NCBI GenBank assembly: GCA_029264305.1
Contig: JARICA010000009.1
Location: 140,971 to 204,970 of the forward strand
From: Faecalimonas sp.
GTDB lineage: Bacteria; Bacillota; Clostridia; Lachnospirales; Lachnospiraceae
Length of the DNA stretch: 64,000 bases
Direction: 5' to 3'
Shown here piece by piece: positions 1-64,000 of this stretch. Made by a program: the position numbers and the translations under genes. The notes under the pieces were generated by a model, which saw nothing but the letters and a program-made list of their open reading frames with translations, was not told the DNA's origin and did not search any database. How positions within the stretch are numbered: position 1 is the first letter of the stretch; the number at the start of each line of letters is the position of its first letter.

Positions 1-816
1 AGAAATACACTGTATGCTTACGTGGAGAAAAAAGAACAATTTTCAAAAGTGGTTTGTAACGAGTCTGTTGAGAGAATCTATATTGACTGTACAATGATAG
101 AACATGCATGGGAAAATAAGATGTTAGAAGAAATTGTTTCTATAGCTAAGGTGAATAGAAAAGAAATATATTTTGCAATGCCGTATATTTTTAGAGAAGA
201 TACGAAAAAGAAATATAAAGAAATGTTTGACGCATCTATATTCGATGGAGTGTTAATAAGGAACTATGAAAGTTTTTATTATATAAGAGAACAATTCCCG
301 CAAATGAGTATTGTTTTAGATGCTAATATGTATCAGTTTAATCGCGAAGCGAAAATATTTTGGGAAGAACAAAAAGTGCAAGATTTTACTGCACCATTGG
401 AATTGAATTGCAGAGAATTGGGAAACTTGGGGTGTGAACAAAGTGAATTGATTGTATATGGATATTTGCAAATGATGGTTTCTGCACAGTGTATTCATAA
501 AACAATTGGAAAATGTACACATCAGAGTGGGTATACTCAAATAACGGATAGATATAACAAACAGTTTACAGCAAAGAATTGTTGTGATTATTGTTATAAT
601 ATAATTTATAATGCGGAACCATTAAGTTTACTTGAACAAAAAGATGATATTTTACAGTTAGATCCAAGAAAATTACGACTACATTTTACGATAGAAAATG
701 GAAGAGAAACTGAAAAAATATTAAAGCAGTTCGAAGAAGTTTTTGTTAAGAATAAAGAAGTAGAGGAGTTTGAAAAGTCATTCACGAGAGGGCATTTTAA
801 ACGTGGAGTAAAGTAG
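1..816 (+). CDS. U32 family peptidase, C-terminal part (5' end outside window)
   Basis: Frame is open from base 1 (RNTLYAYVEKK...). Cys-rich C-terminal region (CCDYCYNIIYN) and FTRGHFKRG ending are typical of U32/PrtC-type peptidases. Confidence 0.8.
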   Translation, partial: RNTLYAYVEKKEQFSKVVCNESVERIYIDCTMIEHAWENKMLEEIVSIAKVNRKEIYFAMPYIFREDTKKKYKEMFDASIFDGVLIRNYESFYYIREQFPQMSIVLDANMYQFNREAKIFWEEQKVQDFTAPLELNCRELGNLGCEQSELIVYGYLQMMVSAQCIHKTIGKCTHQSGYTQITDRYNKQFTAKNCCDYCYNIIYNAEPLSLLEQKDDILQLDPRKLRLHFTIENGRETEKILKQFEEVFVKNKEVEEFEKSFTRGHFKRGVK

Positions 817-824
817 GTGAAAAT

Positions 825-2285
825 TTGGTAAATATTATAGTTGAATTATCCAAATATTTAATGATTATTTGTATAGCGATTTATACATATCTTTGTTTTG
901 CAGTTTTTGGTTATGAAGATGAATATAAGAAGAGAAAATTATTAAGAAGACAGAATAGATTGATGTTTTCAATCCATTTTATGGCGTATTTAGTGTTATA
1001 CTTAAAAATGGATGAGGTGAAAGTAATTGTTTTCTATTTTGTACAGGTTCTATTGCTTGGCGGAATAATTATACTTTATACGAAGATATATCCTAAAATC
1101 TCAAGATTAGTTGTAAATAATATGTGTATGCTTTTAACGGTTGGATTTATTATTTTGACAAGGTTATCTTTTCAAAGGGCAATAAAGCAATGTGTGATTG
1201 TAGCTGGTTCATTTTTGCTTAGTTTGGTGATACCAGTTATCATAAGGAAGATGAAAAAGTTAGAACAATACACATATCTGTATGCTATTTTAGGAATAGG
1301 AGCGCTTCTTTTAGTGCTTGTTTTGGCAAGTACATCGGGGGGAGCGAAACTTGGATTTACTGTTGCAGGAATCGGTATTCAGCCATCTGAATTTGTGAAA
1401 ATTTCTTTTGTTTTTTTCGTAGCAAGCAGGTTACAACGTTCATCAGAATTTAAAGATGTGGTCATTACAACAATTATAGCAGCAGCACATGTTATTATTC
1501 TTGTTTTAAGTACAGATTTGGGGGCTGCATTAATTTTATTTGTTGTATATTTGATGATGCTCTATGTTGCAACTCGACAGCCGTTATATTTGCTGGCTGG
1601 AATGTCAGGAGGAGGAATTGCTGCCGTAGCAGGATATTTTTTGTTTGGACATGTGCGTACTCGTGTTGCTGTTTGGAAAGGACCTATTAGTCCTGAAGCG
1701 GCAGGTGGACATCAGATTGCACAGTCATTATTTGCTATTGGAACGGGAAGTTGGTTCGGTATGGGACTTATGCAAGGGGCAGCAAATAAAATACCGGTTG
1801 CAACAGAAGATTTTGTTTTTGCAGCGATTGCAGAAGAATTAGGATTAATTTTTGCACTTTGTTTAATGCTGATTTGTGTAAGTTGTTATGTAATGTTTCT
1901 TAATATTGCAATGCAATTGAGAAATACTTTTTATAAATTGGTTGCACTTGGCCTTGGAACATGTTATATTTTCCAAATCTTTTTAACAATTGGAGGAGTA
2001 ACTAAATTTATTCCGTTGACGGGTGTTACGCTTCCGTTGGTAAGTTATGGTGGGAGTTCGGTGCTAAGTACCATTATGATGTTTGCAATTATTCAGGGAT
2101 TATATGTATTTAGAGAAGACGAGGAAGAGATCATTGAGAGAAAAAAAGAAAGACAAAAAACAAAGAAACAACCGTCTGACAGACGACGATATTATGATTT
2201 TGAGGGAAAACGATCTGGACGCACGGCTAGAACGTCTTCCGAACAGTCGAGACGTAGAACAGGCGCCAAAAAGACCATCCACTAA
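825..2285 (+). CDS. FtsW/RodA/SpoVE family SEDS cell-cycle protein
   Basis: Polytopic membrane protein with SEDS motifs (GIQPSEFVKISFVFF, STDLGAALILF, PLTGVTLPLVSYGGSS); TTG start with upstream AGGTGA. Confidence 0.9.
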   Translation: MVNIIVELSKYLMIICIAIYTYLCFAVFGYEDEYKKRKLLRRQNRLMFSIHFMAYLVLYLKMDEVKVIVFYFVQVLLLGGIIILYTKIYPKISRLVVNNMCMLLTVGFIILTRLSFQRAIKQCVIVAGSFLLSLVIPVIIRKMKKLEQYTYLYAILGIGALLLVLVLASTSGGAKLGFTVAGIGIQPSEFVKISFVFFVASRLQRSSEFKDVVITTIIAAAHVIILVLSTDLGAALILFVVYLMMLYVATRQPLYLLAGMSGGGIAAVAGYFLFGHVRTRVAVWKGPISPEAAGGHQIAQSLFAIGTGSWFGMGLMQGAANKIPVATEDFVFAAIAEELGLIFALCLMLICVSCYVMFLNIAMQLRNTFYKLVALGLGTCYIFQIFLTIGGVTKFIPLTGVTLPLVSYGGSSVLSTIMMFAIIQGLYVFREDEEEIIERKKERQKTKKQPSDRRRYYDFEGKRSGRTARTSSEQSRRRTGAKKTIH

Positions 2286-3711
2286 AAAACAAGTACAGAA
2301 AAAGAAAAGACGAAAAAAAGTAACAAATAAAGAATTTGCAAGAATTACATACTTGTTTGTTAGTTTGTTTCTTATTTTGATGGGATATATTGTATATTTT
2401 AATGCATTTAAGGCGAAAACTATTATTAATAGCCCATATAATGTAAGGCAAGATCTTTTGGCAAACAGAATCATACGTGGAAAAATTTTAGATAAAAATG
2501 GAGAAGTACTGGCAAAAACGACAGTAGATGAAGCGGGAAAAGAACAAAGAGAATATCCTTATGGAGATTTATATGCGCATGTTGTAGGATATGCTTCAAA
2601 AGGTAAAGCGGGACTGGAATCAAAAGAAAATTTCAATCTTCTTACATCTAATGCCTTCATTTTGGAAAAAATCATGAAAGAGTTTAAAGGGGAAAAAAAT
2701 ATAGGAGATAACGTAGTAACAACTCTTGATACAAATTTGCAACAAGCAGCATATGATGCACTTGGAAATAATAAAGGAGCAGTTGTTGTTATGGAGGCAG
2801 ATACAGGAAAGATTTTATCTCTTGTTTCAAAACCTACTTTTGATCCTAATTATGTAGCTGAAAATTGGCTGGAATTGAATCAAGATAAGGATAGTGTTAT
2901 GCTAAACCGTGCAATGCAAGGGAAATATGCACCGGGATCTACATTTAAAATTGTAACTGCTTTAGAATATATGAGAGAAAATAAAGATTACAATTCTTAT
3001 CAGTATAAATGTACAGGAAAAATTGAGCATAAAGGAACGGTTATTCATTGTAACAACAAAAAGGTACATGGAATGCAAGATTTGAGAAGTTCGTTTGCAA
3101 ATTCTTGTAATAGTTCTTTTTCTAATATTGGCTTACAATTAGATATTTCTAAATATAAAAAAACTGCAAAACAATTACTTTTTAATAGAGATTTACCGTC
3201 TCCACTTATGTATAGTGAAAGCAAATTTATGCTATCTCCAAATGATCCTACCTCGGAGGTGATGATGACTGCCATGGGACAAGGAAAAACACAGGTAAGT
3301 CCATATCACATGGCACTAATTACTTCGGCTATTGCGAATGGTGGGAAATTAATGAAACCATACTTGGTTGATAAAGTTGTAAATTATTCTGGAACAACAG
3401 TAACAAAGAATATGCCAGAGGAATATGGGACATTAATGACGAGAGAAGAAGCGGCGCAATTAACAGAGTATATGAAAGCTGTAGTTGAAGAAGGAACTGC
3501 AAAAACTTTAAAGGAACAAGGATATTCTGTTGCAGGAAAAACAGGAACGGCAGAGTATAGTGTGGACAAGGAAAAAGTACATTCTTGGTTTGTAGGTTTT
3601 ACGAATATAGATAATCCAGAGTTAGTTATTAGTGTTGTGGTAGAAGGATCAGATTCCACAGGAACAAAAGCGGTAAATGTTGCAAAAAAAGTTTTTAACA
3701 GTTATTATTAG
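2194..3711 (+). CDS. Penicillin-binding protein (transpeptidase)
   Basis: STFK, SCN and KTGTAE transpeptidase motifs plus one N-terminal TM. First ATG in frame is 2194; the track extends to a TTG at 2083. Overlaps the ftsW-like gene either way. Confidence 0.9.
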   Translation: MILRENDLDARLERLPNSRDVEQAPKRPSTKKQVQKKKRRKKVTNKEFARITYLFVSLFLILMGYIVYFNAFKAKTIINSPYNVRQDLLANRIIRGKILDKNGEVLAKTTVDEAGKEQREYPYGDLYAHVVGYASKGKAGLESKENFNLLTSNAFILEKIMKEFKGEKNIGDNVVTTLDTNLQQAAYDALGNNKGAVVVMEADTGKILSLVSKPTFDPNYVAENWLELNQDKDSVMLNRAMQGKYAPGSTFKIVTALEYMRENKDYNSYQYKCTGKIEHKGTVIHCNNKKVHGMQDLRSSFANSCNSSFSNIGLQLDISKYKKTAKQLLFNRDLPSPLMYSESKFMLSPNDPTSEVMMTAMGQGKTQVSPYHMALITSAIANGGKLMKPYLVDKVVNYSGTTVTKNMPEEYGTLMTREEAAQLTEYMKAVVEEGTAKTLKEQGYSVAGKTGTAEYSVDKEKVHSWFVGFTNIDNPELVISVVVEGSDSTGTKAVNVAKKVFNSYY

Positions 3712-3736
3712 TTAAAAGTTATAAAGAAGGAATTAG

Positions 3737-4060
3737 ATGAAATTTTATAAAAATATATATGTTGGAGATAGTTTAAAAACAAGGAAAGAAAAGGTTATAG
3801 ACAAATTAAAGAATGGTGAAGTGCAGTTTAGCTGTTATTTGATTGTACTTTGCGATAACCCGGTCGAGCAATTGGAATGTTATGATTCTATTTTGCTTTT
3901 ACAGAAAAAGTGGATGCCAGAACCGTTACTTGTTGTTGGCATAGCATCTAGTTATGTAGAGGCATTAGAACTCATAAAGAGGATTGCCGAAGATACTTAT
4001 CTTCGATATGGTGAAGCAAATTTACGAAAATATATTTTAGAAACGCAACAGGAATTTTAG
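3737..4060 (+). CDS. Hypothetical protein, 107 aa
   Basis: Complete ORF with RBS-like AAGGAATTAG upstream, between pbp and DUF2953 gene; no family recognised. Confidence 0.6.
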   Translation: MKFYKNIYVGDSLKTRKEKVIDKLKNGEVQFSCYLIVLCDNPVEQLECYDSILLLQKKWMPEPLLVVGIASSYVEALELIKRIAEDTYLRYGEANLRKYILETQQEF

Positions 4061-4083
4061 GAAAGTAAAGTATAGGTGTTTGC

Positions 4084-4974
4084 ATGCTACATATTTTATG
4101 TATACTACTAAAAATAATAGGAATATTGATTTTAGTTCTCCTTGGATTGTTTTTTCTTTTGACAGGGATTATATTGTTTGTACCAGTTCGCTATCACATA
4201 GAGGCAAAAGGTAAGGGTACAGTACAGTCTTTGGAAATGAAAATGAGATTTTCATGGCTGTTACATTTGTTATCAGGATATGTGTGTTATAGGGAGAAAA
4301 AGATTGAGTGGCAAGTGAGAACGGTATGGAAAAAATGGAATGTACCTGAAGTAGAGAAAATATCGAAAGTGGAAATACAACCTCAGAATTTAAAAGAATC
4401 TGAAGAATTTCAAAATCAAAAAAAAGAAAAGAAACAAGAGAAGATAATCGAAGAGACAAAAATACAACAATCCAAACCTGCAGTAGACAAAGAAGAAAAA
4501 CAGCGGAGTAAAAAGGAAAAGGATTCATTTGCAAATAAATTTAAAAAATTATTTCAAAAAATAAAATGTATAATAAGTGATTTTTTTGATAAGATAAAAT
4601 TACTTCGAGAGAAAAAAGATAAAGTGGTAGAGTTTTTGAAGAATGAAACACATCAGAAAGCGTGGAAAATTCTGAAAAAGGAGATTATAAGAACCCTGAA
4701 ACATTTGAGACCAAAGAAGATAAAGGGGAAAATACGGTTTGGTTTTTCGGATCCATATCTTACGGGAAAAGTATTAGCGATAATTAGTATGTGTTATCCA
4801 TTTTATGGAAATGAGATTTATGTTGAACCTGATTTTGAGAACGATGTTTTGGAAGGAGAAGTTAATATAAAAGGTCATGTAAGAGGGATATGTTTTTTGG
4901 TTGTTGTTTTTAATATTTTTCGTAGTAAAGAAATAAGGCAAACTTATAAAAATATGCAGTTATTTAAACTATAA
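4084..4974 (+). CDS. DUF2953 domain-containing membrane-anchored protein
   Basis: N-terminal TM, charged linker, C-terminal GFSDPYLTGKVLAI...VEPDFENDVLEGEVNIKGHVRG typical of DUF2953; directly upstream of gerW. Confidence 0.7.
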   Translation: MLHILCILLKIIGILILVLLGLFFLLTGIILFVPVRYHIEAKGKGTVQSLEMKMRFSWLLHLLSGYVCYREKKIEWQVRTVWKKWNVPEVEKISKVEIQPQNLKESEEFQNQKKEKKQEKIIEETKIQQSKPAVDKEEKQRSKKEKDSFANKFKKLFQKIKCIISDFFDKIKLLREKKDKVVEFLKNETHQKAWKILKKEIIRTLKHLRPKKIKGKIRFGFSDPYLTGKVLAIISMCYPFYGNEIYVEPDFENDVLEGEVNIKGHVRGICFLVVVFNIFRSKEIRQTYKNMQLFKL

Positions 4975-4997
4975 TTATAATGAATGGAGGAATCAGA

Positions 4998-5393
4998 ATG
5001 GCAGAAAACAATTTTAGAAATACGGTAGATTCTCTTTTTAAAGGGATGAATAGTGTTATTTCATCAAAGACAGTGGTGGGAGAAGCAATTCATATTGGAG
5101 AAACAATTATTTTGCCTTTAGTCGATGTGTCTTTTGCAGTTGGGGCAGGAGCTTTTGAACAAGAAAAGAAGAATAGAGGAGCTGGCGGACTAGGAGGGAA
5201 AATGACGCCTAGTGCAGTTCTTGTTATCCAAGATGGAAAGACAAGACTTGTGAATATAAGAAATCAAGATACCATTACAAAAATTTTAGATATGGTTCCT
5301 GATGTAGTGGAGCGCTTTAGTAGTCAAAAAGAAGAGAAGAAAATGACAGAAGAAGATTTGGCAGAAATTTTAGATGAAAAAATTGATTCATAG
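4998..5393 (+). CDS. gerW: GerW/YtfJ family sporulation protein
   Basis: GEAIHIGETIILPLVDVSFAVGAG ... GGLGGKMTPSAVLVIQDG; ATG 4998 preceded by ATGGAGGAATC. Confidence 0.85.
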   Translation: MAENNFRNTVDSLFKGMNSVISSKTVVGEAIHIGETIILPLVDVSFAVGAGAFEQEKKNRGAGGLGGKMTPSAVLVIQDGKTRLVNIRNQDTITKILDMVPDVVERFSSQKEEKKMTEEDLAEILDEKIDS

Positions 5394-5444
5394 AAAGATA
5401 AGTGTGTTCATACAATAAAATAAAAGTGTAGTTAGAAGTGTAAA

Positions 5445-5591
5445 ATGAAGAGGTTAATTGGATTTTCGCTATTTTGGATAGGAATTGGTTTGCTAATTTC
5501 CATGTGTCTTTCTAGTATATTTTTAGAGATAGCGATTATTATTATTTGCTTTTTGTTGGGATATATATTGTTTTGTTGTGGTGGAAAATAA
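5445..5591 (+). CDS. Small hydrophobic protein, 48 aa (not in ORF track)
   Basis: Manual translation: MKRLIGFSLFWIGIGLLISMCLSSIFLEIAIIIICFLLGYILFCCGGK*. Two predicted TM segments, directly after gerW and before a terminator. Confidence 0.6.
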   Translation: MKRLIGFSLFWIGIGLLISMCLSSIFLEIAIIIICFLLGYILFCCGGK

Positions 5592-5603
5592 AAAATATGG
5601 CAC

Positions 5604-5640
5604 AAAAAAACGAGGTGATTTTAAATCATCTCGTTTTATC
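5604..5640. terminator. Bidirectional intrinsic terminator
   Basis: AAAAACGAGGTGATTT-AAATCATCTCGTTTT between convergent genes. Confidence 0.75.
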
Positions 5641-5651
5641 ATTGTGTAAAA

Positions 5652-5837
5652 TTAAGCACGTTCAACTCTTCCTGATTTTAAGCAAGAAGTACATACGTAC
5701 ATTTTTTTAGAACCACCTTCAGTTTTAACTCTTACTGATTTTACATTAGATTTCCACATTTTTGGTGTTTTTCTATGAGAGTGACTTACGTTGTTTCCGA
5801 AATGAGCACCCTTTTCACAAATAGCACATTTAGCCAT
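5652..5837 (-). CDS. rpmB: 50S ribosomal protein L28
   Basis: MAKCAICEKGAHFGNNVSHSHRKTPKMWKSNVKSVRV...VCTSCLKSGRVERA; start 5837 behind AGGAGGTGCAATC. Confidence 0.97.
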   Translation of the reverse strand: MAKCAICEKGAHFGNNVSHSHRKTPKMWKSNVKSVRVKTEGGSKKMYVCTSCLKSGRVERA

Positions 5838-5889
5838 GATTGCACCTCCTAACGATATTAATAGCCATAATAGACTCACAACAATAAGT

Positions 5890-5918
5890 ATTTTAGCAGA
5901 AAAATATAAAATATGCAA
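5890..5918 (-). promoter_or_regulatory. SigA-type promoter for rpmB
   Basis: Minus strand TTGCAT-N17-TAAAAT. Confidence 0.5.
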
Positions 5919-5955
5919 GGGTTTATTTTCCTCTTATTTAACTTTTCGGAAAATG

Positions 5956-5984
5956 TTGTAAAAAATGTTGAAACAGAGTATAAT
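5956..5984 (+). promoter_or_regulatory. SigA-type promoter for the asp23-like gene
   Basis: TTGTAA-N17-TATAAT. Confidence 0.6.
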
Positions 5985-6031
5985 ACAAATGTTAAGTATG
6001 TTTAAATCCAGAAAGAATTGGAGGTATAGAT

Positions 6032-6391
6032 ATGAAAGGTAGTATGAGTACAGACTTGGGAATTATTACAATTGATCCAGAAGTTATTGCAAAATATGCA
6101 GGTTCTGTTGCTGTAGAATGCTTTGGAATAGTTGGAATGGCAGCAGTAAATATGAAAGATGGTCTTGTGAGATTATTAAAGAAAGAAAGTCTAACACATG
6201 GAATTCAGGTATATATTTCAGAAGATAATAAAATTACTTTAGATTTTCATGTAATCGTTTCTTATGGTGTTAGTATTTCCGCTGTTACAGAAAATTTAAT
6301 TAGTAATGTAAAATATAAAGTAGAAGAGTTTACAGGTATGTCAGTAGATAAAATAAACATCTACATCGAGGGCGTAAGAGTAATCGATTAG
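6032..6391 (+). CDS. Asp23/Gls24 family envelope stress response protein
   Basis: GIITIDPEVIAKYAGSVAVECFGIVGMA ... VNIYIEGVRV pattern; followed by DAK2 gene as in other Firmicutes. Confidence 0.9.
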   Translation: MKGSMSTDLGIITIDPEVIAKYAGSVAVECFGIVGMAAVNMKDGLVRLLKKESLTHGIQVYISEDNKITLDFHVIVSYGVSISAVTENLISNVKYKVEEFTGMSVDKINIYIEGVRVID

Positions 6392-6409
6392 TTTAAGGAG
6401 GATTTTGTT

Positions 6410-8071
6410 GTGGCAACAAAAACAATAAATGCAGAAATGCTTGCCAAGATGTTTTTGTCTGGTGCAGGTAATATAGAGGCCAAAAAAGAATTTATCAATG
6501 AATTGAACGTATTTCCGGTTCCGGATGGTGATACTGGAACCAATATGTCTTTGACTATTATGGCGGCGGCAAAAGAAGTGGCAGGAATTGCAGAATTTGA
6601 TATGGTATCGCTAGCAAAAGCAATTTCGTCTGGTTCTCTTCGTGGAGCAAGAGGAAATTCAGGAGTTATTCTTTCGCAGTTGTTTAGAGGATTTACAAAA
6701 GAAATTAAAGAACATAAAGAAATAGATACTGTGATTTTAGCGAAAGCTTGTATGAAAGCTAAGGAAACTGCTTATAAGGCTGTTATGAAGCCAAAAGAAG
6801 GTACAATTTTAACTGTAGCAAGAGGAATTGCTGAAAAAGCAATTGAATTAGCAGAAACTACAGATGATCTAGAAATCTTTATTCCACAAGTAATTGAGCA
6901 TGCAGAGAATGTCCTTTCTCAAACACCAGATATGCTTCCGGTTTTGAAAGAAGCAGGTGTTGTAGATTCAGGTGGACAAGGATTGTTGGAAGTATTAAAA
7001 GGTGCATATGATGCTTTTTTAGGAAAAGAAATTGATTATAGTAAGATTACTCCAAATACAAGTAAGGGTAACTTGAAATTGAGTAATGATGTACCAGCAG
7101 ATATTAAGTTTGGTTATTGTACAGAATTCATTATCATGACTGAAAAAGAATTTACAGAAAAAGACGAAAAAGAATTTAAAGCGTATTTGGAATCGATAGG
7201 AGATTCGATAGTATGTGTTGCTGATGATGAAATTGTAAAAATTCATGTGCATACAAATGATCCAGGGCTTGCTATTCAGAAAGCATTGACCTTTGGCCAA
7301 TTGTCTAGAATGAAAATTGATAATATGCGTGAAGAACACCAAGAAAAATTAATTCGCGATGCAGAAAAACTCGCTCAAGAACAAGCTAAACAAAAGGAAG
7401 AAGAACCTAGAAAAGAAATGGGATTTATTGCTGTTTCTATAGGGGAAGGCTTAAATGAAATTTTTAGAGAATTAGGTGCTGATTATATTATTGAAGGTGG
7501 TCAGACAATGAATCCAAGTACGGAAGATATGCTTGCGGCAATTGATGCCGTGAATGCTGAACATATCTTTATTTTGCCAAATAATAAAAATATTGTTATG
7601 GCAGCAAATCAAGCACAGTCTTTAACAGAAGACAAAGATATTATTGTGATTCCTACAAAGACAGTTCCACAAGGAATTACAGCTATTATCAATTATATGC
7701 CTGAAATGGATGCAAAAACTAATGAAGAAACAATGCTTGAAGAAATTAAAAAAGTAAAAACAGGTCAAGTAACTTATGCAGTTAGAGACACCCATATTGA
7801 TGATAAAGAAATCCATGAAGGAGATATTATGGGAATTGGAGATTCAGGTATTCTTTCTGTTGGAACTTCTATAGAAGAAACTACAAAAGATATGCTATCA
7901 CAATTGGTGGATGAAGAGTCTGAATTGATTAGTTTATATTTTGGTCAAGAAATCTCAGAAGAAGAAGCAGAGAAACTTTCAGCAGAGATTGAAGAATTAT
8001 ATCCGGATACAGATGTAGATACACATTTTGGTGGTCAACCGATTTATTATTATGTACTAGCAGTAGAATAA
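6410..8071 (+). CDS. DAK2 domain-containing protein (FakA/YloV-like fatty acid kinase subunit)
   Basis: NVFPVPDGDTGTNMSLTI and SLRGARGNSGVILSQLFRGF are diagnostic DAK2 motifs. Confidence 0.93.
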   Translation: MATKTINAEMLAKMFLSGAGNIEAKKEFINELNVFPVPDGDTGTNMSLTIMAAAKEVAGIAEFDMVSLAKAISSGSLRGARGNSGVILSQLFRGFTKEIKEHKEIDTVILAKACMKAKETAYKAVMKPKEGTILTVARGIAEKAIELAETTDDLEIFIPQVIEHAENVLSQTPDMLPVLKEAGVVDSGGQGLLEVLKGAYDAFLGKEIDYSKITPNTSKGNLKLSNDVPADIKFGYCTEFIIMTEKEFTEKDEKEFKAYLESIGDSIVCVADDEIVKIHVHTNDPGLAIQKALTFGQLSRMKIDNMREEHQEKLIRDAEKLAQEQAKQKEEEPRKEMGFIAVSIGEGLNEIFRELGADYIIEGGQTMNPSTEDMLAAIDAVNAEHIFILPNNKNIVMAANQAQSLTEDKDIIVIPTKTVPQGITAIINYMPEMDAKTNEETMLEEIKKVKTGQVTYAVRDTHIDDKEIHEGDIMGIGDSGILSVGTSIEETTKDMLSQLVDEESELISLYFGQEISEEEAEKLSAEIEELYPDTDVDTHFGGQPIYYYVLAVE

Positions 8072-8086
8072 AAAATATGACATTAG

Positions 8087-8115
8087 AAAAGCGATTCTTT
8101 GGAGTCGCTTTTTCT
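8087..8115 (+). terminator. Intrinsic terminator-like hairpin
   Basis: AGAAAAGCGATTC-TTTG-GAGTCGCTTTTTCT. Confidence 0.5.
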
Positions 8116-8137
8116 ATTAAAGGAACAGGAAAAGAGT

Positions 8138-10198
8138 ATGAATGAGTTAGCAAATATTTCAGAGTTAAAAGGTGTTGGTGAGAAAACAGAAAAATTATTT
8201 TATAAATTGGGTGTTTTTACTGTTGGAGATTTGATTCGGTATTTTCCAAGGACATATGACGTATACGAAAAATCAAAAGAAATATCTGAGATAGAAGAAG
8301 GAAAAATTATTACAGTTACAGGAACAATTTGGGGACCGGTTCAATTTTCGGGAACACGTACATTGCAGATTACTACTTTGACTTTGAAGGATTGTACAGG
8401 ACAGTTAAAAGTAGTATGGTTTCGAATGCCTTTTTTAAAAAATACGCTTCGCTCAGGAAGCGTTATTACTTTGAGAGGAAAAGTGTCCAATAGAAAAGGA
8501 ATACTGACAATGGAACAACCGGAAATATTTTATCCAAGCATAAAATATCAAGAGAAAGAAAATACGCTTCAGCCAGTATATCCTTTGACAGCAGGTATAA
8601 CGAACAATACTATTACAAAGTTGGTGCGACAGATTTTAGAAAATCTAGATTTAAAACAGGAAATTTTGCCTGACTATATGAGGATGAAGTATCAGTTGGC
8701 AGAATACAATTATGCTGTAAGAGGAATACATTTTCCTTCAAATAAAGAGGAATATTATCATGCAAGGGAAAGACTTGTTTTTGAAGAGTTTTTGCTATTT
8801 CTTTTATCACTAAGACGACTGAAAGAAAATAAGGAAAGAACAGAAAATGTTTTTTCTTTTACAACTCCAAAAGAAATTGAAAAATTTTTGAATCAGCTTC
8901 CATATGAATTAACAACTGCACAGAAGAAAGTGTGGGAAGAAATTAAAGGAGATCTCGTTGGGAAAACTGCGATGGCAAGACTTGTGCAAGGGGACGTGGG
9001 TTCTGGAAAAACAATAATTGCTTTACTTGGATTAATGTTTGTAGGTTTGAATGGATATCAAGGAGCGTTGATGGCTCCGACAGAAGTATTAGCAAAACAA
9101 CATTATCAATCTATATGTGAAATGTTTGATAAGTATGAAATTCCGTTACAAACAGAATTATTGACAGGCTCAATGACTTTAAAGGAAAAGAGATTGGTAT
9201 ATGAAAAAATTGAGCAAGGGGAAGTAAATCTGATTATAGGAACGCATGCTTTAATTCAAGAAAAAGTAAAATATAAGAAACTTGCACTTGTGATTACTGA
9301 TGAGCAACATAGATTTGGGGTGAAGCAGAGAGAAAAATTAGCAGAAAAAGGGGAAACTCCACATATTCTTGTTATGAGTGCAACTCCTATTCCAAGAACT
9401 TTGGCGATTATTTTGTATGGTGATCTTGATATTTCTGTTATTGATGAACTTCCGGCGAACCGATTGCCGATAAAAAATTGCGTAGTAGATACATCGTATA
9501 GAAAAACGGCTTATAATTTTATGAAAAAACAAATAGGACAGGGAAGACAATGTTATGTAATTTGCCCCATGGTGGAAGAGAGCGAAACGCTAGAAGTAGA
9601 AAATGTGACAGATTATGCAAAAACACTTCAAGAAGAGTTGGGAAATCAAATACATGTACAATATTTACATGGAAAGATGAAGCAAAGACAAAAAGATGAG
9701 ATCATGGAAAAATTTGCAAGAAATGAAATACAAGTATTAGTTTCTACAACAGTGATTGAAGTGGGAATTAATGTACCAAATGCGACTATAATGATGATTG
9801 AAAATGCAGAAAGATTTGGATTGGCTCAATTGCATCAGTTAAGAGGACGTGTTGGTAGAGGGGATTACCAATCATATTGCATTTTTATGACGGCAACAAA
9901 ATCGAAAGAAACAAAAAAACGATTAGAAATTTTAAATAAATCTAATGATGGATTTTATATAGCAGGAGAAGATTTGAAATTGAGAGGACCAGGAGATTTG
10001 TTTGGTATAAGGCAAAGTGGGATTTTGGATTTTAAACTTGCAGATGTATTTCAAGACACAAAAACATTACAAAAGGCAAATGAAGCGGCAACGCAATTGC
10101 TTGAAAATGATCCCGATTTAGAGGCGAAAGAAAATGAAAATTTAAGACAATATTTACAGAAATATATGCAAAATATATTGTTGGAAACAACGCTTTAA
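8138..10198 (+). CDS. recG: ATP-dependent DNA helicase RecG
   Basis: LKGVGEKTEKLFYKLGV, GDVGSGKT, DEQHRFGVKQR, MSATPIPRTLA, QLRGRVGRG; ATG 8138 preferred over track start 8099. Confidence 0.96.
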   Translation: MNELANISELKGVGEKTEKLFYKLGVFTVGDLIRYFPRTYDVYEKSKEISEIEEGKIITVTGTIWGPVQFSGTRTLQITTLTLKDCTGQLKVVWFRMPFLKNTLRSGSVITLRGKVSNRKGILTMEQPEIFYPSIKYQEKENTLQPVYPLTAGITNNTITKLVRQILENLDLKQEILPDYMRMKYQLAEYNYAVRGIHFPSNKEEYYHARERLVFEEFLLFLLSLRRLKENKERTENVFSFTTPKEIEKFLNQLPYELTTAQKKVWEEIKGDLVGKTAMARLVQGDVGSGKTIIALLGLMFVGLNGYQGALMAPTEVLAKQHYQSICEMFDKYEIPLQTELLTGSMTLKEKRLVYEKIEQGEVNLIIGTHALIQEKVKYKKLALVITDEQHRFGVKQREKLAEKGETPHILVMSATPIPRTLAIILYGDLDISVIDELPANRLPIKNCVVDTSYRKTAYNFMKKQIGQGRQCYVICPMVEESETLEVENVTDYAKTLQEELGNQIHVQYLHGKMKQRQKDEIMEKFARNEIQVLVSTTVIEVGINVPNATIMMIENAERFGLAQLHQLRGRVGRGDYQSYCIFMTATKSKETKKRLEILNKSNDGFYIAGEDLKLRGPGDLFGIRQSGILDFKLADVFQDTKTLQKANEAATQLLENDPDLEAKENENLRQYLQKYMQNILLETTL

Positions 10199-10260
10199 AT
10201 AAACGATTATATATAGAAAATACTCATAACAAATTTTATCAAAATAAGAAATAATTTCTA

Positions 10261-10289
10261 GTGTAATTTAAATAATATTCCACATACTA
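10261..10289 (+). promoter_or_regulatory. Possible SigG-like promoter of the SASP gene
   Basis: CATACTA (10283-10289) fits the CATnnTA -10 type; GTGTAAT is a weak -35. Confidence 0.3.
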
Positions 10290-10351
10290 TCTTTGTAACA
10301 AACAACAAGATGTTACAAAATATATTATATTATTTAAAGGAGGAAATTATC

Positions 10352-10615
10352 ATGACAAGTCGTTCATCAAACAAGGCTGCTGTACCTGAAGCAAAAACAG
10401 CATTAGACAAATTTAAATATGAGGTAGCGAGTGAACTTGGAGTTCCATTGACTGATGGTTACAATGGAGATCTCACATCAAGACAGAATGGTTCTGTTGG
10501 TGGGTATATGGTTAATGTAATAGTCGCTGAAGGACACAAAGAGTTCAAACGAAATTTAAGATCAGTTGCAAATCACGCAAGGATAATTGAATATGATTAT
10601 AGGATAACATTTTGA
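10352..10615 (+). CDS. Alpha/beta-type small acid-soluble spore protein
   Basis: ALDKFKYEVASELGVPL...GYNGDLTSRQNGSVGGYMVNVIV; ATG 10352 behind AAAGGAGGAAATT. Confidence 0.95.
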   Translation: MTSRSSNKAAVPEAKTALDKFKYEVASELGVPLTDGYNGDLTSRQNGSVGGYMVNVIVAEGHKEFKRNLRSVANHARIIEYDYRITF

Positions 10616-10840
10616 ATTTAGGCTATATGCGTTACCAAAAGAAGTATACATATATTCTGTACCCCGTTCTTTTGAATATATTTTTCCATAAAAATACCGA
10701 CCTCTCAATCGTTAGATTTTTAGTATAACTTTTTGAGGGAGGTGCATATTGTTTTATGTACTTTTTCTTGTTGTAAAAAAATAGTGAGAGTGATATTATA
10801 TTTTTTAGGCAACTTTTTATGAAGAAAAGGAGAAGAAAAA

Positions 10841-11806
10841 ATGAATATGTTTGTTGCGTTGATCTGCTTAATAGTTGGATTCGTTTTATTAGTAAAAGGG
10901 GCAGATTTTTTTGTTGATGGAGCCTCAGCCATCGCAAAACAGTTACATATACCAGCTATAGTTATTGGACTTACGATTGTTGCTTTTGGAACAAGTGCTC
11001 CGGAACTTGCGGTTAGTATATCAGCAGCTATGAAAGGAAGTAACGATATTGCTGTTGGAAATGTTGTTGGTTCAAATCTTTTTAATTTGTTGATTGTGGT
11101 AGGGGTGAGTGCATTTATTTATCCATTGCATGTAAAGAAGAGCATGATTAAGAAAGATTACCCAATTGCACTTATTGGAGCAGTATTGCTTGGAGTTCTT
11201 GCTATGGATACATTGTTTGGAAAGACAAGTATGGAACTTAGTAGAGCAGATGGAGTTATTCTATTGATTGGTTTTACTATTTTTATGTATCTTGCTATAC
11301 GAGAGGGATTGAAAGGAAGAGCTGAACATAAAGAGAACGAAGAAAAAATAGAAGTTCAATATACTCTCGGAAAAAGTATTTTCATATGCATTATTGGTTT
11401 GGCAGGAATTATTATTGGTGGGAATATGGTTGTAGATGGAGCAAAAGAAATTGCTAGAGCATTTGGATTAAGTGAAGCTTTCATTGGTTTAACAATAGTT
11501 GCTTTCGGAACATCTCTTCCTGAACTTGTTACGTCTATTGTGGCTGCAAGAAAAGGAGAAAGCGATATTTCGCTTGGAAATGTTATAGGTTCGAATATTT
11601 TTAATATCTTTTTTATTTTAGGTGTTTCAGGAACGATTCTTCCAATGGCTGTTGCAAATACATATCTATATGATATTGCCATTTTAATTGTAGTTTCAAT
11701 TATATTTTTCATTCCAATTTGCAAAAAACAAAAGGTGTCTAGAGCGATGGGAGGAACAATGGTAGCAACTTATATGGCGTATATGGTATATTTGTTTGTT
11801 AGATAA
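10841..11806 (+). CDS. Calcium/sodium antiporter (CaCA family, YrbG-like)
   Basis: Two copies of the GxTIVAFGTSxPEL...GNVxGSNxFN alpha-repeat. Confidence 0.95.
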   Translation: MNMFVALICLIVGFVLLVKGADFFVDGASAIAKQLHIPAIVIGLTIVAFGTSAPELAVSISAAMKGSNDIAVGNVVGSNLFNLLIVVGVSAFIYPLHVKKSMIKKDYPIALIGAVLLGVLAMDTLFGKTSMELSRADGVILLIGFTIFMYLAIREGLKGRAEHKENEEKIEVQYTLGKSIFICIIGLAGIIIGGNMVVDGAKEIARAFGLSEAFIGLTIVAFGTSLPELVTSIVAARKGESDISLGNVIGSNIFNIFFILGVSGTILPMAVANTYLYDIAILIVVSIIFFIPICKKQKVSRAMGGTMVATYMAYMVYLFVR

Positions 11807-11809
11807 AGG

Positions 11810-11838
11810 AAACCAGTCACATTAGTGGCTGGTTTTTT
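11810..11838 (+). terminator. Intrinsic terminator
   Basis: AAACCAGTCA-CATTAG-TGGCTGGTTTTTT. Confidence 0.8.
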
Positions 11839-11842
11839 GTGT

Positions 11843-12937
11843 TCAATTACATATTTCTTCTAGACAGTTGAGGAGTCGGTCATTGTCCGCTGGATTCATA
11901 ATGCAAAAGCGAATAAATTCCCCATCTAATCCGGTAAATGTAGAACAGTCACGAATCATTAGTCCATTTTTAATTGCATGGACAAATACATCATTTGAAG
12001 TAAGATTATTTTTACAGAGTTTTAGCAAAATAAAGTTTGCTGTAGGTTCATACACACGTATAAAAGGAAAAGTGTGGAGCCTTTTACAAATACGTTTTCT
12101 TTCAGAAGAAATCAGAGAATGCGTTTTTTGTATGTAATCAGTATCGGAAAGAAGAAGTTCTCCCGCATAAGCGCCTATACTATTTAAACTCCAAGGGTTT
12201 TTAATTTTATTTAATTTTTCAAGAAGAGTGGAATTTCCAGTAATTCCATACCCAAACCGTAAACCCGGTGCTGCAAAAAATTTAGAAACACCACGGAGTA
12301 CAATTAGATTGTCGAAAAGACTTATTAATGGCGTGGCAGTGGTTTCCGTAATATTGTCTACAAATTCTATATATGTTTCGTCAATAATAACAAAAATATT
12401 TCTTTTTTTACAAAAGGACAAAATATTCTTTAGTTGTTCCACATACAAAGTAGTAGAAGTTGGATTGTTTGGGTTGCACAAAATAAATAAATCAATATCT
12501 TTCTCCAATGATGTATATAAATTAGATAAAGAAAAAGAAAAATTATTTTCCGCAGGAAGAGGAAAATATTCTATTTTACCTCCAATAAGTGAAATTTCTT
12601 TTTCGTATTCAGAATAACTAGGAATAGGAAGTAAGACTTTTTTGGGGTTTAAAACTTGGATAAAAAGAGAAATTAATTCTGTACACCCATTTCCGACAAC
12701 AATGTCTTGTGAAGAAACATGACAGTAGGAAGCAATTTTCTTTTTCAAGGAAGCATAATCTCTATCAGGATAAGAAGAAATAATATCAAGATTCTGAGCC
12801 AATTTATTTTTGACATTGGAAGATAAGCCAAGAGGATTTACATTTGCTCCAAAACAAATAATTTCTTCTTGTGGAAGATGAAAATATTCAGCGACCGCCT
12901 CTAAATCACTTCCATGGAATTGAGGTATTTTATTCAT
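11843..12937 (-). CDS. PLP-dependent class I/II aminotransferase (HisC/CobD-like)
   Basis: VNPLGLSS, CNPNNPTST, IDETYIEF, LRGVSKFFAAPGLRFGY; ATG 12937 preferred over track start 13144. Confidence 0.85.
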   Translation of the reverse strand: MNKIPQFHGSDLEAVAEYFHLPQEEIICFGANVNPLGLSSNVKNKLAQNLDIISSYPDRDYASLKKKIASYCHVSSQDIVVGNGCTELISLFIQVLNPKKVLLPIPSYSEYEKEISLIGGKIEYFPLPAENNFSFSLSNLYTSLEKDIDLFILCNPNNPTSTTLYVEQLKNILSFCKKRNIFVIIDETYIEFVDNITETTATPLISLFDNLIVLRGVSKFFAAPGLRFGYGITGNSTLLEKLNKIKNPWSLNSIGAYAGELLLSDTDYIQKTHSLISSERKRICKRLHTFPFIRVYEPTANFILLKLCKNNLTSNDVFVHAIKNGLMIRDCSTFTGLDGEFIRFCIMNPADNDRLLNCLEEICN

Positions 12938-12969
12938 ATAAAGACCACCTTTCTGATTCATATAAAAAC

Positions 12970-12999
12970 TTGCCATAAATGAAATAATAATGCTATAAT
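12970..12999 (+). promoter_or_regulatory. SigA-type promoter for the DUF5717 module
   Basis: TTGCCA-N18-TATAAT. Confidence 0.55.
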
Positions 13000-13012
13000 A
13001 ATTTATTATAGC
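12992..13012. repeat. 21-nt perfect palindrome spanning both divergent -10 boxes
   Basis: GCTATAATAA-T-TTATTATAGC. Confidence 0.9.
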
Positions 13013-13032
13013 GTGAAATTGATGAAATGCAA
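13005..13032 (-). promoter_or_regulatory. SigA-type promoter for the divergent aminotransferase
   Basis: Minus strand TTGCAT-N16-TATAAT. Confidence 0.5.
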
Positions 13033-13064
13033 TGCAAGAAACAAATGAGTAGCAGGTGGATAGC

Positions 13065-16000
13065 ATGAAGAATAAAATTAAGAGAATTTCAAAAGGAGAT
13101 TTTGAAGTAATACAGCCAGACGTACAATTTTCGGAAACCCACATTATAATGCAAATTAGTGAAGGGGAAATTTATCAAGGAAGTTTTACGTTGAAAAATA
13201 GAAAAGACGAGGAGATTCGAGGATTAATTTATCCGTCTTCTTTTCGTATACAATTAAAAAATCAAGGATTTCAAGGGAATCCAGTGGAAGTGAATTATAC
13301 CTTTGATGGAAGTGGAATGAAACCTGGAGATGTGGAAAAAGGAAAATTCACCGTGGTTTGCGATGGAGGAGAGTATGATATAGCATACACTGCAGTGGTA
13401 GAAAAACCATTTGTCATAACGGAATATGGAAAGGTGCAAACACTTAGAGAATTTAAAGAACTTGCTGAAATAGATTATGTTGAAGCTTGGAATTTATTTC
13501 GTTCAAAAAAATTTTCTGAATTATTGAAATATGAAGAAGAAAGAATAGTAGCCCTTTATAGTAATATGAGAAAATGGTCTCTAGATAAACAGGCTTTAGA
13601 AGAATTTTTAGTTTCAAGTAAACAAAAAGAAAGGATTTATTTGCTTTTTCAGGAAGAAGAGGCGATACTCTCTTATTATTCAGAAACAACTAAGGAAACA
13701 ATCGTTTTGACAAAAAACACTTGGGGATATTTGCCAGTGAAAATTTTTGTGGTTGGAGAGTTTTTAAGTGTTGAAAAAAATCAGATTACAACAGAAGATT
13801 TTATTGGTAATGATTATTATTTGGAGTATATAGTTAATGTAGAAAAATTGCATGCAGGATATAATTATGGGAAAATTATAGTAGAAACTCCTTTTGAAAC
13901 AATGGAATATCCAGTAACAGTACGCCAACAATCAATTCATACTGAAAAACATGGAGAAGAAAAGTTAATGTTTGGCTGTCTTTTAAAAAGTTACATGGCG
14001 TGTGTTTCGGGTAACTTGGAAATAAAACAGTGGACAAAACAAGCAGTAGAACTTGTAAAAAAATTACAGGAAATAGCACCGGATAACGAATTTTATGAAT
14101 TGCTTATGGCACATGTATATTTAAGAGGTGGATGTAAAGAAGAAGGGAAATGGCTTTTAGAAAATTATAATTACAATCGTTTTGCTATTGGAAAAAAGAC
14201 AGAACTGGGTTCGTATTATTTGTTTCTAACAGGACTTCTAGCAAAAGATGAGAGTTATATTAAAAAGGTTACAGAAGAATTAAATAAAGCTTATGAAAAA
14301 CATCCTACATCTTGGCAATTGTTATGCATGTTGTTGAATGTAGATTTGAAGTATCGTAATTATAGTGAGAAAATTCGTGTATTACAAAAGCAGTTTTCAG
14401 AAGGGGCGAATCAAATTCCTTTATACATTGAGGCGTATCTTTGTTTTCAAGAAAAAAGTAGTTTGTTGAAAAAAATAGGGCAATTCGAGATGAAAGTATT
14501 AGATTTTGCCACAAAATACCGCATGATTACAAAAGAATTGGCGCTGTATACAGCGAATCTTGCCAGCCAGGAAAAAACTTATAAAGAAAATTTATATCAG
14601 ATATTATCCCGTTCTTATTGTTTGTATCCTGAAAAAATGATTTTAAATGCGATCTGTACATTACTTATCAAAGGAGATAAGAAAGAAAATAAGTATTTTG
14701 TTTGGTATGATAGAGCGGTGACAGCAGGTCTTAGAATTGCAAAATTGTATGAATATTATGTAATGTCTGCTGATAAAGATAGGATGAACAAAGCATTCCC
14801 AAGAACTGTATGGCTATATTTTGTGCATGGAAGTTCTTTGGATTATAAAAATACAGCATTTTTATATGCGAATATATTAACATATGAGGATAAGAAAAGC
14901 AGATTATTTTTAAACTATTTTGAACAAATGGAAAGGTTTTCGTGGAAGCAACTTGAAAAAAGAAGAATTAACGAAAATCTCAGATTATTATATAAGTATT
15001 TCTGTAATGAACCAAATTTAAATATGGAGAGAATGAAAGCTATTTATGATATTTCTCATATATATCTAGTGAAGACAAATGCATCCCATATGAAATATGT
15101 GCTCGTTCTTGAGAAAAATGGCACAATCAGTCAGCGTGTTGCTTATGGAAAAGAAGGAGCGAAAATTTTATTATATCATAAAACGTCACGAATTGTATGG
15201 GAAGCAGATGATGGAAAATTTTATGCAGATTCTATTCAATATGAACTTACAAGGCTTTGTTTTGAGACACAGTTTGTAGAAATGTATAAGGATAAAGAAG
15301 ATTTACTTGAAACAGGCGTGGAAGAAAGTAAAGAAAAATTGACGTTTGAAAATGTAAAAAAATACGGTGTTGATTATTTTGGGGAAGAAAAAGTTTTCCG
15401 TTTATGTAGTAAATGTATTCGGGAAGAAAACAAGGAAAATGATTACCTTACTTATCTCTGTTTTTCTCTTTTAAATAGAGGAGTATACGACAATATGACA
15501 CTTCTTTATTTGGCAAAATATTATTGTGGTGCGACAAAAGACATGAAAAAAGTTTGGAATATTGCAAAAGAATATGGAGTTAAAAGTGATACACTTGCAG
15601 AAAGAATTATTACACAGATGTTATATACGGAAACGATGTTTAATGAAGAAAAATTTTTCATGGATTATTGTAAGGAAAGCAAATGTTCTCATTTAAAACA
15701 AGCATATTTATCGTATATTTCGAATGAATATATTGTAAAATCAAGAGAAATTAAAAAAGAAATTATAGAAGTGATTTTAAATGAATATGAAAAAGGAAAT
15801 GAACTTCCAATAGTATGTAAAATTGCGGTAATAAAATTTTATGCAAGACATTCTTATCCAAAAGAATGGGAAGATAGATTAAAACTATTTTTACAGGAAC
15901 TTTGTGAACAACAACTTATTTTTCCGTTTTATTTGGAGTATAAAGAAAAATGGTTACAGGAAGTTCTGCTTCACGATAAAATTATGATTCAATATAAAGC

Positions 16001-16328
16001 GAAAAAAGCTGGAAAAGTGAAATTATTATATAAAATAGGAAGAGATACTATTGTAGAAGAACTTCAACCTACCTATGCGAATATTTATGTAAAAGAATTT
16101 GTTCTTTTTGAAGGAGAAAGTTTATCATATAGTTTTCAAGAAGAAAAGGGAGAAACTATAATCTACGAAGAAAAGGGAGAATGCAGACAGCGAAAAAAAG
16201 TGGAACCGATTGGAAAATACGGACGTTTAAATGCTATGAATAAAATGGAGAGGGAGAAGCTGGAAAAAGAACTTTTTCAATACTGTTTGGAAGAAAAGAT
16301 GGCAGAAGAATTATTCGAAATATATTAG
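13065..16328 (+). CDS. DUF5717-like large protein (~1087 aa), N-terminal beta/Ig-like segments then long helical repeats
   Basis: Complete ORF, ATG 13065 behind AGGTGG. Family name recalled from Lachnospiraceae annotations, not searched. Confidence 0.65.
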   Translation: MKNKIKRISKGDFEVIQPDVQFSETHIIMQISEGEIYQGSFTLKNRKDEEIRGLIYPSSFRIQLKNQGFQGNPVEVNYTFDGSGMKPGDVEKGKFTVVCDGGEYDIAYTAVVEKPFVITEYGKVQTLREFKELAEIDYVEAWNLFRSKKFSELLKYEEERIVALYSNMRKWSLDKQALEEFLVSSKQKERIYLLFQEEEAILSYYSETTKETIVLTKNTWGYLPVKIFVVGEFLSVEKNQITTEDFIGNDYYLEYIVNVEKLHAGYNYGKIIVETPFETMEYPVTVRQQSIHTEKHGEEKLMFGCLLKSYMACVSGNLEIKQWTKQAVELVKKLQEIAPDNEFYELLMAHVYLRGGCKEEGKWLLENYNYNRFAIGKKTELGSYYLFLTGLLAKDESYIKKVTEELNKAYEKHPTSWQLLCMLLNVDLKYRNYSEKIRVLQKQFSEGANQIPLYIEAYLCFQEKSSLLKKIGQFEMKVLDFATKYRMITKELALYTANLASQEKTYKENLYQILSRSYCLYPEKMILNAICTLLIKGDKKENKYFVWYDRAVTAGLRIAKLYEYYVMSADKDRMNKAFPRTVWLYFVHGSSLDYKNTAFLYANILTYEDKKSRLFLNYFEQMERFSWKQLEKRRINENLRLLYKYFCNEPNLNMERMKAIYDISHIYLVKTNASHMKYVLVLEKNGTISQRVAYGKEGAKILLYHKTSRIVWEADDGKFYADSIQYELTRLCFETQFVEMYKDKEDLLETGVEESKEKLTFENVKKYGVDYFGEEKVFRLCSKCIREENKENDYLTYLCFSLLNRGVYDNMTLLYLAKYYCGATKDMKKVWNIAKEYGVKSDTLAERIITQMLYTETMFNEEKFFMDYCKESKCSHLKQAYLSYISNEYIVKSREIKKEIIEVILNEYEKGNELPIVCKIAVIKFYARHSYPKEWEDRLKLFLQELCEQQLIFPFYLEYKEKWLQEVLLHDKIMIQYKAKKAGKVKLLYKIGRDTIVEELQPTYANIYVKEFVLFEGESLSYSFQEEKGETIIYEEKGECRQRKKVEPIGKYGRLNAMNKMEREKLEKELFQYCLEEKMAEELFEIY

Positions 16329-16345
16329 AAGAAAGAGGGAGAAAG

Positions 16346-17587
16346 ATGCAAAGGGGATATGTGATTGGAGTGGAGTTAAATCATCATACTTGCCAAATAA
16401 GTTATGGTGATGCAGAACAACAAGAACCGAAGACAATAGAGCGAATTCCGCTTGTTATTAGAAAAAAGGAACAAGAATGGATATTTGGAGAAGAAGAGGA
16501 AGAGGGAATTTATGACTTGTTGTCTCTTGCGATGAAACATGAATTAATTCAGGTAGCGGAAAAGACATATGAGGGGGTTTGGTTACTATCTTTATATATT
16601 CAACTTGTTTTGAAACGATTTCAAAATATAGATGCCATCGCATTTACTCTTCCGTATATAGATGAGGACATTGTACATCTTTTAAAAAGTGTTGGACAGA
16701 AATTAGGTGTGTCTAAAGAAAACGTGTATGTACAAGATAATAAAGAAAGTTTTTGCTATTATATGTTTTATCAACAGAAAGAATTATGGCAATATGAATC
16801 AGCGCTTTTTCAGTGTGATGGAAATGGTGTGCAAACGTATATGTTAAAGAAGTTACATATGAAGTGTGAAAATAAACAAGATACATTTATAGTTGTAGAT
16901 GAGGTTGCAAATGTAGATTGGGAAGAACTTTCTATAATATATCCACCGAACAATGAAGAGGAACAAAAGAAAGCAGATGAATATTTTAACCGTTTTATTA
17001 AAAATATTTTTCATAGAAGATTAATTTCTTCTGTCTTTCTAATAGGGGATGAATTTGAAAAAAAATGGTATCCGAATTCTTTAAGAACGCTTTGTAATGG
17101 AAGAAGAGTATTTCAAGGGGACAATTTATATAGTAAGGGTGCGTATTATAGTGTACAATATAAGACGAACGGGAAAAGAAGTAACCTTATTTATTTAGAT
17201 CAAACAAAATTAATGGAACAGATTTGTTTGAAATTTAGAATAAATGGAAGAGACATGTGGTATCCAATTGTACAATGGGGAACAAAATGGTATGAAAATG
17301 ATAGACAATTTGAAATACTTTTGGAAAACACAGATGATATAGAACTTCGCATTGAATCTTTACTAGAAAATTCAATTAGATTTGTGAATGTACCGCTTGG
17401 AAATCTTTCAAACAGAGAAAAATATACATTTCGTTTGCAAGTAAATATTATTTTCCGAGATGAACAAACATGTGTGATTACATGGAAAGATATTGGATTT
17501 GGTAATTTTTTTGCTTCATCAGGATTTCATACGCAAACAGTGATAAAGTTAGGAGGACGAAATGGGAAGTTTAATTCTTTGTCATAG
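16346..17587 (+). CDS. DUF5716-like protein with degenerate Hsp70/actin-like ATPase fold
   Basis: YVIGVELNHHTCQISY (phosphate-1-like), AIAFTLPYIDEDI..., SALFQCDGNGVQTYML (phosphate-2-like), VFLIGDEFEKKWYPNSLRTLCNGRRVFQGDNLYSKGAYY (adenosine-motif-like). Confidence 0.6.
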   Translation: MQRGYVIGVELNHHTCQISYGDAEQQEPKTIERIPLVIRKKEQEWIFGEEEEEGIYDLLSLAMKHELIQVAEKTYEGVWLLSLYIQLVLKRFQNIDAIAFTLPYIDEDIVHLLKSVGQKLGVSKENVYVQDNKESFCYYMFYQQKELWQYESALFQCDGNGVQTYMLKKLHMKCENKQDTFIVVDEVANVDWEELSIIYPPNNEEEQKKADEYFNRFIKNIFHRRLISSVFLIGDEFEKKWYPNSLRTLCNGRRVFQGDNLYSKGAYYSVQYKTNGKRSNLIYLDQTKLMEQICLKFRINGRDMWYPIVQWGTKWYENDRQFEILLENTDDIELRIESLLENSIRFVNVPLGNLSNREKYTFRLQVNIIFRDEQTCVITWKDIGFGNFFASSGFHTQTVIKLGGRNGKFNSLS

Positions 17588-18320
17588 AAAAAAAGCAAAA
17601 CAACCATATGAAATTACGCGAGTACATAAAAAGATCTATACATTAGAGGAACTTTGTTACTATATTTGTAATTTTCTATATTTAGTAGATGAGACATTGA
17701 TTAATAAAAACTTGTGTAAATGGATTGAGGAAGAATTGGAGAAAGAAAATCTTGCGAAACAATTGAATGATTGTTTGAAGTCAAATAGTTCTATGGAACA
17801 ATTTGTATTATATATTTTACGAGATAGTAATATATATACAGCAAAAGAAATTAGTACTATTGAGGGAAGATTGAATCGATTTAAAAATCAGAAAGAAATC
17901 GAAAAGAAAAAATACAAAGCGGATAGTCTTTTGAAAATTGGAGAAATAGAAGAGGCAATTAGAATTTATCTTTCTCTTTTGCAAGAAAATGATGAATCGG
18001 TATCTTCTCAGTTTTACGGGAAAGTATACGGATGTCTCGGAACTGCCTATGGAAGAATTTTTTTATACCAAGAAGCAAGTGATAGATTTTTGTCAGCATT
18101 TCAAATATGCGAAGAAAAATCTATGTTATATGCATATTTATATTGTTGTCATTGCTATATGGATAATGAAGAATATGAAAAACTTTTAGCGGATAATAAG
18201 ATGTTTAAAGATGCAGATAGATTTCTCGTAGAGAAAGAAGAGGCGAAAAAAGCGCAAATTTGTATTGAAAATCCAAAGAATATACTTGATTCATATAAAC
18301 AGGTATATAAGTTTAACTAA
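17562..18320 (+). CDS. TPR-containing hypothetical protein
   Basis: KADSLLKIGEIEEAIRIYLSLL, GKVYGCLGTAYGRIFLYQEASDRFLSAFQI repeats; ATG behind GGAGG, overlaps upstream gene by 26 nt. Confidence 0.65.
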   Translation: MGSLILCHRKKAKQPYEITRVHKKIYTLEELCYYICNFLYLVDETLINKNLCKWIEEELEKENLAKQLNDCLKSNSSMEQFVLYILRDSNIYTAKEISTIEGRLNRFKNQKEIEKKKYKADSLLKIGEIEEAIRIYLSLLQENDESVSSQFYGKVYGCLGTAYGRIFLYQEASDRFLSAFQICEEKSMLYAYLYCCHCYMDNEEYEKLLADNKMFKDADRFLVEKEEAKKAQICIENPKNILDSYKQVYKFN

Positions 18321-18376
18321 TGAATTTGATTTATAATAAATAATGATAGTCAGGGCATATAAGGCAGGTGGAAAGG

Positions 18377-18405
18377 TTGCATTTCTATTTGCCTTGTATT
18401 ATACT
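18377..18405 (+). promoter_or_regulatory. SigA-type promoter for purC-purB
   Basis: TTGCAT-N17-TATACT. Confidence 0.5.
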
Positions 18406-18452
18406 TTTCGTGTAAACAAGTTAAAAATCAAGAAAAGGATTGGTGTAAACGT

Positions 18453-19160
18453 ATGAAGAAATTAGAGCAGTTATATGAAGGAAAAGCGAAGAAAGTATTT
18501 ATGACAGATGATCCAGATGTTGTTATTGTAGACTACAAGGATGATGCAACTGCTTTTAACGGAGAGAAAAAGGGAACTATTGTGGGAAAAGGTGTTGTAA
18601 ATAACCGTATGACAAACCATGTGTTTAAGTTAATGGAAAAAGAAGGGGTTCCTACACATTTAGTTGAAGAATTAAGTGATCGTGAAACGGCAGTTAAGAA
18701 AGTAGATATTGTTCCGCTTGAAGTTATTGTTCGTAATGTAGCAGCAGGAAGTTTTTCTAAGAGAATGGGTGTAGAAGAAGGAAAAGAACTTCTTTGTCCA
18801 ATCCTTGAATTTAGTTATAAAAATGATGATTTAGGTGATCCATTTATTAATGATGATTATGCTTTGGCACTTGGACTTGCAACACAAGAAGAGATTGATA
18901 CTATTAAAACATATACAAGAAAAGTAAATGAAGTATTGAAAGCATATTTCCTTCAAGCAGATATGAAATTAATCGATTTTAAGATTGAATTTGGTCGTTT
19001 GAAAGATGGTACAATTATTCTTGCAGATGAAATCTCACCAGATACTTGTAGATTATGGGATGTACATACAAATGAAAAATTAGATAAAGATCGTTTCCGT
19101 CGTGATATGGGAAATGTAGAAGAAGCATATAATGAAGTATTTAAACGTTTAGGAATCTAA
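18453..19160 (+). CDS. purC: Phosphoribosylaminoimidazole-succinocarboxamide synthase
   Basis: [31 protein letters not shown]-like and [12 protein letters not shown] motifs. Confidence 0.97.
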
Positions 19161-19179
19161 TTTTGAAGGAGATTACAGA

Positions 19180-20613
19180 ATGAGTACACATAGATATCAG
19201 AGCCCATTATCAGAACGTTATGCGAGTAAAGAAATGCAATATATTTTTTCTCCAGATATGAAATTTAAAACATGGAGAAAATTGTGGATTGCACTCGCCG
19301 AAACAGAACGTGAACTTGGATTAAATATTACTGAAGAACAGATCGAAGAATTAAAAGCAAATGTGGATAACATTAACTATGATGTTGCAAAAGAAAGAGA
19401 AAAACTTGTTCGACATGATGTAATGTCACATGTATATGCTTATGGACAACAGTGTCCAAAAGCTAAAGGTATTATACATCTTGGTGCAACTTCGTGTTAT
19501 GTAGGTGATAATACGGATATTATTATCATGGCAGAAGCATTGAAATTAGTGAAGAAAAAATTAGTTAATGTTATTGCGGAACTTGCTAAGTTTGCAGAAC
19601 AATATAAAGAACTTCCTACATTGGCTTTTACGCATTTTCAACCAGCACAACCTACAACAGTTGGGAAAAGGGCAACACTTTGGTTGCAAGAATTTATGCT
19701 TGATTTGGAAGATTTAGATTATGTACTAGCTAATCTTAAATTGTTAGGTTCGAAAGGAACTACAGGAACTCAAGCAAGTTTCCTTGAACTATTTGATGGT
19801 GATCAAGAAATTATTGATAAGATTGATCCGATGATTGCAAAAAAAATGGGATTTGAACAATGCTATGCAGTTTCCGGACAGACATATTCAAGAAAAGTTG
19901 ATACAAGAGTTGTCAATATTCTTGCTGGAATTGCAGCGAGTGCTCATAAAATGTCAAATGATATTCGACTTTTACAACATTTGAAAGAAGTAGAAGAGCC
20001 TTTTGAGAAAACACAAATTGGCTCATCGGCAATGGCATATAAGAGAAATCCAATGAGAAGTGAGCGTATTGCTTCATTGGCACGTTATGTTATGGTAGAT
20101 GCAATGAATCCGGCCATTACATCGGCAACGCAGTGGTTTGAAAGAACTTTAGATGATTCTGCTAATAAACGCTTAAGTGTACCAGAAGGATTTTTGGCAA
20201 TAGATGGAATTTTAGATCTTTGCTTAAATGTTGTAGATGGTCTTGTTGTGTATCCGAAAGTTATTGAAAAACGTTTAATGTCAGAACTTCCATTTATGGC
20301 CACAGAAAATATTATGATGGATGCTGTAAAAGCGGGTGGAGATAGACAAGAACTTCATGAAAGAATTCGTGAGCTTTCAATGGAAGCTGGAAGAAATGTA
20401 AAAGAAAAAGGATTAGATAATAATTTGTTGGAATTAATTGCAGCAGATGCAGCATTTAATTTAACTTTAGAAGATTTACAAAAAACGATGGATCCTTCTA
20501 AATATGTAGGACGTTCAAAAGAACAGGTAGAGGCTTTCTTAAAAAATGTAGTAAATCCTATGTTAGAAGAAAATAAAAATATACTTGGCATGAAAGCTGA
20601 GATTAATGTATAA
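19180..20613 (+). CDS. purB: Adenylosuccinate lyase
   Basis: GSSAMAYKRNPMRSERI signature; HLGATSCYVGDNTD. Confidence 0.97.
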   Translation: MSTHRYQSPLSERYASKEMQYIFSPDMKFKTWRKLWIALAETERELGLNITEEQIEELKANVDNINYDVAKEREKLVRHDVMSHVYAYGQQCPKAKGIIHLGATSCYVGDNTDIIIMAEALKLVKKKLVNVIAELAKFAEQYKELPTLAFTHFQPAQPTTVGKRATLWLQEFMLDLEDLDYVLANLKLLGSKGTTGTQASFLELFDGDQEIIDKIDPMIAKKMGFEQCYAVSGQTYSRKVDTRVVNILAGIAASAHKMSNDIRLLQHLKEVEEPFEKTQIGSSAMAYKRNPMRSERIASLARYVMVDAMNPAITSATQWFERTLDDSANKRLSVPEGFLAIDGILDLCLNVVDGLVVYPKVIEKRLMSELPFMATENIMMDAVKAGGDRQELHERIRELSMEAGRNVKEKGLDNNLLELIAADAAFNLTLEDLQKTMDPSKYVGRSKEQVEAFLKNVVNPMLEENKNILGMKAEINV

Positions 20614-20622
20614 TAGTAAAGT

Positions 20623-20655
20623 AAAAATAGAATGTGCTATGCACATTCTATTTTT
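20623..20655 (+). terminator. Intrinsic terminator
   Basis: AAAAATAGAATGTG-CTAT-GCACATTCTATTTTT. Confidence 0.85.
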
Positions 20656-20696
20656 AAATACATAAAAAGTTTTCATGAATAAGGAGTAGACAGAAG

Positions 20697-21485
20697 ATGA
20701 AAGATGAACAACTAATGGAAACAGCAATGCTAGCAGGCGAAATTATGTTATGTAGTGGAGCGGAAACGTATCGGGTGGAAGATACGATGAGCCATATTTT
20801 AAAGAACGCTGATGCAGAACAGAAAGAAGTGCTAGTGATGATGACAGGGATTATGGCATCTTTAAAAAAGGAAGGACAAAAACCATCTACGCTTATAAAG
20901 AGAGTGACAGATAGGGGAACAAATCTAAATAGAGTTATGCGAGTGAATGAAGTTTCTAGAAAACTCTGTAGTGGAGAGGTCACAGCTGAAGAAGCATATA
21001 AAGAATTAAAGCATATTGCATCAGGGAGATATAAAGAGTTTACGTCGCCTTTATATCATTTTTTTGCTACAGTTATAGCGGTAATCGGATTTACGATGAT
21101 GTTTGGAGGAAAGGTGAATGATATTTGGGCTTCAGCTATAGTTGGTGCTATACTTGGAATTTCAATGGAAGTTGGTAGAAAGTTAGAAGTGCATGATTTT
21201 GTAATGGATGCTATATCATCAATGGTGATCACCGTGTTTTCTGTGCTTCTTAAAGCATATCTTCCTGTTCCCATAAATATGGATACAATTATTATTAGTG
21301 CTATTATGCCACTTGTTCCTGGAGTGGCAATAACAAATGCGGTAAGAGATACTTTGCAAGGTGACTATATTACCGGAGGATCAAGGATGCTAGAAGCATT
21401 CATTAAGGCAGCATCAATAGCGTTAGGAGTAGGGATTGGAATGATGCTATTTGGCAGTAAATTTATTGGGAGGACAGTTTTATGA
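20697..21485 (+). CDS. Threonine/serine exporter family protein (ThrE N-terminal domain, DUF1212)
   Basis: AMLAGEIMLCSGAETYRVEDTM; multi-TM C-terminal half; paired with next ORF. Confidence 0.88.
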   Translation: MKDEQLMETAMLAGEIMLCSGAETYRVEDTMSHILKNADAEQKEVLVMMTGIMASLKKEGQKPSTLIKRVTDRGTNLNRVMRVNEVSRKLCSGEVTAEEAYKELKHIASGRYKEFTSPLYHFFATVIAVIGFTMMFGGKVNDIWASAIVGAILGISMEVGRKLEVHDFVMDAISSMVITVFSVLLKAYLPVPINMDTIIISAIMPLVPGVAITNAVRDTLQGDYITGGSRMLEAFIKAASIALGVGIGMMLFGSKFIGRTVL

Positions 21486-21955
21486 TATTGCAAATTATAG
21501 GAGCATTTATTGCTATTTTTGGATTTTCCATTTTACTTGAAATTCCAAAAAAATATTTAGTACTCGCAGGAATCGTTGCAGCAATCGGATGGTCAATATA
21601 TTTGTTTAGCGATAAAATGGGAACAGGAATAGTGTTCGCGTCTTTCTTTTCAGCATTAACAGTTACGTTGATTTCGCATTTGTTTGCCAGAATGATGAAA
21701 ACTCCTGTTACCATTTTTTTAATTGCAGGAATCATTCCTACTGTACCAGGGGCGGGAATGTATCGCATAGCATACTATATGATTATGGGAAATAGTGAGA
21801 TGTATTCACATTATTTTACGGAAACCTTAAAAATTGCGGGAGTCATTGCACTGGCGATTTTTATTATGGATACTATTTTTAAATTTTTTATGAAAAATGG
21901 AATTAAGCAAAATTCGTTGTCCTATACAAAAAGAAAAATGAATAAAAGAAAATAA
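21482..21955 (+). CDS. Threonine/serine exporter family protein (DUF3815, ThrE C-terminal type)
   Basis: FGFSILLEIPKKYL...IPTVPGAGMYR; 4-nt overlap with previous gene. Confidence 0.85.
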   Translation: MILQIIGAFIAIFGFSILLEIPKKYLVLAGIVAAIGWSIYLFSDKMGTGIVFASFFSALTVTLISHLFARMMKTPVTIFLIAGIIPTVPGAGMYRIAYYMIMGNSEMYSHYFTETLKIAGVIALAIFIMDTIFKFFMKNGIKQNSLSYTKRKMNKRK

Positions 21956-22070
21956 AAAATTGCATAAAATACCTATACAGAACAAAAAACAAAAGAAAAA
22001 TGAAAGAAATGATTGACTAAAAGTCAAAAAGAATATAAAATACTAGTAATAACAAAATAGGAGGTCTGTG

Positions 22071-23360
22071 ATGGTATCGTATAGCGAATTAAGTAAAGAA
22101 GAACTTTTGAATTTGAAAATTCAATTAGAGGAACAATTTTCTGAAGTGAAGGCAAAGGGTCTAAAATTAGATATGTCTCGTGGGAAACCTTCAGCTGCAC
22201 AACTTGACTTGGCAATGGGAATGATGGATGTATTAAATAGTAAGTCTGACTTAAAATGCCAGGAAGGTGTAGATTGTAGAAATTATGGGGTTTTAGACGG
22301 TATTCAGGAAGCAAAACAGTTACTTGCTGATATGATGGAAGTACCAAAAGATAATATTGTCATTTTTGGCAACTCTAGTTTGAATGTGATGTATGATACA
22401 ATTGCACGATCTATGACACATGGAGTGATGGGAAGTACACCTTGGTGTAAGTTAGACAAAGTGAAATTTTTATGTCCTGTTCCAGGGTATGATAGACATT
22501 TTGCAATTACAGAGCATTTTGGAATTGAAATGATTAATATTCCAATGACTGAAAATGGACCAGATATGGATTTGGTTGAAAAACTTGTCAGTGAAGATGA
22601 GGCAATTAAAGGGATTTGGTGTGTTCCGAAATACTCTAATCCACAAGGAATTACTTATTCTGATGAGACAGTGCATCGTTTTGCAAAATTAAAACCAGCA
22701 GCAAAAGATTTTCGAATTTATTGGGATAATGCATATGGAATTCATCATTTATATGAAGACAAGCAGGATTATTTAATTGAAATTTTAATGGAGTGCAAAA
22801 AAGAAGGTAATCCAGATATGGTATATAAATTTTGTTCTACATCAAAAGTGAGTTTTCCAGGGTCGGGTGTATCAGCGATTGCAGCATCGGATGCTAATCT
22901 TGTTGCAATTCGTAAGCAGATGACTATTCAAACAATTGGACATGATAAATTAAATCAATTGCGTCATGCAAGATTTTATAAAGATATTCATGGTATGGTT
23001 GAACATATGAAATTACATGCAGATATTTTAAGACCTAAATTTGAAACAGTTTTAAGTGTTCTTGAAAAAGAATTAGGGGGCCTTGAAATTGGATCATGGC
23101 TCGCACCTAGAGGAGGATATTTTATTTCTTTTGATGCTATGGAAGGGTGTGCAAAAGCAATTGTGAGTAAAGCAAAAGAAGCGGGAGTGATTATGACTCC
23201 AGCAGGAGCTACCTTTCCATATGGGAAAGATCCAAAAGACAGCAATATTCGTATTGCCCCATCTTATCCGACTCCAGATGAATTGAAAATAGCAGCGGAA
23301 ATATTTGTTTTAAGTGTAAAACTTGTAAGTATTGATAAATTGTTAAAAGAAAAGAAATAA
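22071..23360 (+). CDS. Aminotransferase, type Ic aspartate aminotransferase/MocR-like (PF12897 type)
   Basis: LDMSRGKPSAAQLDLA, CPVPGYDRHFAITEHFGIEMI, VPKYSNPQGITYSDE, FCSTSKVSFPGSGVS. Confidence 0.85.
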   Translation: MVSYSELSKEELLNLKIQLEEQFSEVKAKGLKLDMSRGKPSAAQLDLAMGMMDVLNSKSDLKCQEGVDCRNYGVLDGIQEAKQLLADMMEVPKDNIVIFGNSSLNVMYDTIARSMTHGVMGSTPWCKLDKVKFLCPVPGYDRHFAITEHFGIEMINIPMTENGPDMDLVEKLVSEDEAIKGIWCVPKYSNPQGITYSDETVHRFAKLKPAAKDFRIYWDNAYGIHHLYEDKQDYLIEILMECKKEGNPDMVYKFCSTSKVSFPGSGVSAIAASDANLVAIRKQMTIQTIGHDKLNQLRHARFYKDIHGMVEHMKLHADILRPKFETVLSVLEKELGGLEIGSWLAPRGGYFISFDAMEGCAKAIVSKAKEAGVIMTPAGATFPYGKDPKDSNIRIAPSYPTPDELKIAAEIFVLSVKLVSIDKLLKEKK

Positions 23361-23368
23361 ATATGTAT

Positions 23369-23413
23369 ATAAAAAGATAGCAATAAGATGGATACTTATA
23401 GCTATCTTTTTAT
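23369..23413 (+). terminator. Intrinsic terminator
   Basis: AAAAAGATAGC ... GCTATCTTTTTAT. Confidence 0.7.
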
Positions 23414-23441
23414 AGTTGAAAAAGAAGATTGTTAAATAACC

Positions 23442-23470
23442 TTGTCAATTCTCTGCTTCCTATATATAAT
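23442..23470 (+). promoter_or_regulatory. SigA-type promoter for gltX
   Basis: TTGTCA-N17-TATAAT. Confidence 0.65.
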
Positions 23471-23504
23471 AGAAAACAGAGTACATAGAATAGGAGAGTT
23501 GAAA

Positions 23505-24962
23505 ATGAGTAAAGTAAGAACGAGATTTGCACCAAGTCCTACAGGAAGGATGCATGTTGGAAATTTGAGAACAGCATTGTATGCGTATTTAATTGCAAAA
23601 CATGAAGATGGAGATTTTCTTCTTCGTATAGAGGATACAGATCAAGAACGTTATGTAGAGGGTGCAATTGATATTATATATAGAACATTGGAAAAAACAG
23701 GACTTATTCATGATGAAGGTCCAGATAAAGACGGCGGATATGGACCATATGTACAAAGCGAACGTAATGCATCAGGATTGTATTTGAAATATGCAAAACA
23801 GTTAGTAGAGCAAGGAGATGCATATTATTGTTTTTGTGATAAAGAAAGATTGGAATCATTAAAGAGTACAGTCGCAGAAAGTGGGACGGAAATTGTTGTT
23901 TATGACAAACATTGCTTGCATTTGAGTAAAGAAGAAGTAGAAAAGAATCTTGCAGATGGAAAACCTTATGTTATCCGTATCAATATGCCAACGGAAGGAA
24001 CAACAACATTTCATGATGATATTTATGGGGATATTACAGTTCCGAATGAAGAATTAGATGATATGATTTTAATTAAATCCGATGGATTTCCAACATATAA
24101 TTTTGCAAATGTGGTAGATGATCATTTGCAAGGAATTACACATGTTGTACGTGGAAATGAATATTTATCTTCAGCACCTAAATATAATCGTTTATATGAA
24201 GCGTTCGGGTGGGAAGTACCAACATATGTACACTGTCCACTTATTACAGACGAAAGCCATAAAAAATTAAGTAAACGCTGTGGACATTCTTCGTATGAAG
24301 ATTTAGTGGAACAAGGATATTTAACAGAGGCCATTGTAAATTATGTTGCGTTATTAGGATGGAGTCCTACAGATAATCGAGAAATTTTTTCATTAGAAGA
24401 ATTGGTAAAAGCATTTGATTACCATCATATGAGTAAATCTCCAGCAGTATTTGATACTGTAAAATTAAAATGGATGAATGGAGAGTATTTGAAAGCAATG
24501 GATTTTGAAAAATTCTTTGAATTGGCAAAACCATATATTCAAGAGACGGTGACGAAAGATTATGATTTAAAGAAAATTGCAACTCTTGTGAAGACAAGAA
24601 TTGAAATTTTCCCAGATATTAAAGAACATATTGATTTCTTTGAAGAATTACCAGAATATGATATAGCAATGTATACGCATAAAAAGATGAAAACGAATGA
24701 GGAAACTTCTTTGGAAGTATTGAAAGAAATTCTTCCATTGTTTGAAGCACAGGAAGATTATAGTAATGATGCCTTATATGCGGTTTTAAAGAAGTATGTA
24801 GAAGAAAAAGGTTGCAAAAATGGATATGCGATGTGGCCTGTAAGAACAGCTGTATCAGGAAAGCAAAACACTCCAGGTGGTGCGACAGAAATCATGGAAA
24901 TTTTAGGAAAAGAAGAATCATTAAGACGTATTCGAAAAGGTATTGAGTTGCTAAGTAAGTAA
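23505..24962 (+). CDS. gltX: Glutamyl-tRNA synthetase
   Basis: [20 protein letters not shown] (HIGH region) and KKLSKRCG (KMSKS region). Confidence 0.97.
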
Positions 24963-24971
24963 GGAGAAAGT

Positions 24972-26801
24972 ATGGGATTTAATAAAGCACAAATAGACGC
25001 GATTACACATCATAATGGTCCCATGTTAGTTTTGGCTGGTCCTGGATCAGGAAAAACACTTGTTATTACGAAAAGAATAGAATATTTAATTCAGAAACGA
25101 AAAGTAAGACCAGAAGAAATTCTGGTCATTACTTTTACTAAGGCAGCAACAAATGAAATGCGTGAAAGATTTAAAAAATTAATGCAAGGAAGATATTTTC
25201 CTGTTACTTTTGGAACTTTTCATGGTATTTATTATGGTATATTAAAGTGGGCATATAAACTGTCAGCAGATAATATTTTCTCGGAAGAAGAGAAAACTCG
25301 TCTTTTAAAAGAAATATTAGAACATGTAGAGGTGGAAATAGATGATGAAAATGATTTTTTGGAAGGAATTAAAGGAGAAATAAGTTGTATCAAGAATAAT
25401 CAATTAGATATATCTCGATTTCAATCAGCATACTGTAGACCAAATATATTTAGAGAAATTTATTATACATATGAAAGAGAGCGAAATCGAAGAAAAAAAT
25501 TAGATTTTGACGATATGCTTGTTTTGTGTTATGACTTATTTGTAAAAAGGCCAGATATATTAAAAAAGTGGCAAGAGAAATATAGCTATATATTGATTGA
25601 TGAATTTCAAGATATAAATAAAGTGCAATATGATGTGATTCGTATGCTATCTCTTCCGCAAAACAATTTATTTATTGTTGGAGATGACGATCAATCGATT
25701 TATAAATTTAGAGGGGCAAGACCAGAAATTATGCTCGGTTTTGAAAAAGATTACCCCAATGCAAAAAAAGTGTTATTAGATGTAAATTATCGTTGCACAA
25801 AAGCAATTGTAAATGGTGCAAAAAAAATTATTCAAAAGAATAGAAATAGGTATGTGAAGAATCTTATTACTTCAAATGAACAAGGAGCAGATATTCATAT
25901 ACAAGAAGTGAGGAATCTTTTAGAAGAAAGTCAATATGTGTTAAATGAAATTCGCGAAGAAATGAAGAGAGGAGTTCCAGCTACAGAAATAGCAGTACTA
26001 TTTCGTACCAATATGGAACCGCGTATGTTGGCAGAAACATTTATGGAATATAATCTCCCCTTTCAAATGAAAGAACATCTTCCGAATCTATATGAACATT
26101 TTATTGGAAAAAATTTTTGTGCATATTTAAGAATGGCAGTTGGTAAAAAAGAGAGAAAAGATTTTTTGGAGGTAATGAATCGTCCTATTCGATATATCAG
26201 TCGAAGTAGTGTTGAAAAGGCAGAGGTTTCTTTTGAAAGTTTGAGAAAATTTTACTGTGATAAAGAATGGATGTTAGATAGAATAGATCAATTAGATGTA
26301 GATTTACGTATAATGAAAAATATGACACCATATGCTGCTATTCAATATATTCGTAAAAAAATAGGATATGATGATTTTTTGAAAGATTATGCATATACAA
26401 GAAAAATAAAAGTAGAAGATTTATATGAAATTGCTAACGATATTCAAACAAAAGCAAAAGAATATAAAACAATAGAAGACTGGTTTGCTCATATTGAAAA
26501 ATATACAGAAGAACTAAAAAACAGATCAAAACAAACAGAAAAAAATAAGGATGCAGTTACATTTTTAACTATGCATAGTGCAAAAGGGCTTGAGTTTCAT
26601 ACGGTGTTTATTATTGAAGCCAATGAAGATATATGTCCTTATAAAAAGGCTGAAATTGTGGAAGATATGGAAGAGGAGAGACGTATGTTTTATGTTGCTA
26701 TGACGCGAGCAAAGAAAAAATTATATATTTCATATGTTAGGGAACGGAACGGGAAAGCAATGTTGCCATCACGTTTTGTGAATGATTTACTCTTTGAGTG
26801 A
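24972..26801 (+). CDS. UvrD/Rep-family ATP-dependent DNA helicase (PcrA-like)
   Basis: VLAGPGSGKTLVITKRI, DEFQDINKVQ, GDDDQSIYKFRGA, LTMHSAKGLEF, MTRAKKKLYIS. Confidence 0.93.
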   Translation: MGFNKAQIDAITHHNGPMLVLAGPGSGKTLVITKRIEYLIQKRKVRPEEILVITFTKAATNEMRERFKKLMQGRYFPVTFGTFHGIYYGILKWAYKLSADNIFSEEEKTRLLKEILEHVEVEIDDENDFLEGIKGEISCIKNNQLDISRFQSAYCRPNIFREIYYTYERERNRRKKLDFDDMLVLCYDLFVKRPDILKKWQEKYSYILIDEFQDINKVQYDVIRMLSLPQNNLFIVGDDDQSIYKFRGARPEIMLGFEKDYPNAKKVLLDVNYRCTKAIVNGAKKIIQKNRNRYVKNLITSNEQGADIHIQEVRNLLEESQYVLNEIREEMKRGVPATEIAVLFRTNMEPRMLAETFMEYNLPFQMKEHLPNLYEHFIGKNFCAYLRMAVGKKERKDFLEVMNRPIRYISRSSVEKAEVSFESLRKFYCDKEWMLDRIDQLDVDLRIMKNMTPYAAIQYIRKKIGYDDFLKDYAYTRKIKVEDLYEIANDIQTKAKEYKTIEDWFAHIEKYTEELKNRSKQTEKNKDAVTFLTMHSAKGLEFHTVFIIEANEDICPYKKAEIVEDMEEERRMFYVAMTRAKKKLYISYVRERNGKAMLPSRFVNDLLFE

Positions 26802-26845
26802 TTTTATTAAGTTTTGAAAATTAAGTTTGTTTTTTGCTAAAAAGA

Positions 26846-26888
26846 TAGGGAGAAGTGTTAAAAATTAATCACTTCTCCCTGGCTTTTT
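26846..26888. terminator. Intrinsic terminator
   Basis: AGGGAGAAGTG-ttaaaaattaat-CACTTCTCCCT then GGCTTTTT. Confidence 0.75.
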
Positions 26889-26905
26889 AAAACCTCTAAA
26901 AACAA

Positions 26906-27238
26906 TTACTCTTCGTCAGACAATTCTTCGAATTCTTGAGCATCTAACCATTCATCAAATGCATCGGCAGCGATTTCATATTCATCATCATCCTCGATGT
27001 TATCTAATGTAGGTTCTCCATCTACTTCTGCATAACGGTAAAGATATACGTCGCCTTCTTCATTTTCTCCATCTTCATCAATAGGAAGAAGAGCAATGTA
27101 TTCCTTTCCGCCTGCCTCGTAAATTGTTAATACGACACATTCTACTTCTTCGTCGTTGTCTAATGTTAATGTTACAGTTACTTCTTCATCGTGGCAATTA
27201 CAATCATTTTGTCCACAGTTACAATTATGTTCGCTCAT
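26906..27238 (-). CDS. DUF1292 domain-containing protein with Cys/His-rich N-terminus
   Basis: MSEHNCNCGQNDCNCHDEE then acidic DUF1292-type domain; ATG 27238 behind AAAGGAGATAAAA. Confidence 0.85.
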   Translation of the reverse strand: MSEHNCNCGQNDCNCHDEEVTVTLTLDNDEEVECVVLTIYEAGGKEYIALLPIDEDGENEEGDVYLYRYAEVDGEPTLDNIEDDDEYEIAADAFDEWLDAQEFEELSDEE

Positions 27239-27385
27239 ATTTTTATCTCCTTTATAATTTGATATAATCACTCTAACAGAATGAGCAAAGAATTGCAAGG
27301 ATAAAAACTATTGACAACACATCAAAAAGAGATAAAATAAAATAATAGAAATGGAAGAAAACTGTAAAAGAAAGGGATAACAGTT

Positions 27386-28375
27386 ATGAATATAAAAAAA
27401 ATTAAGTTAATTTTATTGGTAGTTATGTGTGTTTTTGCGCTTGCAGGATGTAAGAAAAATGTAGGAGCAGAGGAAGATAACCCAGTTAAGTCGGAAAAAG
27501 AAGAAACGCAAGTTACATATAAGTTTGGTTTTTCGTGTGTGGCCAAAGATAATCCGTATTATATTACATTAGCAAATGCTATCTGGGAAAGTCTTCAGGA
27601 AGGCGGACATACAGTAATAGGAATGAATAAGGATACCCACTTAAGTTCTGCTGAACAGATAGAACAGATTAATGAAATGATACAACAAGGAATAGATGCT
27701 ATTTTTCTTGCACCTGTGGATTGGAAAGAGATTACGCCAGCATTGGAAGCTTTGAAGAAGGCTAATGTAAAGATTATTAATATAGACACAAAAGTGGAAA
27801 AACTAGATTATGTGGATGCTTATATTGGATCTGATAATAAGAATGCAGGAACAGTTTGTGGAAAAGATTTAGTTGAACAATGCAAGAATGGCGGTAAAAT
27901 TGTTATTTTAGAATGTCCTACAATGAATTCGATTAATGAAAGAATTACTGGATTTGAAGAAGCTATAGTAGGGAGTCCTTTTGAGGTTGTAGCAAGAAAA
28001 AATGTTAAAGGTGATTTGACACTTGCGAGAGAAGAAACAAAAAAAATTTTAGAAAAGAACAACGATATTACTGCGATAATGTGTGGAAATGATCCTTCAG
28101 CAATAGGAGCTTATATTGCTGCAAATGAACTTGGAATAAAAGATATTAAGATTTATGGAGTGGATGGTTCACCAGAATTGAAAAAAGAATTAGAAAAGCC
28201 AAACACACTCATTGCCGGAACAGCAGCACAATCACCTATTAATTTAGGCAAAACAGCAGTAAAAGTTGCTTTAAATATGTTGAATGGTGAAGAGTATGAG
28301 GAAGAAACATTTTTGGATACATATTTGATTACGAAAGAAAATATTGAAATGTATGGAACGGATGGTTGGCAATAG
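27386..28375 (+). CDS. Sugar ABC transporter substrate-binding lipoprotein (RbsB-like)
   Basis: Lipobox LAGC; periplasmic-binding-protein fold sequence GFSCVAKDNPYYITLANAIWE...IIQQGIDAIFLAPVDW...GVDGSPELK. Confidence 0.88.
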   Translation: MNIKKIKLILLVVMCVFALAGCKKNVGAEEDNPVKSEKEETQVTYKFGFSCVAKDNPYYITLANAIWESLQEGGHTVIGMNKDTHLSSAEQIEQINEMIQQGIDAIFLAPVDWKEITPALEALKKANVKIINIDTKVEKLDYVDAYIGSDNKNAGTVCGKDLVEQCKNGGKIVILECPTMNSINERITGFEEAIVGSPFEVVARKNVKGDLTLAREETKKILEKNNDITAIMCGNDPSAIGAYIAANELGIKDIKIYGVDGSPELKKELEKPNTLIAGTAAQSPINLGKTAVKVALNMLNGEEYEEETFLDTYLITKENIEMYGTDGWQ

Positions 28376-28392
28376 AAAAGAGAGGAAAGTAT

Positions 28393-30084
28393 ATGAAACA
28401 ATGTAAAGGGATCCCGTTTCCTTTAGGTGTTACTGTAAAAGAAGATTGTGCTAATTTTTCCACAACAGTACAAAATGCAAAGGAATGTTTCCTTTTATTG
28501 TATAAAAAAGGCGAGATTACTCCTACATTTGAGATTGAGATGCAGGAAAATCGTGCTTTTGGAGAGATTAGAAGCATTATAATAAAAGGTATGGATTGGG
28601 CTCAGTGGGAATACAATTATAAAATAGATGGAAATATTGTGACGGATATATATGCAAAAGCGATTACAGGAAAAGAAGAGTGGTTAGGAGAAACTTCGAC
28701 TTTAGTAAAAGGGAAAATTCTAATGGATTCATATGATTGGGAGAGGGATGAGCCTCTCCTTATTCCTGAAAACGAGGTGGTTGCATATAGCCTTCATGTA
28801 AGAGGGTTTACAAAACATAAATCATCGAAAGTTAAACATGGTGGAACGTTTTTGGGCGTGAAGGAGAAACTTTCATATTTAAAAAAAATGGGCATCAATC
28901 AGATACATTGTATGCCAATATATGAATTTGAAGAAAAAGGTAGATATACGAATTATTGGGGCTATGGTCCGGCATTTTATTTTGCTCCAAAATCTTCGTA
29001 TGCAGCTACGAAAGATGCTGTATGCGAATTGAAAGATTTAGTAAAAGCATGTCATAAAAATGGTATAGAGATGATACTTGATTTACCGTTTACCCCAAGC
29101 GTACCTAAGCAAATGATGATAGATTGTATTCGGTATTATAAAATAGAATATCATATAGATGGATTTATCGTAAATCCGTTTCATGCACCTTTTAAAGAAT
29201 TACAAGAAGATCCACTATTAAAAAATACGAAAATATTAAAAAAACAAGATGATTTTCAAAATACTATGCGTCGATTTTTAAAAGGTGATGAGGGGATGAT
29301 TAAAAGTGTGATGTGGTGGACAAGACATATCTCTAAAGAAGAAGGCATTTTTAATTATATTACTACACACACAGGATTTACGCTTGCAGATTTAGTTTCT
29401 TATGATGGAAAACATAATGAAAAAAATGGTGAAAAAAATCAAGATGGACCAGATTATAATTATAGTTGGAATTGTGGAGCAGAAGGACCAAGCAGAAAGA
29501 AAACAGTTATCGCATTGAGAAAAAAGCAGATTAGAAATGCTTTTCTTTTATTGCTTACTTCTCAAGGTATGCCTTGTATTTTGGCAGGAGATGAATTTCG
29601 AAATTCACAGAATGGTAATAATAACGTATATTGTCAAGATAATGAGATTGGTTGGATAAATTGGGGGAATTCAGAAAAGGATCGAGAATTATTGTGTTTT
29701 GTGCGAGAATTGATTTGTTTTAGAAAAGAACACAAAGTATTGCATTTACCAGTAGAATTGCAGGGAATAGATAGCGTTTCGTGTGGAATCCCAGATGTAT
29801 CTTATCATGGAGAAGCTGCGTGGCAAATTCCTTCTCAAATTTCTAGTAGACAGTTAGGAATTTATTATTGTGGAGAGGGAATGGGTGAAAATAGTTGTTT
29901 CATAGCTTATAATATGCATTGGTTGAAACATTCATTTGCTTTACCAGCACTGAAAAATGGGAAAAAGTGGTATCGGGCTGTTTCGACAGATATGGGAGTG
30001 TTGGAAAGCATGGAATTATTAGATGATCAAAGAAAAGTCATGATAGGAGATAGAACAATAGAGATATTTGTAGGGAAGGTATAA
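28393..30084 (+). CDS. GH13 glycogen-debranching (GlgX/isoamylase)-like protein, apparently catalytically inactive
   Basis: C-terminal GlgX scaffold NYSWNCGAEGPS...LLTSQGMPCILAGDEFRNSQNGNNNVYCQDNEIGWINW retained; catalytic motifs degenerate (see findings). Confidence 0.8.
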   Translation: MKQCKGIPFPLGVTVKEDCANFSTTVQNAKECFLLLYKKGEITPTFEIEMQENRAFGEIRSIIIKGMDWAQWEYNYKIDGNIVTDIYAKAITGKEEWLGETSTLVKGKILMDSYDWERDEPLLIPENEVVAYSLHVRGFTKHKSSKVKHGGTFLGVKEKLSYLKKMGINQIHCMPIYEFEEKGRYTNYWGYGPAFYFAPKSSYAATKDAVCELKDLVKACHKNGIEMILDLPFTPSVPKQMMIDCIRYYKIEYHIDGFIVNPFHAPFKELQEDPLLKNTKILKKQDDFQNTMRRFLKGDEGMIKSVMWWTRHISKEEGIFNYITTHTGFTLADLVSYDGKHNEKNGEKNQDGPDYNYSWNCGAEGPSRKKTVIALRKKQIRNAFLLLLTSQGMPCILAGDEFRNSQNGNNNVYCQDNEIGWINWGNSEKDRELLCFVRELICFRKEHKVLHLPVELQGIDSVSCGIPDVSYHGEAAWQIPSQISSRQLGIYYCGEGMGENSCFIAYNMHWLKHSFALPALKNGKKWYRAVSTDMGVLESMELLDDQRKVMIGDRTIEIFVGKV

Positions 30085-30087
30085 TAG

Positions 30088-30732
30088 ATGAAGATTGGAT
30101 TAAATTCATTTCAACTAAAAATAATTGCAGTTATTACCATGATAATTGATCATGTGGGATTGTTTTTCTTCCCGCAATATACAATTTTTAGAATTATTGG
30201 GAGAATTTCATTTCCTATATTTGCTTTTTTGGTTGTGGAAGGCTTTTACCATACAAGTAATATTTTGAAGTATATGCTTCGATTAGGTGTATTTGCAATT
30301 TTTTCTGAAATTCCCTTTGATTTGTTGACGACAGGAAGAGTTTTAGATTTACGTCATCAGAATGTATTCTTTACTTTGCTTATAGGAGTGATTCTCTTAT
30401 ATTTTTATGAGAAACAGTATTCTAAATTTTCTAAAGTTAGTACAGTTTTTCTTATTATGCTTGCGGGAGATATCTTTAGAACAGATTATGGCGCGTGGGG
30501 CGTTTTGATGATTTTTTGCTTTTTTATTTTTAGAGAACGGTTGTTAGAAAAAATTGTTAGTATTTTAGTGATTAATGTATTTGTATTTGGAAATATTCAA
30601 ATGTTTGGTGCATTAGCACTTTTGCCGATTTGCTTATATAATGGTAAAAAAGGAAAAGGGTATAAATATTTCTTTTATTTTATATATCCAGTGCATTTAT
30701 GGATTATATGGGCGATAAAAATAATAATATAG
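30088..30732 (+). CDS. TraX family membrane protein
   Basis: LKIIAVITMIIDHVGLFFFP...IIGRISFPIFAFLVVEGFYHT...FSEIPFDL. Confidence 0.88.
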   Translation: MKIGLNSFQLKIIAVITMIIDHVGLFFFPQYTIFRIIGRISFPIFAFLVVEGFYHTSNILKYMLRLGVFAIFSEIPFDLLTTGRVLDLRHQNVFFTLLIGVILLYFYEKQYSKFSKVSTVFLIMLAGDIFRTDYGAWGVLMIFCFFIFRERLLEKIVSILVINVFVFGNIQMFGALALLPICLYNGKKGKGYKYFFYFIYPVHLWIIWAIKIII

Positions 30733-30745
30733 GAGCGAAGACGGA

Positions 30746-31288
30746 ATGAAAGCATGGAAACATTTTTGTACAATTACACACCATAAAGTTTTAGTTATGA
30801 AGTACTGTTTTCAAGTGGGATTGTATAGACAAGGATTGTTGCATGATTTATCCAAATACAGTTTTTCGGAATTTTGGGTAGGCTGTAAGTATTATCAAGG
30901 AACGAGAAGCCCAAATAATGCAGAACGAGAAGCAATTGGATATTCAAGTGCATGGTTACATCACAAAGGAAGAAACAAACACCATTACGAATATTGGATT
31001 GACTATGGTATTGGAAAAGAAAAAGGATTGGTAGGAATGCCTATGCCTAAAAAATATGTTGTAGAAATGTTTATGGATAGAATAGCAGCATCAAAAACAT
31101 ATATGAGAGAAAAATATACGGATAGAAAACCACTGGAATATTATGAACAAGGGGCAAAATATGTGAGAAAAATGTTGCATAAAGACACGCAGGAATTACT
31201 CGAAACTCTTCTGAATATGCTAGCGGAACAGGGAGAAAAAATTACATTTGACTATATTCGAAAAGAAGTATTAAATAAAAAAGAGTAA
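30746..31288 (+). CDS. DUF5662 family protein
   Basis: HHKVLVMKYCFQVGLYRQGLLHDLSKYSFSEF...AWLHHKGRNKHHYEYW; family recalled, not searched. Confidence 0.6.
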   Translation: MKAWKHFCTITHHKVLVMKYCFQVGLYRQGLLHDLSKYSFSEFWVGCKYYQGTRSPNNAEREAIGYSSAWLHHKGRNKHHYEYWIDYGIGKEKGLVGMPMPKKYVVEMFMDRIAASKTYMREKYTDRKPLEYYEQGAKYVRKMLHKDTQELLETLLNMLAEQGEKITFDYIRKEVLNKKE

Positions 31289-31337
31289 ACAATTAATGAT
31301 GAGGGAACCCCTCATATGATAATTTTGCTTACTCTTC
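31276..31337. terminator. Long imperfect hairpin between convergent genes (likely bidirectional terminator)
   Basis: AAGAGTAAAC ... ATGAGGG-AAC-CCCTCAT ... GCTTACTCTT. Confidence 0.55.
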
Positions 31338-31342
31338 TTTAC

Positions 31343-31822
31343 TTAATTTGGATAAATAAGTTGTTCGGATTTAGGATTTGTCAATACATTATCTAAGTAT
31401 CTTTTTGCCAAGTAATTTGCCATTGGCAGATTCATATCTAAATAGTTACCACAATCTTTTGCACTTGCACCAGGTACTTCTCCAGTAAAATTCTCAATAA
31501 ATTGAAACAGTTCTCTTAGAAGAGGGAGAATGTCAGAAGAATGATAATCTCCGGCGAGGAGAAGGTAAAATCCTGTTCGACACCCCATAGGACCAAAGTA
31601 AATTACTTTTTCACCAAATATTTCATGATTTCTTAAAAATGTTGCTGCAAGATGCTCGATTGTATGGATTTCTGCAGTATTCATTACAGGTTCATCGTTT
31701 GGGCTTGTTAATCTTAAATCGAATGTAGTAATGATTTCTGTGCCTACAGTATCTTTTCGAGACACATAAACTCCAGGTTTTAATTTTAAATGATCAATTG
31801 TAAAACTTGTGATTTTTTCCAT
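31343..31822 (-). CDS. luxS: S-ribosylhomocysteine lyase (AI-2 synthase)
   Basis: HTIEHLAATFLRN metal-site motif, GPMGCRTGFYLL; ATG 31822. Confidence 0.96.
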   Translation of the reverse strand: MEKITSFTIDHLKLKPGVYVSRKDTVGTEIITTFDLRLTSPNDEPVMNTAEIHTIEHLAATFLRNHEIFGEKVIYFGPMGCRTGFYLLLAGDYHSSDILPLLRELFQFIENFTGEVPGASAKDCGNYLDMNLPMANYLAKRYLDNVLTNPKSEQLIYPN

Positions 31823-31844
31823 TTTTTTTCCTCCAATCAGTTTT

Positions 31845-31873
31845 ATTATAGCGATTAAAAAAATAAAATGCAA
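31845..31873 (-). promoter_or_regulatory. SigA-type promoter for luxS
   Basis: Minus strand TTGCAT-N17-TATAAT. Confidence 0.6.
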
Positions 31874-31887
31874 TCTTTCTATAAAAT

Positions 31888-31897
31888 ATGATATAAT
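31888..31897 (+). promoter_or_regulatory. Extended -10 promoter for the phosphatase gene
   Basis: TATGATATAAT contains TGnTATAAT; weak -35-like TGCAAT at 31869-31874. Confidence 0.5.
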
Positions 31898-31944
31898 GGA
31901 TTTATTCAATGCGATTTTCACATGGACAGTTTGGAGGGAGAAAA

Positions 31945-32577
31945 ATGAAATTGTACATTATGAGGCATGGCGAAACGGACTGGAATAAAGAAAAACGTTT
32001 GCAGGGACAATCGGATATTGACCTGAATGAATTCGGAAGAAAATTAGCTTATAAAACGAAAGAAGGATTGAAAGAGGTTCCTTTTGATTTGGTTATTACA
32101 AGTCCGTTGAAAAGAGCAAGAGAAACTGCTTTAATTGTGAAAGGAGATAGAGAGATTCCGATCATTGAAGATGCAAGAATTGAAGAAATGTGTTTTGGAG
32201 AATATGAGGGGCTTTATTGTAAAGGAGAAAAGTTTAATATTCCAGATGAGGAATTCAAGAATTTTTTTGATGCACCTGAGCGCTATAGAGCAACAAGAGG
32301 GGGAGAAAATTTCAGTGAATTTAATGAAAGAATAGAGCATTTTCTTGATGATGTACTCAATAATAAAGATTATCAGAATGATACGATTTTAGTGTCTGTA
32401 CATGGAGCGGTATTATGTGCGATTTTAAGAATAATAAAGAAGAATCCAATGCGATTGTTTTGGGGAAATGGTGTTCATAAAAATTGTGCAATAACAATTA
32501 TTCATGTGGAAAATGGAATTCCGACAATTGAAAAAGAAAATATAGTTTATTATGAAGATGAAGTGGCAGAATGGTAA
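31945..32577 (+). CDS. Histidine phosphatase family protein (phosphoglycerate mutase-like)
   Basis: LYIMRHGETDWN, SPLKRARETA, VSVHGAVL; ATG 31945. Confidence 0.9.
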   Translation: MKLYIMRHGETDWNKEKRLQGQSDIDLNEFGRKLAYKTKEGLKEVPFDLVITSPLKRARETALIVKGDREIPIIEDARIEEMCFGEYEGLYCKGEKFNIPDEEFKNFFDAPERYRATRGGENFSEFNERIEHFLDDVLNNKDYQNDTILVSVHGAVLCAILRIIKKNPMRLFWGNGVHKNCAITIIHVENGIPTIEKENIVYYEDEVAEW

Positions 32578-32596
32578 TAAAAAGGAGGAGAACAAA

Positions 32597-33601
32597 ATGA
32601 TTAATGATAAAAAGGTATTATTCAGTGGAATGCAGGCGACAGGAAATCTTACATTAGGTAATTATCTTGGAGCGTTAAAAAACTGGATTACATTAAGTGA
32701 TGAATATGAATGTTTTTATAGTGTTGTAGATATGCATTCTATTACGGTAAGACAAGATCCACAAATACTTCGCAAAAGAGCAAGAGCATTGTTGACTTTA
32801 TATATTGCGGCAGGGCTTGATCCAGAGAAAAATTGTATTTATTATCAGTCACATGTGTCTGGGCATGCAGAATTATCATGGATTTTAAATTGCTATACTT
32901 ATATGGGAGAATTAAACCGAATGACGCAGTTTAAGGATAAATCAGCCAAACATGCAGACAATATTAATGCAGGGCTTTTTACATATCCAGTTTTAATGGC
33001 TTCGGATATTTTGTTGTTTCAAGCGGACGTAGTGCCAGTGGGAATTGATCAGATGCAACATTTGGAATTGACACGAGATATTGCACAGAGATTTAATTCA
33101 ATTTATGGAGATGTTTTTACTGTTCCAGAAGCATATATAGGTAAAGTTGGAGCTAAAATTATGAGTTTACAAGATCCAACAAAGAAAATGTCAAAGTCCG
33201 ATGAAAATCCAAATGGAAGTATTTATTTAATGGATGATCCGGATACAATTATGCGAAAATGTAAGCGTGCTGTAACGGATTCAGAAGCACAAATTCTTTA
33301 TCGTGATGAACAACCAGGAGTGAAAAATCTAATTGATATTTATTGTGCTTGTACAAACAAAACGGCAAATGAGGTTGTACGGGAATTTGATGGAAAAGGA
33401 TACGGAGATTTTAAAACAGCAGTAGGAGAAGTAGTAGTTTCTGTTTTAAAACCACTACAAGATGAAGTGGCAAGACTTGAAAAGGATAAAGTTTATATTG
33501 ATAGTATTATTAAAAATAATGCAGAAAAAGCCAATTACTATGCAACAAAAACCTTGCGTAAAGTACAACGTAAGGTAGGCTTTCCTGATAGAATAAGATA
33601 A
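32597..33601 (+). CDS. trpS: Tryptophanyl-tRNA synthetase
   Basis: FSGMQATGNLTLGNYLGALKNW and KKMSKSDENPNGSI; ATG 32597 behind AAAGGAGGAGAA. Confidence 0.96.
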   Translation: MINDKKVLFSGMQATGNLTLGNYLGALKNWITLSDEYECFYSVVDMHSITVRQDPQILRKRARALLTLYIAAGLDPEKNCIYYQSHVSGHAELSWILNCYTYMGELNRMTQFKDKSAKHADNINAGLFTYPVLMASDILLFQADVVPVGIDQMQHLELTRDIAQRFNSIYGDVFTVPEAYIGKVGAKIMSLQDPTKKMSKSDENPNGSIYLMDDPDTIMRKCKRAVTDSEAQILYRDEQPGVKNLIDIYCACTNKTANEVVREFDGKGYGDFKTAVGEVVVSVLKPLQDEVARLEKDKVYIDSIIKNNAEKANYYATKTLRKVQRKVGFPDRIR

Positions 33602-33604
33602 ATG

Positions 33605-33638
33605 TAAAAATGACATTTCAGTTGAAATGTCATTTTTT
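33605..33638. terminator. Intrinsic terminator between convergent genes
   Basis: AAAAATGACATTTCA-GTT-GAAATGTCATTTTTT. Confidence 0.85.
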
Positions 33639-34301
33639 ATAACTATCTTTATAAGAAGTCCATTCTTCGTATGGAAATATATGTTTTAAATGATCGCATA
33701 CCTTTTTTTGTGATGAATAAAGTTCAGATATTTTTGTTTTTGCTTTTAAATTCTTGTCAGTCATAGAGGTGAGTGTATGATTTTTTAATTCACTCTTTTT
33801 ATAGTATGGAGCAAAATAATATAAGTTATCTGTTTGGTTTTCGCGTTCACATACTTTGGTTACAAGTTGATTTACCATTTTATGGTGAATGTGGCCATAT
33901 TCTCCATTCATATTATGAGTTGTTATACTTTCCCAATTTTTAGCTTTTACATAATGGGTAATCATTTCCTCAATATTCTCTTTATCGTGTTTCCAATTAT
34001 CTCTTTTTCCAAATGTTTTATCTGGGAAATCTAAGATTATGCCTTCGTTTTTTGTTGCATCTAACATGGCATTGAATTCCTTTTTCCTAGTAGAGTTATT
34101 TTCGTTTGTTAGGCAAACAATAAAATATCCACCTTCAGAAATATGTGCACCACCAAATATAGTTTCATCATCTGGATGAGCGACAATCATTAACTTTTTT
34201 GACTTTTCAGTCGGTTCGGATAGCTTTTCCTTTTGACAACCAGATAAAAGGAAGAGACAAGCAAGCAATCCGCAAATAGTTACTTTTTTTAAGATACGCA
34301 T
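33630..34301 (-). CDS. PIG-L (LmbE-like) family deacetylase, predicted lipoprotein
   Basis: Signal peptide with lipobox LSGC; MIVAHPDDETIFGG and NGEYGHIHHKMV metal-site motifs. Confidence 0.85.
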   Translation of the reverse strand: MRILKKVTICGLLACLFLLSGCQKEKLSEPTEKSKKLMIVAHPDDETIFGGAHISEGGYFIVCLTNENNSTRKKEFNAMLDATKNEGIILDFPDKTFGKRDNWKHDKENIEEMITHYVKAKNWESITTHNMNGEYGHIHHKMVNQLVTKVCERENQTDNLYYFAPYYKKSELKNHTLTSMTDKNLKAKTKISELYSSQKKVCDHLKHIFPYEEWTSYKDSYKK

Positions 34302-35230
34302 GGTTTATTACTCTCCTTTATAATATAAATTGGTCGATTTTTATTTTCCATATAATCTTTAGAAATATATTGTCCTAAAATGGAAACGAATAGCATTTGA
34401 ATTCCACTTAATACAAGGATAAGTAAAGTGATTGCTAATAAGCCATTGAATTTGTGATGTAAAAATAATGTGTCAATTCCAATATATCCAGCTAAAACGA
34501 AAGAAATCAATAATAAAAATGTGCCGAACATTCCAGAAAGCATTAATGGTTTTGTGGAAAAAGAGAAAATCCCTTCGCAAGCGTAAGAAAATAAGCTTTT
34601 TAATGTCCATTTTGTTTCACCGGCAACTCGTTCGATATTGTGGAATTCAATCCATTTTGTTTCAAACCCTACAAAAGAGAAGAGCCCTTTCATATATCGA
34701 TTATATTCTTTCATTTCCAAAATAGCATTTACCATTTGTCGAGACATCATACGAAAATCTCCTGCACCATCACTCATATCCATGTGTGTAAGACGCTGAA
34801 TAACACGATAAAAAGAGTGTGATAGAAAATTTCTTATTTTCCCTTCACCAGTACGATCTAGACGTTTACCGGCACAACAGTCATACCCTTCTTTATCAAC
34901 TGCGTAGAACATTTTTTTTAGTAATGTGGGTGGATGTTGCAAGTCGGCGTCCATAATGACACAATAATCACCCTCTGCATGAGATAATCCGGCATACATT
35001 GCAGCTTCTTTCCCGAAATTTCTTGAAAAAGAAAAATAGGAGATGTGAGGGTCTTTTGTAGCTAGAAATTTTATAATATCAATAGTACGATCTTTGCTTC
35101 CGTCATTAATAAATAGTAATTCATAATCAGCATCACTAATATCTTGTAAAACTTTTGTCACTTCTTTATGAAAAAGTGGTAAAGATTCTTCCTCGTTATA
35201 ACAAGGAACGATTACACTAATTTTTTTCAT
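34289..35230 (-). CDS. GT2 family glycosyltransferase (GtrB/CsbB-like, two C-terminal TMs)
   Basis: SVIVPCYNEEESLPLFHKEV, DADLQHPP, GAGDFRMMSRQ; C-terminal TM pair. Confidence 0.9.
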   Translation of the reverse strand: MKKISVIVPCYNEEESLPLFHKEVTKVLQDISDADYELLFINDGSKDRTIDIIKFLATKDPHISYFSFSRNFGKEAAMYAGLSHAEGDYCVIMDADLQHPPTLLKKMFYAVDKEGYDCCAGKRLDRTGEGKIRNFLSHSFYRVIQRLTHMDMSDGAGDFRMMSRQMVNAILEMKEYNRYMKGLFSFVGFETKWIEFHNIERVAGETKWTLKSLFSYACEGIFSFSTKPLMLSGMFGTFLLLISFVLAGYIGIDTLFLHHKFNGLLAITLLILVLSGIQMLFVSILGQYISKDYMENKNRPIYIIKESNKPCVS

Positions 35231-35630
35231 AAATCATTCCACCTTTCTCTTCTGTAAAAATTGCATATTTGCATAAAATATAATTTGCTAAAATAGTAAT
35301 TACGCTTACAATTAGTTTAGAAACAAGAGAATGAAGCTGTAATTGTTGTATGCATACATAGAGAAGAACATTTTCTATAAGTAAAGTAATAAGTCGCATT
35401 GAAAAAAAGGAAAGCGCTTCTTTCTCTGATTTTTTTGTTTTTTGAAATACAAAATGTTTGTTTGCATAAAAAGCAAAAAGGACAGCGAAAACCCAAGCTA
35501 TTGTATTTGCAAACAGATATTTTTTTTGAAAAAAGAATAAAACTCCAATATAAACAAAGTAATTGATTCCTGTTGTACAACCACCAATAAGGCAGTAACG
35601 TATAAATTCTCTTAATGTTTTCTTTTCCAT
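35217..35630 (-). CDS. GtrA-like family membrane protein
   Basis: FIRYCLIGGCTTGINYFVYIGV...VLFAFYANKHFVFQ typical of GtrA. Confidence 0.9.
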   Translation of the reverse strand: MEKKTLREFIRYCLIGGCTTGINYFVYIGVLFFFQKKYLFANTIAWVFAVLFAFYANKHFVFQKTKKSEKEALSFFSMRLITLLIENVLLYVCIQQLQLHSLVSKLIVSVITILANYILCKYAIFTEEKGGMIYEKN

Positions 35631-38020
35631 AAAAACCTCCTCTTGTAGTTGAAAAAAATAATAAATAGTATGAAAGAAAGACCACTTATAATAAGACCTA
35701 GTCGTTTTGTTGGTGCGTGAAATACAATTGAAATGGTGTGAGTTCCTTTGTCTATAGGAAATCCAACAAAGCAGGTATTTACTTTTTCAACAGGTATATT
35801 TTTCCCATCGATATAAGCTGTAAATCCTTTTTCATATGGTATAGATGTAATAAGATAACCATTGTTTGATACTTTTACATTTCCTTTTAAAACTTCTTTC
35901 TTTATGTTTTTTGTTAATTTAACTGTGTCGACAGTTTTGTTCCTTCTCTGTATATAAGTATACGGGAGAGAATAGAGTTGCACATGTTTGATTTGATAAT
36001 CCCCTCTAGAGGCATTTATATGCAGCTCTTTTATTGGATTGTTTGACGAAAGAACATAAGTAAAAGTTGTATTGTTGTTTGGGTAATTTGCATCTTTACC
36101 AGATAGTTTGTTTCGTATGCCGTTAATATCTATAATAACTTCTTTACTATCTTTTCTATCGATATCAAAAGAAAGAAGAAGTACTTGGTTTTTATATTCT
36201 TTTGGCAAAGAAACGGTTTGATTTTTATTATTTTTTATTGTAAAAGAAAAATTTTCTTTTTGCATTCTTTTTTTGAAATCCATTTTGTTGGTATTCACAA
36301 CTGCTGATTGTGTTAGAACATCTATATTTTCTGGATAAGATAATTTTGCAAACTCTTTTTCGCTATAGAGCGTATTTGTGACATAAGCAAAAGGCATAGA
36401 ATCTTCGGTTTTAGCAAGCACAATTCCGTTCCTTTTTTTGATAATGTTGTATCCAATCGGAAGTGTTTTTTCTTTACTCTCCATTGTTGTTACATGCATT
36501 AGATGTTGAAACAAAATATTCGGGTTTGATGAAAGTACCACTCGATTGCGAATACTGATTGGATTTTTCATATAATCATAATAGAAAGTATTGTATTCTC
36601 CATTGGAAAGAGAAGAATACATGGTTGTTTTATAAGTATTTGCACTAAAAATGTCGTTTACGTTTAGAAGTCCTGTAGTAGTGTCTAAAAATCTTCCGGT
36701 GTAAGTAGAACAAAGAGTACTTAACTCATTATTTGAAAAAATTTTTTTTTCTTTTGTAGGATATATTTCTGTTCCGTTTAATTGTATACAAATTATGAAT
36801 GGAAGTATACAGGAAAGAAATAGGTATACAGTGTTTCTTTTTTGATAGAAAAGAACGAGAAAAACAAGACTAACTACAATATCTAAAAAGATTGGAAGAT
36901 TCGTTTTTCTATGGTCGAATAAATAAATGGTTAAAACAGGTATTACAGCAAAGAAAAGAGGGTAAAAATGTAATTTCTTTTCTGAATAGTATATTTCCTG
37001 TAATGTTTTAGCAAAAACATATAAGATAAAAGGGAGAAAAACAAGGTAAATTTTGTAACGTACATATAATGTTCCATTTAGTATATAAGCAACAAGATTA
37101 CTAGATAGGCAAACTAAAAGGGTAGCTCCCATTTTTTTTGTTCGGCTATATTGTAGTGAAAGAATTAATACAAAAAGGACAATTATTGTAAGCCCAGCTC
37201 CGTAAGAGTAGTATAAAAGACCTCTTAAAGAAGGAGTGACACCTAATATTTCAATTAAAGAAAGGGAATTACCTTTATCTTTTTTTATATGCATCATATA
37301 GTATGCAGTTGGTAGAAGAAGAACTGCGCACATTCCGATTCCTATGGATATGGCTAGTGCATATTTTGCAATGAAAGATTTTTTTTCTGTTTTGTTTCCT
37401 AATTGAAAGAAAAAATAAACTGTACAAAGAATAATTGCTGTTACACTAAAAAAATAACTATGTAAAATAATAAGTGCAACGGATAAAGGAATCCATCGTA
37501 TTTTTTTTGTTTCCAAAAAGTTATCTATAGCGAGTAATGTACAAAATAAATAAGGCATGTAGTTGATAAACATAATTTGTCTGTGACTTTGGAATAAAAG
37601 AGAAGATGTTGCTAATAAAAGTGCAGAAACAAAGCAAATTTCTTTTTGTATGTTGTGTCTTTTTAACCAAATAAAGCAAAGATTAACACTTACAATATAT
37701 TCTAGGATAATGTAAGTGACAACAATATATTCCATAGATACGGAAGGGAATAAATAACTGATTAGTACATCTAAGCGAAAAAGGCCATAATAGGACAATG
37801 CGTAAATGTTTACTCCACTACCTAGGTGTGGGGCATAATCTGGAAAAAGTTGTCCGTTTTTAAAAAAGAGTGTGCGAAAATATTCTGCGATTTTAATATG
37901 TTGTTGTGCCCAATCTATCATGGAGCCAAAAGCTGTATTGTTTGGCCAAATAATAAAGATAAGAATACTGGCAAAAACAGTTAAAAATATATAAGGATAA
38001 AATTTTTGTGATTTTTTCAT
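35612..38020 (-). CDS. YfhO family membrane protein
   Basis: Multi-TM ~800 aa protein with DYAPHLGSGVNIYALSYYGLFRLDVLISYLFP and SIPYEKGFTAYIDGKNIPVEKVNTCFVGFPIDKGTHTI near the C-terminus. Confidence 0.88.
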   Translation of the reverse strand: MKKSQKFYPYIFLTVFASILIFIIWPNNTAFGSMIDWAQQHIKIAEYFRTLFFKNGQLFPDYAPHLGSGVNIYALSYYGLFRLDVLISYLFPSVSMEYIVVTYIILEYIVSVNLCFIWLKRHNIQKEICFVSALLLATSSLLFQSHRQIMFINYMPYLFCTLLAIDNFLETKKIRWIPLSVALIILHSYFFSVTAIILCTVYFFFQLGNKTEKKSFIAKYALAISIGIGMCAVLLLPTAYYMMHIKKDKGNSLSLIEILGVTPSLRGLLYYSYGAGLTIIVLFVLILSLQYSRTKKMGATLLVCLSSNLVAYILNGTLYVRYKIYLVFLPFILYVFAKTLQEIYYSEKKLHFYPLFFAVIPVLTIYLFDHRKTNLPIFLDIVVSLVFLVLFYQKRNTVYLFLSCILPFIICIQLNGTEIYPTKEKKIFSNNELSTLCSTYTGRFLDTTTGLLNVNDIFSANTYKTTMYSSLSNGEYNTFYYDYMKNPISIRNRVVLSSNPNILFQHLMHVTTMESKEKTLPIGYNIIKKRNGIVLAKTEDSMPFAYVTNTLYSEKEFAKLSYPENIDVLTQSAVVNTNKMDFKKRMQKENFSFTIKNNKNQTVSLPKEYKNQVLLLSFDIDRKDSKEVIIDINGIRNKLSGKDANYPNNNTTFTYVLSSNNPIKELHINASRGDYQIKHVQLYSLPYTYIQRRNKTVDTVKLTKNIKKEVLKGNVKVSNNGYLITSIPYEKGFTAYIDGKNIPVEKVNTCFVGFPIDKGTHTISIVFHAPTKRLGLIISGLSFILFIIFFNYKRRFLWKRKH

Positions 38021-38065
38021 ATATAATTTTCCTCCCTCATTTCTGTATCATATTATGACAGATGA

Positions 38066-38139
38066 ATCTTAAGAACGGATTGAATAGAATGACGAATATT
38101 CTTAAAATTACCACCCTATTTCTTAATACTTCTTAAGAA
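38066..38139. repeat. Four TTCTTAA-like direct repeats in a divergent intergenic region
   Basis: ATCTTAA 38066, TTCTTAA 38099, TTCTTAA 38120, TTCTTAA 38130. Confidence 0.7.
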
Positions 38140-38197
38140 ATAAAAGTTTATATGCGAAAAGAAGAAAAATATGTATAATAAAGAAGGAGGATAGCAA

Positions 38198-40579
38198 ATG
38201 AATGAGAAAAATATATTAGGTCAATTAGATAGACTATTTCAGGAAAAAAGAATTTCAGAAGTAGAACCATTTTTAACAGGAAGTATTGAGTATGCGAAAA
38301 AAGAAGACGATAAACAATTGCTATTAAGTCTTTATAATGAACTAACAGGATATTATCGAAGCGTTGGGAAAACGGAGGAAGCAATTAAAAATGGTCGTAA
38401 GGCAGAAGCGGTAATTGAAGAATTAGAACTTTATAATACAAAATTTCATGCAACAACACTTGTAAATTTAGCAACAGCATATCGTTCTGCTGGAAAACAT
38501 AAAACATCTTTAGAAATTTATCAGAAAGCTCAGTGTATTTATGAAAATGTGCTTACGGAATCAGATGTAAACAAAGCCGGACTTTATAATAATATGAGCA
38601 TGGCATATCAAGGGTTAGGAGAGTATAGAAAAGCAATTAAATGTTTAAATACTGCATTAAAAATTGTTAAAAGTTTACCTAAATGCGAACAAGAGGTTGC
38701 ATCCACGTACATAAATTTTTCAACTGTATATTTTGAAATGAAAAATTATGAAGAAGGAATATTAGCTTTGCAGGAAGCGTTGAAAATATATGAAAATAAA
38801 GGGGAAAAAGATTCTCATTATTCGGCTCTTCTTGCCTCGTTAGCACATGGGTATTATTTGAAAAAAGATTTAGAAAAATCAGTGGAATATTATACAAAAG
38901 CTTTAAAAGAAATATTAGAATTTCATGGAGAATGTGAAAGTTATTCAATTACTTGTGAAAATTGCGCAATTGTACTAGAAGAAAGTGGTTTTTTGCAACA
39001 AGCTGAATATCTTCGAAAAAAAGCAAAAGATGCGCGAATAAAACAAAAAAGAAATAAAGGAATGGACATTTCTCGTATGTATTATGAAAAATACGGTGAA
39101 AAAATGTTGCGAGAAAAATTTCCAGAGTGTTTTTCTAGGATAACGGTTGGACTTATAGGACATGGATCGGAATGTTTTGGCTTTGATGATATATATTCCA
39201 CAGATCATGATTTTGGTCCTGCGTTTTGTGTTTGGTTAGAGGAAACAGATGCTGAAAAATATGCAAAAGAGATGAAAGAAGAGTATGAAAAACTTCCAAA
39301 ATCTTTTGGAAATATTCCGGCTAGAGAAATAAGTGCTCACGGAGAAAATAGAATCGGTATTTTGAAGGTTTCCACATTTTATGAAGAATTTTTGGGAAAG
39401 AAATTGTATGAAGTTTTATTATTGCCTCAAAATTATACGATAGAAGAAAAAGAGAATGCATGGGCTTCTGTTCCTGAAACAGCTTTGGCTCAGGTGACTG
39501 CAGGAGAAATTTTTAAAGATGGAGAAGGAACATTTTCTTACGTACAAAGGGAGTTGCAAAAAGGGTATCCATACGGATTGAAAATACGTAAAATTGCACA
39601 GATGACAGCGTTGACTGCGCAAGCTGGACAGTATAATTATCTTCGATGTGCGAAACGAGGAGAATATGCTGCGTCAGAAATGGCACTTCGCGAATTTGTC
39701 CAAGCAAGTTCTAATTTGATTTATTTGTTAAACAATACATTTATGCCTTATTACAAATGGATGTTTCGAAAAATGAAAACACTTCCTAAATTATCTGAAG
39801 CAAAAGAATATTATGATCAGTTATTTATTGCACAGACAGTTGAAGAAAAAAGTGAGATTATTGAAGAAATCTGTTCCATTATTTTGAAAGAATTAAAAAA
39901 ACAAAATTTAACGGAAGGCGAAGAAAGCTTTTTGGAAATTCATGTAGAAAGAATATTGCGGAGGGATAGCAAAATGAATATAATGGAAAAAATTGTAGAA
40001 TTAGAGTGGGAAATGTTTCAAAAGGTAAGAAATACAGGAGGGAGAGCTTCGTGTCAAGATGATTTTGAAACATTTGATATTATGAGAAAAAGTCAGTTTT
40101 CAGTATGGAGAGAAGATGTATTAAATTCTTATTGGAAAGATTTGACAGAGGGAGAAAAACAAGGTCGTAATTTAATTATGGAAAAATATGCTTATATGAT
40201 GGAAAGTTCATCAAAAGAAGAATACGAGACAATTAAAGATGATTTACCATTAGTTTCGGAAGAAAAAGCGAAAATAATAGAAGGGGTTGTTTCTATACAA
40301 GTAGAATGGAGAGAGGAGTTTGCAAGTAATTACCCATATTTGTCTAAACAAGCGAGATTGATTCACACATCAGAGGATGAAGAAAATAATATTTCTTTTG
40401 AAACGTATTTACGAGGGGAATTAAAAACATATTCATTAGAAACTCTTGTTAGATATGCAGCAATGGTCGTGGATTTCGCGAAACAGGGAATAAATATGGT
40501 AGAGGAAATTATGCGTCAAACAACGAAATACTATGGATATGCAACAATAGATGAAGCAGAAGAAAAACAAATAATGTAA
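38198..40579 (+). CDS. TPR - DUF4037 nucleotidyltransferase - DUF4125 fusion protein
   Basis: Multiple TPR units (aa ~40-270); GLIGHGSECFGFDDIYSTDHDFGPAFCVW NTase motif (GSx11DxD); C-terminal MEKIVELEWEMFQKVRNTGGRASCQDDFETFDIMRKSQF typical of DUF4125. Confidence 0.82.
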   Translation: MNEKNILGQLDRLFQEKRISEVEPFLTGSIEYAKKEDDKQLLLSLYNELTGYYRSVGKTEEAIKNGRKAEAVIEELELYNTKFHATTLVNLATAYRSAGKHKTSLEIYQKAQCIYENVLTESDVNKAGLYNNMSMAYQGLGEYRKAIKCLNTALKIVKSLPKCEQEVASTYINFSTVYFEMKNYEEGILALQEALKIYENKGEKDSHYSALLASLAHGYYLKKDLEKSVEYYTKALKEILEFHGECESYSITCENCAIVLEESGFLQQAEYLRKKAKDARIKQKRNKGMDISRMYYEKYGEKMLREKFPECFSRITVGLIGHGSECFGFDDIYSTDHDFGPAFCVWLEETDAEKYAKEMKEEYEKLPKSFGNIPAREISAHGENRIGILKVSTFYEEFLGKKLYEVLLLPQNYTIEEKENAWASVPETALAQVTAGEIFKDGEGTFSYVQRELQKGYPYGLKIRKIAQMTALTAQAGQYNYLRCAKRGEYAASEMALREFVQASSNLIYLLNNTFMPYYKWMFRKMKTLPKLSEAKEYYDQLFIAQTVEEKSEIIEEICSIILKELKKQNLTEGEESFLEIHVERILRRDSKMNIMEKIVELEWEMFQKVRNTGGRASCQDDFETFDIMRKSQFSVWREDVLNSYWKDLTEGEKQGRNLIMEKYAYMMESSSKEEYETIKDDLPLVSEEKAKIIEGVVSIQVEWREEFASNYPYLSKQARLIHTSEDEENNISFETYLRGELKTYSLETLVRYAAMVVDFAKQGINMVEEIMRQTTKYYGYATIDEAEEKQIM

Positions 40580-40626
40580 AAAGAGCGTTATGCTTTTACT
40601 AACTAGGTAAGAGCATAACGCTTTTA
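40577..40626. terminator. Strong hairpin, bidirectional terminator
   Basis: AAAAAGAGCGTTATGCT...AGCATAACGCTTTTAAAA. Confidence 0.8.
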
Positions 40627-40632
40627 AAATTT

Positions 40633-42270
40633 TTAGTTATCTTCTTCAGAATTATCCATAGAGTAAGTTTGACGTTTTCTTGCCATTTCGTCACTTGCGA
40701 GATATTCATCGTAAGTTGTAATTTTGTCGATTAACTTTCCGCCAGGAACGATTTCCATAATACGATTTGCAGTTGTCTGTACAATTTGGTGATCTCGAGA
40801 AGCAAACAAGATTACACCAGGAAACTTAATCAAACCATTATTTAAAGCAGTGATTGATTCCATGTCTAAGTGGTCGGTAGGTTCGTCTAAGATAAGGATA
40901 TTTGCTCCAGAAATCATCATTTTCGATAAAAGACATCTAACTTTTTCACCACCAGAAAGAACTTTAACTTTTTTAACCCCATCTTCGCCAGCAAAAAGCA
41001 TTCGTCCTAAGAAACCACGAACATAAGTTGCATCTTTATTTTCTGAATATTGTGTAAGCCAATCAACAATAGTATAATCGTTATCAAATTCTTTGGAACT
41101 ATCTTTAGGGAAGTATGCTTGTGTAGTTGTGACTCCCCATTTGTAAGTGCCTTCATCAGCTTCCATTTCACCGGCTAAAATTTTGAACAATACTGTTTTA
41201 GCTGCTTCGTTTCCTCCGACAAATGCAACTTTTTCTTCGCGAGTAATTGTAAATGATAAATTATCTAAAACTTTTACACCGTCAATTGTTTTGGAAAGGT
41301 TTTCGACGGTGAGAACTTCATTTCCAATTTCACGATTTGGTCTAAAATCAATATAAGGATACTTACGACTAGATGGGCGAATATCGTCAAGTTGAATTTT
41401 TTCCAAAGCTTTTTTACGCGATGTTGCTTGTTTTGATTTTGAAGCGTTGGCACTGAAACGAGAAATAAATTCTTGTAATTCTTTGATTTTTTCTTCTTTT
41501 TTACGATTGGCTTCTTTCATTTGGCGAATAATCAACTGGCTTGATTCGTACCAAAAATCATAATTACCTGCATAAAGTTGAATTTTACCATAATCAATAT
41601 CTGCAATTTGTGTACAAACTTTATTTAAAAAGTATCTATCGTGAGATACAACAATAACTGTATTGTCAAAATTAATTAAGAATTCTTCAAGCCATGCGAT
41701 TGCATCTAAATCTAAATGGTTTGTAGGCTCATCAAGAAGAAGAATGTCTGGATTTCCAAATAAAGCCTGTGCGAGAAGCACCTTAACTTTTTCTGCGCCT
41801 GTTAAATCTTTCAAATATTTATAATGTAAATCTGTTTCAATTCCTAATCCGTTTAGTAAAGTGGCAGCATCTGATTCTGCTTCCCAGCCGTTCATAGAAG
41901 CAAATTCTCCTTCTAACTCACTTGCCTTCATTCCGTCTTCGTCAGTAAAGTCTTCCTTAGCGTAAATTTCTTCCTTTTCTTTCATGATTTCATATAATCT
42001 TGCATTTCCCATGATAACAGTATCAAGGACAAGATAATCGTCATATTTAAAATGATCTTGTTGCAAGAATGAGAGACGTTCGCCAGGGGAGATAACAACT
42101 TCACCGCTTGTTGGTTCGATTTGTCCTGAAAGTATTTTTAAGAAAGTAGATTTCCCTGCACCGTTGGCACCGATCATTCCGTAACAGTTACCTGCAGTAA
42201 ATTTAATGTTTACATCTTCAAACAAGGCTTTTTTACCAAGACGTAATGTGACATTGTTTGCACTAATCAT
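40633..42270 (-). CDS. ABC-F family ATP-binding protein (YkpA/YbiT type)
   Basis: GANGAGKSTFLKIL, LLDEPTNHLDLDAIAWLEEFL, second NBD with LSGGEKVRCLLSKMM and LILDEPTDHLDMESITALNNGL. Confidence 0.93.
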   Translation of the reverse strand: MISANNVTLRLGKKALFEDVNIKFTAGNCYGMIGANGAGKSTFLKILSGQIEPTSGEVVISPGERLSFLQQDHFKYDDYLVLDTVIMGNARLYEIMKEKEEIYAKEDFTDEDGMKASELEGEFASMNGWEAESDAATLLNGLGIETDLHYKYLKDLTGAEKVKVLLAQALFGNPDILLLDEPTNHLDLDAIAWLEEFLINFDNTVIVVSHDRYFLNKVCTQIADIDYGKIQLYAGNYDFWYESSQLIIRQMKEANRKKEEKIKELQEFISRFSANASKSKQATSRKKALEKIQLDDIRPSSRKYPYIDFRPNREIGNEVLTVENLSKTIDGVKVLDNLSFTITREEKVAFVGGNEAAKTVLFKILAGEMEADEGTYKWGVTTTQAYFPKDSSKEFDNDYTIVDWLTQYSENKDATYVRGFLGRMLFAGEDGVKKVKVLSGGEKVRCLLSKMMISGANILILDEPTDHLDMESITALNNGLIKFPGVILFASRDHQIVQTTANRIMEIVPGGKLIDKITTYDEYLASDEMARKRQTYSMDNSEEDN

Positions 42271-42453
42271 AATGATTCTCCTTTATTATAAAATATTGTT
42301 TCTTAAATAATAGTATTCCAACGCTTATCTTAGCATGAGAGTGGTAAAATGGCAAGGTTTACAAAAAGTTTAGGAAAAAATAATGGGAAGAGGTATGCAT
42401 AAATAAGAAAAGGGTATATAATTTAGAAAAAATAAAAATGGGGAGTGAAAGAA

Positions 42454-43311
42454 ATGGAAAAAGGAACGTTAATTTTAGAAGGAGGAGCAGTAAGAGGGGT
42501 GTTTACATCAGGTGTGTTGGATTACTTGATAGAAAAGGATATGTATCTATCTCATGTTGTGGGTGTATCTGCAGGAGCGTGTAATGGGGTGAGTTATGTT
42601 TCAAAACAGAAAGAAAGAACAAAAAAATGTATGATACATCAAAAGGAAGAGTATGATTATTATGAAGGAATAAGCGGATTTATTAAAGAAAAGAGCCTAT
42701 TAAATATGGATATGATTTTCGATAAATTTCCTAATGAAATTTATCCATTTGATTACAACACGTATTTTGATTCGGAAATTTTTACAGAATGGGTAACAAC
42801 GAATTGTATTACAGGAAAAGCGGAATATATGGATGATAGAAAGAACAAAGAAAGGCTTATGAAGATATGTAGAGCTTCTAGTAGTATGCCATTAATTTCT
42901 CCGATTGTAAATATAGATGGTGTTCCTTATTTGGATGGGGGATTGGCTGATTCAATTCCAATTAGAAGAGCGATGAAATATGGAAATAGAAAAATAGTTC
43001 TTGTATTAACAAAAAATAAAGGATATAGAAAGAAATTTGTAACAAAGGCTAGAAGAAAATTATATGAGTCTGCTTATAAAAAATATCCTGAGCTGGTGAA
43101 AACATTAATTAAACGTCCAGTAATTTACAATCGAACACTAGAAAAAATTGAGAAATTAGAAGAACAAGGGAAAATTTTTGTTATTCGGCCAGAAGCAATG
43201 ATGATTTCTAGATTGGAAAGAAATGTTGAAAAACAAGAAGAGTTTTATAAATATGGTTATAATGAGATGGAAAAGAAATATGAAGATCTTGTTAAATATC
43301 TAAGACAGTAG
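42454..43311 (+). CDS. Patatin-like phospholipase family protein
   Basis: LILEGGAVRGVFTSGVLD, GVSAGACN (GxSxG), YLDGGLADSIP (DGG). Confidence 0.92.
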   Translation: MEKGTLILEGGAVRGVFTSGVLDYLIEKDMYLSHVVGVSAGACNGVSYVSKQKERTKKCMIHQKEEYDYYEGISGFIKEKSLLNMDMIFDKFPNEIYPFDYNTYFDSEIFTEWVTTNCITGKAEYMDDRKNKERLMKICRASSSMPLISPIVNIDGVPYLDGGLADSIPIRRAMKYGNRKIVLVLTKNKGYRKKFVTKARRKLYESAYKKYPELVKTLIKRPVIYNRTLEKIEKLEEQGKIFVIRPEAMMISRLERNVEKQEEFYKYGYNEMEKKYEDLVKYLRQ

Positions 43312-43312
43312 T

Positions 43313-43345
43313 AGGGGAGTACCAAATTGTACTCCCCATTATTTT
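43313..43345. terminator. Intrinsic terminator
   Basis: GGGGAGTAC-CAAATT-GTACTCCCC followed by T-rich. Confidence 0.7.
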
Positions 43346-43347
43346 GG

Positions 43348-44091
43348 TTAGTTATATAAAACCTCTTGTAGATATAGTCCTTTTGGATCACATGGGACGC
43401 TAGATTGCGTTGTGGAATTTGTATTGAAAATTTCTTCGATTTCTTCTTTTTTACGATTTCCAAGACCAATATCAATTAATGTGCCAATAATCATACGAGC
43501 CATATTATGCAAAAAGTCGTTGGCATGTATAGTAATCTGGATTTCTACATCATCAGAATAGATGTCTATATCATAGATTTCTTTGATAGTGGATTTGTTT
43601 TTCTTTACTGTCGAGAATTTTTTGAAATCATGTTTGCCCACAAGTAAAATAGAGGCTTGTTTCATTATATCTATATCAGGTTTTTTGAATGAATAATAGG
43701 TGTATTTGCGCTCAAACACACTGGGAACTTCTCCAACTGCTATGCGATACATATATATTTTTGATGTGGCATTTAGTGAAGAATGGAATCGTTCTGGTTT
43801 TTCTTCAATATGAGTAATTGCGATATCCATTGGAAGATAACGATTTAGATATTGTTTCATTTCCCAAAGTTTCATATCTGATGTTGTCTTAAAGTTGACA
43901 GTTTGTGCATATGCATGAACACCTACTTCTGTTCTTGCGCCACAGAAAAGTTCGGTGGTTTCATTAGTCATTTTGTGCAATACTTCAATAATTTTGTTGG
44001 AAATCGTATTAGATGATTCGGTTTTTCCTAAACGTTGCCATCCCTGATAGCGACTCCCATCATATTCAAGTGTTAATTTGATATTTCTCAT
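43348..44091 (-). CDS. truA: tRNA pseudouridine synthase A
   Basis: LEYDGSRYQGWQR, GARTEVGVHAYAQ, FLHNMARMIIGTL. Confidence 0.96.
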   Translation of the reverse strand: MRNIKLTLEYDGSRYQGWQRLGKTESSNTISNKIIEVLHKMTNETTELFCGARTEVGVHAYAQTVNFKTTSDMKLWEMKQYLNRYLPMDIAITHIEEKPERFHSSLNATSKIYMYRIAVGEVPSVFERKYTYYSFKKPDIDIMKQASILLVGKHDFKKFSTVKKNKSTIKEIYDIDIYSDDVEIQITIHANDFLHNMARMIIGTLIDIGLGNRKKEEIEEIFNTNSTTQSSVPCDPKGLYLQEVLYN

Positions 44092-44153
44092 AACGGCTCC
44101 TTTGTAAATTGAATTTCTTATAGTATAACAGATGTTGTATATTTCTGTCGATT

Positions 44154-44432
44154 TTATTTTTTCTTGAGAGCAGATTGAATCATTTTTGCTGTTTTGTCAA
44201 TGTTAGTTTGTTCCTCTGAAGATTTTCCTGCTTTCATTAACTCCATAATAAACGAAATTTCGTCTGTAGAAAAACGAATGTTTTCTTTGTTCGCTGTCAT
44301 AATTAGTGAGAGTAGAATGGGGGGCAAATCATTTTTACTTTTCCCATTGGTTTTTGCAATAACATTTTTTAATAGATTTAGTTTAGCAGGATCAATCTCT
44401 TTTAATTTTGGGTGATTAAGCCAATCTTCCAT
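44154..44432 (-). CDS. Hypothetical protein, 92 aa
   Basis: Complete ORF, RBS-like AGGAGAACATTAA; adjacent to 44435-44926. Confidence 0.6.
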   Translation of the reverse strand: MEDWLNHPKLKEIDPAKLNLLKNVIAKTNGKSKNDLPPILLSLIMTANKENIRFSTDEISFIMELMKAGKSSEEQTNIDKTAKMIQSALKKK

Positions 44433-44434
44433 AT

Positions 44435-44926
44435 TTAATGTTCTCCTTTTTCATTGTTTGAATTATTGTTTTCTTGAAACATTGTGCTATACATTTGGAA
44501 CATCTCTTGTTGTTCGGGAGTGAGCATTTCTTTTACCATATCTTTGGGATCAAATGCAGCAGTATCAGATTGTTCATCATTTTGAGAAGTCATTTTTGCC
44601 ATTGCTTGTAGCATTTGCATCATATTAAATACATTTAAAATAGAATCTAGCGAATTTTTTTCCTCTTCAGACAGGTAAGGTCGAATTTCGTCAACGATAT
44701 CTAGGGGTGAAGAAAAAGATTTTTCAAAAGTTTGTGTGTGAATGTTTTGTTGTGAGTGCTGAAAAAAATTTATTGTTCGATGTAACTCTAGAAATCTCAC
44801 AAAAATGGCTAATATATGTTGATTTGATAGAGGGGTATAGGGAATAATTAATTTCATTAATTGTAAATCGCTTGATGAAATTAATTTATCAAATGGCGTT
44901 AGTTTATCGGTTGGTTTTTCTTCCAT
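44435..44926 (-). CDS. Hypothetical protein, 163 aa
   Basis: Complete ORF, AAGGAGTACT upstream of ATG; Met/Gln-rich C-terminus. Confidence 0.6.
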   Translation of the reverse strand: MEEKPTDKLTPFDKLISSSDLQLMKLIIPYTPLSNQHILAIFVRFLELHRTINFFQHSQQNIHTQTFEKSFSSPLDIVDEIRPYLSEEEKNSLDSILNVFNMMQMLQAMAKMTSQNDEQSDTAAFDPKDMVKEMLTPEQQEMFQMYSTMFQENNNSNNEKGEH

Positions 44927-45028
44927 AGTACTCCTTAAAAAGATAGCGTTGTAGATATATATGTATAAAAAAACAAAAATATGAAATGCTCATATAGTAA
45001 TATTAGAAATGGAGAAAGGGGTAAAAAT

Positions 45029-45160
45029 ATGAGAAAACTAATTATTGATGGGAATGCTGTATATGAGCTGGATGAAAATTGCATGTTAAAGAAAAAACTT
45101 TCAGAAAAAAGTGGAAATCAAAAAGAAAAGCAAGAGCAAAATAAAAAAGTGAAGAAATAA
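45029..45160 (+). CDS. Small basic protein, 43 aa (not in ORF track)
   Basis: Manual translation MRKLIIDGNAVYELDENCMLKKKLSEKSGNQKEKQEQNKKVKK*; GGAGAAAGGGG upstream. Confidence 0.6.
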   Translation: MRKLIIDGNAVYELDENCMLKKKLSEKSGNQKEKQEQNKKVKK

Positions 45161-45231
45161 GATGTATAATATAAAGTATTATTTGTGCAATCTTGACAAA
45201 AAAATGATGTTGTTTTCGTAAAAAATAAAAC

Positions 45232-45260
45232 TTGCCTATATTATTGCAATATGATATAGT
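45232..45260 (+). promoter_or_regulatory. SigA-type promoter for licT-PTS operon
   Basis: TTGCCT-N17-TATAGT. Confidence 0.55.
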
Positions 45261-45288
45261 AAAAAAAGACAATCGAGAATGCATATAA

Positions 45289-45318
45289 TAGTGTGTTACT
45301 GGTAAGCAGGCATAAACT
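45289..45318 (+). promoter_or_regulatory. RAT (ribonucleic antiterminator) site of LicT/GlcT type
   Basis: TAGTGTGTTACTGGTAAGCAGGCATAAACT resembles GGATTGTTACTG...GCAGGCAAAACC and lies directly before a BglG-family gene. Confidence 0.8.
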
Positions 45319-45380
45319 ATTCCGCAGTTCAATGTATACCTTATAAGATTGGATAAGCAGGATATGTTTATGTCTTTTTA
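45308..45380 (+). terminator. Leader terminator overlapping the RAT 3' half
   Basis: GGCATAAAC (45309-45317) pairs with GTTTATGTC (45366-45374), followed by TTTTTAA. Confidence 0.7.
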
Positions 45381-45406
45381 ATTGATGAAGTGAAGGGGTT
45401 TGTTTC

Positions 45407-46225
45407 ATGTATCAAATTGTGAAAGTTTTAAATAACAATGCTTTTCTTGCAAAACATGGTAAGGATGAGAGAATTTTAGTGGGGAAGGGCATTGGATTTG
45501 GGAAAAAACCAGGTGATACATTTTCTGCGATTGAAGATGCAAAAATTTATACTTTAGCGGTCAAAGAGAATGAAAGATCAATGATTAATGCTGTCAAGGG
45601 TATCGAACCTAAATACTTAGAAGCAGCAGGACGGATTATTGATGAGGCGCAGGTTGTTTTTGAAACAATCAATCCAGATATATTGATTCCATTAGCAGAT
45701 CATATAGCTTTTGCAGCAAAAAGAGCAAAAGAGAATATTTATCTGCCAAATCCATTTATTGCGGACATTAAAGCATTGTTCGGCAAAGAATACACAGTGG
45801 TTGTGAAAAGTCGAGAGATAATTGAAAAGATGACAGGATATAGAATTACCGATGATGAAGCGGGATTTATTGCATTACATGTGCATTCAGGCCTGTCTGA
45901 TGTGGAAGTGTCAGAAACACTTAAAATCACGCAAATTATTGATAAATGTATGTTAGATATAGAAAAAATGCTTGAACAGACTATTAACCGAGAATCTTTG
46001 GGTGGTATTAGGCTGATGAGTCAACTATATTATATGATAGCGAGAGCAAAAGCAAAAGAACAGATTAATATAGAGTTGAATCAGTTTGTTCAAGAACATT
46101 ATGCGAAAGCAGGCATGGTCGCACATCACATATGCAAGTATGTGGAAAAGGAATTGAAAATACCAATTGAAAATCAAGAAGAAGGATTCCTTGCGATACA
46201 TATTCAGACAATCATTATTCCATAA
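45407..46225 (+). CDS. PRD-containing transcription antiterminator, BglG/LicT family
   Basis: N-terminal CAT domain MYQIVKVLNNNAFLAKHGKDERILVGKGIGFGKKPGD, two PRDs. Confidence 0.94.
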   Translation: MYQIVKVLNNNAFLAKHGKDERILVGKGIGFGKKPGDTFSAIEDAKIYTLAVKENERSMINAVKGIEPKYLEAAGRIIDEAQVVFETINPDILIPLADHIAFAAKRAKENIYLPNPFIADIKALFGKEYTVVVKSREIIEKMTGYRITDDEAGFIALHVHSGLSDVEVSETLKITQIIDKCMLDIEKMLEQTINRESLGGIRLMSQLYYMIARAKAKEQINIELNQFVQEHYAKAGMVAHHICKYVEKELKIPIENQEEGFLAIHIQTIIIP

Positions 46226-46261
46226 ATGATATACAAAAAGAGTAAAAAGGAGTTAAAGACA

Positions 46262-46519
46262 ATGAAAAAATTTGAGTACACTATTAAAGATGAGTTAGGA
46301 ATCCATGCAAGACCAGCAGGAATGCTTGCAAAAGAGGCAAAAAATTATAAAAGTATAATTACAATCACAAAAGAGGGTAAATCAGCAGAAGCAACAAGAC
46401 TTATGTCGGTTATGTCATTAGCAGTTAAGTGCGGACAAACTGTAGAAGTTTCTGTAGAAGGTGAAGATGAAGATGTAGCATTTGAAGGTGTGAAAACATT
46501 TTTTGAAACAAATTTGTAA
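46262..46519 (+). CDS. ptsH: HPr family phosphocarrier protein
   Basis: GIHARPAGMLAKEA with His15; in PTS operon. Confidence 0.93.
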   Translation: MKKFEYTIKDELGIHARPAGMLAKEAKNYKSIITITKEGKSAEATRLMSVMSLAVKCGQTVEVSVEGEDEDVAFEGVKTFFETNL

Positions 46520-46534
46520 GAGTTATAAAAGGTG

Positions 46535-48169
46535 ATGGGAACAGAAAAGATGGAATGTTTAAAAGGGAAATCAGTTTATAAAGGGATTGCTCTTGGTAAA
46601 ATTTCTGTGTTAAAGAAATCAGATTATGTTGTAAAACGTACAAAGGTAGAAAGTGCAGAAGAAGAAATCGAGAGGGTGAATCAAGCGAAAGAGGCTGCTT
46701 GTAACCAGTTACAAAAATTATATGAAAAGGCTTTGAAAGAAGTTGGAGAAGCAAGTGCTGCTATTTTTGAAGTTCATCAAATGATGTTGGATGATGCGGA
46801 TTTTAATGAAGCGATTGAAAATATCATACGTACACAAGAGGTAAATGCAGAGTATGCAGTTGCTTCAGTAGGCGATAGTTTTTCAGAAATGTTTGCTAGC
46901 ATGGATGATGATTATATGCGTGCGAGAGCAGCAGATATTAAAGATATTTCAGAAAGACTTGTGAAAAATCTTGTTGGTGGAGAAACAGATTCTATGGATT
47001 TTGAAGAACCTGTAATCGTAGTTGCCGATGATTTAACTCCAAGCGAAACTGTGCAAATGGATAAAGATAAAATCCTTGCGTTTGTTACAGTGCATGGTTC
47101 AACGAATTCACATACAGCTATTTTGGCACGTATGATGAATATTCCAGCGTTGATTGGAGTAGATATGAATTTAGAAGCATTAAAAAGTGGTATGGAAGCT
47201 GTTGTAGATGGTTTCACAGGAGAAATGATTCTAGAACCAACAGAAGAAGTGAAATGCACTGCTTTAACTAAAATTTCTGAAGAAGAAGAAAAGAGAAATT
47301 TACTTTTGGAATTAAAAGGAAAAGAGAATGTAACGCTTGGTGGCAAGAAAATTGAACTTTATGCAAATATTGGAAGCGTTTCTGATGTTGGATATGTATT
47401 AGAAAATGATGCTGGAGGAATTGGTTTATTTAGAAGTGAATTCCTTTATATTGGACGTAATGATCTTCCAAGCGAAGAAGAACAATTCCAGGCGTACAAA
47501 CAAGTTGCTCAAAATATGGCTGGTAAAAAAGTTATTATTAGAACGCTAGATATTGGAGCTGATAAGCAAGCTGATTATCTTGATTTGGGTGAGGAAGAAA
47601 ATCCGGCATTAGGATACAGAGCAATTCGTATTTGCCTTTCGCAACCAGAAATTTTCAAAACACAATTAAGAGCAATTTTTAGAGCATCTACATATGGAAA
47701 TATTTCTATTATGTATCCGATGATTACATCTGTGGAAGAAGTGAAAAAAATTCAAAAAATTGTAGCAGAAGTCAAAAAAGAACTTTATGAATGTGATATT
47801 CCGTATAAAGATGTAGAAGAAGGTGTAATGATTGAAACGCCAGCAGCAGTTATGATTAGTGATGAATTGGCTGAGTTGGTAGATTTCTTTAGTATAGGAA
47901 CAAATGATTTGACGCAATATACACTTGCTATTGACCGTCAGAATGAAAAATTAGATCCGTTTTATAATCCGCACCATAAAGCAGTTTTAAAAATGATCCA
48001 AATGGTTGTGGATAATTCTCACAAAGCAGGAAAATGGACAGGTATTTGTGGTGAACTTGGTGCAGATCTAGAATTAACTGAAACATTTGTGAGAATGGGA
48101 GTAGATGAGTTATCAGTTGCTCCGTCAATGGTTTTAAAACTTAGAAAAATCATTCGAGAAATGAAATAG
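46535..48169 (+). CDS. ptsI: Phosphoenolpyruvate-protein phosphotransferase (Enzyme I)
   Basis: GSTNSHTAILARMMNIPALIGV, GIGLFRSEFLYIGR, FFSIGTNDLTQYTLAIDR; exact start uncertain. Confidence 0.96.
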   Translation: MGTEKMECLKGKSVYKGIALGKISVLKKSDYVVKRTKVESAEEEIERVNQAKEAACNQLQKLYEKALKEVGEASAAIFEVHQMMLDDADFNEAIENIIRTQEVNAEYAVASVGDSFSEMFASMDDDYMRARAADIKDISERLVKNLVGGETDSMDFEEPVIVVADDLTPSETVQMDKDKILAFVTVHGSTNSHTAILARMMNIPALIGVDMNLEALKSGMEAVVDGFTGEMILEPTEEVKCTALTKISEEEEKRNLLLELKGKENVTLGGKKIELYANIGSVSDVGYVLENDAGGIGLFRSEFLYIGRNDLPSEEEQFQAYKQVAQNMAGKKVIIRTLDIGADKQADYLDLGEEENPALGYRAIRICLSQPEIFKTQLRAIFRASTYGNISIMYPMITSVEEVKKIQKIVAEVKKELYECDIPYKDVEEGVMIETPAAVMISDELAELVDFFSIGTNDLTQYTLAIDRQNEKLDPFYNPHHKAVLKMIQMVVDNSHKAGKWTGICGELGADLELTETFVRMGVDELSVAPSMVLKLRKIIREMK

Positions 48170-48186
48170 AGAAAGAGGAAAAGAAA

Positions 48187-48681
48187 ATGCTTGGTTCATT
48201 AAAAGAAAAGTTAGGATTTGGAAAAAAAGGAGAAATTTTATATGCTCCAATCGAAGGGGAAGCGATTGAACTTGCAAAAGTAAGCGATCCAACTTTTGGA
48301 GAAGAAATCTTAGGAAAAGGTATAGCTATAGTTCCGACAATTGGAAAAGTATATGCTCCAATTGATGGAACAGTAGAAATGGTATTTGATACAAAACATG
48401 CAATTTCGATGAAATCGGAAAGTGGAATTGAAATTCTTATTCATGTAGGATTAGACACAGTTACATTAAAAGGTGAACCATTCACAGAACATGTAGCAGC
48501 TGGTGATAAAGTGAAAACTGGAGATTTATTATTAGAATTTGATATTGATGCAATTAAAACTGCAGGTTTAGAAGTGGTTTCTCCAGTTATTATTTGTAAT
48601 ACAGCAGATTACAGTGAAATTAAAACTACAACTGGAAAAGTAGTTAATACAAAGGATGAAGTGATGACAATCATCAAATAG
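48187..48681 (+). CDS. PTS glucose-family EIIA component
   Basis: GKGIAIVPTIGKVYAPIDGTVEMVFDTKHAISMKSESGIEILIHVGLDTVTLKG. Confidence 0.95.
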   Translation: MLGSLKEKLGFGKKGEILYAPIEGEAIELAKVSDPTFGEEILGKGIAIVPTIGKVYAPIDGTVEMVFDTKHAISMKSESGIEILIHVGLDTVTLKGEPFTEHVAAGDKVKTGDLLLEFDIDAIKTAGLEVVSPVIICNTADYSEIKTTTGKVVNTKDEVMTIIK

Positions 48682-48761
48682 TACAGGTATTGAACTTCGC
48701 TTTTGTGAGGTTTTATATAAGAGAAGATATCATGAAAATGAGAGAAAAGGAGGAGAAAGTT

Positions 48762-50234
48762 ATGAAATATCTTCAAAAATTAGGTAAAGCATTAATGCTT
48801 CCAGTAGCATGCTTACCTATCTGTGGTATCCTTATGGGTATCGGATACTTTTTGTGTCCTGCAACAATGCAGGGTGGTGATATCAATGGTATGAAAGAAA
48901 TCATTGGTATGTTTCTTGTAAAAGCAGGAGGAGCTTTAATTGATAATATGGCAATCCTGTTTGCAATCGGTGTAGGTGTAGGTATGGCAGATGACAATGA
49001 CGGTACAGCTGGACTTGCTGCCATGGTATCTTGGTTAATGATTACAACTCTTCTTTCAGAAGGTGTAGTAACAATTATTAGACCATCAGTTGCTGAAAAT
49101 GCAAAATATTTACTTGCATTCCAGAAAATTGCTAACCCATTCATCGGTATTATTTCTGGTATTATTGGTTCTACTTGTTACAACAAGTTTAAAGGAACTA
49201 AATTACCTTCATGGCTTGCATTCTTTAGTGGAAAACGTAGTGTAGCCATCGTAGCAGGTGTTGTTTCTATTTTAACATCAGCAGTATTATTATTTGTATG
49301 GCCACTTATTTTTGCTGGTCTTGTTACAATTGGTGAATCAATCGTGAAATTAGATGCAGTAGGTGCTGGTATCTATGCATTCTTAAACCGTTTATTAATT
49401 CCAACAGGTTTACATCACGCATTAAACAATGTATTCTGGTTTGATACTATTGGACTTGGTGATTTACAAGCATTCTGGGCTGGAAAAACATCAGCAGATG
49501 TTTCTTGGAGTTTAGGTATGTATATGTCTGGATTCTTCCCATGTATGATGTTCGGTGTTCCAGGTGCAGCTTTAGCTATGATTCATACAGCAAAATCTAA
49601 CAAGAAAAAAGTTGCAATTGGTTTAGTTGCTTCAGCAGCTGTTTGTGCATTCCTTTGTGGTGTTACAGAACCATTTGAATTTGGTTTCATGTTCTTAGCA
49701 CCAGCATTATATGTAGTTTATGCTTTATTATACGGTATTTTTGTAGCAGTTACTGCTGCTTTAGGATTCCGTGCAGGATTCTCATTCTCAGCAGGTGCAA
49801 CTGACTTATTCTTCTCAGCTTCATTACCAGCTGCTCAGAAAACATGGATGATTATTCCTTTAGGTATTGCTGCATTCATTATTTTCTATGTAGTATTCCG
49901 TTTCGCTATTGTGAAATTTGATTTAAAAACTCCAGGTAGAGAAGATGATGACGACGTAGAAGCAGAAGCAAAAGCAGTATTAGCAAATAATGACTTTACA
50001 GAAGTTGCTAAAATTATTTTAGAAGGTTTAGGTGGAAAAGATAATATCACTTCTATCGATAACTGTATTACAAGACTTCGTCTTGAAGTAAAAGATAATA
50101 CTTTAGTAAATGAAAAGAAAATTAAATCTGCAGGTGTTGCAGGTGTAATCCGTCCTGGAAAAACAAGTGTACAGGTAATTATCGGAACACAAGTACAACA
50201 TGTAGCTGATGAATTTAAAGTATTGTGTAAATAA
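48762..50234 (+). CDS. PTS transporter EIIBC/CB, glucose/N-acetylglucosamine family
   Basis: EIIC MKYLQKLGKALMLPVACLPICGILMGIGYF and C-terminal EIIB DNCITRLRLEVKD; ATG 48762 behind AAAGGAGGAGAAAG. Confidence 0.94.
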   Translation: MKYLQKLGKALMLPVACLPICGILMGIGYFLCPATMQGGDINGMKEIIGMFLVKAGGALIDNMAILFAIGVGVGMADDNDGTAGLAAMVSWLMITTLLSEGVVTIIRPSVAENAKYLLAFQKIANPFIGIISGIIGSTCYNKFKGTKLPSWLAFFSGKRSVAIVAGVVSILTSAVLLFVWPLIFAGLVTIGESIVKLDAVGAGIYAFLNRLLIPTGLHHALNNVFWFDTIGLGDLQAFWAGKTSADVSWSLGMYMSGFFPCMMFGVPGAALAMIHTAKSNKKKVAIGLVASAAVCAFLCGVTEPFEFGFMFLAPALYVVYALLYGIFVAVTAALGFRAGFSFSAGATDLFFSASLPAAQKTWMIIPLGIAAFIIFYVVFRFAIVKFDLKTPGREDDDDVEAEAKAVLANNDFTEVAKIILEGLGGKDNITSIDNCITRLRLEVKDNTLVNEKKIKSAGVAGVIRPGKTSVQVIIGTQVQHVADEFKVLCK

Positions 50235-50267
50235 TTTCTATATTTATAAATAGAAAATACATAAGGC

Positions 50268-50308
50268 AAGAATAAGGAAATGCAAGTTGCATTTCCTTAT
50301 TCTTATTT
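50268..50308 (+). terminator. Intrinsic terminator of PTS operon
   Basis: AAGAATAAGGAAATGCA-AGT-TGCATTTCCTTATTCTTATTT. Confidence 0.9.
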
Positions 50309-50344
50309 AAAAACTAAAATATTTCATATGAAAAGGAGAAACCT

Positions 50345-51088
50345 ATGAAAAAGGTATTAGAATGTTGTGTGGATTCGGTTGAATCGGCTATAGCCGCAAA
50401 AGAAGGTGGGGCAGATAGAATAGAATTATGTAGTGGTCTAGTTATAGGAGGGCTTTCTCCATCCATAGCATTGTTTAAAAAAATAAAAGAGGTAGTAGAT
50501 ATTCCTATACGCCCATTACTTAGAACAAGATTTGGTGATTTTTGCTATACGACATACGAACATGAAATATTAAAAGAAGAAGTGAAAATTTTCCGACAGT
50601 TAGGAGCAGAAGGAATTGTTATTGGAAGTCTTACGTCAGAAGGAAGATTAGATTTACAACAAATGAGTGAATTGATGGAAGAAGCTGGAGAAATGAGAGT
50701 CACCTTGCATAGGGCTTTTGATATGTGCAAAAATCCGATAGAAACATTAGAGCAAGCAAAAAAATTAGGAATTGATACCATATTGACTTCAGGACAAAAA
50801 AATTGTGCAAAAGAAGGAGTAGAACTTTTAAAACAATTAGTAGAAAACAGTGAAAATCAAATTGAAATTCTTGTTGGCGGAGGCGTTGATGCTAAAACAA
50901 TTCCTATGCTTTATGAAAAAGCAAACACAACTTCATATCATATGTCAGGTAAAATTAGTTTAGAAAGTCAAATGAAATATAGAAATGCAAATGTTAATAT
51001 GGGAGTTGCTTCTGTTAGTGAATATGAGATCTGGAGAACAAGTAAAGAACGCATTCAAGAAGCAAGAAGTACTTTAGATAGTTTATAA
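50345..51088 (+). CDS. cutC: Copper homeostasis protein CutC
   Basis: EGGADRIELCSGLVIGGLSPS, VTLHRAFDM, ILTSGQ. Confidence 0.95.
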   Translation: MKKVLECCVDSVESAIAAKEGGADRIELCSGLVIGGLSPSIALFKKIKEVVDIPIRPLLRTRFGDFCYTTYEHEILKEEVKIFRQLGAEGIVIGSLTSEGRLDLQQMSELMEEAGEMRVTLHRAFDMCKNPIETLEQAKKLGIDTILTSGQKNCAKEGVELLKQLVENSENQIEILVGGGVDAKTIPMLYEKANTTSYHMSGKISLESQMKYRNANVNMGVASVSEYEIWRTSKERIQEARSTLDSL

Positions 51089-51091
51089 GAA

Positions 51092-51121
51092 AAGGGGATT
51101 CCACATGAATCCCCTTTTTTG
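51092..51121. terminator. Intrinsic terminator
   Basis: AAAAGGGGATT-CCACATG-AATCCCCTTTTTT. Confidence 0.85.
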
Positions 51122-51131
51122 ATGCTAAATA

Positions 51132-51365
51132 TTAGCAGCATCCACATCCGCCATTAGTATTTCCAATTCCATTTCCACCACAGCAGAATAAAAGTAATAA
51201 AATTAAAAGGCAGCAATCGTTTCCACAAGTGTTCATGCCATTATATCCATTGTTACCACCACAACAGAATAAGAGAAGAATAATCCATAAACAAGAATTA
51301 TTTAATCCACATTCTCTTCCGTCATTACATCCACATCCACAGTTTGTTGCACTTAAATCGCTCAT
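51132..51365 (-). CDS. Cys/Gly-rich small protein with internal duplication
   Basis: MSDLSATNCGCGCNDGRECGLNNSCLWIILLLFCCGGNNGYNGMNTCGNDCCLLILLLLFCCGGNGIGNTNGGCGCC; GGAGGCTTTAAT upstream of ATG. Confidence 0.7.
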   Translation of the reverse strand: MSDLSATNCGCGCNDGRECGLNNSCLWIILLLFCCGGNNGYNGMNTCGNDCCLLILLLLFCCGGNGIGNTNGGCGCC

Positions 51366-51503
51366 ATTAAAGCCTCCATAAATTGTTTATTTACAATGTT
51401 ATCATATGTAAGAGGAGGGATTTATGTTTCTAAAAAGTGAAAAAAATTTCATTTATTGCAAAACAAAGCCGTTGTGAATAAATTAAATAAAAAAGGAAAT
51501 GAA

Positions 51504-52421
51504 ATGGAACAGGTAAAAGAGCGTGTATCATATTGGTGTGATGATACAAATGAGCATAAAGTAGAAGGAAAAGAAATAGGTGTTGCTATATTGGACACGG
51601 GGATAGCACTACATCCTGATTTTGATAAAAGAATTCTTTGCTTTAGAGATTTTGTAAATGATCAAGAAATGTTTTACGATGATAATGGCCATGGAACGCA
51701 TATAGCCGGAATAATAGGTGGGAGTGGGAAATTATCGGGAGGAAAATACGCGGGAATTGCACCAAAGTGTAATTTGATTCCATTAAAAGTATTAGATAAG
51801 AGAGGAAATGGCGAAATTAATCATGTCATACAAGGAAGTAAATGGATATTAAAAAATGCAAAAAAGTATCATATAAGGATAGTCAACATTTCTGTTGGAA
51901 CACTTCCTGATACGAATAGAATTGAGGAAGAAAAGTTACTGATGGCGGTAGAAGAAATGTGGGATGAAGGACTTGTTGTTGTTGTCGCGGCTGGAAACTA
52001 TGGACCAAAAGGGCAAAGCATTACTGTTCCTGGAGTAAGTAAAAAAGTAATTACAGTAGGTGCTTCTGATGATAAAATAGAACTTTTTACAATAAAAGGA
52101 AGACTCAAAGATTATTCAGGAAGAGGTCCGACGAAAGAGTGTGTGATGAAACCAGATTTAGTAGCACCAGGTTCGAAAATATATTCGTGTAATAGTAGAT
52201 ATGGGAAAAAGGGAAGAGAATATTCATGCAAAAGTGGAACGTCTATGGCGACCCCAGTTGTATCTGGAGCAATTGCACTTCTTTTATCAAAATATCCTGA
52301 AATGACGAATGTTGAGGTGAAGTTAAGATTACGTCAAACATGTGTAGACTTAGGTCAATGTAAAAATCAACAAGGGTGGGGTGAACTTTGTATAAAAAAA
52401 CTTTTATCTATACAGAACTAG
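51504..52421 (+). CDS. S8 family (subtilisin-like) serine peptidase, no signal peptide seen
   Basis: Asp AILDTGIALHPDF, His GHGTHIAGII, Ser SGTSMATPVVSGA; ATG 51504 preferred over TTG 51456. Confidence 0.92.
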   Translation: MEQVKERVSYWCDDTNEHKVEGKEIGVAILDTGIALHPDFDKRILCFRDFVNDQEMFYDDNGHGTHIAGIIGGSGKLSGGKYAGIAPKCNLIPLKVLDKRGNGEINHVIQGSKWILKNAKKYHIRIVNISVGTLPDTNRIEEEKLLMAVEEMWDEGLVVVVAAGNYGPKGQSITVPGVSKKVITVGASDDKIELFTIKGRLKDYSGRGPTKECVMKPDLVAPGSKIYSCNSRYGKKGREYSCKSGTSMATPVVSGAIALLLSKYPEMTNVEVKLRLRQTCVDLGQCKNQQGWGELCIKKLLSIQN

Positions 52422-52437
52422 TGTCAAGAAAAAATAC

Positions 52438-52466
52438 TTGACACCAGTTTGTATATGAGGTATTAT
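52438..52466 (+). promoter_or_regulatory. SigA-type promoter for ylxM-ffh
   Basis: TTGACA-N17-TATTAT; -35 lies in an inverted repeat. Confidence 0.65.
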
Positions 52467-52482
52467 ACTAAAGGTGATGAAA

Positions 52483-52824
52483 ATGAATGACATTTTAGAA
52501 CAGGCTTTATTATATGATTTTTATGGTGAATTATTAAACGAACACCAGAAAAATATTTATGAACAATTTGTACTTGAAGATTTATCTTTGAGTGAGATAG
52601 CATCGAGCGAAGGAATCAGTAGACAAGGGGTTCATGATTTGGTAAAGCGGTGTAATAAGACGTTATCTAGCTATGAAGCAAAACTACATCTAGTAGAAAA
52701 GTTCTTAGCGATTAAGGAAAAGGTTCATCAGATTAATGAAGTTTTGGAAGCAGAACAGACAGAAACAGGAATGTTGATAGAAAGTATTAAAAAAATATCG
52801 ACAGAAATTCTAGAGGAGTTATGA
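52483..52824 (+). CDS. ylxM: YlxM family DNA-binding protein
   Basis: [43 protein letters not shown]; directly upstream of ffh. Confidence 0.92.
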
Positions 52825-52825
52825 T

Positions 52826-54175
52826 ATGGCGTTTGATAGTTTAACAGAAAAACTACAAAATGTATTTAAAAATTTAAGAAGTAAAGGACGCCTGACGGAA
52901 GATGACGTAAAGACGGCATTGAGAGAGGTTAAAATGGCTCTTTTAGAGGCGGACGTAAACTTCAAAGTAGTAAAAGGATTTATAAAAGATGTTCAGGAGC
53001 GTGCGGTTGGACAGGACGTGATGAATGGATTAAATCCTGGACAGATGGTAATTAAAATTGTAAATGAAGAACTTGTAAAACTTATGGGTTCAGAAACAAC
53101 AGAAATCAAGTTGGAACCAGGTCAAGCTACCACAGTCATTATGATGGCTGGTCTTCAAGGGGCTGGTAAAACAACAACGACAGCTAAACTTGCTGGAAAA
53201 TTCAAGCTAAAAGGGAAAAAACCATTATTAGTTGCTTGTGATGTATATCGTCCGGCAGCAATCAAGCAGTTACAAGTAAATGGAGAAAAACAAGGCGTTG
53301 AAGTTTTTACAATGGGTGATACACATAAACCTGTGAATATAGCAAAAGCCGCCTTAGAACATGCAACAAAAAATGGAAATAATATTGTGATTTTAGATAC
53401 AGCAGGTCGCCTTCATGTAGACGAAGAGATGATGTTAGAATTACAAGAAATTAAAGAAGCTGTCACTGTACATCAGACAATTTTGGTTGTAGACGCAATG
53501 ACAGGACAGGATGCCGTAAATGTAGCAGGAACATTTAATGAGAAAATTGGAATTGACGGTGTAATTGTTACAAAATTAGACGGTGATACTAGAGGTGGTG
53601 CGGCTTTATCTATCCGAGCAGTAACTGGTAAGCCAATTCTTTATGTTGGTATGGGTGAAAAATTATCTGATTTAGAGCAATTTTATCCAGATAGAATGGC
53701 ATCACGAATTTTAGGAATGGGTGATGTTTTAAGTCTTATTGAAAAAGCAAGTGCTGAAATTGATGAAAATAAGGCAAAAGAGATGGCTCAGAAAATGAAG
53801 AAAGCTCAGTTCGATTTTGAAGATTATTTAGAAAGTATGAAGCAAATGAGAAATATGGGTGGTCTGTCGAGTATATTAAGTATGATGCCAGGAGTAAAAG
53901 GAAACATGTTAAAAGACTTGGATTCCGAGGAAAATGAAAAGAAGATGGCTAGAATTGAGGCAATTATTTACTCAATGACAATAAAAGAACGTCAGAATCC
54001 GGATATTTTAAATCCATCAAGAAAACACCGAATTGCAAAAGGTGCAGGAGTGGATATTAGTGAAGTGAACAGATTAGTAAAACAGTTTGAACAATCAAAA
54101 AAAATGATGAAACAAATGCCGGGATTGATGGGTGGTAAAGGTGGTAAGAAAGGCAAATTTAAATTTCCTTTTTAA
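52826..54175 (+). CDS. ffh: Signal recognition particle protein Ffh
   Basis: GLQGAGKTTTTAKLAGK, DTAGRLHVDEEMM, Met-rich C-terminal M domain. Confidence 0.98.
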   Translation: MAFDSLTEKLQNVFKNLRSKGRLTEDDVKTALREVKMALLEADVNFKVVKGFIKDVQERAVGQDVMNGLNPGQMVIKIVNEELVKLMGSETTEIKLEPGQATTVIMMAGLQGAGKTTTTAKLAGKFKLKGKKPLLVACDVYRPAAIKQLQVNGEKQGVEVFTMGDTHKPVNIAKAALEHATKNGNNIVILDTAGRLHVDEEMMLELQEIKEAVTVHQTILVVDAMTGQDAVNVAGTFNEKIGIDGVIVTKLDGDTRGGAALSIRAVTGKPILYVGMGEKLSDLEQFYPDRMASRILGMGDVLSLIEKASAEIDENKAKEMAQKMKKAQFDFEDYLESMKQMRNMGGLSSILSMMPGVKGNMLKDLDSEENEKKMARIEAIIYSMTIKERQNPDILNPSRKHRIAKGAGVDISEVNRLVKQFEQSKKMMKQMPGLMGGKGGKKGKFKFPF

Positions 54176-54212
54176 CACATAGATAAAAGAATTTTAAGAA
54201 GAGGTGAATGAA

Positions 54213-54458
54213 ATGGCAGTAAAAATTAGATTAAAAAGAATGGGACAGAAAAAAGCTCCTTTTTATCGTATCGTAGTAGCAGATGCTAGATCACCAAGAG
54301 ATGGTAGATTTATCGATGAAATCGGAACATATGATCCAAATCAAAATCCAAGTGTATTCAAAGTAGACGAAGAAGCAGCTAAAAAATGGTTACAAAATGG
54401 TGCACAGCCTACAGAAACAGTTGGGAAAATCTTTAAAGCAGCAGGAATTGAAAAATAA
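54213..54458 (+). CDS. rpsP: 30S ribosomal protein S16
   Basis: [42 protein letters not shown]. Confidence 0.98.
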
Positions 54459-54481
54459 TCTAAATCGCGGAGGTACGCGTA

Positions 54482-54709
54482 ATGAGAGAATTAGTAGAAG
54501 TAATTACGAAAGCATTAGTAGATGACCCTGACAGTGTTGTTGTTACAGAAAAGACAGAAGGAAAGACAATTGTAATCGAAGTGCACGTGGCAGAATCTGA
54601 CATGGGTAAAGTGATTGGAAAACAAGGTCGTATTGCAAAGGCAATTCGTTCTGTTGTAAAAGCAGCAGCTGCAAAAGAAGACAAGAAAGTAGTAGTAGAC
54701 ATCGCATAA
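54482..54709 (+). CDS. khpA: KH domain RNA-binding protein (KhpA/YlqC)
   Basis: VAESDMGKVIGKQGRIAKAIRSVVKAAA. Confidence 0.95.
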   Translation: MRELVEVITKALVDDPDSVVVTEKTEGKTIVIEVHVAESDMGKVIGKQGRIAKAIRSVVKAAAAKEDKKVVVDIA

Positions 54710-54750
54710 GCGGTGTCTATTTGTAACTTAATGCTAATAAAGGAGCGCAT

Positions 54751-55257
54751 ATGGAAAAGTTATTGCAAGTGGGAGTTATATCTTCGACACATGGTGTGCG
54801 TGGAGAAGTAAAAGTTTTTCCGACAACTGACGATGTGAATCGTTTTAAAAAATTGAAGCAGGTTATCCTCGATACAGGAAAAGAAAAAATGGTTTTAGAA
54901 GTGCAAGGGGTAAAATTCTTTAAGCAGTTTGCAATTTTGAAATTTAAGGGGATCGACAGTATAAATGAGATTGAAAAATACAAAGGCAAAAGTCTTTTTG
55001 TTGATAGAGAGAATGCAGTAAAATTGAAGAAAGATGAGTATTTTATTGCGGATATGATAGGAATAGATGTATATACCGAGGATGATAAATTTTTTGGTGT
55101 GTTAAAAGATGTAATTGAAACGGGAGCGAATGATGTATATATGATTTCTTCAGAAGAACATGGGGAAGTCTTGGTTCCTGCAATTAAACAGTGCATTTTA
55201 AACGTAGATATTGAAAATAGAAAAATGATAATTCATTTATTAGAAGGATTGATATAA
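54751..55257 (+). CDS. rimM: Ribosome maturation factor RimM
   Basis: VGVISSTHGVRGEVKVFPTTDD...ETGANDVYMI. Confidence 0.95.
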   Translation: MEKLLQVGVISSTHGVRGEVKVFPTTDDVNRFKKLKQVILDTGKEKMVLEVQGVKFFKQFAILKFKGIDSINEIEKYKGKSLFVDRENAVKLKKDEYFIADMIGIDVYTEDDKFFGVLKDVIETGANDVYMISSEEHGEVLVPAIKQCILNVDIENRKMIIHLLEGLI

Positions 55258-55259
55258 AA

Positions 55260-55991
55260 ATGAACTTTCATATATTAACATTATTTCCAGACATGGTTAT
55301 GGATGGGTTAAATACAAGTATTATCGGAAGAGCTATTGCAAATAAATTATTGACAATTGAGGCGGTAAATATAAGAGATTTTGCAGTGAATAAACATAAT
55401 CGTGTGGATGATTATACATATGGCGGAGGTGCAGGTATGCTTATGCAAGCAGAACCGGTTTATCTCGCTTATAAATCCATTGAAGAAAAATGTAAAAAAA
55501 TGCCAAGGGTTATTTATCTTTCTCCGCAAGGCAAAACATTTTCGCAAGAAATGGCAGAAGAGTTTGCTAAAGAAGAAGAATTGATATTTTTGTGTGGACA
55601 TTATGAAGGTATTGATGAGAGAGTTCTAGAAGATATTGTGACAGATTATGTTTCTATTGGCGATTATGTTTTGACAGGTGGAGAACTCCCTTCTATGGTT
55701 ATGATTGATGCTATTTCTAGATTGATTCCAGGAGTGTTACATAATAATGTGTCAGCAGAATTTGAAACATTTCAAGATAATTTATTAGAATATCCTCAAT
55801 ATACACGCCCGGAAGAATGGAGAGGTAAAAAAGTACCTGAGATTTTATTATCAGGTCACCATGCAAACATTGAAAAGTGGAGACGAGAACAATCTATCAT
55901 TAGAACGGCAAAAGCAAGACCTGATTTATTAGAAAAGGCAGAATTAACAGAAAAAGAAAAGAAAATACTTGCAAATCATTCTGAAATATGA
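55260..55991 (+). CDS. trmD: tRNA (guanine-N1)-methyltransferase
   Basis: MNFHILTLFPDM, DYTYGGGAGMLM, LCGHYEGIDERV, SIGDYVLTGGELP. Confidence 0.98.
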   Translation: MNFHILTLFPDMVMDGLNTSIIGRAIANKLLTIEAVNIRDFAVNKHNRVDDYTYGGGAGMLMQAEPVYLAYKSIEEKCKKMPRVIYLSPQGKTFSQEMAEEFAKEEELIFLCGHYEGIDERVLEDIVTDYVSIGDYVLTGGELPSMVMIDAISRLIPGVLHNNVSAEFETFQDNLLEYPQYTRPEEWRGKKVPEILLSGHHANIEKWRREQSIIRTAKARPDLLEKAELTEKEKKILANHSEI

Positions 55992-56086
55992 TAAAATACT
56001 AACGTTGTGAGAAGAACAGAGATGGTCCTCTAATACACTTATAAAGTTGTATTAAGAACGTCCAAATTATAAGGAGGTCACACAAG

Positions 56087-56434
56087 ATGAACGAAATTAT
56101 TAAAAAAATCGAAGCAGAACAATTAAAAGCAGAAGTGCCACAATTTAACGTAGGTGATACTGTAAGAGTATACGGTAAAATTAAAGAAGGTAACCGTGAA
56201 AGAATTCAGGTTTTCGAAGGTACTGTATTAAAGAAACAAGGTGGAAGCACTAGAGCAACATTTACAGTAAGAAAGAATTCTAATGGAATCGGCGTTGAAA
56301 AAACATGGCCATTACACTCACCAAACGTAGAAAGAGTTGAAGTAGTAAGAAGAGGTAAAGTAAGAAGAGCTAAATTGAACTACTTAAGAGAACGTGTTGG
56401 TAAGAGAGCAAAAGTAAAAGAATTAGTAAAATAG
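56087..56434 (+). CDS. rplS: 50S ribosomal protein L19
   Basis: [44 protein letters not shown]. Confidence 0.98.
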
Positions 56435-56445
56435 TAAATGAGAGA

Positions 56446-56482
56446 GAGGGGCAAATACAATACTGTATATTGTCCCTTTTTC
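56446..56482 (+). terminator. Intrinsic terminator after rplS
   Basis: GGGGCAAATACAATACTGTATATTGTCCCTTTTT. Confidence 0.65.
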
Positions 56483-56503
56483 CACATATAGAGGAGAAAT
56501 AGT

Positions 56504-57355
56504 ATGCACTTTCAGTGGTATCCAGGGCACATGACAAAAGCAAAGCGCATGATGCAGGAAAATATTAAACTAATTGATTTGGTAATTGAACTTGTTGATG
56601 CAAGAATACCAATAAGTAGTAGAAATCCAGATATAGATGAACTTGGAAAAAATAAAGCGAGGCTTATTTTATTAAATAAGTCAGATTTAGCAGAAGATAG
56701 ACAAAATATTGCTTGGGCAGAATATTTTTCTAAGAAGGGATATTCTGTTGTGAAAGTCAACTCTAAAAGAGGTGGTGGGATTAAATCTATCCAAGGTGTT
56801 ATTCAAGAAGCATGTAAAGAAAAAATTGAACGTGATAGAAAAAGAGGAATTTTAAATCGTCCAGTTAGAGCAATGGTGGTAGGAATTCCTAATGTGGGAA
56901 AATCCACGTTTATAAATGCTTTAGCAGGAAAAGCTTGTGCAAAAACAGGAAATAAACCAGGGGTAACAAAGGGAAAACAATGGATCCGTTTAAATAAAAA
57001 CGTTGAATTACTTGATACACCAGGAATTTTGTGGCCTAAATTTGAAGATCAACAAGTTGGTTTAAAATTAGCGTTTATCGGTTCAATTAAGGATGAAATT
57101 TTAAATACAGAAGAACTTGCGGGAGAATTGATCAAGTTTTTAACTACACACTATGCTGGTGTTTTGGAAGAAAAATATGAAATAAAAGAGCAAGAAGATC
57201 CATATGCATGTCTTATGGAAATTGCAAAAAATAGACATTGTTTATTAAAAGGAAATGAATTAGATACGGAAAAAGCGGCGATGATGATTACTGACGATTT
57301 TAGAAATGGGAGATTAGGGAAAATTACGCTTGAATTTCCTGAAGATTATGAATAA
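56504..57355 (+). CDS. rbgA: Ribosome biogenesis GTPase YlqF/RbgA
   Basis: QWYPGHMTKAKRMMQENI, VGIPNVGKSTFINAL (circularly permuted GTPase), LDTPGILWPKF. Confidence 0.95.
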   Translation: MHFQWYPGHMTKAKRMMQENIKLIDLVIELVDARIPISSRNPDIDELGKNKARLILLNKSDLAEDRQNIAWAEYFSKKGYSVVKVNSKRGGGIKSIQGVIQEACKEKIERDRKRGILNRPVRAMVVGIPNVGKSTFINALAGKACAKTGNKPGVTKGKQWIRLNKNVELLDTPGILWPKFEDQQVGLKLAFIGSIKDEILNTEELAGELIKFLTTHYAGVLEEKYEIKEQEDPYACLMEIAKNRHCLLKGNELDTEKAAMMITDDFRNGRLGKITLEFPEDYE

Positions 57356-57374
57356 AGGGGAATAGAAACGGAGT

Positions 57375-57929
57375 ATGGAAGATAAGGAAAAATCAAAAAG
57401 CATTTTAAAAGAAATATTAGATTGGATCATTTATATAGGAGTTATTTTACTATTTACTTATTTAATCATTACATATGTAGGGGTGCGCACACGAGTAAGT
57501 GGTCAGTCTATGCAACCAACATTACATGATGGTGATAATCTTTTGGTAGATAAATTAACATATCGTTTTAGAGAACCAGAAAGATATGAAATTGTTGTAT
57601 TTCCATACAAATATGAGGAAGATACGTATTATATTAAACGAATTATTGGTCTTCCGGGAGAAAAGATACAGATTATAGAGGGATATGTTTACATAAATGG
57701 TAAAAAGTTGGAAAAGGATTATGGTGCTGAAGTTATGCAAGATGCAGGAATTGCTGAGGAACCGATCACATTAGGAGAAGATGAGTATTTTGTTTTAGGT
57801 GATAATAGAAACCATAGTTCTGATAGTAGAGTGCCAAATGTAGGTGTGCTGAAAAGAAAAGATTTAATGGGAAGAGCATGGATAAGAATTTGGCCATTTG
57901 ATAGTATTGGAGTGATTTCCCATGAGTAA
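57375..57929 (+). CDS. lepB: Signal peptidase I
   Basis: VSGQSMQPTLHDGD, YYIKRIIGLPGEKI, FVLGDNRNHSSDSR. Confidence 0.96.
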   Translation: MEDKEKSKSILKEILDWIIYIGVILLFTYLIITYVGVRTRVSGQSMQPTLHDGDNLLVDKLTYRFREPERYEIVVFPYKYEEDTYYIKRIIGLPGEKIQIIEGYVYINGKKLEKDYGAEVMQDAGIAEEPITLGEDEYFVLGDNRNHSSDSRVPNVGVLKRKDLMGRAWIRIWPFDSIGVISHE

Positions 57930-58680
57930 AAGTATCCGTGAAATTAAAGAAGAATTTGAAAAGGCTGAAAGAGAAATGATCCCTTCACTATATGAAAAGT
58001 ATGCTAAAGATAGTAGAAATGGTGTTATTAATCTAATTATAAAATATAAAAAGAGGGAAGAAAAATTTCAAGAAGAAATCAAACGGATAGAGAAAATGAG
58101 TTTTTACGAACAGGAGAACTGTGCGGAAAAATATATTTGTGGAATTGATGAAGTAGGAAGAGGTCCGTTGGCAGGACCGGTTGTAGCAGGTGCGGTTATT
58201 CTTCCAAAAGATGAAATGATTTTGTATTTAAATGATTCTAAGAAACTTTCGGAAAAAAAGAGAGAAGAATTGTATGACATTATTATGGAAAAGGCTGTTG
58301 CAACTGGTATTGGCATTGTTAGTCCAGCAAGAATTGATGAAATAAATATTTTGCAGGCAACATATGAAGCAATGAGAATAGCTATCGATCAATTAAAAGT
58401 AAAACCGACTTTGCTGTTAAATGATGCAGTTACGATACCAAAAGTGGATATTCCGCAGATACCAATTATTAAAGGTGATGGAAAAAGTGTGTCTATTGCA
58501 GCAGCAAGTATTATTGCAAAGGTAACAAGAGATCGGCTTATGAAAGAATATGATAAAGTGATTCCTGGATACGATTTTGCAAGTAATAAAGGATATGGAT
58601 CAGCTGCACACATTGAAGCACTAAAAGAAAATGGTGCAACACCAATTCATCGAAAAACATTTATTAAAAAATTTATATAA
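57922..58680 (+). CDS. rnhB: Ribonuclease HII
   Basis: CGIDEVGRGPLAGPVVAGAVIL, SIAAASIIAKVTRDRLM. Confidence 0.97.
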   Translation: MSKSIREIKEEFEKAEREMIPSLYEKYAKDSRNGVINLIIKYKKREEKFQEEIKRIEKMSFYEQENCAEKYICGIDEVGRGPLAGPVVAGAVILPKDEMILYLNDSKKLSEKKREELYDIIMEKAVATGIGIVSPARIDEINILQATYEAMRIAIDQLKVKPTLLLNDAVTIPKVDIPQIPIIKGDGKSVSIAAASIIAKVTRDRLMKEYDKVIPGYDFASNKGYGSAAHIEALKENGATPIHRKTFIKKFI

Positions 58681-58682
58681 TT

Positions 58683-59039
58683 ATGATAAAAAATACAAGA
58701 AACATTGGAAGTATATTTGAAAAGCAGGCGGGTGAATATTTGCAAACGAAAGGGTATTCTATACTAGAATATAATTTTCGTAGTAAAATGGGTGAGATTG
58801 ATATTATTGCCATGGATGGAGAAGTCCTTGTATTCTGTGAAGTGAAATATCGATCAGATAATAGAAAAGGGACACCTTTTGAGGCAGTGACAATACATAA
58901 ACAGAAAAAGATATGTAAAACAGCGCTGTATTATATTACAAAACACCAGATAACGAATATCTCCTGCCGTTTTGATGTTATAGGGATTATTGGAAATAAA
59001 ATAGAATTAATTAAAAATGCATTTGAATATATTATATAG
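58683..59039 (+). CDS. YraN family (UPF0102) endonuclease-like protein
   Basis: GSIFEKQAGEYLQTKGYSILEYNFRSKMGEIDIIAMDGEVLVFCEVKYR. Confidence 0.93.
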   Translation: MIKNTRNIGSIFEKQAGEYLQTKGYSILEYNFRSKMGEIDIIAMDGEVLVFCEVKYRSDNRKGTPFEAVTIHKQKKICKTALYYITKHQITNISCRFDVIGIIGNKIELIKNAFEYII

Positions 59040-59047
59040 GTAGAAAA

Positions 59048-59893
59048 ATGAATATTAAATATAAAAACAAAGAGAAAGTGTTTAATGAAAAAGAAAAAAG
59101 TGGAGTGTACTATTTAACGTATCCTTTATTTGAACAAACAGGAATGGTGCAACATGCATTTTCTACACGTCTCGGAGGTGTAAGTAAAGGTGTATGTAGT
59201 ACAATGAACCTTAGTTTTTCTAGAGGGGATAAAGAAGAAGATGTACGTGAAAATTTCAGAAGAATGGCAAATGTTTTGAATGTAGAAGAAACCGATTTCG
59301 TTTTTTCTAAACAAACACATACAACAAATGTGAGAGTTGTCACAAGTGAAGATAAAGGAAAGGGAATTGTGAAATCCTTGGATTATGATGATGTGGATGG
59401 TCTTATCACAAATGTTCCGGGAATTTGTCTGGTGACTTTTTATGCCGATTGTGTTCCGTTATTTTTTGTTGATCCTGTAAAAAAAGTGATTGGTCTTAGC
59501 CATTCGGGATGGAGAGGAACTGTAGGAAAAATAGGGAAGAAAACTGTGGAAAAAATGCAGAAAGAGTATGGTTCAAATCCAAAAGATATTCTTGCGGCAA
59601 TTGGTCCGTCTATTTGTCAGGATTGTTATGAAGTTAGTGAAGATGTGATTGATGAATTTAAAAGAGCATTTGCCGAAGAATATTGGACAGAGTTGTTTTA
59701 TCGGAAAGAAAATGGAAAGTACCAGTTAAATCTTTGGAAAGCAAATGAATACATATTTTTGGAATCTGGCATTGAAAAAGATCATATTGAAGTAACAAAT
59801 ATTTGTACTTGTTGTAATAATGAAATTCTTTTTTCGCATCGAGCATCCTGTGGGAAACGAGGAAATTTAGCCGCATTTTTAGCCATACAATAA
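59048..59893 (+). CDS. pgeF: Peptidoglycan editing factor PgeF/polyphenol oxidase family
   Basis: HAFSTRLGGVSKG, FYADCVPLFFVDP, LSHSGWRGTV, AIGPSICQDCYEV. Confidence 0.94.
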   Translation: MNIKYKNKEKVFNEKEKSGVYYLTYPLFEQTGMVQHAFSTRLGGVSKGVCSTMNLSFSRGDKEEDVRENFRRMANVLNVEETDFVFSKQTHTTNVRVVTSEDKGKGIVKSLDYDDVDGLITNVPGICLVTFYADCVPLFFVDPVKKVIGLSHSGWRGTVGKIGKKTVEKMQKEYGSNPKDILAAIGPSICQDCYEVSEDVIDEFKRAFAEEYWTELFYRKENGKYQLNLWKANEYIFLESGIEKDHIEVTNICTCCNNEILFSHRASCGKRGNLAAFLAIQ

Positions 59894-59905
59894 GGAGGTA
59901 AAACA

Positions 59906-60841
59906 ATGTTTTTAGCAAATACGGCAAAAGGTGAAGTACCAAAAGAAGTCGCTGAAGTGACAACAGAGGCTGCAAAGGAAATGGGGAAATTTGCACAATA
60001 TGTAAATGAAAATATTCCTGCTTTGATAGGATTTGGAGTAAAAGTTCTTTTAGCAATTATTTTCTTTTTTATCGGAAGAAAAGTAATTAAAATTATTCGT
60101 AAAATTATTCGTCGCTCTTTTGAACGTTCTAGTGCAGATAAAGGGGTACAACAATTTATTGATTCTATGGTAAAAGTTCTTCTTTATGCGTTATTGATTT
60201 TTTCTATTGCGGCGAAATTTGGTGTAGATACGGCTTCAGTTGCTGCTCTGTTAGCATCAGGTGGTGTTGCTATTGGTCTTGCACTGCAAGGGAGCTTGTC
60301 AAATTTTGCAGGCGGCGTTTTGATTCTCATGTTAAAGCCATTTGTTGTTGGAGACTATATTATAGAAGATAGTCAAAAAAATGAAGGTACAGTAAAAGAA
60401 ATCCAAATTTTTTATACAAAATTATCAACTGTGGATAACAAAACGATTGTTATTCCAAATGGAACGTTGGCTAACACAAGTTTAACAAATGTGACAGCTA
60501 AGGATATTAGAAGATTGGATTTAAGTATTGATATCGCTTATGAAGCAAATTTGCGAAAAGCAAAAGAGATTATCGAAAGTCTTCTTAAAGAAGATCAAAG
60601 CATTTTAAAGGATGAAGAAATATTAGTATTTGTAGATAAATTAGGTACAAGTTCAGTTGTAATAGGAACACGTGCGTGGGTTAAAACAGAAGAATATTGG
60701 CCGACAAGATGGAGATTGCTAGAAGAAATCAAATTGGCGTTAGATGAAAATCATATTGAAATACCTTACCAGCAGATTACCCTTCATATGAAAGAAAATG
60801 AGGGAAAAAAACAGTTGCAAAATTCTGAAAATAGTATATAA
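59906..60841 (+). CDS. Small-conductance mechanosensitive channel (MscS family)
   Basis: SVAALLASGGVAIGLALQGSLSNFAGGVLILMLKPFVVGDYI; VVIPNGTLANTSLTN. Confidence 0.95.
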   Translation: MFLANTAKGEVPKEVAEVTTEAAKEMGKFAQYVNENIPALIGFGVKVLLAIIFFFIGRKVIKIIRKIIRRSFERSSADKGVQQFIDSMVKVLLYALLIFSIAAKFGVDTASVAALLASGGVAIGLALQGSLSNFAGGVLILMLKPFVVGDYIIEDSQKNEGTVKEIQIFYTKLSTVDNKTIVIPNGTLANTSLTNVTAKDIRRLDLSIDIAYEANLRKAKEIIESLLKEDQSILKDEEILVFVDKLGTSSVVIGTRAWVKTEEYWPTRWRLLEEIKLALDENHIEIPYQQITLHMKENEGKKQLQNSENSI

Positions 60842-60875
60842 TATTATTTGGTGGTTGCTATGAATGCAACCAAAT

Positions 60876-60948
60876 GCTGAAATAGCTCAGTTGGTAGAGC
60901 ACTTCACTCGTAATGAAGGGGTCGTCGGTTCAAGTCCGATTTTCAGCT
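60876..60948 (+). tRNA. tRNA-Thr (anticodon CGT)
   Basis: Cloverleaf: GCTGAAA...TTTCAGC acceptor, CTTCA-CTCGTAA-TGAAG anticodon arm, GTCGG-TTCAAGT-CCGAT T arm; no encoded CCA. Confidence 0.95.
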
Positions 60949-60958
60949 TTAATTAATA

Positions 60959-60991
60959 AGAAAAGTCACAGATATAGTCTGTGACTTTTTT
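60959..60991 (+). terminator. Intrinsic terminator after tRNA
   Basis: AAAAAGTCACAGA-TATAG-TCTGTGACTTTTTT. Confidence 0.9.
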
Positions 60992-60993
60992 GA

Positions 60994-62538
<1,545 letters not shown>

Positions 62539-62545
62539 AAGTATG

Positions 62546-62576
62546 TAAGGCAGTTGCGGATTTCCGCAACTGTATT
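62546..62576. terminator. Terminator hairpin between convergent genes
   Basis: CAGTTGCGGA-TTT-CCGCAACTG. Confidence 0.65.
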
Positions 62577-62580
62577 TGAT

Positions 62581-63375
62581 TTAGAAATGTTTTTGGTATT
62601 GCTTTTGGATAAATGAAATAAGAGTATAAAGTACCATTGCCATAATACAAAGTAAGACAATAGACATTAATAACCAATCCATCTTAAAAACTTGACTAGA
62701 ATAAATAATTAAATAACCAAGGCCACTTTTGGCTGCTAAAAATTCACCAATAATTACTCCGACAAGACAGAGTCCAATATTTACTTTCATCATATTAATA
62801 ATGGCAGGAACAGAACTTGGTAAAACTACTTTTGTTAAAATATGAAAGCGGTTACCATGCAGTGTGTAAATAAGTTTTAATTTTTCCTCATCCACATGAA
62901 TGAAATTAGTATATAAATTTAAAATACTTCCAAAAATAGCTATGGACATTCCACAAACAATAATAGTGGTAGGCTTTGCACCAAGCCATACAATTAATAG
63001 TGGAGCAAGGGCAGATTTTGGAAGACTGTTTAGAACAACAAGATAAGGTTCTACTATATCAGATAATTTTTGACTGGACCACAGTAAGATAGCAAAAAAT
63101 AGGCTAAAAAAAATAACAAGCAGAAAACTACTAATAGTTTCATAAAGAGTTATTTTTGTGTGGAAAAAGATACTTTTATCTAAAACCATAGACCAAAAGC
63201 ATTTTATAATTTTATATGGACTACTAAAGATAAAAGAATCAATAATTCCGTAATATGAAGTAATTTCCCACAAGACTAAAAAGAAAATTAAAATAAATAT
63301 GCGAGAAAAATAAACGATATATTTGTGATGTTTTTGTTTTTTGAGATAAAGAATTTGTGAAATAGAGTCACTCAT
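62581..63375 (-). CDS. ABC transporter permease (SsuC/TauC/ThiX-like)
   Basis: Five to six TM segments; NSLPKSALAPLLIVWLGAKPTTIIV and GEFLAAKSGLGYLI match BPD_transp_1 of the nitrate/sulfonate/taurine group. Confidence 0.88.
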   Translation of the reverse strand: MSDSISQILYLKKQKHHKYIVYFSRIFILIFFLVLWEITSYYGIIDSFIFSSPYKIIKCFWSMVLDKSIFFHTKITLYETISSFLLVIFFSLFFAILLWSSQKLSDIVEPYLVVLNSLPKSALAPLLIVWLGAKPTTIIVCGMSIAIFGSILNLYTNFIHVDEEKLKLIYTLHGNRFHILTKVVLPSSVPAIINMMKVNIGLCLVGVIIGEFLAAKSGLGYLIIYSSQVFKMDWLLMSIVLLCIMAMVLYTLISFIQKQYQKHF

Positions 63376-64000
63376 TTATATTTAGCTCCTTCCATATTGA
63401 ATTAAAATAGTCTTTAAATTCGGGCGTATTTCTTCGTTGGAGAGGTGTGTCGTTTTCTAAATCAAAATTAAGTAAAATATTTTTTTGAATCGTAGCAGGG
63501 CGCTTAGATAAAATTAATACTTTATCTCCTAAACTAATTGCTTCTGATAAATCATGTGTAACAAGAATGGCTGTTTTCTTTTCTTTTCGGATAATCTGTC
63601 CAATGTCATCTCCTACTTTTAGTCTTGTTTGATAATCAAGAGCAGAAAAAGGTTCATCTAAGAGTAAAAGTTCAGGTTCGAATACCAATGTTCGAGCGAG
63701 AGCAGCACGTTGTCTCATTCCTCCTGACAATTGAGATGGTTTTGCGTTAGAAAATGCTTTTAGTCCGTAAAGTTCAAGTAATTGATGTGCTTTTTCTTTG
63801 GTTTTTGGAGAAAGTTTGTGTTGAATTTCTAATCCTAAAAGTACATTTTGATAAATTGTGCGCCATTCGAAGAGATGATCATGTTGAAGCATATAGCCAA
63901 TTTTATCAGTATTTTCTTTTAGAGGTTTCCCTTGAAATAAAACGGCTGGGAAATCAGGCGTTAATAGACCGCAGATAATGGAAAGTAAGGTTGATTTGCC
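63368..64000 (-). CDS. ABC transporter ATP-binding protein (SsuB/TauB-like), 5' end outside window
   Basis: Frame open to the window edge (GKSTLLSIICGLLTPDF...); LSGGMRQRAALARTLVFEPELLLLDEPFSALD, VTHDLSEAI. Confidence 0.92.
   Translation of the reverse strand, partial: GKSTLLSIICGLLTPDFPAVLFQGKPLKENTDKIGYMLQHDHLFEWRTIYQNVLLGLEIQHKLSPKTKEKAHQLLELYGLKAFSNAKPSQLSGGMRQRAALARTLVFEPELLLLDEPFSALDYQTRLKVGDDIGQIIRKEKKTAILVTHDLSEAISLGDKVLILSKRPATIQKNILLNFDLENDTPLQRRNTPEFKDYFNSIWKELNINE

Follow-up and report, generated by a model that had tools for sequence, protein, structure and literature searches.

Introduction

Among the known systems closest to the one analysed here is Ssz1. Ssz1 is a lidless Hsp70 that binds ATP without hydrolysing it, and it is an active, low-affinity chaperone (PMC7083937). 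It is held by a dedicated partner, the J-protein Zuotin, in the eukaryotic ribosome-associated complex (PMC7083937). In Pfam, the families DUF5716_C (PF18980) and DUF5717 (PF18984, PF18983) carry no function. The open-access literature that we searched held no description of an Hsp70 origin, expanded relatives or a fourth gene for these families, and nothing relevant on an Hsp70-GrpE-vWA operon. We regard two points below as new: that related families of the order carry an expanded operon, and that in 43% of Lachnospiraceae a gene for a protein with two transmembrane (TM) segments lies 3′ of gene 3.

Here we analysed a three-gene module in a 64-kb window, meaning the whole stretch of DNA studied. 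We lean towards reading it as one conserved complex descended by reduction from an Hsp70 operon. A hydrolysis-independent chaperone or peptide holder, similar to Ssz1, would sit on a scaffold, with a membrane tether in those genomes that have the two-TM gene. With this, a gene set that nearly all sampled members of a major gut family carry in single copy gains a testable identity as a reduced Hsp70 system.

The three-gene locus

Three plus-strand genes begin with an ATG at 13065, closely preceded by a ribosome site, AGGTGG. The open reading frames agree with the initial annotation, including its 26-nt overlap of genes 2 and 3. Together the genes form a block resembling a transcription unit, flanked by a promoter-like site 5′ and a terminator-like hairpin 3′. 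The common promoter region that had been suggested is matched by the site at 12970-12999, the best of the region. Promoter-like sites number 32 against 30 expected, so this assignment leans on position and match quality. The features are as follows.

12970-12999, +, promoter-like site 5′ of gene 1, TTGCCA-18-TATAAT with extended -10, 11/12 (consensus match only)
13065-16328, +, gene 1, DUF5717, putative scaffold protein, 1087 aa (PF18984 E 2.6e-206; PF18983 E 2e-83)
13122-13436, +, gene 1, first ASH/Ig-type beta domain, aa 20-124 (predicted strands; Foldseek)
13641-13928, +, gene 1, second ASH/Ig-type beta domain, aa 193-288 (model; Foldseek)
13944-15056, +, gene 1, alpha-solenoid, aa 294-664 (model; Foldseek)
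15060-15254, +, gene 1, third beta domain, aa 666-730 (model)
15267-15962, +, gene 1, second helical region, aa 735-966 (model)
15981-16187, +, gene 1, C-terminal beta domain, aa 973-1041 (model)
16346-17587, +, gene 2, DUF5716, degenerate lidless Hsp70, 413 aa (PF18980 E 3e-94; model; Foldseek; tree)
16361-16405, +, gene 2, degenerate phosphate-1 loop VIGVELNHHTCQISY (DnaK IIGIDLGTTNS), about aa 6-20 (alignment)
17186-17548, +, gene 2, substrate-binding beta domain, about aa 281-401, boundary approximate (model; alignment)
17562-18320, +, gene 3, putative TPR adaptor, 252 aa, with TPR units at about aa 112-190 and a conserved N-terminal domain (L093 homologue)
18357-18399, +, terminator-like hairpin 3′ of gene 3 (consensus match only)

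By hydropathy, all three proteins lack TM segments. Structured RNA in the 64-kb window amounts to nothing beyond one tRNA.

Gene 2 encodes a degenerate Hsp70

The first two genes had been likened to DUF5717 and DUF5716, and by score they are full members. Gene 1 reaches 687.7 bits with DUF5717_N (PF18984) and 280.5 bits with DUF5717 (PF18983), against a gathering cut-off of 25. Gene 2 reaches 315.7 bits with DUF5716_C (PF18980; cut-off 34.7), and the Hsp70 family PF00012 does not recognise the gene 2 protein above its cut-off. An AlphaFold2 model of this protein, built on a 63-sequence alignment, has a mean pLDDT of 91.3 and a pTM of 0.89. When the model was compared with the PDB, the best 50 matches listed by Foldseek were Hsp70-family structures throughout (E 3.1e-18 down), with TM-scores near 0.5 over two domains that leave the domain angles open. 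The Hsp70 layout first proposed for gene 2 is thus borne out by the predicted fold.

In the predicted structure, an actin-like nucleotide-binding domain (NBD) with a reduced lobe II is followed by a linker and a substrate-binding beta domain (SBDbeta), the order found in DnaK. Alignment to Hsp70 shows that the first lobe is largely retained in the window copy, as are 80/109 positions of the beta domain. The two lobe II segments align at 0/43 and 42/78 positions. Both model and alignment show the protein stopping after the beta domain, with no helical lid (SBDalpha). The DxGFG motif of the beta domain is among the most conserved parts. DUF5716 shares with Hsp70/DnaK its predicted fold, its domain order and, through the intermediates described below, common ancestry, whereas the window protein differs in PF00012 recognition, ATPase motifs, lid and lobe II. 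It would be an Hsp70 in which the ATPase residues, the lid and some of lobe II have gone, whereas the linker, the substrate-binding beta-sandwich and a good part of the actin-like core remain.

The word ATPase in the initial annotation finds no support. Across 121 Lachnospiraceae DUF5716 sequences, the equivalents of DnaK Thr11/Thr12, Lys70, Glu171-Pro172 and the GGGT phosphate loop are lost in most to nearly all, depending on the site, and the adenosine loop has lost its second Gly in most or all of them. Of these residues, the window copy keeps one glycine; at the Asp8, Thr11 and Thr12 equivalents it has Glu, His and His. Given these losses, ATP hydrolysis by DUF5716 is unlikely; nucleotide binding is possible. 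That DUF5716 is a still active ATPase with altered motifs is very improbable. The Asp8 equivalent in 102/121 sequences and the first adenosine-loop Gly in 120/121 would suit such an enzyme, but the equivalents of Lys70, Glu171, Gly196 and Thr199 are lost almost throughout, and the window substitutions point the same way. An Hsp70 that has lost its ATPase yet is kept across ~145 genera makes a natural experiment.

DUF5716 is like Ssz1 in lacking both a lid and the residues for hydrolysis. It has lost more of the NBD than Ssz1 has, its proposed partners are an ASH-solenoid scaffold and a TPR protein rather than the J-protein Zuotin, and the ribosome link is a feature of Ssz1. Pfam found no J domain in the proteins of the window module or of the expanded operon in L093. 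With no J-domain partner found, DUF5716 is not to be placed in the Ssz1 family, nor among canonical Hsp70s, as ATPase motifs and lid were looked for and are absent. The label degenerate Hsp70 is supported.

The module shares descent with an expanded Hsp70 operon

In other families of the order, we found an expanded operon. It holds DUF5717, three intact Hsp70s (one with a vWA domain), a GrpE-domain protein, a degenerate Hsp70 and a TPR protein. The one-contig genome G472 (L093) begins with DUF5717 and an Hsp70 (PF00012 E 5e-76), followed by a 644-aa protein with a C-terminal GrpE domain (E 3e-13). Next comes a 523-aa intermediate that scores with both DUF5716 (PF18980 E 1.5e-26) and HSP70 (PF00012 E 1.4e-17). 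After a second Hsp70 (7e-63; weak DUF5716 too) and an Hsp70 with vWA (4.5e-96), the series ends with the TPR protein. This layout recurs in most of 20 inspected order-level regions, with DUF5717 often in two pieces. The GrpE-domain protein was found in 0 of 300 genomes of the phylum outside the order, a search in which positive controls were detected.

The equivalents of DnaK Thr11, Thr12, Lys70, Glu171-Pro172, Gly196-Gly197 and Thr199 are intact in 18/18 active-type operonic Hsp70s. They are mostly gone in 14 intermediates, of which 10 retain Gly196. This graded series between the expanded operon and the Lachnospiraceae module supports the identity of the latter as a reduced Hsp70 system. In a tree of the operonic Hsp70s, all 15 Lachnospiraceae DUF5716 included group in a single clade with the degenerate Hsp70 from G442 (support 100/99). 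G442 belongs to another family and still has the expanded operon, with its GrpE protein shortened to 279 aa. Lachnospiraceae DUF5716 shares descent with the order-level Hsp70s. The tree is midpoint rooted, its degenerate Hsp70s do not otherwise form one clade and its deep branches are long, so no weight should be placed on the finer branching order.

The Lachnospiraceae module looks like a reduced descendant of the expanded operon in which only the degenerate Hsp70 was kept. We infer reduction rather than growth from the intermediates, and from parts present in the order-level proteins that DUF5716 lacks. In G442 (L085:7791-11497, 5863-6231), the GrpE protein is truncated, and the vWA-Hsp70 and TPR genes each seem to be split in two; either decay in progress or assembly errors could account for this.

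The Lachnospiraceae genomes checked keep DnaK, and the operonic GrpE and active Hsp70s are absent from them. A PF00012 search of the window genome found DnaK and a short partial match in a 329-aa frame, which we read as MreB-type, but no extra Hsp70. This pattern, together with Hsp110/Sse1 and Ssz1 among the Foldseek matches of gene 2, would suit a co-chaperone of the housekeeping DnaK. DUF5716 would then be an Hsp110-like exchange or targeting factor, positioned by DUF5717 and the TPR protein. Hsp110 exchange requires bound ATP and an intact nucleotide site, however, and DUF5716 seems to lack that site. Lobe II, the usual contact of an exchange factor, is also the part that has eroded in DUF5716. 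We consider the co-chaperone role unlikely.

The module is near-universal in Lachnospiraceae

DUF5716 is present in 145/150 sampled Lachnospiraceae genomes (123/126 of the good ones) and DUF5717 in 147/150, practically always as a single copy. The three genes had been proposed as a unit, and synteny agrees. Gene 1 adjoins gene 2 in 117/120 inspected regions, with gene order retained in 117/120, and gene 3 adjoins or is fused to gene 2 in 118/120. Four genomes depart from this: L215 is cut by a contig edge, L255 has its gene 1 on a different contig, L298 lacks genes 1 and 3, and in L246 no gene 3 can be recognised. The 120 regions include L083, which is binned in another family (G591, family f85). 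L083 carries a Lachnospiraceae-type module on a short contig; the other listed sampled f85 members lack the module, and the contig is probably misbinned. Both DUF5716 and DUF5717 are missing from G029 and G091 (>90% complete), so the module seems dispensable in some lineages.

Close relatives in a scan of named genomes are Lachnospiraceae where they can be placed, for example Coprococcus comes, [Ruminococcus] torques and Dorea, and these names identify the family of the window (f1) as Lachnospiraceae. Outside Lachnospiraceae, PF18980 matches occur in many, not all, families of the order-wide sample, and neither DUF5716 nor DUF5717 was found outside this order in class-wide samples. A horizontally spread module is unlikely, given the single copy and the lack of any outside the order in class-wide and phylum samples. 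We also rejected an anti-phage defence system. Among PADLOC models, gene 3 gives a match no better than chance (E 0.007) and the relatives show generic Hsp70 similarity only, and the module is near-universal in Lachnospiraceae.

Genes 1 and 3 as candidate partners of DUF5716

The gene 1 model has a mean pLDDT of 85.5 and a pTM of 0.54, so its overall shape is unsure. Model and Foldseek agree with the initial annotation on an ASH/Ig-type N-terminus followed by helical repeats. The N-terminal part resembles ciliary ASH/MSP proteins and the SPD-2 domain of CEP192 (Foldseek E 2e-7 to 1e-5), and the solenoid resembles the TPR/HAT superhelices of Ctr9, Prp6 and Ski3. By fold, the tandem ASH/Ig domains of gene 1 resemble those of ciliary and centrosomal ASH-domain scaffolds such as central-pair proteins and CEP192; the match is local (TMq ~0.08) and does not imply a common function. 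By this architecture of tandem ASH/Ig domains and a TPR-like solenoid, DUF5717 may act as a scaffold. The ciliary central-pair structures 7n6g and 7sqc are among the matches of both proteins, gene 1 through its ASH part and gene 2 through its Hsp70 fold. Both ingredients thus come together in these structures too, though this is likely a coincidence.

For gene 3, the TPR units reported earlier score below the Pfam threshold in the window copy. They are clear in its homologue L093:5318-6481 (TPR_2 E 5e-26), and the family profile matches TPRs of the PDB. Gene 3 also has a conserved N-terminal domain that is not TPR. Natural fusions of genes 2 and 3 occur in five genomes among the 120 regions inspected, suggesting that the gene 3 protein binds DUF5716.

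A two-TM fourth gene may link the module to the membrane

A fourth gene lies 3′ of gene 3 on the same strand in 47/120 regions. It encodes a protein of ~395 aa with two hydrophobic segments in mid-protein and charged flanks that we read as a putative coiled coil. Hydropathy gives exactly two segments in 47/47. The gene occurs in 64/150 Lachnospiraceae genomes (43% of sampled genera), in 63/64 directly beside the module (coordinates compared by eye) and in 1/64 on a different contig. Some order-level genomes of other families have it 3′ of their TPR gene as well (L085, L098, L104). No Pfam family scores above cut-off in the example L071:16677-17873, and none of the two-TM genes was found in the window genome. 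A hitherto unannotated membrane protein can be named as a linked part of the module. The complex had been proposed to be cytoplasmic, which tells only part of the story, since 43% of sampled genera have this gene in the operon.

The two-TM gene accompanies 38/86 long forms of DUF5717 and 0/16 short forms (~1090 aa, the clade of the window), a count that leaves out L218, whose ORF was judged truncated. We do not claim that the short form is tied to absence of the gene; the two are confounded by shared ancestry.

A dedicated membrane gene in so many genera, a large ASH/solenoid scaffold in gene 1 and the missing catalytic residues of DUF5716 would all fit a purely structural or sensing scaffold. 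The pseudo-Hsp70 would bridge DUF5717 and the TPR protein, with the two-TM protein as anchor where present, and bind no client. We doubt this reading: strong conservation of the DxGFG part of the beta domain is unexpected in a passive bridge, though compatible with one.

An Ssz1-like holder remains the reading we favour. The module may have a chaperone-like or sensing role, in which it would weakly hold segments of a client or partner without ATP hydrolysis. The TPR protein would bind DUF5716, and the scaffold could be tethered to the membrane where the two-TM gene exists. We count against it that the operon lacks a J-domain protein, that the beta domain could have turned into a mere docking surface, that some lineages seem to do without the module and that the window genome lacks the two-TM gene. 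More tentatively, the module may be a bacterial counterpart of Ssz1/RAC: a core, membrane-linkable complex around a non-hydrolysing Hsp70, stripped from a multi-Hsp70/GrpE operon in a gut-prominent family.

Other neighbouring genes

Tandem small proteins of one family (112-144 aa), several with a hydrophobic N-terminus, are encoded within the expanded operon at L103:6111-7853 and L088:12703-13524. Metallo-hydrolase-like genes lie nearby in L088. In the window, a divergent class I/II aminotransferase gene (HisC/CobD-like; 11843-13144, minus strand) lies just 5′ of gene 1. A related aminotransferase gene lies 5′ of DUF5717 in several other genera and in two order-level genomes (L071, L072, L078, L098, L104).

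Follow-up and report, generated by a model that had tools for sequence, protein, structure and literature searches.

Plant ISA2 is a noncatalytic isoamylase that enters a complex with ISA1, whose activity it increases (PMC12892837). Maize ISA1 carries a border lobe in which variants at R504, N561, W578 and N628, sites distant from the catalytic site, are without activity; of these residues, W578 contacts glucan in secondary binding site 2 (SBS2) (PMC12510319). The sequence of site 2 is missing from plant ISA2, in which site 1 is kept (PMC12510319). For bacteria, a survey of gut commensals counts homologues of glgX, for example two in Blautia obeum, and the available portion of its text makes no mention of a check of their catalytic residues (PMC10395257). 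A search of the literature, covering open-licence PMC text, returned no earlier description of a bacterial GlgX homologue that has lost these residues, a form that we refer to as dead GlgX. To our knowledge, no bacterial noncatalytic isoamylase was known before, and dead GlgX would be the first.

The gene considered here lies in a window of 64,000 nucleotides, which is the whole stretch of DNA that was analysed. It forms an unbroken ORF of 563 aa that begins with the ATG at 28393, ends with the stop at 30084, and has a good ribosome site, GAGGAAAG, upstream of the ATG. The gene, the parts of its product and the adjoining genes are as follows.

27386..28375, + strand: sugar-binding lipoprotein gene (Peripla_BP_4), 17 bp upstream of the dead GlgX gene and beside it in 42 loci
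28381..28389, + strand: ribosome-binding site AGAGGAAAG, read directly, preceding the ATG at 28393
28393..30084, + strand: homologue of GlgX/isoamylase (GH13_11), predicted to be dead; intact ORF, 563 aa, assigned by clade and selection
28393..28707, + strand: N-terminal (CBM48-like) domain, residues 1-105, aligning to the isoamylase N-terminal domain
29080..29097, + strand: degenerate region I, DLPFTP; D230 kept, Asn replaced by T234 and His by P235
29095..29160, + strand: site of the missing domain B, gapped in 100% of degenerate copies
29161..29181, + strand: degenerate region II, GFIVNPF; Arg replaced by I259 and the nucleophile Asp by N261 (29173-29175)
29233..29256, + strand: degenerate region III, ILKKQDDF; acid/base Glu replaced by K284 (29242-29244)
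29269..29619, + strand: putative border-lobe/secondary glucan site residues R293, N342, W359 and N409, matched by spacing
29347..29670, + strand: most constrained segment, residues 319-426 (C-terminal barrel half, NYSWNCG...GNNNVYCQDN), pooled dN/dS 0.021
29368..29385, + strand: degenerate region IV, HTGFTL; His326 kept, stabiliser Asp replaced by T327
30088..30732, + strand: TraX-like gene, after a 3 bp gap
30746..31288, + strand: DUF5662 gene, after a further 13 bp gap; found in 49 loci

A sequence-only reading of this DNA had placed the protein on the GlgX/isoamylase scaffold, and this assignment holds. The window protein scores 308.7 bits against TIGR02100 (E 6.7e-92), short of the equivalog cut-off of 640.9 bits, and its best solved relative when searched as a single sequence is plant isoamylase 1 (E 2.5e-75). 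With a profile of dead GlgX the ISA1 match reaches E 3.5e-125, and TreX and GlgX also score high. Homology extends across the N-terminal domain, the barrel and the C-terminal domain of the GH13_11 fold family, and is beyond chance; the N-terminal CBM48-like domain was not called by Pfam in the window protein.

Residue equivalences were set by alignment to characterised or solved isoamylases and to active GlgX. The same reading had proposed that the motifs of regions I to IV are degenerate, that all three catalytic residues are lost and that fewer residues separate region I from region II than in active enzymes, and the alignment bears out each point. The positions of the Asp nucleophile, the Glu acid/base and the Asp stabiliser are occupied by N261, K284 and T327, so that no Asp or Glu is found at any of the three, and the domain B that would link region I to region II, approximately 47 residues, is deleted. 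Only D230 and H326 survive among the eight diagnostic GH13 residues. As aligned, the window protein is without all three catalytic residues, and its predicted loss of alpha-1,6-glucosidase activity is well supported.

The relatives of this protein fall into two sharply separated sets. All eight diagnostic residues are kept in 66 of 194 aligned relatives, the other 128 are degenerate, and none lies in between. Among the 125 full-length dead copies, which are approximately 560-640 aa long, no more than three of the eight residues are retained and the nucleophile and acid/base are never retained together; at least four of the five conserved catalytic residues are lost clade-wide, which is the measure applied to ISA2. 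The nucleophile position holds Asn in 80 of the 125 and the acid/base position holds Lys in 43. The motif IAE[AP]WD is missing in every dead copy displayed, with residue placement in region III being uncertain where copies are gapped. A tree built from 119 sequences places the dead set on one side of a branch with an SH-aLRT value of 100, which shows a single origin. Omitting the columns of residues 226-334 leaves this grouping unchanged, so the lost motifs are not its cause. The best reading of these alignments is that the catalytic site and domain B were lost once, early in Lachnospiraceae. Assembly error was considered as a source of the dead state and rejected because independent genomes share it.

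The gene order gltX-uvrD-DUF1292-X-DUF5662, where X is dead GlgX, gltX encodes glutamyl-tRNA synthetase and uvrD a UvrD-like helicase, is conserved in most of the loci read, even where identity has fallen to 34%, in Agathobacter ruminis (L080). Comparison of these loci demonstrates vertical inheritance at a fixed position. In the window, the lipoprotein gene shares its strand with dead GlgX across the 17 bp gap and the two are probably co-transcribed. As the lipoprotein, dead GlgX, TraX-like and DUF5662 genes all lie on one strand with short gaps, they probably form one operon. In a simple scan the best promoter-like site is at 27311-27338, ahead of the lipoprotein gene, although such sites are no commoner there than in shuffled sequence. 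DUF5662 is the most constant downstream partner. The gene for the TraX-like membrane protein was detected between dead GlgX and DUF5662 in just five of the loci compared, which points to recent insertion or repeated loss. The lipoprotein is mostly faster-evolving than dead GlgX and is an orphan, since no ABC transporter gene adjoins it in the window; its gene was not found in most of the more distant loci compared (L072, L074-L076, L078 and L080). An operon with glycogen genes was also considered and rejected, the neighbours being gltX, uvrD, DUF1292, the sugar-binding lipoprotein, TraX, DUF5662 and luxS.

Most close pairs of dead copies give dN/dS values of 0.05-0.08 by the Nei-Gojobori method, the highest being 0.16. 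When pooled by segment, the values are 0.088 for the N-terminal domain, 0.047 for the first part of the barrel, 0.040 for the former active-site core, 0.021 for residues 319-426 and 0.083 for the C-terminal domain. These substitution patterns demonstrate strong purifying selection on dead GlgX, which is strongest at residues 319-426. A single copy among approximately 130 is broken (L064 4971-6845, from a draft genome of [Ruminococcus] faecis); the break falls at a homopolymer run and reflects either a mistake in the draft or a genuine loss of recent date. The sequence-only reading had deduced selection for a noncatalytic role, to be checked by alignment, by a search for an orthologous clade with the same losses and by the state of the relatives. 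That deduction is now well supported, since the catalytic positions hold no Asp or Glu, the clade is conserved and its members are not decaying.

The distribution of both forms was assessed in 298 genomes, at least 90% complete, of the family of the window, taken as Lachnospiraceae from named orthologues. The window protein is matched in 244 of them and active GlgX, judged by score, in 103. Classification by E-value gives 140 genomes with the dead form only, the window's own among them, 91 with both forms, 12 with the active form only, 54 with neither and one that is ambiguous. The dead form is present in approximately 231 of the 298 by this score-based count, with residues read directly in 128 sequences. 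No dead form was seen outside Lachnospiraceae; relatives read from other families of the order retain all residues. GlgP and GlgC each occur in 293 of the 298 genomes, and glycogen should therefore be available to bind in nearly all. Nearly all of the 54 genomes without a detected GlgX-like protein, active or dead, also have GlgC and GlgP, mostly with a single GlgP, and dead GlgX is therefore not essential for glycogen metabolism. A second GlgP copy is found in 93 of the 140 dead-only genomes versus 10 of the 54 with neither form (odds ratio 8.7, shared ancestry ignored). As ancestry is uncorrected, this association is a lead only. One active GlgX, unlike the dead form, is found a few kb from a same-strand GlgP gene at G013:C22:20162-26556.

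What the dead copies have preserved is as uneven as what they have lost. For columns conserved to at least 95% in active enzymes, they keep only 2 of 42 in the core of regions I-III but 31 of 36 in residues 319-426, a segment that holds counterparts of three of the ISA1 border-lobe residues. By alignment, R293, N342, W359 and N409 of the window protein equal R504, N561, W578 and N628 of maize ISA1. In the rice ISA1 chain the 57/17/50 spacing of the maize sites is matched by R493, N550, W567 and N617, and these align with the same four window residues. R293 is kept in 121, N342 in 125, W359 in 116 and N409 in 125 of the 125 dead copies (93-100%), whereas W359 is present in 44 of 66 active GlgX proteins. 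Four residues known from the isoamylase border lobe are present, including W359 at the position of the SBS2 contact W578, and such retention of a border lobe with a candidate secondary glucan site favours glycan binding by dead GlgX. Most of these residues are conserved in active enzymes too, and they may therefore be retained partly for folding.

We consider it moderately probable that dead GlgX is a glycogen-binding pseudoenzyme, a paralogue of GlgX/isoamylase that arose by one loss, is kept by selection, and serves as a noncatalytic subunit or scaffold for a glycogen enzyme. Through the retained border lobe and the secondary glucan site in it, the protein would bind chains of glycogen or maltodextrin but leave them uncut. 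The sequence shows no evident signal peptide, consistent with a cytoplasmic protein, and dead GlgX would act in the cytoplasm by placing or regulating a glycogen enzyme, much as ISA2 acts toward ISA1 in plants. The likeliest partner would be the phosphorylase GlgP, or active GlgX where it is present; GlgP is the best candidate because it is almost always present and its second copy accompanies dead GlgX. Active GlgX as an obligate partner was rejected, since with 140 of 298 genomes having the dead form only, a complex with an active isoamylase cannot be general. Against a glycogen role, dead GlgX adjoins no glycogen gene. Non-catalysis and selection are the firm and well-supported parts of this explanation; glycan binding and the partner we infer from the conserved residues and gene content, and the mechanism is its least certain part. 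More tentatively, and with somewhat less than even confidence, we propose a family-wide bacterial pseudoenzyme, independent of ISA2, that binds glycogen via the border lobe and controls phosphorolysis.

Alternatively, the fold might be maintained for a partner that has no part in glycogen metabolism, for instance the lipoprotein, whose gene is probably co-transcribed, or the DUF5662 or UvrD neighbours, with the protein acting as a protein-protein regulator or scaffold that binds no glycan. The conserved neighbours, none of which is a glycogen gene, would suit such a role, as would the closely spaced lipoprotein gene that adjoins in 42 loci and the loss of the -1 subsite residues. However, the lipoprotein is probably extracytoplasmic and is not found at most of the distant loci listed above despite the presence of dead GlgX, and conservation of the border lobe and of the Trp that contacts glucan exceeds that of the rest of the protein. 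We regard this explanation as rather unlikely. An enzyme with a rebuilt active site and a new activity is a poorer candidate still, with only a small chance of being correct. The former active-site core is itself under purifying selection, the clade has its own conserved polar residues (for example K200, E347, Q391 and D460), and 97 of 125 dead copies have Glu where region I normally has Asp, all of which could be read as signs of a new function. The former catalytic positions, however, vary widely across dead copies, and domain B is gone. We know of no alternative GH13 mechanism that fits such an enzyme.

Persistence of debranching through unrecognised or partner-supplied residues has been weighed against the gene content of the window's own genome, which has GlgC, GlgB, GlgP and MalQ. 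Active GlgX, pullulanase and a GDE_C protein were searched for in this genome and not found, and some debranching activity therefore seems to be needed. The same genome encodes, however, a cyclomaltodextrinase-like GH13 protein of 680 aa (L147 6577-8619, C7) with intact motifs, which could cleave alpha-1,6 bonds instead and may cover debranching there. With nucleophile, acid/base and stabiliser all lost, residual debranching by dead GlgX is very improbable. Least credible of all is a slowly decaying, functionless pseudogene, for which the broken copy L064 could be cited. This is already contradicted by approximately 130 other copies that are intact over deep divergence, by dN/dS values of about 0.05 and at most 0.16, far from the stops, frameshifts and values near 1 expected of decay, and by the presence of the gene in most of the family.

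Lachnospiraceae rank with the commonest bacteria of the gut, and glycogen genes are present in almost every genome sampled. Surveys that count glgX will credit many genomes with debranching where the sole GlgX homologue is dead, and databases would mislabel the protein as a working enzyme. If dead GlgX does bind and organise glycogen, this would bear on glycogen handling by the many Lachnospiraceae without active GlgX. A natural protein in which catalysis has been lost but the border lobe kept also offers a test of border-lobe function.

Dead GlgX resembles the GlgX/TreX proteins (TIGR02100) in its domain order, in 31 of 36 invariant columns of the C-terminal half of its barrel and in its C-terminal sandwich. 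It differs from them in having neither catalytic residues nor domain B, in its length of approximately 560-640 aa versus 700-740 aa, and in scoring below the family cut-off. A comparable case is GlgD, the companion of GlgC in some bacteria, a paralogue of a glycogen enzyme that serves as a regulatory subunit and is also reported from related gut bacteria (PMC10395257). GlgD belongs to another enzyme family and another step, and the analogy is functional only. With plant ISA2, dead GlgX shares the GH13_11 scaffold, the loss of the nucleophile and other catalytic residues, and its standing as an ancient clade that selection has kept in organisms with branched-glucan stores (PMC12510319). The profile of dead GlgX nevertheless scores ISA1 at 421.9 bits and ISA2 at 232.2 bits, which by score indicates an origin separate from that of ISA2. 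An additional beta-sandwich at the N-terminus of ISA2 has no counterpart in dead GlgX, and the alignment starts at residue 217 of an ISA2 chain. Orthology with ISA2 was rejected on the higher ISA1 score, the missing ISA2 N-terminal domain and an origin in bacteria. Dead GlgX also differs from ISA2 in having no domain B, in requiring no active-isoamylase partner and in keeping the SBS2/border-lobe residues where ISA2 is without the SBS2 sequence, so that the glucan site retained may differ between these two dead isoamylases. If dead GlgX binds and organises glycogen as proposed, a simpler system would be at hand for testing the debated noncatalytic role of ISA2, and plants and bacteria would each have converted the isoamylase scaffold into a noncatalytic glycogen factor, making at least two such events.
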